This document shows positions 1 to 64,000 of a stretch of DNA of 64,000 nucleotides, one piece after another. Below the pieces are notes generated by a model. The model saw nothing but the letters and a program-made list of their open reading frames with translations. It was not told where the DNA came from and ran no database searches. A program made the translations under genes and the position numbers. The first letter of the stretch is position 1. Each line of letters opens with the position of its first letter. This DNA comes from Xanthostigma xanthostigma (Eukaryota; Arthropoda; Insecta; Raphidioptera; Raphidiidae): the NCBI GenBank assembly GCA_963575645.1, contig OY754471.1, positions 47,804,820 to 47,868,819 of the forward strand, read 5' to 3'.

Positions 1-377
1 TCAGTTAAAATTGTTAAAATTGTCAAGAATAAAAATCCATAATCGAAAAGTGCTAAGGTTTAATAATTTTTTTTAAATTATATTTGAAAAAATATTATAA
101 TATGCGTAAGACATCGATGCTTTACATAGTTAGTTTTCGGAACTGCTGACATTATTTGGTTATTTGCAAAAAAATTAAAATGTACCGTTTGCATGCTCGC
201 TTGACATATTTTCCATAAGACTATAGGTACAATATGTAAAAGTTTTTTTTAATTTTTGACTTTATAAATCTCCTAATGATTTTGGATTTTTTACAGAAAA
301 TTTTGTCATAAAAAAATCTATTAAAAAAACTTTATTTCAGATTTTTTTCATTTTCTTTGTAAAACGGCTCAACCTCC
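1..377 (-). mobile_element. TTAA-flanked TIR element (family T), cut by window edge
   Basis: AT-rich sequence matching the element copies at 18935-19615 and 25490-26160. It ends at the family terminus CTCAACCTCC followed by TTAA at 378-381. The other end lies outside the window. No coding capacity seen. TTAA target duplications are typical of piggyBac- and Kolobok-type transposons; which superfamily is not decidable here. Confidence 0.6.
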
Positions 378-427
378 TTAAGCAGCACCACAAGTCACTT
401 TTTAATAAATATGAAATTGCTTAAGTG

Positions 428-1125
428 GCATAATCAATGTAAAAATTAATCAAAGCATACTTTAGTTTATTTTTGACAAATATACAAAACAAAAGAACAG
501 CTGATTTTTTTTATTTAAAAATATTTCCGAAACTATAAAGTTAAAAAAATTTTTTTTAACAAAACTTGAAAAAATAAATAAAATAATACTGCCGTAAAAA
601 GGTAAAAGGCAGTAAGTGACCAACTTATGAATTTGAGTCAATCAAGAATTACTAATTATGTCTTGACCGTCCAGAATTTTAGATTATGGAAACCAAAACA
701 TGGGGAAAACATTTTTTAAAGACAATAAAATTATTGCTGCAGCACTTTCTGCTGTCGTTGGCTTCAGTATGAACTCATTTTTCAACAAATGTCACTTACT
801 GCCCTTTGCCTTTTTAGGGCAGAATAGGCCGATATGAAAAATATACCATTATTATATAAAAAAACATCGTTATAGCATATATCTCTTCTGCGAATGCGCC
901 GATTTTCCTCGAAAACAATAGGGCTCTTCATATTTTCCTCCCGAAATTTGGTTTCAATCCGTTCATTCGTTTCACCTGTATCGTACTCACAGACTAACAG
1001 ACAAACAGACGTACAGAGTTTTTACAAAAATATTTTTCAAAACGAAAAAAATTAGTAAAATTTTGAAATGTGAATTTTGACCTAAACTAGTACCATTCCC
1101 CACTTGTGGGTTGGAATGGTAAAAA
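428..1125 (+). mobile_element. Family Y non-autonomous element with nested MITE
   Basis: Shares its length with copies at 6690-7068, 23648-24292 and 51832-52836 (reverse). The right end carries the hairpin-forming terminus CCATTCC...GGAATGG near 1095-1120. The left part of the family is missing here. A foreign small element at about 596-812 interrupts it; its ends are inverted repeats around GGCAGTAAGTGAC. No conserved protein. Confidence 0.6.
596..812. mobile_element. Small TIR element nested in family Y
   Basis: About 217 bp bounded by inverted repeats of roughly 20 bp built on AAGGCAGTAAGTGAC and GTCACTTACTGCC. Other family Y copies lack it, which marks it as an insertion. It holds no open frame of note. 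Confidence 0.55.
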
Positions 1126-1751
1126 ATTCATTCAAAAGCCATTTGTAATGTCGTTTTGGATAAGTTGTTTGTTGGCCACTGTTTTAAAAGAAGATAAATA
1201 CGTTTAAGAGTCGCAAAGTGTGACGGTGCTCTGAGGTTTATAATTAAGTTAGTTCATAATTAAGAAGATAACTGTGGATAGAAAGCAAGCTCGTTAGTAA
1301 CCCCTTTCAATGTGCTTTCGTCAACCTACCCCCATCCCCCTCCGGCTCCGCGGCATCCTCCTCGTCCTCCCGCGCCATTCTTCACGATGTCACCGGTGTC
1401 TTTATCATATTTCTTAGCTTTACTTGTTAAGGTTTTATGTTTTGAAAGGGGGGAATTATGTTTCTCTCCTTTCCTATACACAAATCTAATATAATGATGT
1501 CAGAGTTAATTACTTATTTGCTTTGCCGTTATTGTAATAATAATTTCTCCTTAATAACAGATCGAGAATGAGTTTTGCCGCGTCCAAAAATTTTTTGAGT
1601 CTCGTATCGTTTTTTTTTTTCTAGTGGGTCTTTCTGGAAAACGAGAATCGTTGAAAAAATCTAGTCTCATCTAGAGTACGTACTTCCGGCATCAGTGCGT
1701 GTAATACCACCAATGCGTAAATATTAGGCTTGCTGCCTCAAAAAATTAATG
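1126..1751. other. Unassigned; C-rich pocket
   Basis: No repeat match elsewhere in the window was found. A C/T-rich pocket at about 1310-1400 gives a short proline-rich frame that looks like low complexity rather than coding sequence. Confidence 0.3.
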
Positions 1752-2063
1752 CCGGATCTAAAAGGTTCGAAAGTTAGTCACAAACAGCGTCGCAAAGGCA
1801 CATTTTAGAGCCGTTGATACTCCCACCACCTCCCGGTTACTTGCACGGAACGTGCGCTCGTCGGTGATTGGCCGTGATCGCTCGTTGCCTTTGTCACTTG
1901 TCGCTTTCCTGCTTTAAAGTACAGTCGAGTACGCTATTGTCAAGTTGTTATTGCTATGTCAGTTTTGTTGAGTTGCGGGTTTGTAGTTTTTCAACAGACT
2001 ATACAAGCGCAAGCCTGCATTCGCATCTAACTTCCGAGCTTTTTAGATTCGTGGCGCGTACTA
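1752..2063 (+). mobile_element. Family Z MITE, copy 1 (left end lost)
   Basis: One of five same-strand copies (others at 3409, 17066, 28240, 56286). Intact copies are about 315 bp with TIRs built on TAATACGCGCCACG and a TA target duplication. This copy lacks the first bases of the left TIR but keeps the right one (GGCGCGTACTA then TA). A chance frame starting at TTG runs through it and recurs in the other copies only because they are recent; it is not a gene. Confidence 0.7.
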
Positions 2064-2475
2064 TACGGACTTTCGACAGAGATATGAAGAAAAAAAGGTT
2101 TGATATTGCTCTTGAATTATACACACTAAACGGCTACGCACAACTCTATAAAAAGGGACGTCTAGATTCAATGTAAACGACAGACACATGATATTAAGTG
2201 AGACTTTGTACGTTTTGTTGGCACGTAGCGTTTTCTAGCGGTAAGTAATTACCTTAGTATATTTACTTAGTGTTTCAATTAATCAAGAGATATTATACGC
2301 GCCGCGAATTAGAGAGAACCTCGAAGAGCGACCGACCGCACGGCACATTCACGGCTCGCTAGATACTTGAGGTATTTGCATTAGCTACGTCACTAATAAG
2401 TACACAAGCAGGCTGCCAGACCGTATTACACTTACCTATACAAAACGCGATGCGGTCGCAGGATGGCGTATTTTT
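2064..2475. other. Unassigned intergenic stretch
   Basis: No feature supported. A phrase near 2296 (ATTATACGCGCCGCG) resembles the family Z terminus and may be a relic. Confidence 0.3.
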
Positions 2476-2722
2476 TGAAGTGAAAACTTCTTTAGCGGCG
2501 TTGTACACTTTTTTTGTAATGGGTAAAAGATGTTAAACTCGTGTCAGGGAGTAAACTCGCGTCAGGGTCACGTGTCCTGATCGAAAATGCGTAAGACGAA
2601 AACTTTTATTTATACAACGTTAGACATCTAGCGTTGAAATATCGTACATAAAAATGCAATCTATGATACAAACCATTTTGATCGAAAATTCGTAAGACGT
2701 TAATATTCAAGTTTTCACTTTA
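2476..2722. mobile_element. Family W TIR element, copy 1
   Basis: Bounded by inverted GAAGTGAAAACTT and AAGTTTTCACTT. Internal direct repeats of GATCGAAAATTCGTAAGACG (one diverged) are shared with a longer copy at 58789-59280. Non-coding. Confidence 0.5.
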
Positions 2723-2889
2723 GCCGGCACTCCCGGAGTGCCTTAACTTTTTTTTTTTGTTTTTTTTTCTATCGAGTGAAAGAAGTGCGTTAGTTCCGAA
2801 TTGAATTCGATTTTTAGGGTTCCGTATCTCAAAATGAAAAAAGGAACCCTTATGGATTCACTTTGTTGACTCCATCTTCTTGGTTTCCG

Positions 2890-2995
2890 GGCTTGTATGC
2901 CGTGGTCCATTGGTACTTATTTCTACAACTGCGGTAGACATTATCAAAGGCGATGTGGTAGCGGGCGAAGTGTCCTTCTAACCTGCTCACAGGTA
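2890..2995 (+). repeat. Fragment of PLE-like fold-back (matches 42345-42561)
   Basis: The stretch around the words GCTTGTATGCCGTGGTCC and ACAACTGCGGTAGACATTAT is found as both arms of the fold-back at 42.4 kb. Here only one arm plus part of the loop is present. Confidence 0.5.
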
Positions 2996-3000
2996 AGTTT

Positions 3001-3178
3001 GTCGACAAGTGTGGTACTTCCGTCTTTTATGATCAGCGTGCTCGTGTTCTCTACTCGGTCATAGTATGCTTTTCTGTGATTGGTCGTATGTGTCGACAAG
3101 TGTGGTACTTCCGTCTTTTATGGTCAGCGTGCTCGTGTTCTCTACTCGGTCGTAGTATGTTCTTCTGTCTGTCAAGAG
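3001..3178 (+). repeat. 91-bp tandem duplication
   Basis: Two head-to-tail copies starting with GTCGACAAGTGTGGTACTTC at 3001 and 3092, with only a handful of differences. No coding frame. Confidence 0.85.
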
Positions 3179-3408
3179 TCTGGGGAATCAAAACTTTCCG
3201 TTGAACTTGAATCATGAAATTTGGCAAGAAGCAATTCGTATAGCACGAGTACAGGGAAAAAATTCGAAAACCGTTAATTTGTAGTTACATACAAAAAAAA
3301 TGTTTTTAAACCGCAACAACATGCAACGCATCTTACACAATAACAGTTCTAATAGCCTCGGACAACATGGCGCGTAGTTCAAGAATATCAAACTTTTGGC
3401 CCTTGTGG

Positions 3409-3617
3409 TGGAACGTGCGCTCGTCGGTGATTGGCCGTGATCAGTCGTTGCCTTTGTCACTTGTCGCTTTCCTGCTTTAAAGTACAGTCGAGTACAAGTT
3501 GTTATTGCTATTTTAGTTTTGTTGAGTTGCGAGTTTGTAGTTTTTCAACAGACTGTACAAGGGCAAGTCCGCATTCGCATCTAACTTCAGAGCCTTTTAG
3601 ATTCGTGGCGAGTATTA
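3409..3617 (+). mobile_element. Family Z MITE, copy 2 (5'-truncated)
   Basis: Matches the inner and right part of the family Z copies; the left third is missing and a short internal deletion removes a few bases near 3497. The right TIR is altered (GGCGAGTATTA). Confidence 0.65.
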
Positions 3618-4500
3618 TAATATACTATTGAGTTAAGCACATCGACGCTTGTTTGGATATTAAATGGTCGGGTTTGAACTTTAATGAAAAACTGGGTAGG
3701 TTAGGTCGGGAATAGAAAATCTCAGAAATGTATAATTGAAGCATCGTATCGCGGACAACCTCCCCCCTCCCCTCGTACACACTTGCTCTAACGGGCAATT
3801 TCGATGCTGCATTTAAGTTAATTCAAAAGTTAAACTTATAGTGCGAAAAGTTTCAAGAAATTAAAGTAGATATTAACAAAGCAAAAAGAAAAGACGTGTT
3901 CACATGATACAAATTCAGTGTGTAGCAGAAGCTCGACTTTTCAATTTTGCACAAAAGTGTCGCAGTGGCTGCAATAAGTAACTTTATATAATAGCTAACC
4001 GGGTATACAGAAGTGCTTTTTCTTTCTAAACAACTCGACGCAAATAGAAGACGCCGGTGAGGTAAGGTATTCTTCACGTTCCCCTTCCGTTACCTCTGCA
4101 AAAACACAACCACTTCAACTCGAGGTGTGTTGCGATTCCGTTTCCGCTGCAGATGGACTTAAAAAAACTGAATTGGATTGGCAATCTATAAATTCGGACG
4201 TAGCTGGACAGGTTCGCTAAAAATTCTTCGACAAAAGAAAAACGCTTCTTTGACGTAAAACCTTCTTTACGCTTGACTTGGGGAGTAAGCTGATATGAAT
4301 GCCTGACGAGAGATTTACGGAAGTGTGATCGGGCGAGGCGAACGGAAGTTGAGAGGGAGATATGAGTTAGTGAAGGTAGAAAGAGCATGACAAATACTTT
4401 TCTGGCTGGTGGCGCCATCAGGTGGCCGAAAATGTAAGCAGTACTAACAATAGAATGACACGTACTTTACTTGCCAGTGGCGCTATCGGGTGACAGAAAA
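3618..4500. other. Unassigned; long minus-strand frame not recognised
   Basis: A 114-codon open frame on the minus strand (4074-4418) has no motif I recognise. It contains a phrase shared with about 29180 (GGCAATCTATAAATTCGG), which suggests a dispersed repeat rather than a gene. At about 4400-4500 a short unit (TGGTGGCGCCATCAGGTGG-like) is repeated twice, diverged. Confidence 0.3.
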
Positions 4501-5317
4501 AAGTTTTGTAAACCTACTTTAAATAATATTTCATAAAGGTTTACGTTAAAAATCCAACGAGAGCTAAGTAATTGCAATGTATTACTTTTGTTTTCATTAT
4601 CTTTATGTTTATATTTCTTTCTTCTTACATTAGACTGTTCATTTCGTTCCTGAACAATTATAAATTAATATTTTTTTTGTTCAATTTATTAAGTATTCTA
4701 CGTTTAAAGTGAATAAAATTGTAAAATCATTTTAAAGTTCATATTTTGTGAATTTTCGGGCGAATAATAACAAATTATGGCAGGAAGAAGTTTTACTTCA
4801 GTCGTGTGGTCTATAAAGCACACTCGTTTTTAAATATATAGATGTTTAGTAATAAAATAAACGCGCTATTTCAAGACAACACAAGTTGTGCATCTCCTCG
4901 TTAGTCACCTAACTGGGGCGGTTGGAGTCGCCATCCCCCAACCCCAACATTAACTCGCAACCTATGCAATGAATCAGACTTTGAAATGTTTTATCTTCGT
5001 CGTCCAGACTGTGCGATACATTAGCATATTAATTAGAACGATATAATGCCTACCTTATAAACCCCGCTCTCTCTTTCTCTCTGTGTCTTTCTTTCTTTCC
5101 ATACAACAAAAGGTGGAATAGGCGCACGCTTCAAGAAAAAAACAACACAACTTCGGAAATTGCGTCGTAATTGACACGAATATTCGCACACTTTTTGAGA
5201 TTCCATTCGCGAAATTAATGCAATTTTTCTGCGAATATAGATTAAAAAAAATTTTTTTTAATGTTAAAATAGTATTAAACAAAAAAAATATTATATTCTT
5301 TGCATTTTTGTTGAAAA
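4501..5317. other. Unassigned AT-rich stretch
   Basis: Nothing supported. Contains a short TC-rich run near 5066-5095. Confidence 0.3.
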
Positions 5318-6058
5318 CTAGCGGTCCCGCCCTGTTTCACCCGGGTGCAAAATACCAAATGGGGAGGGGGTACATGAGTACGCACATTCATCTTAGTTTA
5401 CCGAGATGAATGGTGTGTCCAAATTTCATGATGATCGGAGTTACCGTTCAAAAGTTTTTGTCGATAAAAAGCAGTATTTATACTTTTTATAAGTATAGAT
5501 AATAAATCTCTTTTAAATCAATTACTGGAATTAATAAAATATAATAATAAATATTTAATTTAAAACACAGTAGGAAAATTATTTTTGTATAAATACCTAT
5601 AGTTGTAACAGTTTTCAAATGAGCTATTAATTAAATTTATTTAATTTTAATTAGTCGTAAATAAAATTAAAATAAATTTAAATGTAAGAAAGTAATGTAG
5701 AAAATAAAAAAAGAATTAAAACTATATTGGCCCAACGTGGGGCTCGAACCCACGACCCTGATACTAAGAGTCGCGTGCTCTACCGACTGAGCTAGCCGGG
5801 CTTGTGAAGTACAACCTAATATTGATGTATGTAGTTACGGCATTTCATCTGAATAGAAGCTATTTTTGAGGTACATTTTGCAACATTTTTCAGTGATGCT
5901 TTGCTTCTATTGGTCGTAGCGTGATAGTATATAGCCTTCCTCGATAAATGGACTAACCAACAAAAATTTTTTTTTCCAATTCGAACCAGTAGTTCCTGAG
6001 ATTAGCGCGTTCAACCAAACAAACACACAAACTCTTCAGCTTTATATATTAGTATAGA
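5318..6058 (-). mobile_element. Helitron with tRNA-Lys-like cargo, copy 1
   Basis: Read on the minus strand it begins TCTATACTAATATATAAAGC after a host A and ends GGGACCGCTAG before a host T. That is the TC...CTAG, A|T signature of Helitrons. Compared with the short copy at 39917-40274, the middle is expanded by about 380 bp that includes a tRNA-Lys-like sequence (5730-5801). No rolling-circle replicase is encoded, so it is non-autonomous. Confidence 0.8.
5730..5801 (-). tRNA. tRNA-Lys-like sequence inside a Helitron (probable pseudogene)
   Basis: The acceptor GCCCGGC/GTTGGGC, the A box TAGCTCAGTCGG and the B box GGTTCGAGCCC are well preserved, and the loop carries CTCTTAG with a CTT anticodon. 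The anticodon stem is mispaired, so a functional tRNA is unlikely. The same cargo sits in Helitron copies at 22.6 and 62.3 kb. Confidence 0.6.
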
Positions 6059-6689
6059 TACTACCCAATTCTAAAGTATATTCTACGACACTGATTTACA
6101 AACAAAAGTATAGATTTGCATATAAAAAGTCCCTTGTAAGATTTCTTGAAATCCTGACCACATTATCGGATATCCATTAGACGCGTCGGTATCATTACCT
6201 GAGCTGCAGGTGTGCCCCAAGTGTGTCCTCCGGAAGTTTACTGTGGTTGGATCGGATAGCATCTTATCGATTACTGGATCGAAATAATTATATTTGTAAG
6301 TATCATTGAATCGAAGATGCGTTTATTATAATTTTATAAATTGTCTTTGAGGAAAGTGCTACAAAAAACATATTATTTCGGCACCTTATCTGAAATACTT
6401 TTAATAAACGATCGATTTTAAAACTGAAATAGGTACATACAGCTGCATCCAAAAATAAAAAAATAACATCGTTATACAGTATCGGGTTTATAATCTTACA
6501 GTAAGAATTATTTACATTTTCAAAATTTAATATTACCGAAACATTCACTGTGAACCCCAAAAAAAATATCAATATCGGTAACACCTGTAAGATTATTCAG
6601 TAGAATCAATTGAATTGGATTTTCAAAAAAAAAAAAAATAAGGAATACTAGACTTAAATAACCATAACGACTGATGGACTTTAAAAAAA
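6059..6689. other. Unassigned AT-rich stretch
   Basis: Open frames on the minus strand (6303-6584, 6623-6808) are AT-driven and show no motif. Nothing else supported. Confidence 0.3.
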
Positions 6690-7068
6690 TTCCAGCCAAT
6701 TGGGTGACGGGACCATTCCAACTTCAAAAATGTTGACATTTGATAATAATAAAGAAAATAAAATTTCTGATATCGCGTGAGGTGACGCGGATAATGGCTA
6801 GTATTCAATATGATATTTGCCTACATGATATGTTCCGCGTCACGTAAAAATTAATCAAAGCATGCCGAACTAGTTTATTTCTGACAGATCCATAAAACAA
6901 AAGAGCGGCTGATTTTTTTTTTATTTTCAAAATACTTCCGAAACTATAAAGCTTAGAACAAAAAATTTTAACGAAACTTTCTTGAAAAAATAAATAGAAT
7001 AATAAGCCGTTATGAAAAGTATACCATTATTATATAAAAAACACCGTTATAGCACATATCTCTGTCAG
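6690..7068 (+). mobile_element. Family Y element, right-truncated copy
   Basis: Starts with the family left end (CCAGCCAATTGGGTGACGGG, then ACCATTCC) and follows the family to about 7068, where the match to 24040 and 52440 stops. Confidence 0.65.
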
Positions 7069-7585
7069 ACGATATCACGTGATAAAATACGACTCCATAA
7101 TTGGTCAATTTCTCAAACTAGCAGGCAGCGCTGCATGAAAAATAGCTCTGAACTATCACCCAAATAGCGAGCAGCGGACCAATCAGTGACGTCAAAATCC
7201 AGCAGGGTAGCGTGCAAAGCTGTCTGCAAGACTTCGAGCAAGCAAGCGAGCTCGAAACCCAGCATCGTGTGAAGGAGTCTTAAATTCCTTAATCCGCTAC
7301 TGGTCCAAGCCACTTTTTAATTTTACAAATAAAAAAAAAATAATGTAAATATTTAACGCGCCTAGTGTAGATTAACAAAATGTTGAGTACATACTTTGTT
7401 TAATATCTTTATTACGTGCAGAAAGTTTAAACGATACGACTGACCACTAACCAGTTCTTTTATAACAGGTGCTGTTCTACCTCATCGTTTGTAATTTGCA
7501 ATCAACAGTAATGAATGCCGATTGTGTCATCAAAACACATTTTATTTACAGAGGTTGCTTTGGAACAGCTGATCGGAATCCTTGT
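7069..7585. other. Unassigned
   Basis: No supported feature. The part from about 7518 (TGCCGATTGTGTC...ACACATTTTA) may be the true outer end of the THAP-bearing element that follows; a similar word occurs inverted at about 8150-8178. Confidence 0.3.
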
Positions 7586-8145
7586 ATACGCTAAGAAAGT
7601 ATCTTTGACATGCGATCTTTGCGTCATCTCGTGTTTGATTTTTTAAAATCTGGTTCACTCAAAACTTACAAACCCATAGAAACCAGCGTTATTCTTAATT
7701 ATAAAAAAAATATTTACGCAAAATGTCAGTAAAAAACTACATAAATGATATACATTTTTTATTTCAAAATTTTTTAAATCTTATTTTTGTTAACAAAATA
7801 ACAATTATGATATTTTTCATGTATTTAATAATGATTACAGACGTAAAATAAAATTTGATTACTCTTGACGACGTACTGGTGCAGTCCATTTTTTCCCCTC
7901 TCTAATTCATAAGAAAATCCAGAATAACGGTGGAATTGTAATTCTGGATGTTTAGTTGGTGTATCTTTACAATCAACAACACAGCACTTCCGATTTGATA
8001 GCTTTTTCCCCATTTTATTCGACAATTAATCCTTATTAAAATGCACGTATAACATATGACATTAAGGTTTTGACTGAACCAGATTTTAAAAAAAATCACG
8101 AGAGGGCGTAAAAGTCGCCTGTCAAAAGATACTTTCCTAGCGTAT
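7586..8145 (-). mobile_element. TIR element carrying a THAP-domain exon remnant
   Basis: About 560 bp flanked by imperfect inverted repeats of roughly 85 bp (ATACGCTAAGAAAGTATC at the left, its diverged complement at the right, continuing through the AAAATCTGGTTCA word). The interior holds the start of a THAP protein on the minus strand. P-type transposases carry an N-terminal THAP domain, so a P-like deletion derivative is a reasonable inference. No matching 8-bp target duplication was found at these borders. Confidence 0.6.
7825..8013 (-). pseudogene. THAP zinc-finger N-terminus fragment
   Basis: From the ATG complement at 8011-8013 the frame reads MGKKLSNRKCCVVDCKDT and continues with HPELQFHRY. 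This is the opening of a THAP domain: the first two zinc ligands in a C-x3-C arrangement, then the aromatic-basic stretch. The expected later W, C and H residues are absent because the frame runs into unrelated AT-rich sequence, so only about 30 residues are credible. It lies between the inverted repeats of the surrounding element and probably was the first exon of its transposase. A host THAP gene fragment is the alternative. Confidence 0.5.
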
Positions 8146-8724
8146 TAGAATGTGTTGGTAGTTAACGATCGGCAATGCATGCGAAAAATGTAGAAAAATA
8201 TAAGTTTTTGATATTCAAGGTAAATTAAATTTCTGTGAGAAAACGCGGCGGAACTTTTTATATTATAGTCTGCAGAGGGCATTGTGTTCGGCGCAGCGGC
8301 CGCTCATATCGCACAAAGGAAACGCATTCTCGATTTCTGTATAATGTCGTCGTGCCTCTCAATTTGTCAAACCCTAACAACCGTGTCTTGACATTTCTAT
8401 CACCGACCATTCGAACTGTTAGTCCATTGCTCCCGTTATAACACCGTAACAAATTTGTTAAAGGCTTTTGCCTTCAATAGATAAATTGTTAGAATGGTTT
8501 GTTTCGAACGACGATTATTTTAAATAAGTTCGTACACAGAATTTTTGACTATAATAATCAGAGGCGGTCGTATACTCGATGTGTCCCAGAATTAAGAACA
8601 TAGAAAAAGCGTCTTTAACGTCTTCCTTCATTAATTTTCGATTTCCTTGATTCTTGAATCGACGCTGCCGTCCCGAATTCAATTTTTTTGCTGGAATCAG
8701 TTCAGGAGACCGTACTGATAGGCC
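8146..8724. other. Unassigned; possible unknown frame at 8515-8751 (minus)
   Basis: A 78-codon minus-strand frame has a charged, non-AT-like composition in its middle (for example GRQRRFKNQGNRKLMKED) but matches no family I know, and its start overlaps the end of the neighbouring repeat. A second GC-richer patch at 8235-8450 is open on both strands and is not interpretable. Confidence 0.25.
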
Positions 8725-9843
8725 AAGATCCCGATTTGGCTCGATCTTCACCCATCAAGTTTTTTAATGAAATTTGATAATATAATGTATTAATAAAGAA
8801 AAATTGATTTGGTTGCCATTCAATTACTTGGCACAGCTATTTTCAATAAAAAATTTAAGTTTGTAACAATTATTATTAACGTAAGTTTGTAACATGAATA
8901 TTATTTAATTCAACTTTATTAACGTAAGTTTGTAACATGAATATTATTTAATTCAACATATTTATTAACGTAAGTTTGTAACATGAATATTATTTAATTC
9001 AACATATTTATTAACGTAAGTTTGTAACATGAATATTATTTAATTCAACATATTTATTAACGTAAGTTTGTAACATGAATATTATTCAATTAAACATATT
9101 TATTAACGTAAGTTTGTAACATGAATATTATTTAATTCAACATATTTATTAACGTAAGTTTGTAACATGAATGTTATTTAATTCAACATATTTATTAACG
9201 TAAGTGTGTAACATGAATATTATTTAATTCAACATATTTATTAACGTAAGTTTGTGACATGAATATTATTTAATTCAACACATTTATTAATTTAAGTTTT
9301 TTAACATGAACACTACTTCCTAGTTCATACGCTCCGCTGCCATCTTGCCTCTGTTTCTCCACATGACCACCACGGTACACCAGTGGCGGCGTGGCTTTTT
9401 AAGTTGTGGTGTTACAAGTTGTTAATTTTATTCTATTTATATATTTGTTATTCGTTGCCATGGTTACCTACATATAATACGTTCCACGTGTTCGCAATAA
9501 AATTATCAGCATTTTCATATATGGCAATATAGAAAACCCTATAACTGCAAAATACTAATTCGAAAGTGCCTGTCTACCTGGATTTATTCCAGGAATCAAA
9601 ATGTCGACCAAATTTCTGAATTTTATATATATATTTTACTTTCGATTGGTATAATGAATTTATTTGAAACCTCGATAACTACATTTCAGAAATAAAATTA
9701 ACAACTTTAATTTTTTATTGAAAATAGCTGCGCCAAGAACCTGAATGGCAACCAAATCAATTTTTCTTTATTAAATACATTATATTATCAAAAGTCAAAC
9801 ATTAGAAAACTCGATGGGTGAAGATCGAGTCAAATCGGGATCT
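8725..9843. mobile_element. Composite of family X arms in inverted orientation
   Basis: The left arm (8725-8857) is the reverse complement of the right arm (about 9690-9843): both carry AAATCAATTTTTCTTTAT-type sequence and the terminus GATC-CGATTTGGC. A single family X copy with the same parts lies at 56929-57268. Between the arms is an inverted left half of X (9417-9577) and the minisatellite element at 8862-9416. Confidence 0.65.
8862..9416 (+). mobile_element. Minisatellite-bearing element M, copy 1 (9 units)
   Basis: Nine units of about 46 bp (GTAAGTTTGTAACATGAATA...) start at 8881, 8924, 8970, 9016, 9062, 9108, 9154, 9200 and 9246. A unique 3' block follows (TTCATACGCTCCGCTGCCAT...). 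The element begins TGTAACA and ends TGTTACA, with AGTT on both sides. Family X elsewhere (57.1 kb) has the uninterrupted target with one AGTT, which supports a 4-bp target duplication. No protein is encoded. Confidence 0.75.
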
Positions 9844-10337
9844 TGTACTATAATACACGATAACCCGGTCTGGTTGTCGCCGCTGAGCGGGGCACAGTCC
9901 GGTGAGGCAAGACTGTAATACGGTGGAGCCGAAAGCACAACCACTGTTGTCGCTGCCGCGTTTCATCCCAATAGCGTGTGTATTGTCGCATAATAATCGA
10001 CACATCTTAATGACAAACGAATGTCAGTTATTGAAAGATCCGAGAACCAGCTGAAGCTAGTTTGAAATGATTTGTTGCTATATCGTCACAGATGTTTTCT
10101 TTTGTGGCGTCGCCGCAATTGGTTCCACGCGTTAAACACGACACAATACATTGCGTCGTGTTCCGCCACCGTCACGTTTGGTACCGCTGCCCACCCAACT
10201 TAAATTGTTCTTTAATAGCCTCGTTTATTTAATGTGCAATGTATATGTTATACGGTGTGATCAACACAAAACCGACAATCGCACGGAGACAAACTTTATA
10301 AATCTCAGTGAACTCGGATTTATCATAAAAGAATGTA
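9844..10337. other. Unassigned
   Basis: GC-richer patch at 9860-10000 with no recognisable protein. Nothing else supported. Confidence 0.25.
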
Positions 10338-10752
10338 CCTAAACTCCATTTTACGTCACTCTTTATAACGACAGCTCCTTAAAACGCCGAAATTACTTGG
10401 TCTACCTTGGTGCTCATACACTCTAAATAACGACACACCCACTCTAAAAAACGACAACAATACGCCATCATTAAGCAATAAACAGTATTTGTTTGTTATT
10501 TTGTTGCTTTGTTGTCGGCATCATGCGTACCAAAGGTTCTAAGGAATTCGTTCTTTTGTTTGTTGGGATTAGCTGCTTATCGAAAAGTTATCATATTCTT
10601 AATTGCCCAGTTGTAAATTATATACTATAAGAAAACACATATCATAGAAAAAAAATATTAATGGATTATTTCTTCTCTCCGTTTAACGACAACTCTCAAT
10701 AACGCTACAAAGTACACAGTCCCTTGAGTGTCGCTATATAGAGTTTACACTG
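10338..10752. mobile_element. Pogo/mariner-like MITE, copy 1
   Basis: Flanked by TA at 10336 and 10753. The ends are the inverted GTAAACTC motif next to phrases such as TATAACGAC and CGCTATATAGAG, the style of pogo/Tigger termini. A second copy lies at 28636-29063. The left tip is slightly deleted (CCTAAACTCC). Non-coding. Confidence 0.65.
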
Positions 10753-11480
10753 TACTTCGATAAAAAACTTATTGAAAAAAAAACCTCTTTCAAAAAAGCG
10801 ACTAAAGAGCACAAAATAATAATAAAGTTTTGAAGTCGTCAAGTTTTTATTTTTTGGTGTTTTTTTGCAATATGTAGTTTGGACGTTGTTAATCGCCGTC
10901 TTCTCTAATATTTGGTTACTAAACTAAACAAAAACCACTGAACCGATTTAATTAAAATTTATGTGGGACAATCCTAACGGTACGCATTAAAAACGACTGT
11001 ACTCATTTTAAGAACAATTGTATGGAACCAATGAGATCATTCGAAACAAAATGGCGTTGACATTTTTCAAATCGGTTCACAATCGGTGAAAACATCGCGG
11101 AACGTACATAAGAAAAGCGTCTAATCGTATAAACTACTTTGTTTTAATTCAACATTGAAGAGGTTTTTTTCTTTTGACCACAAAGCTTTTAAAGATCTGT
11201 CTGTATACATAAGAAATTATTGTTAAAATTCACGTTTTAACAATATCCTATTATGTTGGTCCACTACAGCCCGGTGTTGCATTCCGCTTGTTAAGTCATG
11301 CAGGGACGACCAATACGCGTTTATCAATGCTACGTAGTTCAGCGCGCAAAGATAAATATTGTGCACACCTATTTAATCACGTTATTTACCGAATCATTTT
11401 ATAAACAATGCAAGTTACTTAAAAAGTTGCATATTTGCAAAACGCATGAAAACGAAATACGATAATTGGAAAAATATATA
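10753..11480. other. Unassigned, AT-rich; LINE- or Helitron-like debris
   Basis: Contains wording typical of transposon tails (for example ACCACTGAACCGATTT near 10936), also seen diverged at 19870-20040. No clear borders. Confidence 0.3.
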
Positions 11481-12110
11481 TAAATATTCCCGATATGCAT
11501 AATCTTTGCTGAGTCATTTAATGTTGAATGACACACTGTAAGTGTAATAGTACTAAGCTTAACAGTGACTTAAACCATTCACATTGACGTCGTTGACAAA
11601 GATATAATATTGTAACAATAAACATTATTATTGTTAAGCTTTTATTATACTTTATAGTTTATCCGAAATGCGAATAATATAAGATCAGAATCATATTAAA
11701 ATTAGCTCAGAGCTGAGTGTGTGTATTGTGCTGTGCAATGCTACGTAACTCCTGAGCATGTATGATGACAGTTCACACCTCTGCAGTCTGCACTCTATTC
11801 ACGATATGCTTAATCTTTGCTGAATCATTTAATGTTGAATGACACACTGTAAGTGTAATAGTACTAAGCTTAACAGTGACTTAAACCATTCACATTGACG
11901 TCGTTGACACAGATATAATATTGTAACGATAAACATTATTGTTAAGCTTTTATTATACTTTATAGTTTATCCGAAATGCGAATAATATAAGATCAGAATC
12001 ATATTAAAATGAGCTCAGAGCTGAGTGTGTGTATTGTGCTGTGCAATGCTACGTAACTCCTGAGCATGTATGATGACAGTTCACACCTCTGCAGTCTGCA
12101 CTCGTGCGTA
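11480..12110 (+). repeat. 311-bp tandem duplication
   Basis: The unit beginning CGATATGCATAATCTTTGCTG at 11491 recurs from 11802 with a few per cent divergence, ending at the shared CTGCAGTCTGCACTC near 11794 and 12102. Just downstream (12190-12200) lies CCCAATAAAG, a polyadenylation-type signal, so the whole could be a long terminal repeat with duplicated enhancer sequence. No matching second LTR or retroelement frame is present. Confidence 0.8.
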
Positions 12111-12739
12111 GTGCGTACTGTCTAGTGTCGCTCCTTTGAACGACTCGCTCTGAGCGACTATTTTTAGTGAGCGGAGCGCACGGAGCCAGCTCCCAATAAA
12201 GAATCGTGTGGACACATCACTATACTAAATATTAAAAACTGTATTAAAAACAACTCACAGGAAGTATTTTTTTTTTACCAGCACATGAAGTGGAACACTA
12301 TATTTCAGCAAAGTAATTAAAAACAGTTTTTGTAAATATTTTTTTAGTTTTTATGCATCTTCTAATTGCCAGTGTTTTTAATGAAAATCGTTCCACCCCA
12401 ATTTTAGTTGCGCGCATCGCGTTGCCAAAGTCTTTCCGCATAAGACAACCGTTGCAATAGACGGAAGCGATGCCAGGATCACGGCTTCCGGGAAGACTCC
12501 CGTGCACCTTGACTCTTAAACTTCCCACGCATTAGTTTGTCTATCTGTCTGTCTGGCTGCGTGCTTCGCGATGTTTTCCATAGACCAGGAAATTTATACT
12601 ATACTTATATAGGTAGTTGAATGTTATGGGGTATTCGGTACTATCGGTGGTGGAGTCTGTCACAGAAACAAGAAGAGCGACGTTACAATAATTTAGTTAG
12701 GTGACTAGTTTACACAATTTAGTTGTAATTCAACCGCTC
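12111..12739. other. Unassigned
   Basis: Possible LTR 3' portion with CCCAATAAAG near 12190. The rest shows no match. A 76-codon minus-strand frame at 12298-12528 has no motif. Confidence 0.25.
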
Positions 12740-13364
12740 AAAAATGTTCTGTAAAAAATCCAAAATTATTAGGAGATTTATAAAGTTAAAAATTAAAAAA
12801 ACTTTTACATGTAGTCTTATGGAAAATATGTCAACCTAGCATGCAAACGGTACATTTTAATTTTTTGCAAATAACCAAATAATGTCAGCAGTTCCGAAAA
12901 CTAATATGTAAAGCATCGATGTCTTATGCATATTTTAATATTTTTTCCAATTTAATTAGGAGAATTTTAATCAATAAAAAAAATTATTAAACCTTAGCAC
13001 TTTGCGATTATGGACTTTTATTCTTGACAATTTTAACTGAATTTTCAACTTTTTAATGATTTAATTTTAATTTTTATTACTTCTAATTTCTTTGTTTAAT
13101 TATTTACTGCAAAAATATGTAAAATACAGATATTTACATAAATTTATTTTTTCTAACCTAACTTTGTACAAAAAATGCAAAAGTTAGTCCATTAAGTAAA
13201 ATACTGAAATAATTAATTAATATTAAAAAAAATTATTTGTATATGCCTTTATGACAATAATTTATTGATATCATCGACTTAACCTTTTGTAAAAATTTAT
13301 TATAAAAAAGTTCCCATTTAAAATTCGATTTACTTTTGATAGGGACTGTAACGCATCAACCTCC
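12740..13364 (-). mobile_element. TTAA-flanked element family T, inverted copy
   Basis: Reverse complement of 18935-19615, ending ACGCATCAACCTCC then TTAA at 13365-13368. The opposite end is lost near 12740. Confidence 0.7.
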
Positions 13365-13701
13365 TTAAAACGACTGGACTTGATTGATAGAATTAATAGG
13401 CATCATTTCCCAACTTGTGGAATTGGAATGTTCAAAATGTCTTATTAATTAAAAAGCATAAACAACACTTGATTCTTTTTTCTAGCTAGGGTAACTATTT
13501 TCATTTAATTGTTTTTTTAATAATAAATTGATACGTTCACCAGTTCTCTATAGAATTAGAACCTGGGGCAGTGAACTCCAAAATAATAAACAACGGCATT
13601 GTTGAGCTGCTCCCAAGCGCTCTGGTGGTCTCAAAGTAAGAATACGTCCCTGAAGGCTCCGCGCAAAAATAAAGCCAGGAATGTGACAGCCGTGTTTATT
13701 T

Positions 13702-13830
13702 CGATGCTGAAGATAAACATTTGCAATGGGGCATGCCGCGGCCGGGGTGAATCTGCATCTTCTTCAGCTCATCTTCCGTCACTGTGGGAAAGTAGCGCTC
13801 TCCGTACGCCATAGCTCCGCGTAACACATG
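13702..13830 (-). other. Candidate exon or coding relic, GC-rich
   Basis: On the minus strand an ATG near 13811 opens a frame reading MAYGERYFPTVTEDELKKMQ, with coding-like composition in an AT-rich setting. The same frame is open upstream for a few codons behind a pyrimidine-rich AG (possible acceptor). It passes one TAA near 13697, then stays open for about 50 more codons. I do not recognise the protein. It could be a true exon, a retrocopy or chance; no clear donor site was found. Confidence 0.3.
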
Positions 13831-13947
13831 TTCTTAAGACATTGCAAGACAGGGCAAGTAGTTCGGGGCTTTATAGAGTAGTCGAGATTACAGGAATGCC
13901 ATTTATTGCAACCGCCACTTCAGCTGGTGTTTGTTTGTACGAAGTCT

Positions 13948-14455
13948 AAGCCCTCGGCTCTCGAGTTCTAATCTGAGAACTGGTAAATTGGGTTTGCAAT
14001 AATTACTGTTAAATAGAGCTGTAAAAATAACGAGAAATTGTGTACCCGTATGTATTCGTTACTTAAAGAACCAGTACCCGTTACTTTCGTATTGTTACCT
14101 TACTCGTTACTTTATCATACGACATACAATCGTGTATAACAGAAGTGTATGTTCCCTGGCATCAAGCATGTACCATCCCATCGAGGCGCGTCGCATCGTG
14201 ATACGGTATGACTTCGTTCGTATTTCGTATAACCGCATTAAACGAGTCGAACTGACTCCATGTCAGTTCGATACGACAGGTGCGAGTAACGAAATGAATT
14301 TGTAAGTAACGATTCAGTACTTCGAGTCAGACGATGTACCCGTTACTCAGTAACGAATACATATGGTTTGTTACAGTTCTACTTATTACAAGCCCTCGGC
14401 TCTCGAGTTCTAATCTGAGAACGGGTAAATTGGGTTTGCAATAATTACTGTTAAA
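13948..14455. repeat. 66-bp direct repeats flanking an hAT element
   Basis: The sequence AAGCCCTCGGCTCTCGAGTT through CTGTTAAA occurs at 13948-14013 and again at 14390-14455, nearly identical. The hAT-like element lies exactly between them. This is far longer than an hAT target duplication. Confidence 0.85.
14014..14381 (+). mobile_element. hAT-like MITE (family H1), copy 1
   Basis: Begins TAGAGCTGTAAAAATAACG and ends GTTACAGTTCTA. Matches the copy at 60335-61201, which has a perfect 8-bp target duplication. Here the flanking octamers (CTGTTAAA and CTTATTAC) match only in part. The interior has GTAACG/CGTTAC inverted motifs. Non-coding. Confidence 0.7.
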
Positions 14456-14476
14456 AATATAAAATGTGCAAGCACC

Positions 14477-14683
14477 GAGTGGGGTGGTGTAGTGATGAGA
14501 GCACTAGACTTGCTTTCGGGAGAAGTTTTACTCATCTAGGACTATAGGAAAAAATACTTATGGCGGCTTTAATGACCTTCAGATAGAATTTTTCTAATGG
14601 TCTAGGAATGAAGAAACCTGAAGAAAATTATTTTTAAAATATTGTTGGAAATAACAGCACCTATTGAATAGAAAAATATATCG
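14477..14683 (+). repeat. SINE head fragment plus SINE-linked spacer
   Basis: The first about 45 bp match the tRNA-like head of the neighbouring SINE (diverged). The following about 160 bp (ACTCATCTAGGACTATAGG...) are also found directly upstream of another SINE copy at 33959-34129. Confidence 0.6.
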
Positions 14684-15799
<1,116 letters not shown>

Positions 15800-16207
15800 A
15801 TCGGGGTGGCGTAGTGGTGAGGGCACTAGACTCGCATTCGGGAAGTACCGGGTTCGAATATCGGCGAGGGCAGATGTGGCTGGGACTTTTTCCTGCTGCC
15901 TCTCGCCGAGAAACGGTGATTTCTGTACCGGCCGTCCTGTTGAGGTTTTCCATGGTTTTCCCTCAATAATTCCAGATAAATATCGAGATGGTTCCTTATT
16001 TAAGGCCATGGCCAAACTCCTATACTCAAAATTTGCCTACCTTATCCTAATGTCCTAAAATTCCTTCATTTGCCCATTGCTATTAATTAAGTGGAAGTTT
16101 AAAAATGTAGAAAATAACGGGAAGTGTGATAGTAGGAAAATAGTAATGGTGCGAATGGCGTCTGTTACGACATAAAGTCAAGAAACGTACGTTAAACGCA
16201 TTATTAT
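15800..16207 (+). mobile_element. tRNA-derived SINE, copy b
   Basis: A box TGGCGTAGTGG and B box GGTTCGAATAT. The full body is present, ending AAACGCATTATTATT. About 90% similar to copy a by eye. Confidence 0.85.
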
Positions 16208-16239
16208 TTTTTAATCCAGGCTATGTGCAGGGAGGCGGA

Positions 16240-16480
16240 GTTACAAATTTTTCGATGCGAGCGTTTGTGGTGAGCACTAGAGGAAACTTCAAGCTCAAAT
16301 TTTCCGTATGTCAGTGAGCAAAAGGGTTATAATTTTATGAAGTTTTTTAATTACAAAGAAAACATAGGAAAACTAAGCGATCTGGAAATGCTTGTTGTGT
16401 TCCGGACTGTGGCGCTGATGGCGATTTAAGTAAAATAAAGACCATTACCGCCCTAATTTGACGTTCCGCTGTCAGTGTAA
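16240..16480 (+). pseudogene. THAP-gene 5' fragment, copy 1
   Basis: Leader sequence (GCGAGCGTTTGTGGTGAGCA...) followed by a frame reading KTKRSGNACCV, then a shifted continuation with DCGADGDLSK. The start codon position is ATA rather than ATG. The same leader and coding start occur inverted at 38822-39290, where ATG is intact. C-x-C spacing and context fit the beginning of a THAP zinc finger. Either a transposase first exon (P-like) or a duplicated host exon. Confidence 0.5.
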
Positions 16481-17065
16481 ACAAATTAACATCAGTTTTT
16501 CTTATTACATTTTTTTTGACACATCATGGCCAACTAAAGTTTTTGTCTTATCACCTTAGAAACATGTCGCGAATTCCATAAAAAGTGATTTCAATAGTTC
16601 TCTATTACCCACTAGCGGCGCTAGTAGGCTTCATGCACACAGTCTATAGAAATAATTATAATTGAAAATTCGATAAAGAACATAGCGTTATTCCGACGTT
16701 ATTGTTATTGTTTCGTCTGTTAGTTCGTCAAATCGAGTTGTTTTTTTAAAGACGACTGTATAATAAATAGTTGAAGACGAGAGACCACCCTAGATTCAAG
16801 TTAATTCGACGTAATTAAAAAATGACGGCCCAATTACAAGATGTTTACATGCAGACTAGTGCATTAGGACAATTGTATGCCCACGACAGTTGACTGTGCA
16901 ACCGAATACGCATTTAGGTACGTGCCTGCCATTAAACTATTTATTTCAATTTGCGCTAGCAATCCGGCCCGGCTTCGTCCGTCTCTGCAAAACAATCGAA
17001 TGAAGTCCTTTTACACACTCGTTTCGCTCCACATCTATTGGCCGAGTGCTGTTATTTATTAAGTA
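16481..17065. other. Unassigned
   Basis: The part to about 16545 still matches the region near 38905-38925. Beyond that nothing is supported. Confidence 0.3.
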
Positions 17066-17378
17066 TAATACGCGCCACGGATCTAAAAGGTTCGGAAGTT
17101 AGTCACAAACAGCGTCTCAAAGGCACATTTTAGAACCGTTGTGACTCCCAGCTACCTGCACAGAACGTGCGCTCGTCGGTGATTGGCCGTGATCGCTCGT
17201 TGCCTTTGTCACTTGTCGCTTTCCTGCTTTAAAGTACAGTCGAGTACGCTATTGTCAAGTTGTTATTGTTATTTTAGTTTAGTTGAGTTGCGAGTTTGTA
17301 GTTTTTCAACAGACTGTACAAGCGCAATCCCGCATTCGCATCTAACTTCCGAACCTTTTAGATTCGTGGCGCGTATTA
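17066..17378 (+). mobile_element. Family Z MITE, copy 3 (complete)
   Basis: Both TIRs are intact (TAATACGCGCCACGG ... GTGGCGCGTATTA) and flanked by TA. 313 bp. The interior frame is the TTG-initiated chance frame shared by the family. Confidence 0.8.
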
Positions 17379-17704
17379 TAGCTTCGCGGTTTAAAACAAT
17401 AATAACAAGTCAGTTCAATCCTGCTCTGTTGCCCGTGTAAGTAAACGTCGAATAATTAGTATACCTACTTTTTTTTTACATTTTTCCAAATAATAATTAT
17501 ACTCTATATGTTTTTTCAAGTTCATAACATAAACACTATATCTTTTTTTATTAATGAATTTAAAGTTCAACTTATACTTTTACCTGTTTTTTCAGATGAA
17601 AACCTATCAGAACTGGGGGCTTGTAATAAATTAGTCGTGGTAACGCCGTAAAACAACAGCTGCACACTTGGCTATTCTCAAACCAATACAAATTGTAAAA
17701 TAGT
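17379..17704. other. Unassigned AT-rich stretch
   Basis: Nothing supported. Confidence 0.3.
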
Positions 17705-17990
17705 CTTTCTTTCAAATCTTTGATTAACGTCTGATTAGAACTCTTCAATAAATAAAATTATCAACCAATTTTTCAGATAATATATTAACAAAAAAATATA
17801 TATAATTAATACATACTTTGAACGAATTTTATAAAAAAACTAATTAGAAACTAAATATTAATTATTTAGAAAAGTTATGAAGAAAATCCAAATCCGGATC
17901 GAAACGTTAATGTATTAATTATATATATTTTTTTTGTTAATATATTGTCTGAAAAATTGGTCGATAATTATATTTATTGAATAATTTTTC
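17705..17990. mobile_element. PLE terminal fold-back (family A)
   Basis: The left part matches the PLE terminus at 35741 (AATCTTTGATTAACGTCTG, AATAAATAAAATTATC); the right part is its inverted partner ending near 17985 (GGTCGATAATTATATTTATTG). Between the arms is a degenerate hammerhead-like motif at 17873-17912. No protein remains. Confidence 0.65.
17873..17912 (+). ncRNA. Degenerate hammerhead-like motif (PLE family A)
   Basis: ATGAAGAAAATCCAAATCC then GGATCGAAACGTTAATGTA. The first core base is A instead of C and helix II has lost a pair, so activity is doubtful. Confidence 0.4.
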
Positions 17991-18775
17991 TATTTTAACA
18001 TGTAATAAAAATTGGTTTACTTAAATTAAAAATTTAAGAAATTGTAGGAAAATTCTAAGGGAATAAAAATAGTGAAATACTGCAGGCAAACATATTTATA
18101 CTAGTAATTTTCTCATAAACTAATCTTTCGGTAAGTTAATATAAATCACTGACCATGTATTCAATTATCCGTGTCCAACAAAAATAAATCTCAAAAACCG
18201 AATTTCGAAACCACGGCTGCACCGTAATTTATTCAAATTCGTTTCTGACCAGTGAATAGTTTGAAAAGATCGCATAAACGCTTACCTGCATTCGTGGAAA
18301 CGTATTAAAATTTATTATGTATTTTAAAATTCGAAACAAGAGACAGTTTTTGCATTGACATTCGTCGTATTTCCGTATTTATATAGAAATAATCTTACAG
18401 TAAATTTGAATGCCTTCAATATCAATGCATAACTATCTATATGCGACATTTGCACCGCAGTTAATCTCAAGGGTGACATTTGTTTATTTACGCTATCCGA
18501 GGGGTTGGTCCGTGGGAACTTTAACCTCAACAGACACTTTTACACTTAAAATCTTCGGAAGTGACCCAGACATGGAAACCATCTGTTGATCTCTGTGGTT
18601 TATTGCAACATTGTTTATGTTTGTTTATATTTCTGTCTGGATGTAACGCGGTTTCCGGCTTCCCCAAGGAATTCCTCATTTATTCCTTTAAAGACCGCCG
18701 ACTGATAAACTTATCTGGGACTAGTACACATTCATCTGACTTATAGAAATGAAGTTATCAATTCGACATTTTATA
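17991..18775. other. Unassigned
   Basis: Two 60-70 codon frames (18324-18530 minus, 18561-18746 plus) show no motif. No repeat match found. Confidence 0.25.
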
Positions 18776-18905
18776 TATTATTTAAATCTTTGATTAACGT
18801 CGGATTACTCCACAATAAATAAAATTTTTTCAGACAATTAATAAATTATTTAATTAACGTTTCGATCCGGATTTGCACCTTCTGCAGACAAGCTAAAACA
18901 TAAAA
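18776..18905 (-). mobile_element. PLE family A terminus, solo
   Basis: Reverse-strand copy of the terminal segment with AATCTTTGATTAACGTCGG at its end and a hammerhead-like motif at 18853-18887 (CTGCAGA, GATCCGG, GAAAC). 5'-truncated. Confidence 0.6.
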
Positions 18906-18934
18906 AATATAAAAATGATTAGTAATTAGTTTAA

Positions 18935-19615
18935 AGAGGTTGATGCGTTACAGTCCCAATCAAAAGTAAGTCGAATTCTAAAGGGGAACTTTTCCATAAT
19001 AAATTTTTACAAACGGTTATAAGTCGGTGATACCAATAAATTATTGTCATAAAGACATAAATAAATCATTTTTTTATTATTAATTAATAATTATTTCAGT
19101 ATTTTACTTAATGGACTAACTTTTGAATTTTTTGTACATAGTAAGGTTAGGAAAAATAAATTTATAGGTATATATATCTGTATTTTACATATTTTTTGCA
19201 GTAAATAATTAAAAAAAGAAATTATAAGTTATGAAAATTAAAATAAAATCATTAAAAAGTTGAAAATTCAGTTAAAATTGTCAAGAATAAAAGTCCATAA
19301 TCGAAAAATGCTAAGGTTTAATAATTTTTTTTATTGATTAAAAGTCTCCTAATTAAATTGATGCTTTACTCAGTTAGTTTTCGGAACTGCTGACATTGTT
19401 TGGTTATTTGCAAAAAATTAAACTGTACCGTTTGCATGCTATAATAGGTTGATATATTTTCCATAATAGACTACATGTAAATTTTTTTTTTAATTTTTAA
19501 CTTTATAAATCTTCTAATTATTTTGGACTTTTATAGAAAATATTGTCATAAAAAATCTATTAAAAAAACTTTATTTCAGATTTTTTCATTATCTTCGTTT
19601 AACACCTCAACCTCC
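18935..19615 (+). mobile_element. TTAA-flanked element family T, complete copy
   Basis: TTAA at 18931 and 19616. Inverted ends are (A/G)GAGGTTGATGCGTTA and TAACACCTCAACCTCC. 681 bp, AT-rich and non-coding. Confidence 0.75.
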
Positions 19616-20440
19616 TTAATAATAAATAAAAATGTGTAAGTTTTTTCTGAATCAAACATTATTTAATGTCAAAATTTTTAGTGAAAATAAAAATTTTTAG
19701 AAGGAAAAGATATTTAAAAACAAAAATAATTAATTATTTCAAAATAATATTATGAATAATTAAATGATTTGTTAATATATTGTCAATAATTTGATTTATT
19801 ATTTATTTTAATTGAGTGTAAACTTCTCGAAGGGTTAACTGATTTAAATAATTTCGACAGAAATATGACGAAATGGTTTCATATGATTTTTGTTTAAATC
19901 GGATCAGTAGTTTAATAAAAAAATGAACCGCCTTGAAAAAAATAAAAAATAAAACTTTTCATAAAAAAATTGAACCCTCTTTTAAAAAAGAGCCACTGAG
20001 AAGACAAAAATAATTTAGTTTTGAAGTATAATATGCGACAATTTAATAAAAACAGCTAGATACATACAAAGTTTTAGTAATTAAATTGGGGTCAATCTAA
20101 AAATGTATTTATCTGTTTAGTGAATTTTTTTTTAAATAGGTTCAATTTTTTATTTTTCAGTATTAAATGTAATATTATTTCAAAAACAATTATTGCTCAA
20201 GAAAGCCTTATACCTTTTCTATTCAATTGGCACATTTTTAAATCAGTCTGATGGAATGGTGTCAAATATTTTGCTACAGCAATACGTTGATGTTCAAATT
20301 ACATAAGCTCAAATGTAATTATTTTTTTTTATTTTAGAAAAAGAAAAGTGCCAAAAAACGTTTACTTCGACTACAAGGCCATTAGCAGGCAGAAAAAACA
20401 TGGTAAGTAATTATATTATGTAAAATTATGTTTTATATAT
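19616..20440. other. Unassigned AT-rich stretch
   Basis: Resembles transposon untranslated debris; a part near 19860-20040 is similar in style to 10760-10960. No borders found. Confidence 0.3.
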
Positions 20441-20632
20441 TATATTAGATATCCATCGAGATAATAATTAATAAGAAAAATCGCAGGATCGTAGACAAAA
20501 ATTTTAATTTATTTAGTGTACGACGTTTCGTCTGTATTGTTTAGACTTTTTCAGGTACATAAAGACTAAATAAATTTCATTTTTTGTCTACAATCCTACG
20601 ATTTTTCTTATTAATTAACTATTATTGTTTTA
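20440..20632. mobile_element. PLE-type fold-back (family B), copy 1
   Basis: Arms with AAAAATCGCAGGATCGTAG and TACAATCCTACGATTTTT enclose a hammerhead-like motif at 20521-20554. The same arrangement occurs at 41950-42125. Assignment to Penelope-like elements rests on the motif and architecture, not on coding sequence. Confidence 0.55.
20521..20554 (-). ncRNA. Hammerhead-like motif (PLE family B)
   Basis: Minus strand CTGAAAAAGTCT, an 8-9 nt loop, then AGACGAAACGTCGTA. It has CUGA, helix II AGTCT/AGAC and GAAA, but A instead of G at core position 8, which predicts low activity. Confidence 0.4.
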
Positions 20633-21434
20633 TATTTTTTGGTTATAGGTTTATAATTTTTAAATAATGAAATAGGCAATTTTGACTTATTATAGCCTAT
20701 AGGTATTAAAATATTTCTATTTCTGACATAGTCTTCATATCATTTTAAAATAAATTGTAATTATTCCAAAAGAACACGACAAATTGTTTCCTTAATGCAT
20801 AAAACTCCTTTAAAAAAAAAACGAAATTAATAAAACTGGGAAAATAGTTTTTGAATAATTAACTTCCCTTAATAATATAACCACAGGTGCAACAATTCCG
20901 CCCAGTTATCCGCACCCCACGCACCGGCGTGTCGTAGAGCTTCTAAACTTGCACCCTCCGTGTGCAAGAATTCGGATATTATATCACGGCGTGTTCGCGG
21001 TTCCACGCGCAGACAGATTTGGGTTTGTAATGCGTGGGAATTATTCATAATACACTAAACATCCCCGGGGTAAAGGCGCCTAATTAAAAAAAATAATTTG
21101 GAAATTCAAAAAAAGATTGCATCGTTCCTCACTAAAATAGCAGTATGTATTTATCGTTATGAACATATAGCAATTTAAATAAACGTATTTTTTATATTTT
21201 ATAATTTTTACCTCTGATTGTCGAGGAGTGGTTATAATATATACAGTCGAACCTGGAAGAGTTCAAGAGACCGCGATCTCTTCTTCGCTTATATGGAGGT
21301 TTTTCACTAACCCAAGTTTCTAGCTTATAGAGGTACAGGAGTGGCTTTTCTCACTTTATATATTTATAATATATATATTATATATAATAAATGTGAATTT
21401 TAATACGGTATAGTGCGTACTACTATTTAATAAC
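20633..21434. other. Unassigned; possible pogo-like terminus near 21245
   Basis: ACAGTCGAACCTGGAAGAGT near 21243 resembles a pogo-type end, but no matching right end was found. A GC-rich patch at 20890-21010 is not interpretable. Confidence 0.25.
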
Positions 21435-21710
21435 TTTAAAGAATAGCTTCTGTTGCTACATTGTTGAAACACCCATTGTTACATGTCTATATTAAAAAAA
21501 AATAATTTCTCAAACAATGTCACCATCGGGATACGAACCCCGAATATTTCCACTATCGCGGCGGACTGAGTTACATTACTCCACAGTGACACAGTAAGGT
21601 CAATTCATCATTCTAATATATAGCCATTTGTAACTGTATATTTCACATCATGCGAGAGCTAATTTTAATCTTAGATAACGTCAATGTAGCAACAGAAGCT
21701 ATTCTTTAAA
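21435..21710. mobile_element. TIR element with a tRNA-like core
   Basis: 276 bp with perfect 29-bp inverted repeats (TTTAAAGAATAGCTTCTGTT... at 21435-21463, complement at 21682-21710). The centre holds a tRNA-like sequence on the minus strand. No protein. Confidence 0.75.
21519..21592 (-). tRNA. tRNA-like sequence (cargo or pseudogene)
   Basis: On the minus strand TGTCACT pairs with GGTGACA as an acceptor stem; GGGGTTCGTATCCC forms a T arm and matches a B box with one change. A 5-bp anticodon stem can be drawn with CGA in the loop, but position 33 is not T and a serine tRNA would need a long variable arm. Likely a tRNA-derived relic. Confidence 0.4.
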
Positions 21711-22358
21711 ATTATATATAATATTAGTGTAGTTTTTAACAGTTAGTTCTGTTTAAATGTGCCCCTTTAATATTTAAAAAAAAATGGTGAAAAAGGTACA
21801 GTATATGCTCAATAAATATTTTTACATTAAATTAAATATTAAAACGAAACGTTCAGCATTTATAAATGAATGTTTTTTTAATTGAAACATAAATTATTTT
21901 ATACTGTTTCGCGAAGACAGTTTTCCCCTAACTGGAGCACGTATAAGCGAATGTAAATGACGGCAATACGGTATATATAGGTATGCACCACTTCCCGGAA
22001 ACCAGCAAAATATTAAATCCGTGGTTAAATATTATGTCATAATGTATTCCACATATAAACGATAGCATATAGTCGCTTGTACCGCTGCCTATGTATGCTC
22101 TATGCGTACGTCGCTCGCATATGTAAACGATACAATGCCGTGGACTCTTACAGTTGCGACCGAAAATCGTTGGGGAAGTCCCCGATAGCAGGTTATGTAT
22201 CGAGTGCGTAAAGGTCGCTGCACACGAGGCTAGAAGCGCTGCTAGATTCCTTGTAAAATTTGCCTATACTAGTTTTCTAGCGCTGGTTTTCTTCATTGCT
22301 ATGTACTCGCTTCACACGAGACGTTTTTTCAAGCTAGTTTTGTGAATAAATTTGGTGA
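21711..22358. other. Unassigned
   Basis: AT-rich; nothing supported. A 63-codon frame at 22154-22345 lacks a motif. Confidence 0.25.
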
Positions 22359-23005
22359 ACATTTTTTTGTTGGATAGCCCATTTATCGAGGAAGGCTGTA
22401 GTCTATATAATATCACACTACGACCAATTGGAGTGGAACATCAATGAAAAATGTTGCAAGATGTATCTCAAAATTAGTCCGTCCGACAAATAATGTTAAC
22501 AGGTGAAATGCCTTAATTAAATATTGCAATATTAGCGCCTCACATTCACAATCCCGGATAGCTCAGTCGGTAGAGCGTAAGACTCTTAATGCCAGGGTCT
22601 TGGGTTCAAGCCCCACGTCGGCGGATATTTTTTATTTTTGTTATTTTCTACATTGCTTTCTTCTAAAGCTTACATTTCAATTTTTTAAAATTGTATTACG
22701 ACTAATTAAAATTAAATAAATCTAATTAATAGCGCATTTGGAAACTGTTACAACTATAGGTACCTATATAAAAATAATTTTCCTACAATTACAGTAATTA
22801 TATTGGTTTAAAAGAAATTTATTATGTATTTAAGAAAAGTATAAATACAGCTTTTTAACGACAAAAAATTTGGTACGGTAACTCCGATCATTATGAAGTT
22901 TGGACACAACATTCATCTCGATAAACTAAGATGAATGTGCGTACTCATATACCTCCCCCCCCATTCGTTCTTTTGCACCCGGCTGAAACCGGGCGGGACC
23001 GCTAG
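22359..23005 (+). mobile_element. Helitron with tRNA-Lys-like cargo, copy 2 (5'-truncated)
   Basis: Matches copy 1 in opposite orientation from GTTGGATAGCCCATTTATCG to the 3' end GGGACCGCTAG|T at 23005. The 5' TC end is missing. Cargo tRNA at 22552-22623. Confidence 0.75.
22552..22623 (+). tRNA. tRNA-Lys-like sequence inside a Helitron (probable pseudogene)
   Basis: A box TAGCTCAGTCGG, loop CTCTTAA (CTT anticodon) and B box GGTTCAAGCCC. The anticodon stem and acceptor are mispaired. Confidence 0.6.
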
Positions 23006-23647
23006 TATATTTTATTCTATTCTATTCTATACACACAAACTCACACTCTCTGTTTATAATATTAGTATATAGATTATAATCTGAAAACATGAGCTCAACA
23101 ATTCGAGGTACTGACAATAGACGGAGTGCAATGAACACCCTCTGACACAACAGGTCGCTATCCTGCGATATGCATAAGGGCCTAGGGGTGACTTCTGCAC
23201 AAAGGGACCTCGTGATTAAAACTACCCCCGCCCCCGCCGCCTATGTATGACGTATTATAACGTTTTTGCTAAAAGGACGAAACGCTCTACTGATCAAGTT
23301 CCCGTTAAAATCACTAGTTGACACGGTGGATTTTTTTTTGTTACAATCAAAGTGCACATGTTTTGATTTTTTAACATTTTCTTTCTCACGGTTTTGGATT
23401 AATTATTGTTTTAGAATAACTCGAATTTTTATACATGCACAGTTCCGTTTCAAAACAATTGACAATTTCGAGGTGACACCCCTTTAGTTCACTTGTTTTT
23501 TATAACGGAAAATTTTCGATTGAAATACACTCATCAAATAATAAAAATATTCAGATTTTAAATTTTTTTTAAACTGTTGTATTTCGACGAAAAATGATTG
23601 GATTTGAAATACTTTCTAGTTTTTTTTATTGAAAATTTATAAAAAAT
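23006..23647. other. Unassigned
   Basis: Includes a short (TATTC)n run near 23010-23030 and a C-rich patch near 23220. No gene supported. Confidence 0.3.
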
Positions 23648-24292
23648 ATTCCAGCCAATTGGACGACGGGACCATTCCAACTTCAAAAATGTTGACATTT
23701 GATTATAATAAAGAAAATAAAATTTCTGATATCGCGTGAGCTGACGCGGGTAATGGCTACTATTTAATATGATATTTGCTATTCGTTGCCATGATTACCT
23801 TCATAATATGTTCCACGTCATGTAAAAATTAATCAAAGCATGCCTAACTAGTTTATTTCTGACAGATCCATAAAACAAAGCGGCTGATTTTTTTTTATTT
23901 TCAAAATATTTCCAAAACTATAAAGTTTAGTAAAAAAAATGTTTAACAAAACTTTCTTGAAAAAATAAACAGAATAATAAGCCGTTATGAAAAGTAAACC
24001 ATTATTATATAAAAAACACCGTTTTAGTATATATCTCTTCTGCAAATGCGCCGATTTTCCCCAAAAACAATTAGGCTCTTCGTATTTGCATACCAAACAT
24101 CCTCCCAAAATTTGGTTTCAATCCGCTCACCCGTTTGACCTGTATCGTAGACAGAGTTTTTCCAAAAATATGTTTTTTGGATTCGGGGGACCTCAAAACG
24201 GAAAGGTATTGTAAAATTTTTGAAAAGTGATTTTTGACCTAAACTAGTACTTACCATTCCCCATTTATGGGTTGGCATGGTATAAAAATCTT
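23648..24292 (+). mobile_element. Family Y element, complete copy
   Basis: Runs from CCAGCCAATTGGACGACGGG / ACCATTCC to the terminal hairpin CCATTCCCC...GGGTTGGCATGG. The ATTCGTTGCCATGATTACC module inside is shared with family X. Short open frames within are not conserved in the other copies. Confidence 0.75.
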
Positions 24293-24984
24293 TCACTGCT
24301 TCGTGAAAAACGCTACCTACAAAAGCTACAGATATCCTCTGATTATACTTTTTTTTTCAAAAATGGTGAAATATAAATGTTAACGTGTTGATAGTATTAC
24401 AAAAAGTTGTACCAAATTGTAACTTGCCGCGATTTTTTTTCTTTATGTTTTAAGAAATTTAACGAAATCGTCGTTTTTTATTGCTATTTTTTTTATTAAT
24501 TTTTCTAGATGCTTTTGTCACTAGATAATTAAAAACAAAAAAAAAGTTTCACCGGGTGTAAAGGGCTAAATAAAAATTTACCTTCGGTATAGTTAATAAA
24601 AATAATTGACTGTCGCTGGTCGAATTACGTCATTTGCATTTTGCCTAGGTAATTATTTTTTTTAATGTTGTTACATTTTTCAATTATTAAAGTTGAAATT
24701 GCTTTTCTTCCGATGCATTATTTTTCTTTGGTGATAATAATTCATTTTCGCGACGTTGGATCTTGTTAGCGAGGGCTGCCTGCTTCTCTAGCCTCATCAA
24801 TAAAGTCATTTACATATTTTATATCTTGTCATTTTTACAACACTAATTTTTCAGTGCTGTGGTGATTTTTCATTTTACGCAATTTGCATTTTAATTGAGA
24901 CTGATTTTTGTTTCAGTGCACTTACTAACAGGTAGTGACTGAACGTAACTGATATTTTTTAATAACATTTATTAACTATTACTT
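24293..24984. other. Unassigned AT-rich stretch
   Basis: Nothing supported. Confidence 0.3.
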
Positions 24985-25225
24985 CTTGTATACCGGTAGG
25001 GCCCGAATTTGTAGATTGCCACCGTTTTTTCGTCGACTTGCGTCGCGAAAATTGGTCTCTACGAAAAGCGCTTTTATTTTAACGCGATAATATATAGCCT
25101 ACGTTCATCCTGAAGGTCCATTCTAAATATTCGTGAAAAAATTTTTGAAATCGGATGAATACTTTCGTTGATTACTTCCTACATCCAAACTTACAAACTT
25201 TACCTCTTTATGATATTAGTATAGA
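24985..25225 (-). mobile_element. Helitron-like 5' segment (second family)
   Basis: Minus strand starts TCTATACTAATATCATAAAG at 25225 after a host A, as lepidopteran Helitrons do. It matches 41300-42313, which has a mariner insertion; here the mariner target TATA is unoccupied at 25090. The 3' end is not identified. Confidence 0.6.
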
Positions 25226-25485
25226 TATATTCTTAGAAAATGTAATAAATAGTTTTCAGAACAGTCATAAAGTTTATTGGTTATCAAAGTTTTTTCCGGA
25301 ATTTATAGGAATGATTTTAGAGAAGGCTTGGTACGTCGAATTTGTCAAAAACTTCAAACCAAAATTATTTAGGTCTTAAGATCGACTCTAATAAGCAAAG
25401 TATTTGTTCCCCCAGCAACTTATTTCATTAATAATATTAATTTTGACAATTAATTTTGATAATGAAAAAAACTATTGTTGCGGCA
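25226..25485. other. Unassigned
   Basis: Nothing supported. Confidence 0.3.
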
Positions 25486-25489
25486 TTAA

Positions 25490-26160
25490 GGAGGTTGATG
25501 CGTTACAGTCCCAATCAAAAGTAAGTCGAATTCTAAATGGGAACTTTTCCATAATAAATTTTTACAAAAGGTTATAAGTCGATGATACCAATAAATTATT
25601 GTCATAAAGGCATAAATAAATATTTTTTTTTAATAATAATTAATTATTTTTCTTAATGGACTAACTTTTGAATTTTTTGTACAAAGTTAGAGTAGAAAAA
25701 ATAAATTTATGTAAATATCAATATTTTACATATTTTGTGTAGTAAAAAATTAAAAAAAGAAGTAATAAAAATAAAAATAAATCAATAAAAAGTTGAAAAT
25801 TCAATTAAAATTGTTAAAATTGTCAAGAATCGAAAAGTGCTAAGGTTTAATAATTTTTTTTTATTGATTAAAAGTCTTCTTATAAATTGGAAAAAATATT
25901 AATATATGCGTAAGACATCGATGCTTTACATAGTTAGTTTTCGGAACTGCTGACATTATTTGGTTAATTGCAAAAAATTAAAATGTACCGTTTGCATGCT
26001 AAGTTGACATATTTTCCATAAGACTACATGTAAAAGTTTTTTTAATTTTTAACTTTATAAATCTCCGACTGATTTTGGATTTTTTACAGAAAATTTTGTC
26101 TTAAAATGATCTATTAAAAAAACTTTATTTCGGACTTTTTTCTTTAATGTCTCAACCTCC
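25490..26160 (+). mobile_element. TTAA-flanked element family T, complete copy
   Basis: TTAA at 25486 and 26161; ends GGAGGTTGATGCGTTAC and GTCTCAACCTCC. 671 bp, non-coding. Confidence 0.8.
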
Positions 26161-26164
26161 TTAA

Positions 26165-27087
26165 TATAAATCGCGACAGAATTCTCTTTCGAAATCGGTC
26201 TAATGAACTGTAGCGGTGAGTACACCGAAAAAACAAAAACAACTCGACCATAACATTAGTTGTTCGTAAAACTTTCGAACAAAAATATTGGTGACTGTTT
26301 AGCTTTACAATAGTTGAAGAAAATAAATGCGATTTGTTTGGCAAGAAACAAAATAAAACAGCATCAACATAATCACTAAAGTTATTTTAAAGTAAACTCA
26401 TTTATTTTAAAGAACACAAACAAAGAAGAATCGACGACATCTTTTTACCGCTGATTAGGTATTCTACAAAACGCGACACTCGAACAAAGATGCTAATTTT
26501 CGACGCACACAAATAACTATACTTATCGTAGTTTCTCGGACACTTTCGGGCCGATACGACCATTATTACGTAATATTTAAATATTTTGTATGGCAATATT
26601 CACCGAACGTAAGTAGTTATTTATTCGGTTCATTTGTTATTTAGGTAACTACTTCTTCGAATAAATAGCGATTCACCAACCATGGTTATGTTCATTGCAG
26701 GTATAGATATCTATTCGATGATATAAATATTGATTCGCCTGATAAAATTCGCCACATAGATCATAACACTTAATCTATAAACGTGGAGTATTATATCTAC
26801 AGTTTGCTCTTGTGAATTTATTTTTGTGTTGTATATTAACTTTTTGTAAAGTGTATAGTTGTAAAGCATTAAAGTTAGTGGAAGTTTTGTGTGCAATTGG
26901 GTTAGGATAAAACATTATTATTTTGTGAATCTTTTTGTTTTACGTTTATACTAACGCCATCGGTCGGATTTTTGGGTAAACGTCAAAATATTCAGTATAG
27001 TGCAGTGTATACTTATTCTTTAACTAACTTTGAATTGAAAGTAAATTTTTATCTAGATCCAAGATTAGTAACTTCTAGCTTTAATAG
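26165..27087. other. Unassigned AT-rich stretch
   Basis: Several 60-66 codon minus-strand frames, none with a motif. No repeat match within the window. Confidence 0.3.
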
Positions 27088-27663
27088 TTACTAGAGTGAC
27101 CTGTGCGAATTATTCGCACTAAATAAGTATAATAATTATCAATTTACAAAATTATTTTTTAAATATGATTGCAGGTATTCAATTCGTTTCTAATTTTGCA
27201 CACTGCTTATAACGTTCTTCTTTTTGTTATATTACAATATGAAGCTCAGATGACAGATCGAAGAAATATTTTACTAAAATTGTCATATAGAGGCGCAAGT
27301 AGCAAAAGCGTTGAGCTAAGCCGTCAGATGGCATCATGCAGGATTGCTGTGACGTTGTTCAGCGTTGCTCGCTGTTTCAAAATTAAAGCCGTGAGATGGC
27401 AGTATGCAGTATTGTGTCTGTTGTATTACAATATGAAGGACAGATGACAGATTGAAGTGTTGGCGTTGTTTCAAAATTAAAGCCGTCAGATGGCAGACGT
27501 TGTTCAGCGTTGCTGTTAATTAATTAATTTACAAAAACAAAAGCAATAATAGATACATTTTTTAGTTGTCGATGTCAGTAGAGCAAGCAATTATCTGTAA
27601 AATGATATATAATTTATGCGGAGAAATTGTGTGGTTTTTTCTAAAAAGGGAGGCAAACATCTT
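27088..27663 (+). repeat. 0.58-kb dispersed duplication, copy 1, with shared open frame
   Basis: Matches 44065-44645 at roughly 95% by eye. Both copies carry the same reading frame from ATG at 27250, beginning MTDRRNILLKLSYRGASSKS; it ends after about 66 codons here and about 76 in the other copy. The unit contains internal repeats (TTCAAAATTAAAGCCGT-AGATGGCAG). I do not recognise the peptide. Frame sharing may only reflect recent copying. Confidence 0.7.
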
Positions 27664-28239
27664 AACCTTAACGTATTAATATATATGATAGGTATTCGCT
27701 GAAAACGGAAAAAATAACCATTCTCTTCTACCACGTGCAGTGTTGTAAGGATATATTTTAGTCGTCAATAAATCGCTTCAAATGTGTGCGTCGCCTCTTT
27801 ATAAAACTTATTTACTCTTATGTTTTAACTGAGTATAGTTATATTAGGTAGAATATGCTTCTTATGTAATGATCTGAACATAGGAACTCGGCGTGGAGGA
27901 GATTTGAAGTTTTTATTTACTGACAGTCAAAGAAAAATAAATGATGCACATTTCTCTTAAAACTGATGACATGACGATGTTTAAACTCAAACATGGCTGA
28001 CTTTAACATGCATCGTACGTTCTCTCGGATATTTAAACATTAGCGCTTGCACAAAAAAAAAAAGATTATTTCTTTTAAAATGTAGGAAATTACAGAAATA
28101 CATACACGGACGTCAGAATGTAGATATGGTCGAAGTAATTTGTGAAAACTGTTACCCAATAATGTTCCACGTTTCAAGTGAATGTTTCGCAGAATATCGC
28201 AGTAGGGTGTGGAGATTCCCCTTAACAATACAATAAGTA
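27664..28239. other. Unassigned; possible LTR-like polyadenylation signal
   Basis: GTCGTCAATAAATCGCTTC near 27762 resembles a retroelement polyA region. No paired LTR was found. Confidence 0.2.
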
Positions 28240-28562
28240 TAATACGCGCCACGGATCTAAAAGGTTTGGAAGTTAGTCACAAACAGCGCCGCAAAGGCAC
28301 ATTTTAGAGTCGTTGAGGCTCCCACCACCTTCCAGCTACCTGTACGGAACGTGCGCTCGTCGGTGATTGGCCGTGATCGCTCGTTGCCTTTGTCACTAGT
28401 CGCTTTCCTACTTTAAAGTACAGTCGAGTACGCTATTGTCAAGTTGTTATTGTTATTTTAGTTTTGTTGAGTTGCGAGTTTGTAGTTTTTCAACAGACTG
28501 TACAAGCGCAAGCCCGCATTCGCGTCTAACTTCAGAGCCTTTTAGATTCGTGGCGCGTATTA
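28240..28562 (+). mobile_element. Family Z MITE, copy 4 (complete)
   Basis: TIRs TAATACGCGCCACGG and GTGGCGCGTATTA, flanked by TA on both sides. Confidence 0.8.
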
Positions 28563-28635
28563 TAATCTGACCATTTCATCAGTATGCAAACTCGGAGCAG
28601 TGAACTGTAGATTTGGTGACAGTTGTCAAAATATG

Positions 28636-29063
28636 CAGAGTAAACTCCATTTAACGTCCTTCGATATAACGACAAACTCCTTAAAACGTTGAAATTACTT
28701 AATTCTAGTTGGTTTACCTTGTTACTCATACAATGATACACTCTAAATAACGGCACACCCAATCTAAATAAAGGCAACAATACGTCATCATTAAGCGATG
28801 AACAGTACTTGTTTGTTATTTTGTTGCTTTGTTGTCGGCACCATGCGTACCGAAGATTCTAAAAAATTCGTACTTTTATTTGTTGGGATTATTTTTCATA
28901 TACTTAGCTCAGCTGTAATTTGAGATAGTATGAATGTTTGTTTATTAGTTGTAAATACATATTATAGTAAACAAATATTAATGGATTATTTCTTCTCTCC
29001 GTTTAACGACAACTCTCAATAGCGCCACAGTTCCTTGAGCGTCGCTATATAAAGTTTACTGTG
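28636..29063. mobile_element. Pogo/mariner-like MITE, copy 2
   Basis: CAGAGTAAACTCC at the left and GTTTACTGTG then TA at the right. Matches 10338-10752 throughout. The left flank reads TG where TA is expected. Confidence 0.7.
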
Positions 29064-29902
29064 TATTTTCTATTGTCAGCTCTTATTAACACATACGATA
29101 ATGCTGCAAATGCTACGAAATTAAATATTATATAATGAATAAATAAATTAATTTTTTGTCGAAAAACAAACGGTGGCAAATGGCAATCTATAAATTCGGG
29201 CGAGACGGACCGGGACGCTAGTAATTCATTAATTAATATATGCTCTTTATTGAAAATCACTCCCAAATTAGATTTTTGACAGCTCAACATAAGTAGGTAT
29301 ATGTTATATAAAAAATATGTGCGTAACGATGGCATTGACGTAATTGATACGACAAAATGCCTTGACTACAATAGAAGTAACAATCCCCTTTTAAAAATGG
29401 GGGAGAATGCAAAGAAACATATGCTTTTTCGTAAAGATTTCTTTTTTATTATACAATCTTTTTTTTATTATTTGGCATTTTTACGTCTTACCGGTTGGAT
29501 TATATTAAACCACACGTTTTTTACGAACGGAACTAAATTTAGATTTTTTTTAAAGGTACTTACAGTATTTACAGTTCTTACAAAAAAATTAACACACATT
29601 TTTTTGTAAGAACTGTTTTAAATCTTTTAACACACAAAGATTTAAAATCTAGATAAACCAGCAGTTTACGTACAAAATAATAAAATAAATCACCAGTGTT
29701 GACGCCTGCATGATATAAGTGTACAATTTGAATATAGGATTTGCTAGCGTGTTCGTATTTAATCTCTAGTATTATGCAATAAGCAGTAAAAATCTGTAGT
29801 TTTGTTATTTTTAAAATTTCAAATCTGAAATGAAACACGAAAGTGACTGTTCACTCAGATTGCAGAAAAAAATGTTTTCTACAAAAGGTTTTTTACTACT
29901 GT
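29064..29902. other. Unassigned; contains a hairpin at 29568-29619
   Basis: ACAGTTCTTACAAAAAAATT and its complement are separated by a short loop, giving a near-perfect stem of about 18 bp. Large frames on both strands here are AT-driven and unsupported. Confidence 0.35.
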
Positions 29903-30393
29903 CAGTGCCGGATTAATCATTAGGCAGAGTAGGCAACTGCCTAGGGCCCCCGCATCGACTAGGGGCCCATGCACGCACCGAAAAAAAACTTTTCATTGAA
30001 CGAAAATTTTATTTGAGAATTTGTATGAAATTTCCCAACAACAATATTATTTTCTTTCGTTGTTTATTGTAATTTATTGCATTTAACAAGATAAAATTTA
30101 AAATAACTAGGTACGTCACGTCTCATTTCTCTTACCTGACCCATCAAAAAACCTGGATCATCAATTATCTATAACCTATTCATTAAGACCATTTCAATAA
30201 AGCTAACGAGTCAGGTAAGGCGATGCTGCAGCATCTAGTCAAAGTAATCATGTTGTTACATTATCACATATTAAGACATTGAAGTAACAGGATGCATGGA
30301 GCCAATCATCTGGAAGTTACTCACATCCCTTCATCAACTTGAAAAGACCTGATTGCATTGCCTAGGGGCTCGGACAGGGTTAATCCGGCCCTG
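29903..30393. mobile_element. hAT-like element
   Basis: Ends CAGTGCCGGATTAATC and GGTTAATCCGGCCCTG are inverted repeats. The adjacent phrase GCCTAGGGCCCCC (left) and GCCTAGGGGCTC (right) is typical of a widespread hAT family. The flanking octamers do not match. Non-coding. Confidence 0.65.
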
Positions 30394-30521
30394 GCCGCTA
30401 GTTTATAATATAAACAGAATTTTTTTAAATAGATCTTCTGCCACAAAAACCATATTGTTGGTCCCAAAACCGACTCAACATTGATTGGTCTCGCGTGAGG
30501 ATATACGTTTTTTTTTATGTA

Positions 30522-31105
30522 CAGTATGTAAACACGTAAGGTGCACATAGGGAAATTAACATTGGGAAAATATGACTGGATCAGAGTGAACCTTCAAATC
30601 TTGTTTTTCAATTTGACAGATATTATTCTTTTGCAAAATGAATGTGTATACTACCGAAGAAAATAATAATTGTATTCAAATGATTACAACATAATCGGAC
30701 TTGTTTTATTAATGGAACATTAAATTCCCAAAAATACTTAAATATGGTGCGAGATCAAATATCTCCGCTAATTCGTGCTGAACCTAAAGATATTGGGTCA
30801 CTGATTTACCAACGCGCATACGTCATACCAGTTAGACAATTTTTTAATGAAATGTTTCCAAACAGATGGAGTTGTTTTTTTTTTGTTTATTTTTGTACAA
30901 AAAAATTAAAATAATGATTTATAAGAGCTTTTTATTATTAAAAAAGCCAAGTAAAATAAAAATAAATCAAAATAAAATAGAAATCCTCAAGATTACCACG
31001 ATAATTCAATAGAAATAACAATTAATGCAGTCATGGCTAACTCTGATCCAAGTATTTTTTCCCAATGTTAATTTCCCTATGTGCACCTTACGCGTTTACA
31101 TACTG
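30522..31105 (+). mobile_element. Mariner-type element with long TIRs
   Basis: TA target duplication at 30520 and 31106. TIRs of roughly 60 bp begin CAGTATGTAAACACGTAAGG at the left and match inverted at the right with few changes. The interior keeps a transposase fragment (30744-30906). 584 bp, so an internally deleted derivative. Confidence 0.8.
30744..30906 (+). pseudogene. Mariner-type DDE transposase fragment
   Basis: The frame beginning MVRDQISPLIRAEPKD continues to VRQFFNEMFPNRW. That last stretch resembles the segment before the WPxRSPDLxPxDFFLW block of insect mariner/IS630-type transposases, where a long-armed partner reads close to VRQFLNE-FP-RWIG. The next expected residues are replaced by a poly-T/AT sequence, so the catalytic second and third aspartates are missing. 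Inactive remnant between intact TIRs; its promoter and C-terminus have been deleted. Confidence 0.6.
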
Positions 31106-32637
31106 TAGATAAACGAATAGATACACGCGTTTGATTTATTCTCGAATTCGATATATAAAAGTTCGTGTGTATTCCGCCAGCTTTGAGAAAGCTACTTTTC
31201 CAATCTACATACTTTCAACACACGAAGCTTTTTTATTTGCGCCTGTGTCTATGTGTGCTCTAAATCCAAACGCGTCTCGTATATATGTTTTATGTGAATA
31301 GATTGAAAGAGCTTTCGCTTTGCCTTTTGCAATGTCCACAAAGTCCTTTCAACCCCCCCCCCCCCGTCCCGCCCGCCCGCTCTCACTCCGATCCTCGCAC
31401 ATTATGCCACCATCTTGAAATAAGCTTTACCTACTATACTCTTTGCACAGTTTACACGACTGTTCTTGGCATCGGTATAAATAAACAAAAGACTGCGATG
31501 ACAAAAGACGATTTTTATTTAACTTCACTTGTTTGTCGGTCGGTCGGTTTGAGTCAAATTTTGGATGTCGAACGTTATTGAGGTTTTTTTATCATAATAT
31601 GGATTTTCCTGAATCGATTTTACCTGTGTTCATTCGTACACATAGATTGTGCATTTATGTTTCATCACAATGTGTGCGAATTAACACATTCAAATCGGTA
31701 CCACAACTTTTTCCTTCCCGTATTTATATATAGATGCACTGAAACGACGAAAATAACAAACAAATAAAATAATTCAATAATTGTTGACCAGATCTAAGAA
31801 CTTGTAGCGAAAGGAAATGTTTAATTTAAACTTCTCGTGATAAGCTTTTAGGTCAGGGCAACAAATTATTTTATTTGTCACCAGGCGTCGAAGCGTTGTG
31901 CAGTGCGTGCGTTTAGTGCAAAAATCCATACAAAAAAAAAATTGGTTGTCTGTAAAGTCGGTTTACGGACGATAGTTTTACGTGATAACGTATTCCGTAA
32001 TACATAACCTAAACCTCCCAAAATTTGGTTTCAATCCGCTTATCCTTGGTGTCGGAATGATAAGAAATGTCAAAAGTGACGTTTGCAACTGTCAAAGTAT
32101 TATGTTCTAATAATAATTAGTTATTCCAATACTTAACTTAGAAGGCGTTGCATTTCACAAAATACTAATGTCAAAAAATTGAATTAAACATTAGAAATGC
32201 AGCCGTTTTCATGTTAAGACAAGACATACGTTATCTTCTAATTTCCATGTACGGCAAACAAAGACGACCGACCGCGTCGCGCCATGCATTAGACAACATT
32301 GCATTTATATAGCTATTTTTCTATATAAATTTGTATAAAATATTTTTCTATATTTTGTATAAAAAAAACTGTTTAGGCAAATTCTGTTATACGAAATCTA
32401 TGTAAAATGCTCTCCTCTTTCGTTTAAGACTGGTTTCAAACCGATCTGATTTAAATTGAGCGAGAAATTAGCAAAAAGCACGCACAGGGTCAGGCGGAAC
32501 GTTACGCGTTACAAACGTTAGGAACGTTAGGATTTAGGAACGTTACACTTTTTCGTGCATGCAGCCGGTGTTTTATCAATTTATAAGATTGGTGATTCAT
32601 CAATTTATAAGACGTTATCACGTCAAAAAACCCGATA
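31106..32637. other. Unassigned; TATA-like box and poly-C tract
   Basis: GATATATAAAAG near 31150 resembles a TATA box with no gene assigned downstream. A run of about 14 C lies at 31353-31366. Near 31700-31735 a phrase (CCTTCCCGTATTTATATATAG) recurs inverted at 48945. A fragment of family Y (CCCAAAATTTGGTTTCAATCC) is at about 32020. Confidence 0.3.
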
Positions 32638-32650
32638 ATCTGCTGCCAAA

Positions 32651-33060
32651 TTAATAATAATAATAATGCGTCTAACGTCCGTTTCACGACTTGATGTCAT
32701 AACAGACGCCATTACTATTTTTGTCTACCACACTTCCCGTTATTTTCTACAATTTTTAAACTTCAAACTAATAGCAATGGGCGAATGAAGGAATTTAGAA
32801 AATTAAAGATAAGGTAGGCAAATTTTGAGCATAGAAGTTTGACAGTTAAGCGGCCATAAGGAACCATCTCGATATTTATCTGGAATTATTGAGGGAAACC
32901 ATCGAAAACCTCAACAAGATGACCGGTACAGGAATTACCGTTTCTCGGCGAGAGGCAGTATAGGAAAAAATCCTAGTCACATCTGCCCCCGCCGAGATTC
33001 GAACCCGGTGCCTCCCGAATGCGAGTCTAGTGCTCTTACCGCTACGCCACCCCGCTCTGT
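32651..33060 (-). mobile_element. tRNA-derived SINE, copy c, with 13-bp target duplication
   Basis: Full-length SINE on the minus strand; the head is at 33060 and the short tail at 32651. Direct repeats ATCTGCTGCCAAA at 32638-32650 and 33061-33073 are a clean target-site duplication, showing LINE-mediated insertion. A box GTAGCGG-like and B box GGTTCGAATCT are present. Confidence 0.9.
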
Positions 33061-33103
33061 ATCTGCTGCCAAAATTCTCGAGCGTATTTACTTTGCACCG
33101 CAC

Positions 33104-33646
33104 TAGTGATGTGCCGGATATCCGTATCCGTATGCTCGAATATCCGAGGGAAATAATAAAGATCTTATCCGTATCCGTTAGGATTTGGCGGATCTTTTAC
33201 AAATCTTTTACCTTATTAATTTTCAATTCATAGATGAAATTTTATATATATAGGTGATTAAGTAATAATGAAAAACTTAAATTCCATTCAGATTATTTTT
33301 TATTTTTTAAAATCGTATTTAGCACCTTTATATTGCAAACATTTATCGTAGTGAGTAGCATACCAATAGTACATAACTCAAAGGTACTAAAAACTATCTT
33401 TATAATGAGATATTGCACATCGATCTTTGGAAAGAGACAATCTGTTATGAGATTTAACTTTTAAAGAGGTCAATAACTTTTTCCCATAACAGATAGTCTC
33501 TTTCCAAAGGTCTATGTGCAATATTTACCGCCGCGTACTCTAAGAAAGTTAAGATCCGTATCCGTATCCACGGATCTTGAAACCAAATATCCGTTTTCAG
33601 ATCCGTATCCGCGGATATACATTTTTAACGATCCGGCACATCACTA
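33104..33646. mobile_element. hAT-like element (TAGTGATGTGC ends)
   Basis: TIRs TAGTGATGTGCCGGAT and ATCCGGCACATCACTA. Flanking octamers CACCGCAC and CTCCGCAC differ at one base, as expected for an aged 8-bp hAT duplication. The interior has repeated ATCCGTATCC motifs and a long internal hairpin at about 33413-33525. Non-coding. Confidence 0.8.
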
Positions 33647-33697
33647 CTCCGCACTAAACTGTCATCATTCACAGGCACAAAGAAACAGTTCGCTTTC

Positions 33698-33940
33698 TTA
33701 TGGATCGATCTGTATGTTATGTTGAGTGGATGCGATGCCAACAGATAAAGTCTCCAGTATAGGTGTATTGTCGTAGGCGGGTTTGAAGACCTGCAGGTTG
33801 AGATGCTGGGCGGAGCCTGCTCTTTCTTCTTCAAGGCGGACGATATTCTCTCGCTCTCTGTCTCTTTCTCGTCCCCGTTTGTTTCCCCGGGGCCACCGTC
33901 CCGGTGCCCCGCTCTCTGAGCTTTGAAGCTTCCAAACACA
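33698..33940 (-). other. Candidate host exon, GC-rich
   Basis: An AT-poor island. On the minus strand, after a possible acceptor (TTCTTTGTATCGCAG ending at 33941), one frame is open for 80 codons to a TAA at 33698-33700. It includes the stretches RGRERDRERENIVRLEEER and LQVFKPAYDNTPILETLS. A second frame is also open over the same DNA from an upstream ATG (including GDEKETESERISSALKKK), so the frame cannot be settled. No family recognised, and no good splice donor. Could be a terminal exon of a host gene or chance openness due to GC content. Confidence 0.35.
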
Positions 33941-33958
33941 CTGCGATACAAAGAACTT

Positions 33959-34343
33959 TCTCGAGAAGTTCCACTCATCTAGGACTATAGAACAAAAATA
34001 CTTATGGCGGATTTAATGACCTTCTGCAGATAGAATTTTTCTAATGGTCTAGGAATGAAGAAATCTGAGGATAATTATTTTTAAAATATTGTTTGAAATA
34101 ACAGCAACTATTGAATAGAAAAATATATCGAGCGGGGTGGCGTAGTGGTGAGAGCACTTAAACTCGCATTCGGGAGGTACCTGGTTCGAATCCCGGCGGA
34201 GGCAGATATGGCTGGAACTTTTTCCTGCTGCCTCTCGCCGAGAAACGGCAGTTGCTCTACCGACCGTCTTGTTGACGTTTTCCATGGTTTCCCTCACTAA
34301 TTCCAGATAAATATCGAGATGGTTTCTTATTCAAGGCCATATG
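33959..34343 (+). mobile_element. SINE copy d with shared upstream spacer
   Basis: 33959-34129 matches 14521-14683. The SINE head at 34130 (A box TGGCGTAGTGG, B box GGTTCGAATCC) continues to about 34343 and then diverges, so the 3' half is missing. Confidence 0.8.
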
Positions 34344-34705
34344 GCCGATTACCTGTCAAACTCAAAAAATACCAAAAAAATTCTTAGAATCGTTTCAAAT
34401 TTTAAATTTAACCCTTTTGTAATTAATAAAATGTGCTGCTAAAATTTTAAAAAAATCGGCCTGACAGGACCGGACTTACAAATTTTAAGAAAACGCATGT
34501 TTACTTATATGGATTTTACATACTGAAGGGTGTATATTATAATTTGGTACAGAATTTGAATTGATATGCAGTATTGAAATTAAGTAAAAAAATGTTGTTT
34601 TAGGAGGTGTATTAAGGGGTATTTTTTTTATTTTGTTCAAAAACAAAGTTAAGTTTATACAATACAGCCACACTACTTATATAAAAGCAAATAGGTACAC
34701 TATAT
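34344..34705. other. Unassigned
   Basis: AT-rich; nothing supported. Confidence 0.3.
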
Positions 34706-35120
34706 ACAGATTGTATCAAATCAAAACGGTCCATAGAACATTCTGTGTGTAAGACAGAGACGATATATAAAGCAGTAAGTAAGAATGAGATAAATTATCG
34801 CTAATAGTTACTGTGGTTACGTATCTAAATAAATAATTACGTACACTGTAAATCTTTTTACCAATTTATCAATTAAAACAAAACTGTAATATTAATTCGT
34901 ATTAGATTAATTTATATCTGGTACAAAAGTTTTAACAATACTTTTATGGCCGGTTTCTTCACTCTTGGTTATCTGCTAGGTAGAGGCACCTGGAAGATAA
35001 CCAACAAATTCGGTTTTCTTCACAACTAAAAACTTCCTACCTGCCAGATAACTTTAGCTGGTGGTCCAAGTACCAGATATCTGCCAGATACGTGCGCGCA
35101 TCTCATAACTATCTCTGCGC

Positions 35121-35325
35121 ATGCGCCCCATCTGTCAAAAGTTTATTCTTATCTCGGGTGTTGTCAAAGTGGTCACAGAGGTTAGAGAACACGGAGAACA
35201 CAGCCACTATAATAACTGCAAGAGGAACGCTCTGTTTGACATTAATGTATTTTCGGATACAAGCAGTGATGGAGAAGAAAATAATATTAGACGTCCATAC
35301 ACTTTTCGTGAAAGGCCTAATCGAA
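35121..35325 (+). pseudogene. Harbinger transposase N-terminal remnant
   Basis: The frame reads from a possible ATG at 35121 and contains FSDTSSDGEENNIRRP then YTFRERPN. In insect Harbinger transposases an acidic serine-rich stretch followed by RRP-x-FRER-N precedes the helix-turn-helix region. After RERPN the frame enters inverted PLE sequence at about 35326, so the DNA-binding and DDE parts are lost. The position, just inside the left TIR, fits the first exon of the element. Assignment is by motif memory and should be tested by search. Confidence 0.55.
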
Positions 35326-35487
35326 AAATTGTTGTTATTATTATTTGTGTTTCTACTATTGTTATTGGTTGTAATTTTGTGAAAGATTTTATTGATTAAT
35401 GATGATGGATAATTATTGTTGACTAGAAATTGTTTTATAATTTTAAGATTTTTGTTATGGAATTGTGGACTAGAAATATGTGTTGAT
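35326..35487 (-). pseudogene. PLE reverse-transcriptase C-terminal fragment (inverted)
   Basis: The minus-strand frame includes HNKNLKIIKQFLVNNNYPSS followed by LINKIFHKI. It is the inverted partner of 35554-35731 and abuts the Harbinger remnant. This block lies between the RT core and the nuclease linker of Penelope-like proteins. Confidence 0.6.
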
Positions 35488-35553
35488 CTGTAGCCTACAC
35501 ATTCTGGACGATATCTGAACTTTTTTTCTGATAGTCCGTTCCAATATAAACTC

Positions 35554-35731
35554 AATGTAATAAAAAACCTCATCTACAGATCAACACATATTTCTAGTCC
35601 ACAATTCCATCACAAAAATCTTAAAATTATAAAACAATTTCTAGTCAACAATAATTATCCATCTTCATTAATCAATAAAATCTTTCACAAAATTACAACC
35701 AATAACAATAGTAGAAACACAAATAATAATA
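35554..35731 (+). pseudogene. PLE reverse-transcriptase C-terminal fragment
   Basis: The frame reads NVIKNLIYRSTHISSPQF and then KNLKIIKQFLVNNNYPSS, the thumb/linker side of a Penelope-like reverse transcriptase. It breaks at 35731 where a second PLE is inserted and resumes in the same sense at 36803. The RT catalytic core is not present anywhere in the window. Confidence 0.65.
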
Positions 35732-35833
35732 CACAAATCTTTGATTAACGTCTGATTAGAACTCTTCAATAAATAAAATTATCGACCAATTTTTCAGACA
35801 ATATATTAACAAACAATATAAAAAAATTTAATA

Positions 35834-35869
35834 CATTAACGTTTCGATCCGGATTTGGATCTTCTTCAG
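35834..35869 (-). ncRNA. Hammerhead-ribozyme-like motif (PLE family A, left arm)
   Basis: Minus strand CTGAAGA, one A, helix II GATCC/GGATC closed by AAATCC, then GAAAC. Helix III can form as ACG/TGT around TTAA with cleavage expected after the following A. Minimal hammerhead motifs in the terminal repeats of Penelope-like elements are established. Confidence 0.65.
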
Positions 35870-36051
35870 AACGGATCTAAAAATATAAAAAAAATAATTA
35901 ATAATTAGTTTCTATTTACTTTGAATGGAATTCGTGATAGATATTTTTAAAATATAAATATTGAAAAAATAATAAAAAACAATGTTTTATTATGTAGTCA
36001 TGGAAATAATTTGAGCACCTATAAAGAAAGAAAAATTATTAAAAACAAATT

Positions 36052-36325
36052 ATTTCAAAATAATATTATATATATTACTTAAATTTTCCGTATCTAATTG
36101 AGCATTGAGAGAATTTTTATTTGATTTTATATGTAACATTTCCGAAATATTTCTTTTAAAAAAATTAGTTTCATTATCTAAAATTTTTATATCATCCCAA
36201 TTAATTTTGTGGTCAAGTTCTAATTTGTGTTTAGTTATTACATTATGTTTGTCAGGGATTAATTTGTGATTATTTTGATGCTCTTTTATTCTTGTTTTAA
36301 GAGCTCTTTTAGTTTGACCAACATA
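36052..36325 (-). pseudogene. PLE GIY-YIG endonuclease C-terminus
   Basis: On the minus strand the frame reads YVGQTKRALKTRIKEHQNN, then HKLIPDKHNVITKHKLELDH, ending SNIYNIILK and stop near 36053. YVGQT is the second half of the GIY-YIG signature and the R-x3-H-x spacing fits the nuclease of Penelope-like proteins. The domain start is missing because the copy is 5'-truncated at the loop. The right arm (36322-36525) encodes the same C-terminus on the plus strand. Confidence 0.8.
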
Positions 36326-36699
36326 ATGTAATAACTAAACACAAATTAGAACTTGACCACAAAATTAATTGGGATGATATAAAAATTTTAGATAATGAAA
36401 CTAATTTTTTTAAAAGAAATATTTCGGAAATGTTACATATAAAATCAAATAAAAATTCTCTCAATGCTCAATTAGATACGGAAAATTTAAGTAATATATA
36501 TAATATTATTTTGAAATAATTTGTTTTTAATAATTTTTCTTTCTTTATAGGTGCTCAAATTATTTCCATGACTACATAATAAAACATTGTTTTTTATTAT
36601 TTTTTCAATATTTATATTTTAAAAATATCTATCACGAATTCCATTCAAAGTAAATAGAAACTAATTATTAATTATTTTTTTTATATTTTTAGATCCGTT

Positions 36700-36735
36700 C
36701 TGAAGAAGATCCAAATCCGGATCGAAACGTTAATG
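36700..36735 (+). ncRNA. Hammerhead-ribozyme-like motif (PLE family A, right arm)
   Basis: Mirror copy of the motif at 35834-35869 with the same core (CTGAAGA, GATCC/GGATC, GAAAC). Helix III is short and helix I is weak on paper, so dimeric folding may be needed, as reported for metazoan PLE hammerheads. Confidence 0.65.
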
Positions 36736-36815
36736 TATTAAATTTTTTTATATTGTTTGTTAATATATTGTCTGAAAAATTGGTCGATAATTTTATTTAT
36801 TGACAAATAATAATA

Positions 36816-37072
36816 ACAACAATACCAATGAAATTTGTACTTTTTTCTCTATTCCATTCATTCCCTTGTTATCAGAGAAGATAAAATGCATTTTTAGATC
36901 AGAAAACATTCAAATATCTTGCAAAAATCATAATTCTATATATAAAAACTTTTTTCTAAACTCAAAGACAAACTGAAAAATTACAAAACTCGGAATTAGT
37001 CTATAAAATTGATTGCAACAATTGCAATGCTACATATATAGGTCAAACTTCTCAATATCTGTTAGAGCTGTA
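36816..37072 (+). pseudogene. PLE linker and GIY-YIG fragment (outer PLE)
   Basis: Continues the outer PLE after the inserted copy. It reads IPFIPLLSEKIKCIFRSENI then, after one frameshift near 36950, LKDKLKNYKTRN, a stop, and IDCNNCNATYIGQTSQYL. The CNNC pair before TYIGQT is the cysteine-containing lead-in to the GIY-YIG nuclease of Penelope-like proteins. It is cut off at 37072 by an hAT insertion. Confidence 0.8.
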
Positions 37073-37286
37073 ACAAACCGTATGTATTCGTTACTGAGTA
37101 ACGGGTACATCGTCTGACTCGAAGCAACGAATCGTTACTTACAAATTCATTTCGTTACTCGCATCTGTCGTATATCCATAACCGCATCAAACGAGTCGAA
37201 CTGACATGGAGTCAGTTCGACTCGTTTGATGGGGTTATACGTTATACGAACAAAGTCATACCGTATCACGGATGCGAAACGCCTCT
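37073..37286 (-). mobile_element. hAT-like MITE (family H1), copy 2, truncated
   Basis: Starts TAGAGCTGTAACAAACCG and follows the reverse of the 14.0 kb copy to about 37286, where it stops. Confidence 0.65.
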
Positions 37287-37309
37287 CTCCACAAAACAAA
37301 AAAAATTAT

Positions 37310-37420
37310 TCAAATAAATAAAATAGTCGACCATTTTTTTTTCAGACCATATATTGACAAAAAATAATATAAAAATATTTTATTTATTTGAAGAGTTCTA
37401 TTCAGACGTTAATCAAAGAT
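37310..37420. mobile_element. PLE terminus fold-back fragment
   Basis: AAATAAATAAAATAGTCGACC and a downstream inverted TTATTTATTTGAAGAG...GTTAATCAAAGATTTT match the PLE family A terminus (variant also at 58008-58115). Confidence 0.6.
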
Positions 37421-38302
37421 TTTAAAAAAATTATAATAAAATAAATAATGTGATAAAAACCTCTGTACAAAACAAAAAATAATAAAATAAATGAAAATCT
37501 CTATAAAACAAAAAATAATAAATTAAATAAAACTCTCTACTTCACAAAAAATAATTAATATAATAAAAAAATTAAAATCTTTCCACAAAAAATAAAAATA
37601 AATTCATCCATGTTCAAAATAATCTTCCTACCGCGCCAAAATCGCTGTCAAACTACAACTTGAAGCTAGCCGATTAAAGGCTTTTGCAACGTTGACAAAT
37701 TGATAATCAAGGAGGTTATAAAAGATTATAAGATTTGCTATCCTATAGATCATATTTTGTGAAGAAAACCATTCTTGCAGATAAATGTATCTGGAAGGCA
37801 GATAACCGGTAGTTAAGTATTTCGTGAAGAAACCGGGCCTTAATAATTAATTTATTAAATGTTCAAAAAGACCTTCACGTTCTGCCAAACAATATCCTAA
37901 TCGATTATAAATATTTTCCCTCACATTGGCTAACACCTCTTGGTCAACGGGACTGACATGCATTGGAAATCTGTATTTTTAATTCGTTCAAATTATTAGC
38001 TCTATTTTCATGAAAGCCATAAATTTTGGATTTTACAAATCCCCATAATTTAATTATTTGGATTTTTTCCCGAAAAGTATAAATAGTCATTTTATCAATA
38101 ATTTCACTAGTGAATACTGACATTTGATAAAATTGTGATTTTTACTGTAGAAAACAAAGATGATACTATCAGATTGTATAACCACAGTAACTATTAGCGA
38201 TCATTTATCTCATTCTTACTTACTGCTTTAGTGCTTTATATAATGTCGTCTCTGTCTTACACACAGAATGTTCTATGAACCGTTTTGATTTGATATAATC
38301 TG

Positions 38303-38776
38303 TATATTGTCGGCAGACTTTAGTACTGCGACTTGAGTTTTTATTATTATTATTGCGTATATATGAATAACCAGACTTGAGCCATTTAGTTTTGTGACGA
38401 CGCAACACGACCTAAGATAGAGTATGAGAGAGATAGCGAGACGGGATATCATCGTTATCACTTTCATCACCTCAAACTCTGACAGAATCCCGCGCGACGG
38501 CGAACGACAGCAGCCACCCCCGGAGGCGAGCGTTGCTCTGGCCTTCGCTGGCCTCACGGGGCCTTTCAACCGGCAATGGCGTACTTTGCGCCGGACCTGC
38601 AGCATTAAGCTGACCCACATTGTGTGATCTCTTATCGGCATCGGCTCCGTCGTCATATACATATACTCATACAAAGTGTAACAGAGAATAGCCGAGCGCT
38701 GCCATCGGAACCCAAAGGAATGACGAGACCTCTGGTGAGAAATGCGCCGAACTGTCCTAAGGGGTATAAACATTGA
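38303..38776. other. Unassigned GC-rich island
   Basis: 38460-38620 is GC-rich and open in several frames on both strands. A minus-strand AG (GCTTAATGCTGCAG) and many GC-rich codons are seen, but no frame is preferred and no family recognised. Confidence 0.25.
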
Positions 38777-38822
38777 TTTAGAAAAGCATGATGGACGCTA
38801 GCCTCCATCATGCTTTTCTAAA
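38777..38822. repeat. Perfect 19-bp-arm palindrome
   Basis: TTTAGAAAAGCATGATGGA and its exact complement are separated by eight bases (CGCTAGCC). It abuts the THAP-related repeat. Confidence 0.9.
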
Positions 38823-39290
38823 ATGTTTTCTTTGTAATTAAAAAATTCATAAAATTATAACTATTTTCACTTTTAATGATGTGTCAAAAAAAATATAATT
38901 AAGAAAAACTATTGTTAACTTTATATACCATAAAATTCAGATTGTAAGCAATTATATAAATAACATAACATAAAAGGTACGTGAGAATTATTTATTTATC
39001 AAATTATGACGTACAATATATAAATAATTAATTAAATTGTTTACACTGACAGCGGGACGTCAAATTATGGCGCCAAAGGTCTTTATTTTACTTAATTCGC
39101 CTGGAACACAACAAACATTTCCAGATCGCTTAGTTTTGCCCATGTTTTCTTTGTAATTAAAAAAACTACATAAAATCATAACTATTTTCACTTTTAATAA
39201 ACATTGCTCACTGACATACGGAAAATTTGAGTTTGAAGTTTCCCCTAGTGCTCACCACAAACGCTCGCATCGAATTTGTAACTCTGCCTT
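38822..39290 (-). pseudogene. THAP-gene 5' fragment, copy 2 (with direct repeat)
   Basis: On the minus strand the leader (GCGAGCGTTTGTGGTGAGCA...) leads to an ATG near 39144 and the frame MGKTKRSGNVCCV, followed by a deletion relative to the copy at 16.4 kb (the DCGADGD part is missing) and a stop soon after. A roughly 60-bp segment containing AATTACAAAGAAAACAT is present twice (39133-39200 and 38822-38885). This suggests an unequal rearrangement. Likely a THAP transposase or host-gene relic. Confidence 0.5.
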
Positions 39291-39717
39291 CTTGCACATA
39301 GCCCATAGAGGATTGAGATTTCGAGTAATGGAGGTTTTGGGGCTTGAAAGGAAGGGAACAAAACATTTTTTTGAGTTTTGGAGATTATCGACTTGAAGAG
39401 GATCTACTGAATTAATCGTGGGCAAGAAATATGCTGCAGTGCTACAACTTCTGAGACACCTGTATGGCATATGCGAAACATATTTACTCTATTATAAATA
39501 TTATGTAGTGCTCTACATGTGCTAGACTATTCATACAAAAATGCGAATGGATGGAAATTGAAAATCCTACTTAATATCCGCTTTTTTATATATTCTGATT
39601 AGATTATTCTTATTCGTTGCAGACTTTAAAATTTGTTAGGTGGCGTATAGGTATATGTCTTTTCAAAAGTTTTACATATCTATATATCCAGAAATCCATT
39701 GAATTGTCTGTCTATAG
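39291..39717. other. Unassigned
   Basis: Nothing supported; a 72-codon minus frame at 39252-39470 lacks a motif. Confidence 0.25.
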
Positions 39718-40360
39718 CAGGGATGGCAAAACTTTTTACATCTACGTCCCAATTTTTTTTTAACTTTTTAATGACGTGCCGACAAGCGACCAAATTAAAT
39801 AAACTTTGTCGTATTTGTTATTTGGTGAAAGAAGTGATCACCTTAAATTGCTAAAGCATGTAAAAAAATGTTTTTGTCTAAAAAAAACCGCCGTAAATCA
39901 GTACTTACATATTATATCTGTACTAACTAATATATAAAGCTGAAGAGTTTGTTTGTTTGATTATTTGTTTGAACGCGCTAATCTCAGGACCTACTGGATC
40001 GAATTGAAAAAACATTTTTTTTTGTTGGTTAGCTCATTTATCGAGGAAGGCTATAGGCTATATAATATCACGCTACGACCAATAGGAGTGGAAAAATGTT
40101 GCAAAGTGTAACTCAAAATTTATCGTCCGACAAAAATTTTTGAACGGTAACTCCGATCATCATGAAATTTCGGCACAACATTCATCTTCGGTAAACGATG
40201 ATAAATGTGCGTACTCATGTCCCTCTCCTTCATTCAGTCTTTTGCACCCGTGTGAAACCAGACGGAACCGCTAGTTATTAAATAAAACTTAGTATTTTTT
40301 TGCGGCTAGCAACTTCTCGAAAATTTTAGAGGTACGTCTACCATATGTTGACAAACCCTG
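39718..40360. mobile_element. Probable hAT-like element hosting a Helitron
   Basis: CAGGGATGGCAAAACTT at the left and GTTGACAAACCCTG at the right are imperfect inverted ends with the look of hAT termini. No matching octamers flank it. A Helitron (39917-40274) is nested inside. Confidence 0.5.
39917..40274 (+). mobile_element. Short complete Helitron without tRNA cargo
   Basis: Begins TCTGTACTAACTAATATATA after A and ends GGAACCGCTAG before T. 358 bp. It is the compact relative of the copies at 5.3, 22.4, 49.2 and 62.3 kb, and lacks the roughly 380-bp middle insert. Confidence 0.8.
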
Positions 40361-41299
40361 GTTAAAACTTCTCAGAGTCTAACTGATTCACCGAAACTTC
40401 TAATAACATTTCAGAAATGCATGTGAGCTATTTTTTCCATTTCCTGCATTTTTCACGAAACCATTGTTATTTTTAAATAGTTTTTTTTAGCATACAGAAA
40501 CCTTTTTCGTTTATCGCTCTTTCTATTAGTAAAAACCGTATGAAAATCCGTTCGGTAGTTTTTTGAGTTTATCGCGTTCAGACAGACAGACGCGATGGAC
40601 GGACTTTGTTTTGTATATATATATAGATTATTATCATCAGACAGGAGCTCTATTTTATCGACCTTGCAGCTGCCACTCGTTTTCTTTGTGTATCGTATGT
40701 GGTTATACCTGTGAGTGTATATAATATGAAAAGCAAATATTTCCTGTTGACTGCTCATACGAGTGTGGAGTGACAGTTTTCTGGAATCGATTCCGCATGA
40801 ACTGTACCCGAGGAGCGGCGCCTGCTTCCCACGGGAGGTGGCGGCACAGCGGGAGACCCGTCACTCTGTAACGACACTTATCTCAAATGCATTACCGTAA
40901 GCGCGATAGCGCTCCGCTGGAACTATACTGACATGCAATGGTTTTGGAATTTGAAAACTGCACAGGAAATCCGAACGCTGTTGTCAAAAAATAATTTAAT
41001 AAATTTAAAAAAAATATATCTCACGCTTTTATATAAAAATTACATACTGAAAATATTATAGTCTTTCGTAACATATGTAATCTATATGCTGTCGGTTTTT
41101 AAATAATGAAAACCATCTTCAGTGGTTTTTCTAGTTTTGAGCGGGCAGTTATTATAGTCTTAAACTTTCCCCAAGAAATAACTTACCGAGTGGTAAAAAT
41201 CGCTTTCAAATCCGTTCAGTAGTTCTCGTGTTTTTAGCGAACAAACTAACAAACACACGCGAGGAACTTTGCTTTATACGTCAATAAATTTAGAGACTT
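40361..41299. other. Unassigned; LINE-tail-like wording and GC-rich patch
   Basis: TGAAAATCCGTTCGGTAG with CAGACAGACAGACGCG near 40545-40600 and a diverged version at 41210-41280 look like LINE untranslated tails. A GC-rich patch lies at 40790-40930 without a clear frame. Confidence 0.35.
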
Positions 41300-41626
41300 T
41301 TTAATAAAGGATTGGCGACCACCTTTTTCAAATTCTTAAGACTTTATAACTCAGAATCGACTTCAACGAAATTTTGTAAATTGCCATCATTTTCTCGTCA
41401 ACTTCGTTGCAAAATTGGTCACCACGAAAAGCGCTTTTATTTTAACGCGATAATATACAGAGTGATTTTTAAGTTGATTCTTCTTTTTTAACAGCGTGTA
41501 GAAATCAAATAGACGAACAAATGTTTTAAGTGACTTTTTTTATCAAAACTCAAAAAAAATAGAGAAACAGCCTTTCAAAGTTTGATTAAACTTTTTGAAT
41601 TTTATTTAATTAACTCAAAAGCCCGG

Positions 41627-41790
41627 TTAACACACGCGAAGAAATGATAGCATGAATCGGAAATGCTTCCCAAATTCGCAGAAGGGCCTTATCGCTACTA
41701 CAAGCATGTAGAGAAGCATGGTTGCGACCGCACGCATCTTTGTGTCCAACAAAACGGGGACAACTTCGAACAATTTCTGTGAATACTTGA
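41627..41790 (+). pseudogene. Mariner-type transposase C-terminal relic
   Basis: The first frame reads VNTREEMIA, stop, IGNASQIRRRAL. After a frameshift a second frame gives RTHLCVQQNGDNFEQFL and stop. C-termini of insect mariner-like transposases commonly end in an R-x-C-hydrophobic-x3-G-x-FEH/Q-L pattern, which this matches. With one stop and one frameshift it is inactive. The catalytic part is absent. Confidence 0.5.
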
Positions 41791-41949
41791 TAATGACATA
41801 ACATATTTCCATAGTGACATAACATAACGCCAGGATCGACCTCAAAATTTGATAAAATTTAATAAAACTTTGAAAGTCCGTTCCTCCTTCATTTTTGAGT
41901 TTTGATAAAAAAGTAAATATTAGTAGGTATACGTCTATATTAGATATCG

Positions 41950-42126
41950 TGTTCATCGAGATAATAATTAATATGAAAAATCGCAGGATTGTGGACAAAA
42001 AGTTAGATTTATTAGTATTGTTTTGAATTTGATTGTACTTGAAAAAGTCTAAATCTATAGACGAAACGTCGTACATTAATAAATCTAACTTTTTGTCCAC
42101 AATCCTGCGATTTTGCTTATTAATTT
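41950..42126. mobile_element. PLE-type fold-back (family B), copy 2
   Basis: Arms with AAAAATCGCAGGATTGTGG and CCACAATCCTGCGATTTT enclose a hammerhead-like motif. Same design as 20440-20632. Nested within the mariner. Confidence 0.55.
42039..42074 (+). ncRNA. Degenerate hammerhead-like motif (PLE family B)
   Basis: TTGAAAAAGTCTAAATCT then ATAGACGAAACGTCGTA. Helix II (GTCT/AGAC) and GAAA are kept, but two core bases differ from CUGANGA. Confidence 0.35.
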
Positions 42127-42344
42127 GCACGTCTATTTGATTTCTACACGGTATTAAAAAAATCAACTTAAAAATCAACCTGTGTAGCCTATGTTCATCC
42201 TGAAGGTCCATTCTAAATATTGGTGAAAAATTTTTGAAATCGGATGAGTAGTCTCTGAGATTATACCACCTGCATCGAAACTTGCAAACTTTGCCTCTTT
42301 ATAATATTAGTAAATATGGTTTGTAAACTATCAACATTGATTCA

Positions 42345-42561
42345 AATCTTCTTGGTTTCTGGGCTTGTATGCCGTGGTCCATTGGTATTACTACCTGACG
42401 TTTCATCTACAACTGCGGTAGACACACTTACCTGTGAGCAGCCCAGAAGGAAACTTTGCCCGCTACCACATCGCCTTTGATAATGTCTACCGCAGTTGTA
42501 GACGAAACGTCAGGTAGTAATACCAATGGACCACGGCATACAAGCCCAGAAACCAAGAAGA
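42345..42561. mobile_element. Fold-back element related to 2890-2995
   Basis: Left arm about 42347-42424 and right arm about 42484-42561 are almost exact inverted copies (TTGTATGCCGTGGTCCATTG...). The loop contains GGCGATGTGGTAGCGGGC. The right arm has GTCTAC/GTAGAC followed by GAAACGTC, recalling a hammerhead helix II and core, but the CUGANGA half is poor (TTGATAA). Confidence 0.6.
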
Positions 42562-43265
42562 TTTGGATCAACACCGGCTGTGAAAGCCTACACACTTGGA
42601 TATCAACATTGATTGTCATAAAACTGAAAAAAAATTTGACAATATTGTGCCATGATTTGAATGCAATGGATTTCATGGTACCACTTTGACAGTCACTCTT
42701 CGTGAAACATACGCGCAACGCTGAAAGAGAATTGCATAAACGATGATAATATCATTATATCTGTCTATAATACTTGTATATTATGATATGGACGACTGTA
42801 TATATGTATATCTGTCTTTGTCAGTCCTGCACGCGGCGAATACCAAAGGGAAATCCGTCGCATTACAGTTTTTTTTTATGTATCACTGTCTCGTTCCCTG
42901 CGTCATTTTGATCGCGGGTCAAGTTTGCAAAATTCACATCGTTGCCGAGCGATTTTTCTCGGGAAAAGTTATGCCAAACGGTCGAACGCGAAGATTTTTT
43001 GATGTGAGACGTCTAATGACGCGTTTGGTTGGGAGTAAAAACGCGCAATTAATTGTTTTGGTGCATGGCTGCACCTGAGTGAAGTCAAGTATATTTTGTA
43101 ACAAGGTTAGAGTACGATAACTCGATGTGCAAGATATCCATTAGTAATACACAATTATTATTTTATAGTATATTGAGCAACTAGTGCGACAATGCCGCAC
43201 GAGTTGCACATTTTATTACGAATTAAATTAAATTGAAATTAAAATTTTATTACGAATTAAAAAAA
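42562..43265. other. Unassigned
   Basis: A 111-codon plus-strand frame at 42743-43078 has partly coding-like composition (GC-richer after 42820) but no motif is recognised. Confidence 0.25.
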
Positions 43266-43366
43266 GAAATTAGAAGTAATAAAAATTAAAATTAAATCAT
43301 TAAAAAGTTGAAAATTCAGTTAAAATTGTTAAAATTGTCAAGAATAAAAGTTCATAATCGAAAATT
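43266..43366 (+). mobile_element. Family T fragment
   Basis: About 100 bp matching the interior of the TTAA element (AAATCATTAAAAAGTTGAAA, AATTGTCAAGAATAAAAG). Confidence 0.6.
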
Positions 43367-44064
43367 TTAACCTCAAATTTGCTTCAAATGACAGTTTGTT
43401 TCGTTGACATTAACACCGTTATTATTTTGTTTTTTTTCTCTGAATTTGCGTGCGGCAAACAATAATTTCAGTCCGACAAATAAAGTTTCCGCACGCAAAT
43501 GAAAATAGCTACTTTTCAACCGTAAGAGCATGCGTAAAGATATCACTTTTCCCGCATGAGTAATAAAAAATAATATATTTAACAATATTATTAGCCGTTT
43601 AAGTGCTAAAAAATTGATTTTTAAAAATTATTTTTTTGGCGCAGTGAAAAGGGGAAGAAACAATTATGGGGTCGTGTCATGCGATGGTGTTTTTCTTTTG
43701 CGCAGTGAAAAGGGGAAGGAGTTTTGGGGGAGTTCTTTAAAAAAACAATTACAGAGTCGTGTATACAAAGTAATACACATAAGTGCATACAAAATGTAGT
43801 CAAGATTAAACAATGATTGGTAAATTGTAAAAAAACATAATTTTGTCGATTTTAACGACTGCTGCACCGAAACTATTTAGTTTAGAGAAAAAATCTATAA
43901 AACATATTTTGTAGAAAATTTAGTTCTAATCATATTTTCATACAGACATTTTTCGCGTATGAGGCACCCGAAGTTAGTTATTTCAAAGAAACTATTTTGT
44001 CAACATAGCGCATCGAAACCAAAGTTTCAAAACTTCTGCACTGATTACGCAATTTATTTTAAAT
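43367..44064. other. Unassigned; short direct repeat
   Basis: GCGCAGTGAAAAGGGGAAG occurs twice (43640 and 43701). Nothing else supported. Confidence 0.35.
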
Positions 44065-44645
44065 TACTAGTGTGACCTGTGCGAATTATTCGCACTAAAT
44101 AAGCATAAAAATTATCACTTTACAAAATTATTTTTTAAATATGATTGCAGGTATTCAATTCGTTTCTAATTTTGCACACTGCTTATAACGTTCTTCTTTT
44201 TATTGTATTTTTATTGTATTACAATATGAAGCTCAGATGACAGATCGAAGAATTATTTTACTAAAATTGTCATATAGAGGCGCAAGTAGCAAAAGCGTTG
44301 AGCTAAGCCGTCAGATGGCATCATGCAGGATTGCTGTGACGTTATTTAGCGTTGCTCGCTGTTTCAAAATTAAAGCCGTCAGATGGCAGTATGCAGTATT
44401 GTGTCTGTTGTATTACAATATGAAGGTCAGAATACAGATCGAAGTGTTGACGGTGTTTCCAAATTAAAGCCGTCAGATGGCAGACGTTGTTCAGCGTTGC
44501 TGTATTTTAATTAATTTACAAAAACAAAAGCAATAATACATTTTTTAGTTGTCGATGTCAGTAGAGCAAGCAATTATCTGTAAAATGATATATAATTTAT
44601 GTGGAGAAATTGTGAGGTTTTTTCTAAAAAGGGAGGCAAACATTT
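44065..44645 (+). repeat. 0.58-kb dispersed duplication, copy 2, with shared open frame
   Basis: Matches 27088-27663. The frame from ATG at 44237 begins MTDRRIILLKLSYRGASSKS and runs 76 codons. Most differences from copy 1 do not disrupt the frame, but the number of differences is too small to infer selection. Confidence 0.7.
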
Positions 44646-45204
44646 TAAGATTTTAAGATTTAATGATCTTAGTTGTCGGACGTCTACAATATGAACTGAC
44701 AACGGTTTGATTTGTTTCCGTCGCTTTGATTGAAGTTTAAAAACGACGAGTGGGGCGGCGGCGGCGTCGTCGTCCTCGGCCCCTCGTCGCATTGAGCGGG
44801 CGGCGACGAGAGGGATTTTAACAATGTTATCTCTTTAAACAGAGTATCATCGCAGTCTTTTAAAATACATTTGCGTCAAAATAAATGTAGCGGAACAGTC
44901 GAAATGTCTCCGGGAATACTTTTTTTACGATTGAAATGCATTATTGATAACTGCATTACATCGCGCTGAAAACTCCGGCGGCCGTTTGTTTACGTAATGC
45001 GTCGTAGTAAATAGTAATCGAGAGAAACGGTTCTTTTTACAATAACAGGTGTAACTGTTCCTGTTCTAAATAACAGTTTTCAAATTAGTTTTCTGTTGTA
45101 AAAAGAGCTTGAAGAAAGGAATATAATAATCTCTCAGGCTAAACGCATATACCTGCTCCGTTCCGTTGTGGGTAAAAATAAGAATTGGAAAAGTATCATA
45201 TTGA
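44646..45204. other. Unassigned; GC-rich pocket
   Basis: 44740-44815 is rich in GGCGGCGGCG/GTCGTCGTCC and gives a low-complexity frame. An inverted word (TTCTTTTTACAATAACAG ... CTGTTGTAAAAAGAGC) spans about 45030-45110. Confidence 0.3.
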
Positions 45205-45208
45205 ATAT

Positions 45209-45649
45209 TGTAAAAATTATTATTATTTTATTCAACATATTTATTAACGTAAGTTTGTAACATGAATATTATTTAATTCAACATATTTATTAACGTAAGT
45301 TTGTATCATGAATATTATTTAATTCAACATGTTTATTAACGTAAGTTTGTAACATGAATATTATTTAATTCAATATATTTTTTAACGTAAGTGTGTAACA
45401 TGAATATTATTTAATTCAACATATTTATTAACGTAAGTTTGTAACATGAATATTATTTAATTCAACATATTTATTAACGTAAGTTTGTAACATGAATATT
45501 ATTTAATTCAACACATTTATTAATTCAAGTTTTTTAACATGAACACCACTTCCTAGTTCATACGCTCCGCTGCCATCTTGCCTCTGTTTCTCCACATGAC
45601 CACCAGAGTACACCAGTGGCGGCGCGGCTTTTTAAGACGTGGTGTTACA
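45209..45649 (+). mobile_element. Minisatellite-bearing element M, copy 2 (about 6 units)
   Basis: Starts TGTAAAAATTATTATT and ends GGTGTTACA, flanked by ATAT on both sides (45205-45208, 45650-45653). About six 46-bp units and then the family 3' block. Different host sequence from copy 1, so an independent insertion. Confidence 0.8.
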
Positions 45650-45659
45650 ATATAGATAT

Positions 45660-45795
45660 AAATCGGTTGCCATTGGTCTAAGCTATCAAGCAAAATTTCT
45701 TTTCTTCTTGAAGACCTTAAAAATCTTTAGTAAAAAGTCACAAATTTAAACTAAAGATTTTTAAGGTCCAGAAGAAGGCAAGAAATATTGACCAA
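45660..45795. repeat. Long imperfect hairpin
   Basis: Inverted segments around GACCTTAAAAATCTTTAGT and ACTAAAGATTTTTAAGGTC, with weaker pairing extending outward (TTGGTC...GACCAA). Confidence 0.7.
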
Positions 45796-46566
45796 TAAAT
45801 AATGTTTTAGTGAATAAAAATTGTTTTAATACTTTAGCTTTGTATCCCGTATAGTTTTATCATATCACAATATTTTATTTTGTTTAAATTAACGTATATT
45901 TTCGTTCTAATAAAAACATCCATGCAAGTACTCTATTCCGAGAACTGTTATTTTTGTGAACGAAGAACAGTTTAAAACTAACTGTCACTGTTATTTCATT
46001 TTATCACTAATGTGTCATATTTATCCATTTATGCGGGAAACAATAAACAGGCGATTTATATTTTATAGTAGATATAAGAAGGTCGTTATTTAAAATTCCA
46101 TTGCTCATTGAATAAGAATACAATATGGATTTGGTTTTGTCAATAAGCTTGAGGTTTGTTTTTATACGCGGCTACGTAAGATTCGAAACTAACTTTTATT
46201 GTTCAATAACTTATAACAAAGGCAGTTTAAAATCAGTTGCGTAAAGTAGAGTAATTTACCAATTTAACTACAATCTTAAAAATTATCATTTTAACTTGCT
46301 TATAAACTCGTTGTTAAAATTACCGCGTCTCTGTTTTCTGCAATATTTTTTATTAGAATTAGATTGTATTTATCTAAAGGCATACAATTATGTCTGGCTC
46401 AATAATTATTAATCCCTTTTCTTAATTGATTTATCTTCGCATTGTCAGGTAAATGTGCATTTGCTTTTGATGGAAGCGTTCATTTTTCAATTGTTCTTCA
46501 GATTTGTTTTGTGGAGGTGCTTGTAGTGAAGTCTTGCTAAAATTACTCTAGCGTCTGATATTCATT
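45796..46566. other. Unassigned AT-rich stretch
   Basis: Nothing supported. Confidence 0.3.
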
Positions 46567-46725
46567 ATGAATCCCGTTTTTGAGTATAGTGAAGGAGGAA
46601 ACGAACTTTTGGTTTTGGAAGGTGTAAAGTTTTCCTTTTCGAAGCTTTTAAAAAATGGCGAGTCGATTTGACGCTGCGCTTTTAAAACTTGCAGAGCTGT
46701 TAAGTTTTATTTTTCTTTCCTTTGA
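46567..46725 (+). pseudogene. FLYWCH-type zinc-finger domain with in-frame stop
   Basis: From ATG at 46567 the frame reads MNPVFEYSEGGNELLVLEG then VKFSFSKLLKNGESI, a TGA at 46669-46671, and RCAFKTCRAVKF. FLYWCH fingers have GN-x-L-hydrophobic, G-Y/V-x-F, then YWRC and a second cysteine about five residues later. Here the TGA sits exactly where the tryptophan of WRC belongs, so a TGG-to-TGA change is the simplest explanation. Downstream the frame ends at 46723-46725. The histidine ligands are not seen. A relic of a host FLYWCH gene or of a MULE-type transposon that carries this finger. Confidence 0.6.
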
Positions 46726-46754
46726 TCATACACAATTATTATTATAATTGCATG

Positions 46755-46850
46755 GTGCGCAGTTCGTGTACTGTGAATTTGTATGGTCTTTTGTACAGTG
46801 CGCAGTTCGTGTAATAAATATTAGGAACCAGGTATACAGTGCGCAGTTCG
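46755..46850 (+). repeat. Three copies of GTGCGCAGTTCG
   Basis: The 12-mer occurs at 46755, 46798 and 46839, spaced 43 and 41 bp, two of them followed by TGTA. The sequences between them differ, so it is not a simple tandem repeat. Confidence 0.8.
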
Positions 46851-46899
46851 AGGCAGTCGCTTTGTTTTGTGTTAGTAAAATGTGTCACAATGTTTTTAT

Positions 46900-47003
46900 T
46901 TTTTATTAGACCTTGCGCGGACCCTCCGACGTTGACCCCAAAATCGATTTTAATTTCCCAAGGATCCTCTGAACGATCCCAGGGACCACTTTGGGAACCA
47001 CTG
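46900..47003. mobile_element. hAT-type terminus (right end only)
   Basis: CAGGGACCACTTTGGGAACCACTG reads outward as a hAT-type end (CAGTGGTTCCCAAAGTGG on the complement). The left end was not found. A long minus-strand frame over 46742-47164 is considered spurious. Confidence 0.45.
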
Positions 47004-47538
47004 CTGTAAAGGAATTCCGCATGCAGACATAACTCTGTTCTTGCTGTCGCGCGCTCGTGTAAAAATGGTATTTGATGAAAAAGTGGACGTGCGCGTTTTT
47101 GTTTTTTGACCGCACATTTTCTAAAAGAGATAGGTACGTCATATTCCAAGTATAAGTGCGACATATAGGTACAATCATACGTACAATATTATGTAATAGT
47201 AAAAGCCCTTCTTGGCAAGGTTCGCGCTTTGGTTGTGTGGGTGGCGGGTCTCAGTTGGCGGCCACTAATCACCGCTAAACCCTTCATCCCTTTCACTAAA
47301 TCACTCATCGCAACCCTTACGCTTCTGTGACAAGTAAATTATTACCGCCCGTGTGACACACTGCGAGAGCTGATATATATGGCAAAGTGTCGGGTGTCGC
47401 AACCAGTTTATGTCGATTTTATGACGAGTGTATTTTTTTTAAATTTCGTCCGACTTGAGAGCTGCTGATTGATTTCCTTTTTACTTTACGTTTTTAATAA
47501 CTCTCTCTCTTGTGTGTCAGTCCGTTAATCAAAGATTT
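47004..47538. other. Unassigned
   Basis: GC-richer part at 47200-47350 without a recognisable frame. Near 47520-47537 a PLE family A terminus word (GTTAATCAAAGATTT) abuts the next element. Confidence 0.3.
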
Positions 47539-47788
47539 GAATATTATTATTTTATTCAACATATTAACGTAAATTTGTAACAAGAATATTATTTAATTGA
47601 ACATATTTATTAACGTAAGTTTGTAACATGAAAATTATTTAATTCAACACATTTATTAATTTAAAATTTTTTTCTACATGAACACTGCTTCCTAGTTCAT
47701 ACGCTCCGCTGCCATCTTGCCTCTGTTTCTCCACATGACCACCAGGGTACACCAGTGGCGGAGTGGCTTTTTAAGACGTGGTGTTACA
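47539..47788 (+). mobile_element. Minisatellite-bearing element M, copy 3 (about 2 units)
   Basis: Short version with about two units, the complete 3' block and TGTTACA end. The 5' tip is worn. Directly followed by copy 4. Confidence 0.75.
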
Positions 47789-48135
47789 CTTACAATTATT
47801 ATTATTATTTTATTTAACATATTTGTTAACGTAAATTTGTAACAAGAATATGATTTAATTGAACATATTTATTAACGTAAGTTTGTAACATGAATATTAT
47901 TTAATTCAACTTATTTATTAACGTAAGTTTGTAACATGAATATTATATAATTCAACATATTTATTAACGTAAGTTTGTAACATGAATATTATTTCAACAC
48001 ATTTATTAATATTAGTTTTTTTACATGAACACTACTTTCTGGTTCATACGTTCCGCTGCCATCTTGCCTCTGTTTCTTCACATGACCACCAGAGTGCACC
48101 AGTGGCGGCGTGGCTTTTTAAGACGTGGTGTTACA
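47789..48135 (+). mobile_element. Minisatellite-bearing element M, copy 4 (about 4 units)
   Basis: Begins TACAATTATTATT two bases after copy 3 and ends GGTGTTACA. It forms a head-to-tail pair with copy 3. Confidence 0.75.
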
Positions 48136-49089
48136 GTATTTTAATATGTCACTTTTTATTTATCGCGAAGTTGCTCGCGATATCTTGAGCAATTCAAACA
48201 ATTTATATTGTATACTTACAAGGATATCTCGAGCACTGTAAAATAAAGGTTTCCCAAATTTCGGACAAGCTATGTTTGTGTATTAATAATATAACAGTAT
48301 CCAACCAAAAAAAGTTTTGAATCCTCAAAAATATTCGAATTTAAAAACTAAGTATTCAATACGAATCCTTTTTCATATTTGTCTTACGAGTCCGGATTAC
48401 AAATTCTTTGGTATTAAAGTATTCTAACACCGCGCTCGAATCCCTTAATAAATTATGTTAATTAAGACTATTCGATCCTCGGCCGAATGGTAAAAATGTT
48501 TCCAAAGTAGCGGAATAACGAAAAGTTGCCTAATATTCGTCGAAACTTTAGTTTGTCAATTTAAAGAAATCATAAACTAGTTGCTACACCCCACATATGA
48601 TATGCAAACAAGAATGTTTAGGATGGCCAAAAATTATATTCAAATGTTTAGCAGACCTCCAAAAGGTCTTTAAAAATGTAAAAATGAAAAAAATACTAAA
48701 CTTAGACGTGTACGCAATTTTAGAAATTGAAAATTATTTTTTTTTTACAACTCAAAAACAATTTATTTCATACCTATTAAAGGAGTTTAAACTTTAAACT
48801 AAAATATACTCTGAAAAAAATCCAACCTTTCAAATTTAAACTTTATTGTGACCATTACTTAAGAGATATACATTTCAGATTGAAATAAATTAAAATTTTT
48901 CATTTTCGATGGTTTTCTATATTATTTTTTGATATCTATATATATAAATACGGGAAGGAAAAAAAGAGTGTGGCCCTTTCTGACCGGGACCCCGTGCCAT
49001 TGTTCCAGTTTTAAAACCCTATTGTTACTCCACTCGAATTAAATATAAATTTTAAATTTAAATATCAGCTAAATAAATAATAGATAATG
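48136..49089. other. Unassigned AT-rich stretch
   Basis: No repeat or gene supported, apart from the inverted ATAAATACGGGAAGG phrase near 48945 shared with 31.7 kb. Confidence 0.3.
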
Positions 49090-49225
49090 GAACTTGGACT
49101 TAAATAATGTAAATGCTAAATTTTATTTTGCTATACGTTTCGTAGACTTTTTAGCTATACTTCTTCAGGCAAGTTTCTAGGTTAGAATTGTTGTTGACAT
49201 TTCCCATTTTCGTACTGTTATATTT
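49090..49225 (-). mobile_element. PLE-type terminal fragment (family D)
   Basis: Contains a hammerhead-like motif at 49131-49168. No coding remains, so the PLE assignment rests on the motif alone. Confidence 0.35.
49131..49168 (-). ncRNA. Hammerhead-like motif (PLE family D)
   Basis: Minus strand CTGAAGA, one A, GTATAG, a 6-7 nt loop, CTAC, then GAAACGTATAG. Core bases are complete; helix II is imperfect. Confidence 0.5.
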
Positions 49226-49229
49226 ATTA

Positions 49230-49776
49230 CTAGGGGTCCCGTCCGGTTTCACCGGCGTGTAAATGAACGAATGGGAAAGGGAGGGACATGAGTACGCACA
49301 TTCATCTTAATTTACCGAGATGAATGTTGTTTCCAAATTTCATGATGATCGGAGTTACCGTTCAAAAGTTTTTGTCGTTAAAAAAGCAGTATTTATACTT
49401 TTTTTAAGTAATAAATTTTTTTTGATCAATAATTACTGTAATTAATAAAATATAATAAATATTTAATTGAAAACACTGTAGGATAATTATTTTTATATAG
49501 TTATATAGTTTTTATATAGTTATAACAGTTTTCAAATGAGCTATTAATTAGATTTATTAAATTTTAATTACTCATAAATTTAAAAAAATGTGCAACATTT
49601 TTCATTGATGCTCTGCTCCTATTGGTCGTAGCGTGATATTATAATATAGCCTATAGTCTTCCTCGATAAATGGGCTATCCAACAAAAAAATGTTTTTTCA
49701 ATTTGAACCAGTAGTTCCTGAGATTAGCGCGTTCAACCAATCAAACAAACTCTTCAGCTTTATATATTAGTGTAAA
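49230..49776 (-). mobile_element. Helitron, long type that lacks the tRNA cargo
   Basis: The 3' end (minus) is the CTAG at 49230-49233. The 5' end is near 49776 (mutated, ACTAATATATAAAGCTGAAG). It retains most of the expanded middle of copies 1-3 but has no tRNA-like sequence between the ATTAATAGCTC part and the GTTGCACA part. Confidence 0.7.
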
Positions 49777-50087
49777 ATGTAAATCATGGACTCGATATCA
49801 ATTTAAATTGATCAACTAAATTAATGTTTTTTGGTCACCCATGTACATTGTACACACACAAATACAGTGAACACTCACATATACATGCATTTTATGCGTA
49901 CTAAACACGTGTTATTTAATTATTTGCTTGCACAGTTTGTTTGAAGCATGCGCATTATGTTACAAAGCTCCCCAGCTCATTATTTTTGTCATATGTGTAC
50001 TGCTGTATATAAATTATGTATCAAAAGAGCCGAGTAAAAACCCTATCACTTAAGTTTGTGCAGGTAATGTCTTCCATATTGAATTCT
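49777..50087. other. Unassigned
   Basis: Nothing supported. Confidence 0.3.
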
Positions 50088-50091
50088 TTAA

Positions 50092-50988
50092 GGACGTAGT
50101 CTGGTGTTCGGGTTTTGAAAAAACGAATTAATTTTTTTTACATTTTTAGTAAGTATAATATATTGAGAAAATACTGTAAACATTTTAAACCGAAATATTA
50201 AATATTTACAAAGCTATAGCATATAGTCGAGAGCAGCAACGGTCTTACGGTAAGACTCTTACCTGCTCTTACCTCTAATTGTTATCACGTTACCCTTATA
50301 TTCTCGCAGAGTAGAGCAAACAAATTAGCAGAAAACGATGCCTTTGAAGAAACGGAAGGTTTACTATACACCAGGCATAGCTGATTAGTGTAAATATTCA
50401 TTTTTATTTTTTTGTAAGAAATCTGAAATTAAAACTTTAAATGCGTTTTTCTCAAAACTACGTTTTTCTAAGCGGAGCGGGTGATTGAAACAATTGTATA
50501 CAACCGATTGCTTTCAGTTTTGCACAGGGTATTCTACACAACAATAGCTCCGTCCGGTACTAGAATTACTTAATTATAAAAATTATTTCTATTTTTTTTA
50601 TCCGATTTTCAACGAAAAAATCACGATTTTCACGTTGTTTTTTTCCTAAAACCCGCCATTTTGTTATTTATCAATAAAAATGTTTATTTTTAGTACGGGA
50701 TAGAGCCGCAAGCCTACGAAACAATAACCAATTTAATTTTTATAATTCAGATTACTCCAAGTGACGTTATCACCCGCGCTACCCACCTACCACCATTTAA
50801 AGTTGTCTACTTTAAGTTAAAAAAACAATTATAAAATGGCGTAAAATTAAGCTAAAAAAATTTTTTTTCTTAATTTACGATGTTAGTAAAAACATGTAAC
50901 AAAATTGAAAACATCGTACATTATTTTGATATTAAAAAAAAATTCTGAAATAACGGTTGAAAACGAGCCTGAACATAGGACTACGTCC
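50092..50988. mobile_element. TTAA-flanked TIR element (second family)
   Basis: TTAA at 50088 and 50989. Inverted ends GGACGTAGTCTGGTGTTC and GAACATAGGACTACGTCC. 897 bp, non-coding, unrelated to family T. Confidence 0.75.
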
Positions 50989-51831
50989 TTAAGTACCGTT
51001 TTAATACACAACCGTTTTTTTGTCCGTGTCGTCTGCGGTTCGATCGTTTTTATAAAATAGTGAAAGCCTTAGTTTCCTGAGATATAGCGGCCGTGATATG
51101 ACGGTGAATGACGTAACAAAAAACGTGTGCTTAGAAATAAATGGACGTGATTTTCTCGAACTAATAAATAATAACGCCTCAAAGATCTCGGGTCTTGGAA
51201 AAGTTTTATTTAATTGCTTTTTTGAGGCCAGCGATAGCTAGGGCTATTTGTGCTTAGCACCAATTCATAATTTCAATTTATTTTTACCATTCCATTCTTA
51301 GATTAATTATTAATAGTCGAGGTCACAAACCAACTGATCCGAGCTCGCGTTCGTAGGAGGGCTAATTACCAAAAAAAAATATTAGAATTCAAACGACATT
51401 CCGATCTGAGGGGTTAACTTTTCTTAATTAAACCCTCAATCATTTTTTTATTTTAGAATTCTTCAACTGGAACTGTCGTTGATAAAATTGTTGTAATGAA
51501 TGAAATGCATTTCATTAATACACAGCTGTACGGTGAAAAAGTTGTCATAATAATAACAATTCGATTCAGTTGACTTAATTTATTAACAACAATTTGAACG
51601 GCTGTGTTTCAACACCTTGTTGTAACCACTTCATTGACAACAAACAACACATGTGCTTTTTAATTGTTAATTGCTCTCCATTGATTTATATTTCCAAACA
51701 CCTTTGATTTTCTGCACGGGTGATTACTGTTATACAAATGAATGATTTATCATGACGGCGCGTGTGTTTTGAAGCATATTAATAAATTGTTAGGTAACAC
51801 AATAAATATTAACAAATACTGTCTCAGTTTT
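50989..51831. other. Unassigned
   Basis: Nothing supported. Confidence 0.3.
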
Positions 51832-52836
51832 TTTACCATTCCAACCCACAAGTGGAGAATGGTACTAGTATAGGTCAAAAATCACTTTTCAAAAATTTTA
51901 CAATATCTTTCCGTTTTGAGGTCCCCCGAATCCAAAAAACATATTTTTGGAAAAACTCTGTGCGTCTGTTAATCTGTGAAAAGATAGATAGATAGATAGA
52001 TAAAGATCTTTATTTTGTTGGTACAAATGTACATAAATATCGTCAACACAAAACAATTAATTATAAAAACTCGTCCAATCTGTAGTGAGCCTTAGCTAAT
52101 AAATATTTTTTTAAATTCTTCTTATACTTTTGTTTGGAATTTGGATCAGTTATTTCAGTGTATTCTTATCATAGCGTTGCGGACACCTTTATGAGTCACT
52201 GCTAATGTACAATTAGTAGTTTTTAAATTATTTTTATTTCTTGTAGTATATTCGTGTTTATTATGATTTTCATTAAACAAATATGGATAGTTTTGTACAA
52301 AATTTGCACTATTTAGAATATAAAGATCTACAGGTCAAAGGGATGAGCGGATTCAAACCAAATTTTGGGAGGATGTTTGGTATGCAAATACGAAGAGCCC
52401 TATTGTTTTTGGGAAAAATCGGCGCATGCGCAGAAGAGGTATATGCTATAACGGTGTTTATATAATAATGGTATACTTTTCATAATGGCTTATTATTCTA
52501 TTTATTTTTTCAAGAAAGTTTCGTTAAAATTTTTTTTTCTAAACTTTAAGTATCGTTTCGAAAATATTTTGAAAATAAAAAAAATCAACCGCTCTTTTGT
52601 TTTATGGATCTGTCAGAAATAAACTAGTTCGGCATGCTTTGATTAATTTTTACATGACGTGGAACATAATATTATGTAGGTAATTATGGCAACGAATAGC
52701 AAATATCATATTGAATACTAGCCATTATCCGCGTCACCTCACGCGATATCAGAAATTTTATTTCCTTAATTATAATCAAATGTCAACATTTTTGAAGCTG
52801 GAATGGTCCCGTCGCCCAATTGGCTGGAATTTTCTT
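51832..52836 (-). mobile_element. Family Y element, complete copy with LINE-tail insertion
   Basis: Reverse of 23648-24292, from the CCATTCCAACCCACAAGTGG end to GTCGCCCAATTGGCTGG. Interrupted at about 51982-52330. Confidence 0.75.
51982..52330 (-). mobile_element. 5'-truncated LINE 3' end with (GATA)n tail
   Basis: On the minus strand it ends in TATCTATCTATCTATC after AATAAAGATCTT-type wording. It is absent from the other family Y copies. CR1/Jockey-type LINE tails end in such short tandem repeats; a similar tail is at 53340-53370. Confidence 0.55.
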
Positions 52837-53279
52837 ATAAACATTTAAGGTCTGATATCGATACAACGGACGCGCTCACATTATACTAGCGGGTCGTGTA
52901 CAAAGGTAACCGTTTCACGTCGGCCCGTTACCCGTTGACTAAAACGCTCGTTAGCAAATTCACCGCACAAATACACACAAATCAAACACTGTACGTGTTT
53001 CATATAATAATGAATAATAATAATATAAAATAATGAAGTACATGAGTATAACACGCGCCATAACAATGTTTATATAGGCAATTACCGGCTAAGTTTTTTT
53101 AAAAAAAGTCCTGTGTGTGCTGGCAGGGCTATTTATAAATTGCCTGACTCAATTCGACGCATCAACGACTTTAATAGCTTCAAGCGTATTTAAAAAAAAA
53201 TTAATTGAGCAATGTTTTTATTCACTAGACGATTTTTATATCTCATAAGTTGTATATATTGGCACTTTCTTACTATTTT
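52837..53279. other. Unassigned
   Basis: Nothing supported. Confidence 0.3.
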
Positions 53280-53372
53280 ATTTTTCTATGTTCTAATTCT
53301 AGCATTTTGTATGTTGTGACTTGTCATATTCAAACTATGTTTTGACGCTATGATGAATAAACTATCTATCTA
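53280..53372 (+). mobile_element. LINE 3' tail fragment
   Basis: ATGATGAATAAACTATCTAT followed by (CTAT)n, a polyA-like AATAAA with a tetranucleotide tail. Confidence 0.45.
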
Positions 53373-53766
53373 TCTATGCGTGTAATTTGAAAATGTGTAA
53401 AGTGACAGCTTCGGTTGTGCGTATCGGCTTTAACTGACGAACGCATTGCGGTGCATTAAGCGGACAACTTTTTACATTTACAGTAAATGTCTCGCCTAGC
53501 CAATCAAACAAAAAGCCTGCTGTCCTGTTGAATAAAGGACACAGCTTAGGAGATGGCCGTCGACTGGTGGCGATACTTGATCCATTAGTTGTGGGCCGTC
53601 GCCCCCCAACCACAAATCGCGTGTGCATGACGCGGAAATCCCCAACTGTGACTGGCCAAAGAAATCGACTGTTTATAAAAAATAAATGCAACGCATTTTT
53701 CTTGTTGAAAATTCATACTTTTACCAGCTTTCGGGATTGTAGTTTGGGAACTAAGGGCTTGTAATA
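53373..53766. other. Unassigned; two overlapping open frames
   Basis: A 105-codon minus frame (53374-53691) and a 78-codon plus frame (53528-53764) overlap. Composition is less AT-rich than the surroundings but neither shows a motif. Confidence 0.25.
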
Positions 53767-54195
53767 ACAGAGTGACCGGTAATTGCTCGTGTTCCTCTCG
53801 GGAGAAGAAACTATAACTAATTTAACCTCTATCACTTGGCGGTCGGAAATGCGTCATTTTCGAGAAAATCTACTTCGGTTGTCTTTTTACAAAAATCCGA
53901 ATTTCGGAAGTTAAAAATTAAAAAAAAATATTCCCATCTTTTTGGCCTGAAATTTTTCATGATCTGATGACTTATTAATTGGCTAAAGCTAAAAACCACG
54001 AAATTTACTGTTTTTTATGTTGTGTGTTAAAACTTCATAAAATAAATTAAAAAAATCAAATCAAAATTCTTCACAGGAGTGTCATTATATAAATTTTCTC
54101 GAAAATGACGCATTTCCGACCCCCAAGTGATAGAGATTATTTAGTAATAGTTTCTTCTCCCGAGAGGAAGAATACGAGCAATTACCGGTCATCCT
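53767..54195. mobile_element. TIR element with arms of about 110 bp
   Basis: ACAGAGTGACCGGTAATTGC at the left and GCAATTACCGGTCATCCTGT at the right; the similarity extends through TCTCGGGAGAAGAAACTAT and AATGCGTCATTTTCGAGAAA. Termini resemble mariner types, but the flanks are only partly consistent with TA. Confidence 0.7.
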
Positions 54196-54218
54196 GTATA
54201 AACAACGTCATTGCTACA

Positions 54219-54320
54219 CGATCGATTATTCCCAAACCATGTTTTGTTTTTTATCGGTAGATAGCCAACGATCGATTATTTCAAAGCCATTTTTTTGTTT
54301 TTTATCGGTAGATCGTCAAG
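54219..54320 (+). repeat. Approximately 51-bp tandem duplication
   Basis: ACGATCGATTATT...TTTTTTATCGGTAGAT occurs twice in tandem with small changes. Confidence 0.75.
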
Positions 54321-54544
54321 TTCGCGACCTAGACGATCTACTTAAAAAGCCTTGTTTACGGGAATACAAAGGCATCTTCACTTTTCATATTTCCACCGAC
54401 AGATGGCGTTACTGTACTCATAACAGTGGATTTCGATGAACATTTTAATAAAAAAGTAATCTAGGGTAATCCTTTACATATAACGTATTTTCCGTCAAAA
54501 TCGAGATAAATGCGAGCGAAGTCGCGGGCTTAGGCTAGTATTTT

Positions 54545-54885
54545 ATACATGTCATATATTATGTAACACCCCGTTTTAATTCAAATCCTTTTAAAAAATC
54601 CTTTTCATACGCAGCCCCGAAATATCTGAACGAACTCAGTGACACTAATAAAATGAATATACTTACATAAAATAAGTTTAAAAGCTCTATCAAGCAGTAT
54701 AAATAAACTATTTTTGGATCGTAGAAGGCAATGATTAACCTATATTAGATTCTTTGAAATAAATTTTTACTGGTTTGTTTTTAAATACTGAAAAACTGTA
54801 AACTTGTTTGTGAATGTTATAGGGCAGATGGAAGAACAAACACTCGTTTGAATTCTGTGCCTTTTGCAATAAACATATATTTATT
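54545..54885 (+). pseudogene. CR1/Jockey-type LINE ORF2 C-terminus and 3' tail
   Basis: The frame at 54605-54707 reads SYAAPKYLNELSDTNKMN, then one stop, then NKFKSSIKQYK and a terminal stop. LINE ORF2 proteins of the CR1/Jockey type end with S-Y-A-P/x-WN-x-LP and a FK-x-x-LK-x-hydrophobic motif, which this follows. The element ends near 54880 in AATAAACATATATTTATTTA, a polyA signal with TTTA repeats. The reverse transcriptase and endonuclease domains are missing (5' truncation). Confidence 0.6.
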
Positions 54886-55599
54886 TATTTATTTAAACAA
54901 AATTATAATAAAACAATATTTATTAATTAAAAATGACGGATCACTACAGATGGATTTTTTTAGATTTTCTGCGCGTGGCAAATTCCAGTACAATCCGAGT
55001 AAAGCTTTTTATACGTTTCACACAAAGAAACGACATTCCGTTGGCTTATGGTTGCAGTGCAATGCAATTTTGATTTTATTTACTGACCGGAATTAATAAA
55101 ATAAAACACGTCAGTTTTCCTTGCAGTTAACAGCGGTTTTAAGCCGCAGTTAATTTTGTCTTGAAGCTTACAAGCTGTTAAAATAACTGTCCAATAAAAA
55201 TGTCGCGTAAATCGGCTGACATTTTTGAAATTCTAATTTTTATTTTTAAAGACGACTGTTCTTTAGCTATGCTTGAAAAAAACGGGGGGGAAATGTTATA
55301 CGTTTCTGATAACAGATGTACGACCCGTGCCTACACCATAATCGGCCCGTTCTCCCACCATAATGATTTTTTTTTATCTGAACCTGGAGACTCAGGAATC
55401 TTATTTCAAAATTATGAAAAAATTGTTTAGTACTGTGATACAAACCGATAAGAGATTTTTTTTATTTCGCAGGAGCCAAAAAAAGGATTTCTGTTTTGCA
55501 GCTGAGAATACGTTGAAAAAATATATATTATATTATTCTGACAAATGATATGCTTATGATGTACAACTGGTAGATATATGAGTATAGACTGGATGGTTC
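54886..55599. other. Unassigned; unrecognised frame at 55200-55430
   Basis: A 76-codon plus frame (MSRKSADIFEILIF...) matches no motif known to me. No splice or repeat support. Confidence 0.2.
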
Positions 55600-55760
55600 A
55601 GTTATATATAATATGACAGGAAAAAAGTCATTTTGTTGATATTTTTTTTAATTATTTTAATTTGAAGTTAAAATACGTTTCGCCTCAAAAGGCATCATCA
55701 GTTAATATCTGTAAATCAAGAATATAAAAAGAAAAATTAAAATGAGATAAATGAAAGCAT
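55600..55760 (-). mobile_element. PLE-type terminal fragment (family C)
   Basis: AT-rich sequence around a hammerhead-like motif. No coding sequence identified. Confidence 0.4.
55671..55701 (-). ncRNA. Hammerhead-ribozyme-like motif (PLE family C)
   Basis: Minus strand CTGATGA, one T, GCC, loop TTTTGA, GGC, GAAACG. This is the best core match in the window (CUGAUGA and GAAAC intact). Helix II is only 3 bp, and helix III is unclear. Confidence 0.55.
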
Positions 55761-56285
55761 AATTGTCATACTAAGTCAATGAACAATAAATTATTGCTTA
55801 CAATTTTTGAAAGGTGGTCAAAATATTTTTGAAAATAAGTACAATTAAACATCATAGTATAAGAAGCAGGATGATATTTTACTTAAATGTAGTATAAACA
55901 GCATTTTTTTCTGACAAATGTTTTGAAGCTCCTCAAAAAATTAGGAATTTTTTTACAACACCTTAAACGAAAAAGGCACCATTCGGCCAAATCATGTGAA
56001 AAAAATCATTTAAATGTTTTATTTTACAAGATATTGATTTCGTGAAAATTTGTCGTATACTTGTGTTTCCGATTGTACCGATGTCTATGTACGTGTGATA
56101 ATGTTTACGTGTTACGTTCAAGAGCGTAAAACGCCTGAACCGATTTTGTAGCAAGATTGGTTTCATTAGCGCGAATTACACTATTTGAAATGCTAGAAAA
56201 AAAATCTTTAATCTCTGATAATATTTTAAACTTGTTCACGAATAAAAATATTTTTCCGCCCGAATTGCTACAAAAAAAGTTAGTA
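55761..56285. other. Unassigned AT-rich stretch
   Basis: Nothing supported. Confidence 0.3.
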
Positions 56286-56602
56286 TAGTACGCGCCACGG
56301 ATCTAAAAGGTTCGGAAGCTAGTCACAAACAGCGTTGCAAAGGCACATTTTAGAGCCGTTGATACTCCCACCACCTCCCAGCTATATCTGCATAGAACGT
56401 GCGCTCGTCGGTGATTGGCCGTGATCGCTCGTTGCCTTTGTCAGTTGTCGCTTTCCTGCTTTAAAGTACAGTCGAGTACGCTATTGTCAAGTTGTTATTG
56501 CCATGTTAGTTTTGTTGAGTTGCGAGTTTATAGTAGACTGTACAAGCGCAAGCCTGGATTCGCATCCAGCTTCCGAGCCTTTTAGATTCGTGGCGCGTAC
56601 TA
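56286..56602 (+). mobile_element. Family Z MITE, copy 5 (complete)
   Basis: TIRs TAGTACGCGCCACGG and GTGGCGCGTACTA, flanked by TA. A 13-bp internal deletion near 56530 relative to copy 3. Confidence 0.8.
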
Positions 56603-56928
56603 TAATATGGTTACGACTGAAATAGTTGCAACCCTGTATAATGTACTTGTTTGAGAGAGAAAGAGTACGTGAGAGTGCTCTGACAATAGTAGATAGGCAT
56701 TGTCTTTTTGACCGCACAACAAAACGCAAGTAATTGCGCAACCCTCGCCCCTCTACCCTGAAGAGCTGAAGCAAATGTCTATGAAAGTCACTGATCTCTG
56801 AATGTCGGGTTTTGTAAAATGCTGCCACAAAAGCCAAAACCGCCAACATAAAATTTTTTGTATTTTGTGAAGGCTTGATAGACAAAAGTAATTCCGTACG
56901 GATATAGAAAAATGTTACCTACAGTACA
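56603..56928. other. Unassigned
   Basis: Nothing supported; the 132-codon minus frame crossing the family Z border (56487-56885) is spurious. Confidence 0.3.
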
Positions 56929-57268
56929 AGATCACGACCGATTTGGCAGGCACTTTCGAATTAGTATTTTGCAGTTATAAGGTTTTCTATATTGTCATAT
57001 ATATAAAAATGTAGATAATTTTATTGCGAACACGTGGAACATGTTATATGTAGGTAACCATGGCGACGAATAACAAATATTATATTTAACACTAAATACA
57101 TAAATACAATAAAATTAGCAACTAAATTTTTTTATTAGAAATAGCTGTTCTAGGAAATTGAATGGCAACCAAATCAATTTTTCTTTATTAATACATTACA
57201 TTATCAGATTTCAAATTTCATTAGAAAACTCGATGGGTGAAGGTCGAGCCAAATCGAGATCCTAGACT
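56929..57268 (+). mobile_element. Family X TIR element, single copy
   Basis: Ends AAGATCACGACCGATTTGGC and GCCAAATCGAGATCCT are imperfect inverted repeats. Shares all parts with the composite at 8725-9843 and has the unoccupied target of minisatellite element M. The GTTACCATGG module is shared with family Y. Confidence 0.65.
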
Positions 57269-57729
57269 AGTAATAGTAAAGAGAAAAAAAATACAACCTA
57301 CTCTAGACGAATTAGCTAGGTAACTTGCGTTCAGATGACAGTAAAAAATAAACGATTATGCGTTTCGTCCGTTTTAATAAATTATCTTAGATCGCGCTTA
57401 CTTTAAAGTTTAAATTATTTTTATTTTTTAGTGTATGTGATCGAGAGAGGAATGAGTGAGTGAGAGATTTTCACTTCTACAGTATGATCTTTATCACACT
57501 CTCTATTTTCTATACCTATGTACTCACATATTGTTGAATATATATCGCAACTGTGTGAACAATGTGGTTTTAAAAACTCGAAGAATATTTCTCAGGATGC
57601 TTTCTGTAGAGTTTGAGAGCCTCAATCGGCAGAAGCGTACTTTTGGCTTAATGCACACTTGTCAAGTCCTTCAGCGTAGTAGAGACGGTATCTCTGCACC
57701 GTTCGTTATATACCGTTTATATTATACAG
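57269..57729. other. Unassigned
   Basis: The 103-codon plus frame at 57456-57767 shows no motif and runs into the hAT element. Confidence 0.25.
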
Positions 57730-57983
57730 CAGGGGCGGGAAAATCTTTTGATCGCCGGGCCACATAACTGATGAAAATTTGACCGCGGGGCCAAAAATTT
57801 GCAGAGCAAAAAAAATGGCCTCACATTCTATTTCCGCATTTGGAGAGCAAGAAAAAAGCTCCTTAGGTCCTTTTTTCGTCTGTTCAGGCCCTTGCTATTT
57901 CTTTACTATATTTCTAAAATTTATAAAATGTTTCACGGGGCGCGGACAAAATTGTGCTGCGGGCCGTCTTTTGCCCAGGCCTG
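57730..57983. mobile_element. hAT-like MITE with perfect 8-bp duplication
   Basis: TTATACAG at 57722-57729 and 57984-57991. Ends CAGGGGCGGGAAAATCTTTT-like and AAGACGG/TTTTGCCCAGGCCTG. 254 bp; non-coding. Confidence 0.85.
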
Positions 57984-58007
57984 TTATACAGGGTCACCAA
58001 AATCGCT

Positions 58008-58115
58008 TTAAATCTTTGATTAGCGTCTGAATAGAACTCTTCAAATAAATAAAATTGTCGACCAATTTTTTTCAGACTATATATTGACAAAAAATAGTAT
58101 AAAAATATAAATTAA
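58008..58115 (-). mobile_element. PLE terminus, solo
   Basis: AATCTTTGATTAGCGTCTGA then AATAAATAAAATTGTCGACC and TTTTTTTCAGACTATATATT, the variant also seen at 37310-37420. Confidence 0.6.
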
Positions 58116-58230
58116 TATAACAAGAGATATTGTTATATGTTGAACCGTAAAAAACTGAAGATATAAGTATTTTTCAAATGATCCTAGCTGTTGATGATCT
58201 TAAAATGAAAATAGTGAATTTAATTTCAGT

Positions 58231-58495
58231 AGCCGAGTTATGGAAGAGTCGGCTGGAATGGAGCGGTCACTAATGGGTGAAAAGGAAGACGACACGTGTA
58301 CATATCTCAGGAAGCATCGCGACGCTGTATGCTTCCGTAACATATTACTGCAAGGCGAGGGGTGTCCATAAATCTAACAGGCTGTGGAAGTGACGCGTCC
58401 TCACCGCCGCATGCGGCGCTGCGTCCGCTGGATCGGGCGAACACAGAACAACGACTGACCACTTTAGAGTCAACGGGGGAACCACCGCACCACGT
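58231..58495 (+). other. Candidate host exon(s), with GTAAGT donor
   Basis: A GC-rich island preceded by AATTTAATTTCAG (acceptor-like, ending at about 58230) and closed by CACCAC|GTAAGT, a consensus donor, at about 58495. The first part is open in one frame (SRVMEESAGMERSLMGEKED, continuing to ILLQGEGCP) to a TAA near 58367; the second part is open in another frame (CGSDASSPPHAALRPLDRAN...). A frame change would be needed to join them. I do not recognise the protein. Best splice-site support of the exon candidates in the window, but still unproven. Confidence 0.35.
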
Positions 58496-58788
58496 AAGTT
58501 CTATTATCCTATACTATATCTACACCACTTCTATAGATAAGTAAATGCTCCCACGTACGGAGAATGCAATATGTATCTTTGACCACAAGACAAAGTCGCT
58601 AACGGCGAATTTTCAGTTGACTTTGTGCGTAATAGACGCTCGACAACAGAATCCAAACGCATCTTTCCGAATTTTATAAGGAGGAAACGTTCTTCCTTAA
58701 GATTTGTTTATGAAATGAACTAATGCAGCTATTTCAAAAATGCATTGATTATTGAAATAGCCTACTCCGTCCCGAATGATTTGTATTT
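58496..58788. other. Unassigned
   Basis: Nothing supported. Confidence 0.3.
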
Positions 58789-59130
58789 TTGAAGTGAAAA
58801 CTTCTTAAGCGGCGTTGTACACTTTTTTGTAATGGGTAAAAAATGTTAAACTCGCTTCAGGACACGTGACCTGATCGAAAATTCGTAAGACGAAGTACTT
58901 TTTTTTTGTATATCTATTTTAAAATAAATACAAAATGTAATCACATATTTTAATGGAGTAAACAATTGTCTTTCAAATGCAAGAAACAGTTTTTTGATTT
59001 AATGAATATATTTTGAAAAAATCAAATGTTTATAAAAACGATTCTCGCGAGTAGTGGATTTCTGAGTAACGCTAAATATATATACGAGTTGTTAAGACGC
59101 GTCTACCGTACTTGCTTCGGCAGTACATAT

Positions 59131-59163
<33 letters not shown>

Positions 59164-59280
59164 CCATGGCCCAAACTTTTGTACACTCTTCATGTAATGG
59201 GTAAAAAATGTTAAACACGCTTCAGGACACGTGACCTGATCGAAAATTCGTAAGACGTTAATATTCAGGTTTTCACTTGT
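58789..59280. mobile_element. Family W TIR element, copy 2 (expanded)
   Basis: Ends GAAGTGAAAACTTCTTAAGC and GGTTTTCACTTGTGCCGG. The block GTAATGGGTAAAAAATGTTA...AATTCGTAAGACG is present twice, about 367 bp apart. Confidence 0.55.
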
Positions 59281-59833
59281 GCCGGCACTCCCGGATTGCA
59301 ACCCGTCTTTTTTTAATTACATAGGCATTATTTGAACTTTTATCTGTCGAAATTTGTCTGTAAACTAATAAATAACTGTATTATAACGCTACGATAAAAT
59401 GAGAATGAGCAGTAAGAGAACATGTTAAACATAAGGCTGCAAGAATATCGTACGTACGTTGGCTGAACTACTTGCAATAGAAATCCAGTAAATTAGTTAT
59501 ACAGGTGATTCCAAAGTTGACGTTATCCTTTCACCAGCGAATAGGGCTTCAACAAACCTTTGGCGCTTTTTCGAAATATCAACATCAACGGAGATACAGG
59601 GTGTAAAAGTTTTTATTTTTTTACTCGAAAACGGTGCGCCGTACCAAAAAATAATAAAAGAGATTTTTTTTTAGAATAAAACAAGGAATTCAATAACAAA
59701 TTTATTTTTAGAAAAATCAGTGGCGTACCATTTTTTTAAAACATTAAACAACTTTTTTCTACGCGCGCCACTGGTCAACCCAAAAATATTTTATTTATTG
59801 AAGAATTTCCCTCCCACGTAGCTATAGCTGTAA
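59281..59833. other. Unassigned
   Basis: ACAGGTGATTCCAAAGTTGA at 59499 looks like a transposon terminus, but no partner was found. Confidence 0.25.
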
Positions 59834-60315
59834 TCTAAATATATAAAAGGAAACTGTGACTGACTGACTGGCCTATCAACGTACAGCTTAAACCACTGGA
59901 CGGATTGGGCTGTTTGGCACAAGATAGTTATAATGATGTAGGCATCCGCTATAAGAACAGATTTTTGAAAATTCAACCCCTAAAAAGGTATAACGGGGAT
60001 TCAAAAGTTGCATGTAGAAATCATAATATAAGATAGATGTATCAATTCGAAAATGCGCAGGATTTCTCCTCTCAACAACGTGTTTCATGCTTTCTCAAAA
60101 AAAAAAACCCTTTAGAGGGTGGAATGAGGTAAATAGTCTAAAAATCAACATGGGTGTCATTTTCAAGGTTTGTCAGGATGTTGATCACGTGAATGTCGTC
60201 AATTTTGAAATTATTAGTGGGGGTCTATACGCCGAGAAAGGGGTAACTATGCTAAACAATGGAAATGCATCCGTGTTTCGTCTCAATCGCGTGCGAAGCC
60301 GCGGGTAACAGCTAG
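59834..60315 (+). mobile_element. Non-autonomous Helitron, complete
   Basis: Starts TCTAAATATATAAAAGGAAA after A; ends GCCGCGGGTAACAGCTAG before T. A short CGCG...CGCG hairpin lies about 12 bp from the 3' end. 482 bp. No replicase. Confidence 0.8.
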
Positions 60316-60334
60316 TCAATATATATATACAAAC

Positions 60335-61201
60335 TAGAGCTGTAAAAGTAACGAGAAATTGTGTACCCGTATGTATTCGTTACTTAAAGAACCAGTACCC
60401 GTTACTTTCGTATCGTTACGTTACTCGTTACTTTTCATACGACATACAATCGTGTATAACCGCATCAAACGAGTCGAACTGACATGGATACGACAAATGC
60501 GAGTAACGAAATGAATTTGTAAGTAACGATTCGTTACTTCGAGTCAGATGATGTACCCGTTACTCAGTAACGAATACATATAGTCCAAGAGACGGCTGCA
60601 GAAAATGTGTCGTCATAAGGTGGACGAACGAAAAAATTAGAGGTAATAGTTAAGACCATAATTAAGAAAGATCGCTAAGGTTGCCTGCGAAAAACCTGCC
60701 GAAACAATGTTTTTTTAATTTGTTTATCAGTTAATAGACCAGTGAAGTTAGCTTTTGACAAGGACAAAAAGTTATATTCATTAAAGTTGTAGATTCTTTT
60801 AATACCTACAACATTGCCATACAACATTTTTCGATTGGAGGTCAACTTTCGCCGGAAATAACGAAAAACCGCGTTTGACCCCTAAAACGCGCCCCCCACA
60901 GTCCTTCGGCCTTTTACGCATTTGAATTTTTGGTTTTTGTATTTCTGACGGCAGTTTCTTCCCTTCCTCATCATTCGTTTTCTGTTATTAATTTTGTCCT
61001 TGTCAAAAGCTAACTTCACTGGTCTATTACCTGATAAACAAATTAAAAAAACATTGTTTCGGCAGGATATTTGCAGGCAACCTTAGCGATCTTTCTTAAT
61101 TATGGTCTTAACTATCATCTCTAATTTTTTCGTTCGTCCACCTTATGACGACACATTTTCTGCAGCCGTCTCTTGGACTAATACGGTCTGTTACAGCTCT
61201 A
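60335..61201 (+). mobile_element. hAT-like element (family H1), copy 3, with nested fold-back
   Basis: Perfect octamers ATACAAAC at 60327-60334 and 61202-61209. Ends TAGAGCTGTAAAAGTAACG and GTCTGTTACAGCTCTA. The native element is about 270 bp; the rest is the insertion at 60582-61179. Confidence 0.9.
60582..61179. mobile_element. Fold-back TIR element nested in hAT
   Basis: Arms of about 180 bp (AGTCCAAGAGACGGCTGCAG... and complement) around a loop of roughly 230 bp. The hAT copy at 37.07 kb shows the empty site CATACGG, giving a likely 3-4 bp ATA(T/C) duplication. Non-coding. Confidence 0.85.
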
Positions 61202-61209
61202 ATACAAAC

Positions 61210-61591
61210 TGTATAAGCTACAATTTGCAGTATTTAAAAAAAATCAATTCCGCTTGTCAAACGGATGTACAGTTTATATTTGCATGTATCTGGTATATGT
61301 GCAGCTCGTGTCAGTTTTAGCAGCTTATAAATTAACAGAGGACGGTCGGAGGCTGTGATACACGGGCGCCCGGGTCCCGGATCGCGCGCTTTCGCACGCT
61401 GCAAACAGACACGCTTGTATGGCGACGGCGCACCTGATTCACGGCCGGCAATAAATCAGTCGAAGTCGCTAATAAATAATATCCAACGTGAGCTCGACCG
61501 CGAATCGTTTTTCGAGAGATTACACTCTTGTCACACTGCAGGAAAGCCGTTGTAAATTGTCGACGCTCGACAACGCAGCTCGTAAATCTCG
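61210..61591. other. Unassigned; GC-rich patch
   Basis: 61360-61450 is GC-rich (GGGCGCCCGGGTCCCGG). A plus frame of 66 codons at 61355-61555 has no motif. A promoter or CpG-type region is possible but unsupported. Confidence 0.25.
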
Positions 61592-61599
61592 GTTACATA

Positions 61600-62151
61600 C
61601 AGCGTTGCCAGTTTTTTTTTTGCCAAGTCGGGATTTTGGAACCCTTTGAGTGAAAACAGCGAGATTCTTTCGTCGAAAGCGGGACATAGTAAAAAAAAGT
61701 ATATAATCAGGAGTTTTCAAATACTTGTTTATCTTTTTATTTGAATTAAAATTACGTTTACGTGACAATAGATAGCAAAAATAGCCATAGAAAATGTATT
61801 TTAATAAGAATATAATATTTTAAATCAGATTTACCCTACCGTTAAATAGTTGAGTCTTATTCGTCTTCAGAATAAAAAAAAAACAGAAATAAAAAAAGTT
61901 TTATTCATTAGAAATATATGGCGTTTCAAACAATAGTCTGTGGAGTGAGTGTTACAAATTGCAACTTACAATAAGAGAATAATTATTTATAAGAATTACT
62001 TATTCATGATATTTCTGTGAAGATATAACTTCTTTTAAAGTTATCCCTGAGTTATCCCCGAAAAGCGGGACTGAGTCTGTCCCGCGCGGGACATTTAATT
62101 TTGATTTAAAAATCGGGACGTCCGCCAAAATCGGGACGTCTGGCAACGCTG
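61600..62151. mobile_element. hAT-like element with perfect 8-bp duplication
   Basis: GTTACATA at 61592-61599 and 62152-62159. Inverted ends CAGCGTTGCCAG and CTGGCAACGCTG; subterminal CGGGA-rich motifs (AAGTCGGGAT, AATCGGGACGTC). 552 bp, non-coding. Confidence 0.9.
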
Positions 62152-62254
62152 GTTACATAGAAGTTGTCCACCGTGAACATAAAAGAGTCCGCCGTGACCA
62201 GAAGTGTATACCATTGACACTTATGTCCACATTGGATTTTTACCAATATTAGCG

Positions 62255-62703
62255 TTGCACATTCACAAGCCCGGCTGGCTCAGTCGGTAGAGCATGCGTC
62301 TGTTAATATCAGGGTCGTGGGTTCGAGTCCCACGTTGGGCGAAAATATATTTTTATTTTAATTTTATTTACGACTAATTATAATTAAATAAATCTAATTA
62401 ATAGTTCATTTGAAAACTGTTACAACTATAGGTACCTATATAAAAATAATTTTCCTACAGTGTTTTCGATTAAATATTTATTATATTATATTAATTACAG
62501 TAATTATTGAATTAAAAGAAATTTATTACTTAAAAAAAGTGTAAATACTGCTTTTTATCGACAAACACTTTTGAACGGTAACTCCGATCATCATGAAATT
62601 TGGACACAACGTTTAACTCGGTAAACTGAGATGAATGTGCGTACTCATGTCTCTCCTCCTATTCGTTCTTTTGCACCCGGGTGAAACCGGGCGGGACCGC
62701 TAG
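62255..62703 (+). mobile_element. Helitron with tRNA-Lys-like cargo, copy 3 (5'-truncated)
   Basis: Begins within the cargo flank (TTCACAAGCCC) and runs to GGGACCGCTAG|T at 62703. Otherwise as copies 1 and 2. Confidence 0.75.
62269..62341 (+). tRNA. tRNA-Lys-like sequence with GTT anticodon position (probable pseudogene)
   Basis: Acceptor GCCCGGC/GTTGGGC, A box TGGCTCAGTCGG and B box GGTTCGAGTCC are intact. The loop reads CTGTTAA and the anticodon stem is broken, so it is Lys-derived with a changed anticodon rather than a working tRNA. Confidence 0.6.
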
Positions 62704-63301
62704 TACAAAATAATTGTTTTGTGGTTCCATCATTACTCTATAAATACAGACGCACTATAAAATATGTCATGTACTGTTTCATATAGATATATATTAATAT
62801 TATCAAGGCAACATTTCGTTCGTATTCTATAGATATAGCATATTGTGTGTTACATAGGTATAATAATATCGAGAATGTATCTCTATCAGCTATTTGTCCT
62901 GGCCGGGTGACATTTTAAACTCCTGTCATCTCTTGTAATTGAACTAGTTTAATCCTTCACCTACAGATATAACACACAGGATAACAAACGGATCGTAACC
63001 GAATTCATTTCGTTATTTAACCCGACATAAATACGTCAAACGCGCTATTATTTATGCCCAAATACAGACAGGACCTGTTTTGAATTCTATTTTTTTTTTA
63101 CGTACAAACAAATGTTAATCACTGTGAGACCGTTTTTACAGCGCCAATATTTCGCCGATGGTTCACAGTTCCGCGTGTGACTGTACCACGCGTAACCCAA
63201 TACGCACCCTGTTCTGAACGCTGCATAATTAGTAGTGACCCGCGCGTCGTACGGTCGGACGTGTCTCGGCCTGTCCGCCGGCCATACGCGTCGTCGTATC
63301 A
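62704..63301. other. Unassigned
   Basis: GC-richer part at 63180-63295 with no recognisable frame. Nothing else supported. Confidence 0.25.
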
Positions 63302-63304
63302 TAA

Positions 63305-63953
63305 AGCAGCCCCTAGACGATCAATATATTGCACAATATATTGCACAATAATCGATATTGTACAATAATATTGAACGTCTGTAGATCATATTGAAAGATT
63401 GCGCAATATATTGAGTCAATCAAAAAGAGTTTGATTTTTATTGTGCAATCTAGTAAATATTGCATCGTCTGCGGGCAATATTGTGCAATACTGGTTCAGT
63501 TGTGTGTTAACAGTGATAAAGGTAACATCTATAATGGCTACAAAGGGAAAAGATCTCGCATTATAGTATCTCTTTTTTGAATTTCAAGCGTAACCATTCT
63601 CAAGAGTTCATCAAATAATGTACTATCTAGTCGCAAAAAGTTTTGAAAATCACTTGGTTCACTAATTCTCAGTTCACTTAACAGATTTTCATGAGTGTAC
63701 TTATTTCTTTCTTTAAACCATTCCTTCATCCACCTACGCTTCCTTTTCTCTCTTTTTTTTTTGCAGCTATAACTAATGCAATGGCCACACAACTTGCTGT
63801 CTTCTTATTATTCCACATGTTGACTGCACAAGTATCAGCCGTGAACTAATTTATTGTGCAATAATATTGCATCGTGTGGGTTGGCCAACTTATTCTATTG
63901 CACAAAATATTGTACAATATATTGACGTAAATATTGATCGTCTAGGGGCACCT
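63305..63953 (-). mobile_element. PIF/Harbinger deletion derivative
   Basis: TAA at 63302 and 63954. Ends AGCAGCCCCTAGACGATCAA and TTGATCGTCTAGGGGCACCT. Subterminal regions are dense in ATTGCACAATA / TATTGTGCAATA motifs on both sides. It contains the N-terminal transposase exon. Confidence 0.85.
63538..63830 (-). pseudogene. Harbinger transposase N-terminal fragment, frameshifted
   Basis: The downstream part reads KRRWMKEWFKERNKYTHEN, then LLSELRISEPSDFQNFLRLD and TLFDELLRMVTLEIQKRDTI. This follows HARBI1-type transposases (basic stretch, W-x-W-x-K-R, L-F/ELR, DF-x-x-F-R, FDELL-x-x-V, then a D-T-x-MRD motif). A better start is the upstream ATG near 63820 (MWNNKKTASCVAIALVI), joined by a one-base change in a run of ten A at 63754-63763. 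After MRD the frame ends in LFPL, a deletion junction, so the HTH end and the DDE nuclease are missing. Confidence 0.75.
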
Positions 63954-64000
63954 TAAGAAATGCGCTACGAACGGCAACACGTCGTGCTGTGAATTGGCTC

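Follow-up and report, generated by a model that had tools for sequence, protein, structure and literature searches.

A probable TRIM-family LTR with an internal minisatellite in Xanthostigma xanthostigma, and palindromic insertions that turn at the expected end of strong-stop DNA

The window, a 64,000-nucleotide stretch of the Xanthostigma xanthostigma genome, contained four copies of a minisatellite-bearing repeat, here called element M (Table 1). A constant block aligned at four places in the window, at 91.7–100% over 108 nt. When copy 1 was read on the minus strand, its U3 start (TGTAACACC) lay at 9416 and its U5 end (TGTTACA) at 8862; the tandem array between them had a period of 46, 9.6 copies and 95% matches according to Tandem Repeats Finder. 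An earlier note on this DNA, made from its letters alone, had described four copies with 46-bp units and a constant 3' block, the exact bounds of copy 1 and the matching flanks of copies 1 and 2, and all of these were recovered. Copies 3 and 4, which it had listed separately, were not two insertions with readable duplications but one head-to-tail tandem pair with a damaged junction between them, and there were no matching 4-bp flanks around the pair. The empty site of copy 1, which it had placed near 57.1 kb, was confirmed. The left flank of copy 1 stopped, and the right flank started, at the same AGTT in the reverse complement of 57001–57300, and the joined flanks aligned to this site with a score of 81.5, compared with a maximum of 32.5 among random stretches of the window (up to 300). 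No match reached the curated cut-off when the six frames of the window were compared with Pfam, and the constant block found no match in a plasmid collection.

Table 1. Positions of element M and its flanking features in the window
Feature	Position	Strand	Basis or remark
Solo LTR, copy 1	8862-9416	minus	both ends placed, length 555, exact 4-bp duplication
U3/R block (the constant 3' block of the earlier note)	9309-9416	minus	sequence comparison
46-bp minisatellite in LTR of copy 1, U5 side	8873-9310	minus	Tandem Repeats Finder
Target duplication AGTT, left of copy 1	8858-8861		flank reading
Target duplication AGTT, right of copy 1	9417-9420		flank reading
Empty target site AGTT, in a related repeat copy	57120-57123	minus	flank alignment
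Solo LTR, copy 2	45209-45649	minus	7.0 units; target duplication ATAT
LTR copy 3	47545-47788	minus	about 2.5 units; U5 end damaged, low boundary approximate
LTR copy 4	47790-48135	minus	about 4.2 units; upstream member of the tandem pair when read as an LTR

Other repeats were also present in the window. A large inverted repeat (35716–36853) had arms of 539 nt that were 96% complementary and 60 nt apart, and it was adjoined by another (35336–35731) with 158-nt arms at 99%; a further inverted repeat lay at 60581–61180, its 189-nt arms 97% complementary with 222 nt between them. At 11485–12103 a 308-bp unit was duplicated in tandem, the two being 97% alike. An 86-nt block occurred five times (1847, 3410, 17162, 28346 and 56394), 98–100% alike to the reference copy, and is part of another dispersed family.

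The genome (623,323,696 bases in 28 contigs) was searched with a 29-nt stretch of the U3/R block, as the earlier note had proposed for its 3' block. This produced 1247 matches at no more than three mismatches, while the reversed control gave none. When 38 loci were read, head-to-head joined copies were seen, with TGTTACA-AAC-TGGCGCCCAACGTGGGGC at their centre on the minus strand. The last 18 nt of this centre we take to be complementary to insect tRNA-Lys at its 3' end. The LTR end followed by AAC and this 18-nt PBS was found at 156 places in the genome at no more than two mismatches, against none for the reversed control. At one locus, L101, the PBS continued into most of a tRNA, which scored 43.8 bits against the Rfam tRNA model (gathering threshold 29) over model positions 5–66 of 71, and which by eye had the anticodon CTT and a CCA end; ARAGORN found no tRNA in L101, whereas Rfam found one. 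This tRNA-Lys copy, which includes CCA and is joined to an LTR end, occupied 921–984 of the locus, and its outer junction had no matching duplication by eye. On the strength of L101 and of the sequence of insect tRNA-Lys, the PBS is probably a tRNA-Lys match. Given the LTR end, AAC and PBS at 156 places and the tRNA in L101, element M was therefore recognized as an LTR lying in the minus orientation, of which the constant block is U3/R and the minisatellite is on the U5 side. The ends of the repeat, said in the earlier note to fit no nameable family, are LTR ends when read on the other strand; what it had described, a mobile element whose TG...CA ends are fixed, whose target duplication is 4 bp and whose minisatellite varies, stood.

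Target duplications were scored wherever a script could place both ends; 49 clusters, in which an end was not placed, went unscored. Nine loci were omitted, L040 being the locus of an array on contig C2 and the others (L001, L031, L041, L042, L065, L069, L098 and L099) overlapping other loci. Among units that had a U3 start at one terminus and a U5 end at the other, 23 of 38 were flanked by an exact 4-bp duplication, compared with a mean of 1.17 and a maximum of 6 in 5000 shuffles; duplications of 3 bp and 5 bp were each observed once in 38. A 4-bp duplication thus held in this larger sample, as the earlier note had expected, and copies ending at other positions, which it had named as evidence against its reading, did not overturn it among the clusters scored. 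The combination of TG...CA ends with a constant 4-bp duplication is that of an LTR retrotransposon. Over 29 duplications, those of units with a U3 end at both termini included, the average G-C content was 18%.

Complete elements were very rare beside LTRs. Three loci (L081, L084 and L097) consisted of an LTR, the PBS, a stretch of 72–80 nt ending in a PPT, and a second LTR, and each was enclosed by an exact 4-bp duplication. Their internal lengths were 79 nt (L081), 80 nt (L097) and 72 nt (L084), and their total lengths 524 bp, 424 bp and 633 bp respectively, the last figure counting an additional fold-back carried by the second LTR of L084. These loci therefore have the form of TRIMs, that is, two direct LTRs and a short internal region within a total below about 1000 bp, with a PBS beside the 5' LTR (the 156 places, with the tRNA joined in L101) and a purine-rich run before the 3' LTR, read by eye as GGGGAGTG in L084, CGGGAGTG in L081 and GGGAGAGTG in L097. 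The PPT joined to the LTR start gave 28 matches in the genome at no more than three mismatches, 22 of them at exactly three. LTR length was about 212–260 bp where there were few units and 441–950 bp where arrays were long; the TRIM definition gives terminal repeats of 100–250 bp, as quoted in the available part of a study of bivalve TRIMs (PMC6934838).

The TRIM internal sequence was found at only five places in the genome, as against 1247 matches to the U3 end. Besides the three TRIMs these were L112, where the 3' LTR is cut, and L111, where a frame resembling an integrase tail lies upstream of the same PPT and LTR. This frame matched SH3_Tf2-1 (E = 2.1e-5; 25 bits, where the cut-off is 30) and, at E = 0.0016, Integrase_p58_C; neither match reached the curated cut-off, and comparison of the tail with solved structures gave no meaningful match (best E = 1.7). 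Since the tail lies upstream of the internal sequence, the TRIM internal domain is most simply read as the terminal piece of a Ty3/gypsy-type element attached to the PBS, and an element of this type probably mobilised the family. The autonomous partner with the same ends that the earlier note had sought would thus be of Ty3/gypsy type, and a single 3' fragment of it was seen. No complete gag-pol copy was seen among the loci examined. In a comparison of the upstream flanks of 119 U3 starts, sharing up to the boundary was observed only in L081 and L097 (TRIMs) and in L083 (its own tandem), so there was no full element in this sample. Just upstream of L111, a frame at L113:29–352 weakly matched Baculo_F (E = 0.0075, below the cut-off); it is possibly the remnant of an envelope gene beside the integrase tail, so the L111 locus may be a mosaic.

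Two other arrangements around the PBS were observed. In L109 a few nucleotides, with AAC and the PBS, were all that lay between two direct LTRs, and ATTG stood on both sides by eye; L110 had three LTRs arranged in the same manner. In both, the role of the PPT seems to be taken by the PBS, at its purine-rich end. A second short internal type, in which the PBS was followed by CCGATCACGCTCG... or close to it, was present at ten loci (L056, L061, L070, L074, L077, L087, L092, L093, L094 and L106). A shortened LTR came next in most of these, and the internal sequence was tandemly repeated in L093 and L061.

The TRIM structures also bear on whether element M is instead a minisatellite-carrying DNA transposon or MITE that ends in 7-bp inverted repeats (TGTAACA/TGTTACA) and makes a 4-bp duplication. 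The short inverted ends, which we take to be Ginger-like, and the length of the duplication would suit such an element. It is nevertheless highly improbable. The U5 end is followed by the PBS at 156 places, some loci have a pair of direct LTRs, one locus has an integrase-like tail and PPT ahead of its LTR, and a tRNA copy is joined to an LTR in L101; the PBS, the tRNA copy and the direct LTR pairs led to its rejection.

The minisatellite is related to the end of the LTR that carries it. When the 46-bp unit was aligned with the LTR end continued by AAC and PBS nucleotides 1–5, 32 of 38 positions agreed. Among the sampled LTRs that were whole, unit matches numbered between 1 and 18; L026 had 31, its array reaching the end of the stretch examined, and one cluster on contig C9 spanned about 2.7 kb by its coordinates. 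The resemblance of each unit to the LTR end and leader could let the growing strand slip between units and LTR end during first-strand synthesis, which would change the length of the array; such slippage is the simplest cause to suggest from the sequences. Fusion of the PBS directly to the end of a unit, as seen in L053, L070, L073 and L106, fits slippage of this kind. An LTR minisatellite composed of units like the LTR end suggests how reverse-transcription slippage could seed tandem arrays. The earlier note had proposed that the element disperses satellite seeds, and arrays of varying length are indeed dispersed, but long satellite DNA was not demonstrated.

Where a PBS was present, it was usually followed by an inverted LTR. 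Seventy loci were taken from the 100 listed among the 156 places with LTR end, AAC and PBS; across the loci read, 80 PBS places were compared. In 43 the PBS continued with GCC+AGTTT and in 17 with C+AGTTT, while four showed other offsets, including L080, which is probably not inverted. The remaining 16 had no inverted LTR next and were assigned by eye to the second internal type (ten), TRIMs (three), a tRNA (one) and others (two). Most of the 80 had been chosen by the full PBS, so a search was run that left the turning point open; its pattern was fixed in the arms and in PBS nucleotides 1–7 alone, with any gap of 0 to 30 nt (31 gap lengths) between. The 54 strand matches reduced to 45 places, where the palindrome centre was 40 nt long in 30 cases, 38 nt in nine, 26 nt in three, and 28, 41 and 51 nt in one each. 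The turn was therefore at nucleotide 18 of the PBS in 39 of 45, with 30 in the GCC+AGTTT register and nine in C+AGTTT, the register being taken from length alone in 24 of the 54 rows (20 places). Given 31 allowed lengths, about 3 of 45 would be expected in two given lengths by chance. Collapsing neighbours within 1 kb left 43 places (29, 8 and 3 at lengths 40, 38 and 26, then three singles), of which 37 turned at nucleotide 18.

Palindromes were also encountered among loci chosen by the U3 block and not by the PBS. The first 30 of the 1247 matches in contig order (L009–L038; 29 on C1 and one on C2) represent 29 independent loci, L030 and L031 being the same place. A PBS-centred palindrome was present in six of them (L012, L016, L017, L030, L035 and L037), and L015 was a seventh, with a short centre, TGGCGCCA, according to the coordinates of the open search.

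Retroviral biochemistry has shown that plus-strand strong-stop DNA halts when it meets methylated A58 in the primer tRNA. As described in the accessible part of one source, plus-strand strong-stop DNA stops after 18 nt of primer tRNA owing to m1A58, and with an unmodified primer it runs to the 5' end of the tRNA (PMC13191261). The palindromes of element M turn at the expected end of plus-strand strong-stop DNA, and L101 resembles the product expected if the tRNA were copied past position 58. It thus seems that dozens of insertions in the genome mark the tRNA stop to the nucleotide, and that one marks read-through into the tRNA.

The joint reading, to which a probability of roughly 0.8 is given, is that element M represents the LTR of a family of TRIMs, which a Ty3/gypsy-type element probably mobilised, that its palindromes derive from turns of strong-stop DNA and that its minisatellite changes by slippage. 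Reverse transcription primed by tRNA-Lys would carry plus-strand strong-stop DNA as far as PBS nucleotide 18 and no further, methylated A58 blocking synthesis there. The strong-stop end, ...GCCCAACGTGGGGC-3', could then pair with itself as a hairpin, or with a second strong-stop molecule as a homodimer, and be extended into inverted copies of the LTR on either side of a central PBS. Such a dimer would be a linear double-stranded DNA with a U3 end at both termini, which integrase could insert, leaving the 4-bp duplication usual for the family. When the PBS end was folded with DNA parameters, C18 lay opposite G3 in the hairpin, predicting the C+AGTTT register, and opposite G5 in the homodimer, predicting GCC+AGTTT. 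The energies of hairpin and dimer were no better than those of shuffled sequences (98 and 102 of 300 shuffles equalled or beat them). The PBS thus forms no special structure and is simply able to turn; a special stability of either form is unsupported. There was no significant link between turning register and insertion outcome, classified by hand (13:1 against 28:11, p = 0.15).

Palindromes bounded by two U3 ends show how some of these structures were inserted. An exact 4-bp duplication enclosed six of 13 such palindromes, compared with a mean of 0.70 and a maximum of 4 in 5000 shuffles. Of the seven without one in the automatic test, L082 matched by eye, two of the remaining six matched at three of four bases and four did not match; the duplication of L102, which is not among the thirteen, also matched by eye. 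The six with exact outer duplications apparently integrated as units, implying integration with two U3 ends. Many palindromes were one-sided, having a short inverted arm and, by eye, mostly no duplication, the exceptions being L047, L103 and, at a low-complexity site, L050. Fold-backs also occurred within units whose U3 and U5 ends were normal and whose duplications were exact (L039, L059, L060, L075, L084 and L100). Self-priming, dimerisation and the use of two U3 ends are what we infer; turning point, registers and duplications are as observed. The specific proposal that two strong-stop DNAs dimerise through their tRNA-copied 3' ends, extend into a palindrome with two U3 ends and are inserted as a unit by integrase has about an even chance of being correct.

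The same outer duplications count against the idea that palindromes arose after insertion, when a second LTR inserted inversely into the PBS or a replication fork switched template. Other insertions do interrupt copies of the family, and one-sided forms without duplications exist, as this would predict. Yet both arms are enclosed by duplications in six of 13, and 39 of 45 palindromes turn at a single nucleotide that is the expected end of tRNA-copied DNA, which makes an origin after insertion decidedly improbable.

A second alternative to strong-stop turning is that the palindromes descend from one or a few master fold-back elements by multiplication, and not from independent accidents of reverse transcription. 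Its appeal lies in the 30 of 45 palindromes that share one register, in the variant centre and similar layout common to L075 and L076, and in the local repetition of one layout at L068 and in the C2 array at 3.957 Mb. It is set against by the arms, which differ in unit number, by the coexistence of two registers, and by the palindromes with two U3 ends, which would have no direct R repeat from which to be re-transcribed; on balance, it is unlikely. The arms of the 13 palindromes were also compared with each other. They shared eight rare variants against a mean of 2.96 when re-paired, the eight being reached in 46 of 5000 shuffles, and this speaks for the strong-stop reading. Divergence between arms, which weighs against it, was below the median of random pairs in seven of 13 and above it in six, and only three fell within the lowest tenth.

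A TRIM-type LTR family is a known kind of element, and the internal minisatellite makes the present family a variant of it; the palindromes turning at the tRNA stop are the surprising part. No report of palindromic LTR insertions in genomes was found in the literature searched, as judged by titles and the starts of abstracts. If strong-stop dimers are indeed inserted, they would constitute a side route by which LTRs spread even when the second strand transfer is unfinished and the element incomplete, and this could also explain part of the large excess of LTRs over complete TRIMs. If confirmed, the palindromes would provide a genomic readout of failed strand transfers and a route for LTR multiplication without complete elements.

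Several known systems share features with element M, as far as the available portions of the sources describe them. PbTRIM of the red harvester ant is likewise a TRIM with many solo LTRs, no coding capacity and AT-rich 4-bp duplications, the G-C content of its sites (18.1%) being close to the 18% observed here (PMC3532108). It differs in having a tRNA-Leu PBS and LTRs of 152–184 bp, as against tRNA-Lys and solo-type units of 212–950 bp, and the terms 'tandem' and 'palindrom' occur zero times in its available text, whereas element M has an LTR minisatellite and palindromic insertions (PMC3532108). The biv-TRIM elements of bivalves resemble element M in their solo and tandem terminal repeats, mostly fragments, and their inner domains contain inverted repeats or palindromic sequences; no canonical PBS could be recognised in them, while here an exact PBS marks the turning point of inverted LTRs (PMC6934838). 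Plant Ogre LTR retrotransposons, according to the accessible text, offer a precedent for dispersed short tandem arrays that occasionally expand, although their arrays lie in the 3' untranslated region and that of element M inside the LTR (PMC7004042). The Tetris fold-back element of Drosophila virilis similarly gives rise to satellite building blocks, but is described as a DNA transposon, whereas element M is an LTR (PMC4079207). HIV-1 integrase cleaves a palindromic LTR-LTR junction, which again concerns integrase acting on palindromic LTR sequence; by its title and the start of its abstract this is an enzyme study, in contrast to the genomic insertions described here (PMC1905944).

The positions of the exact U3-block matches were uneven along the contigs. 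Of the 29 exact matches listed on C1, none was located between 15.1 and 67.7 Mb of its 84.2 Mb; for a uniform distribution this would have a probability of about 5e-13, for a gap picked after it had been seen. Similar gaps were observed among the listed matches on C2 (18.4–48.3 Mb) and C3 (15.5–41.5 Mb), and these exact U3-block matches avoid the chromosome middles.
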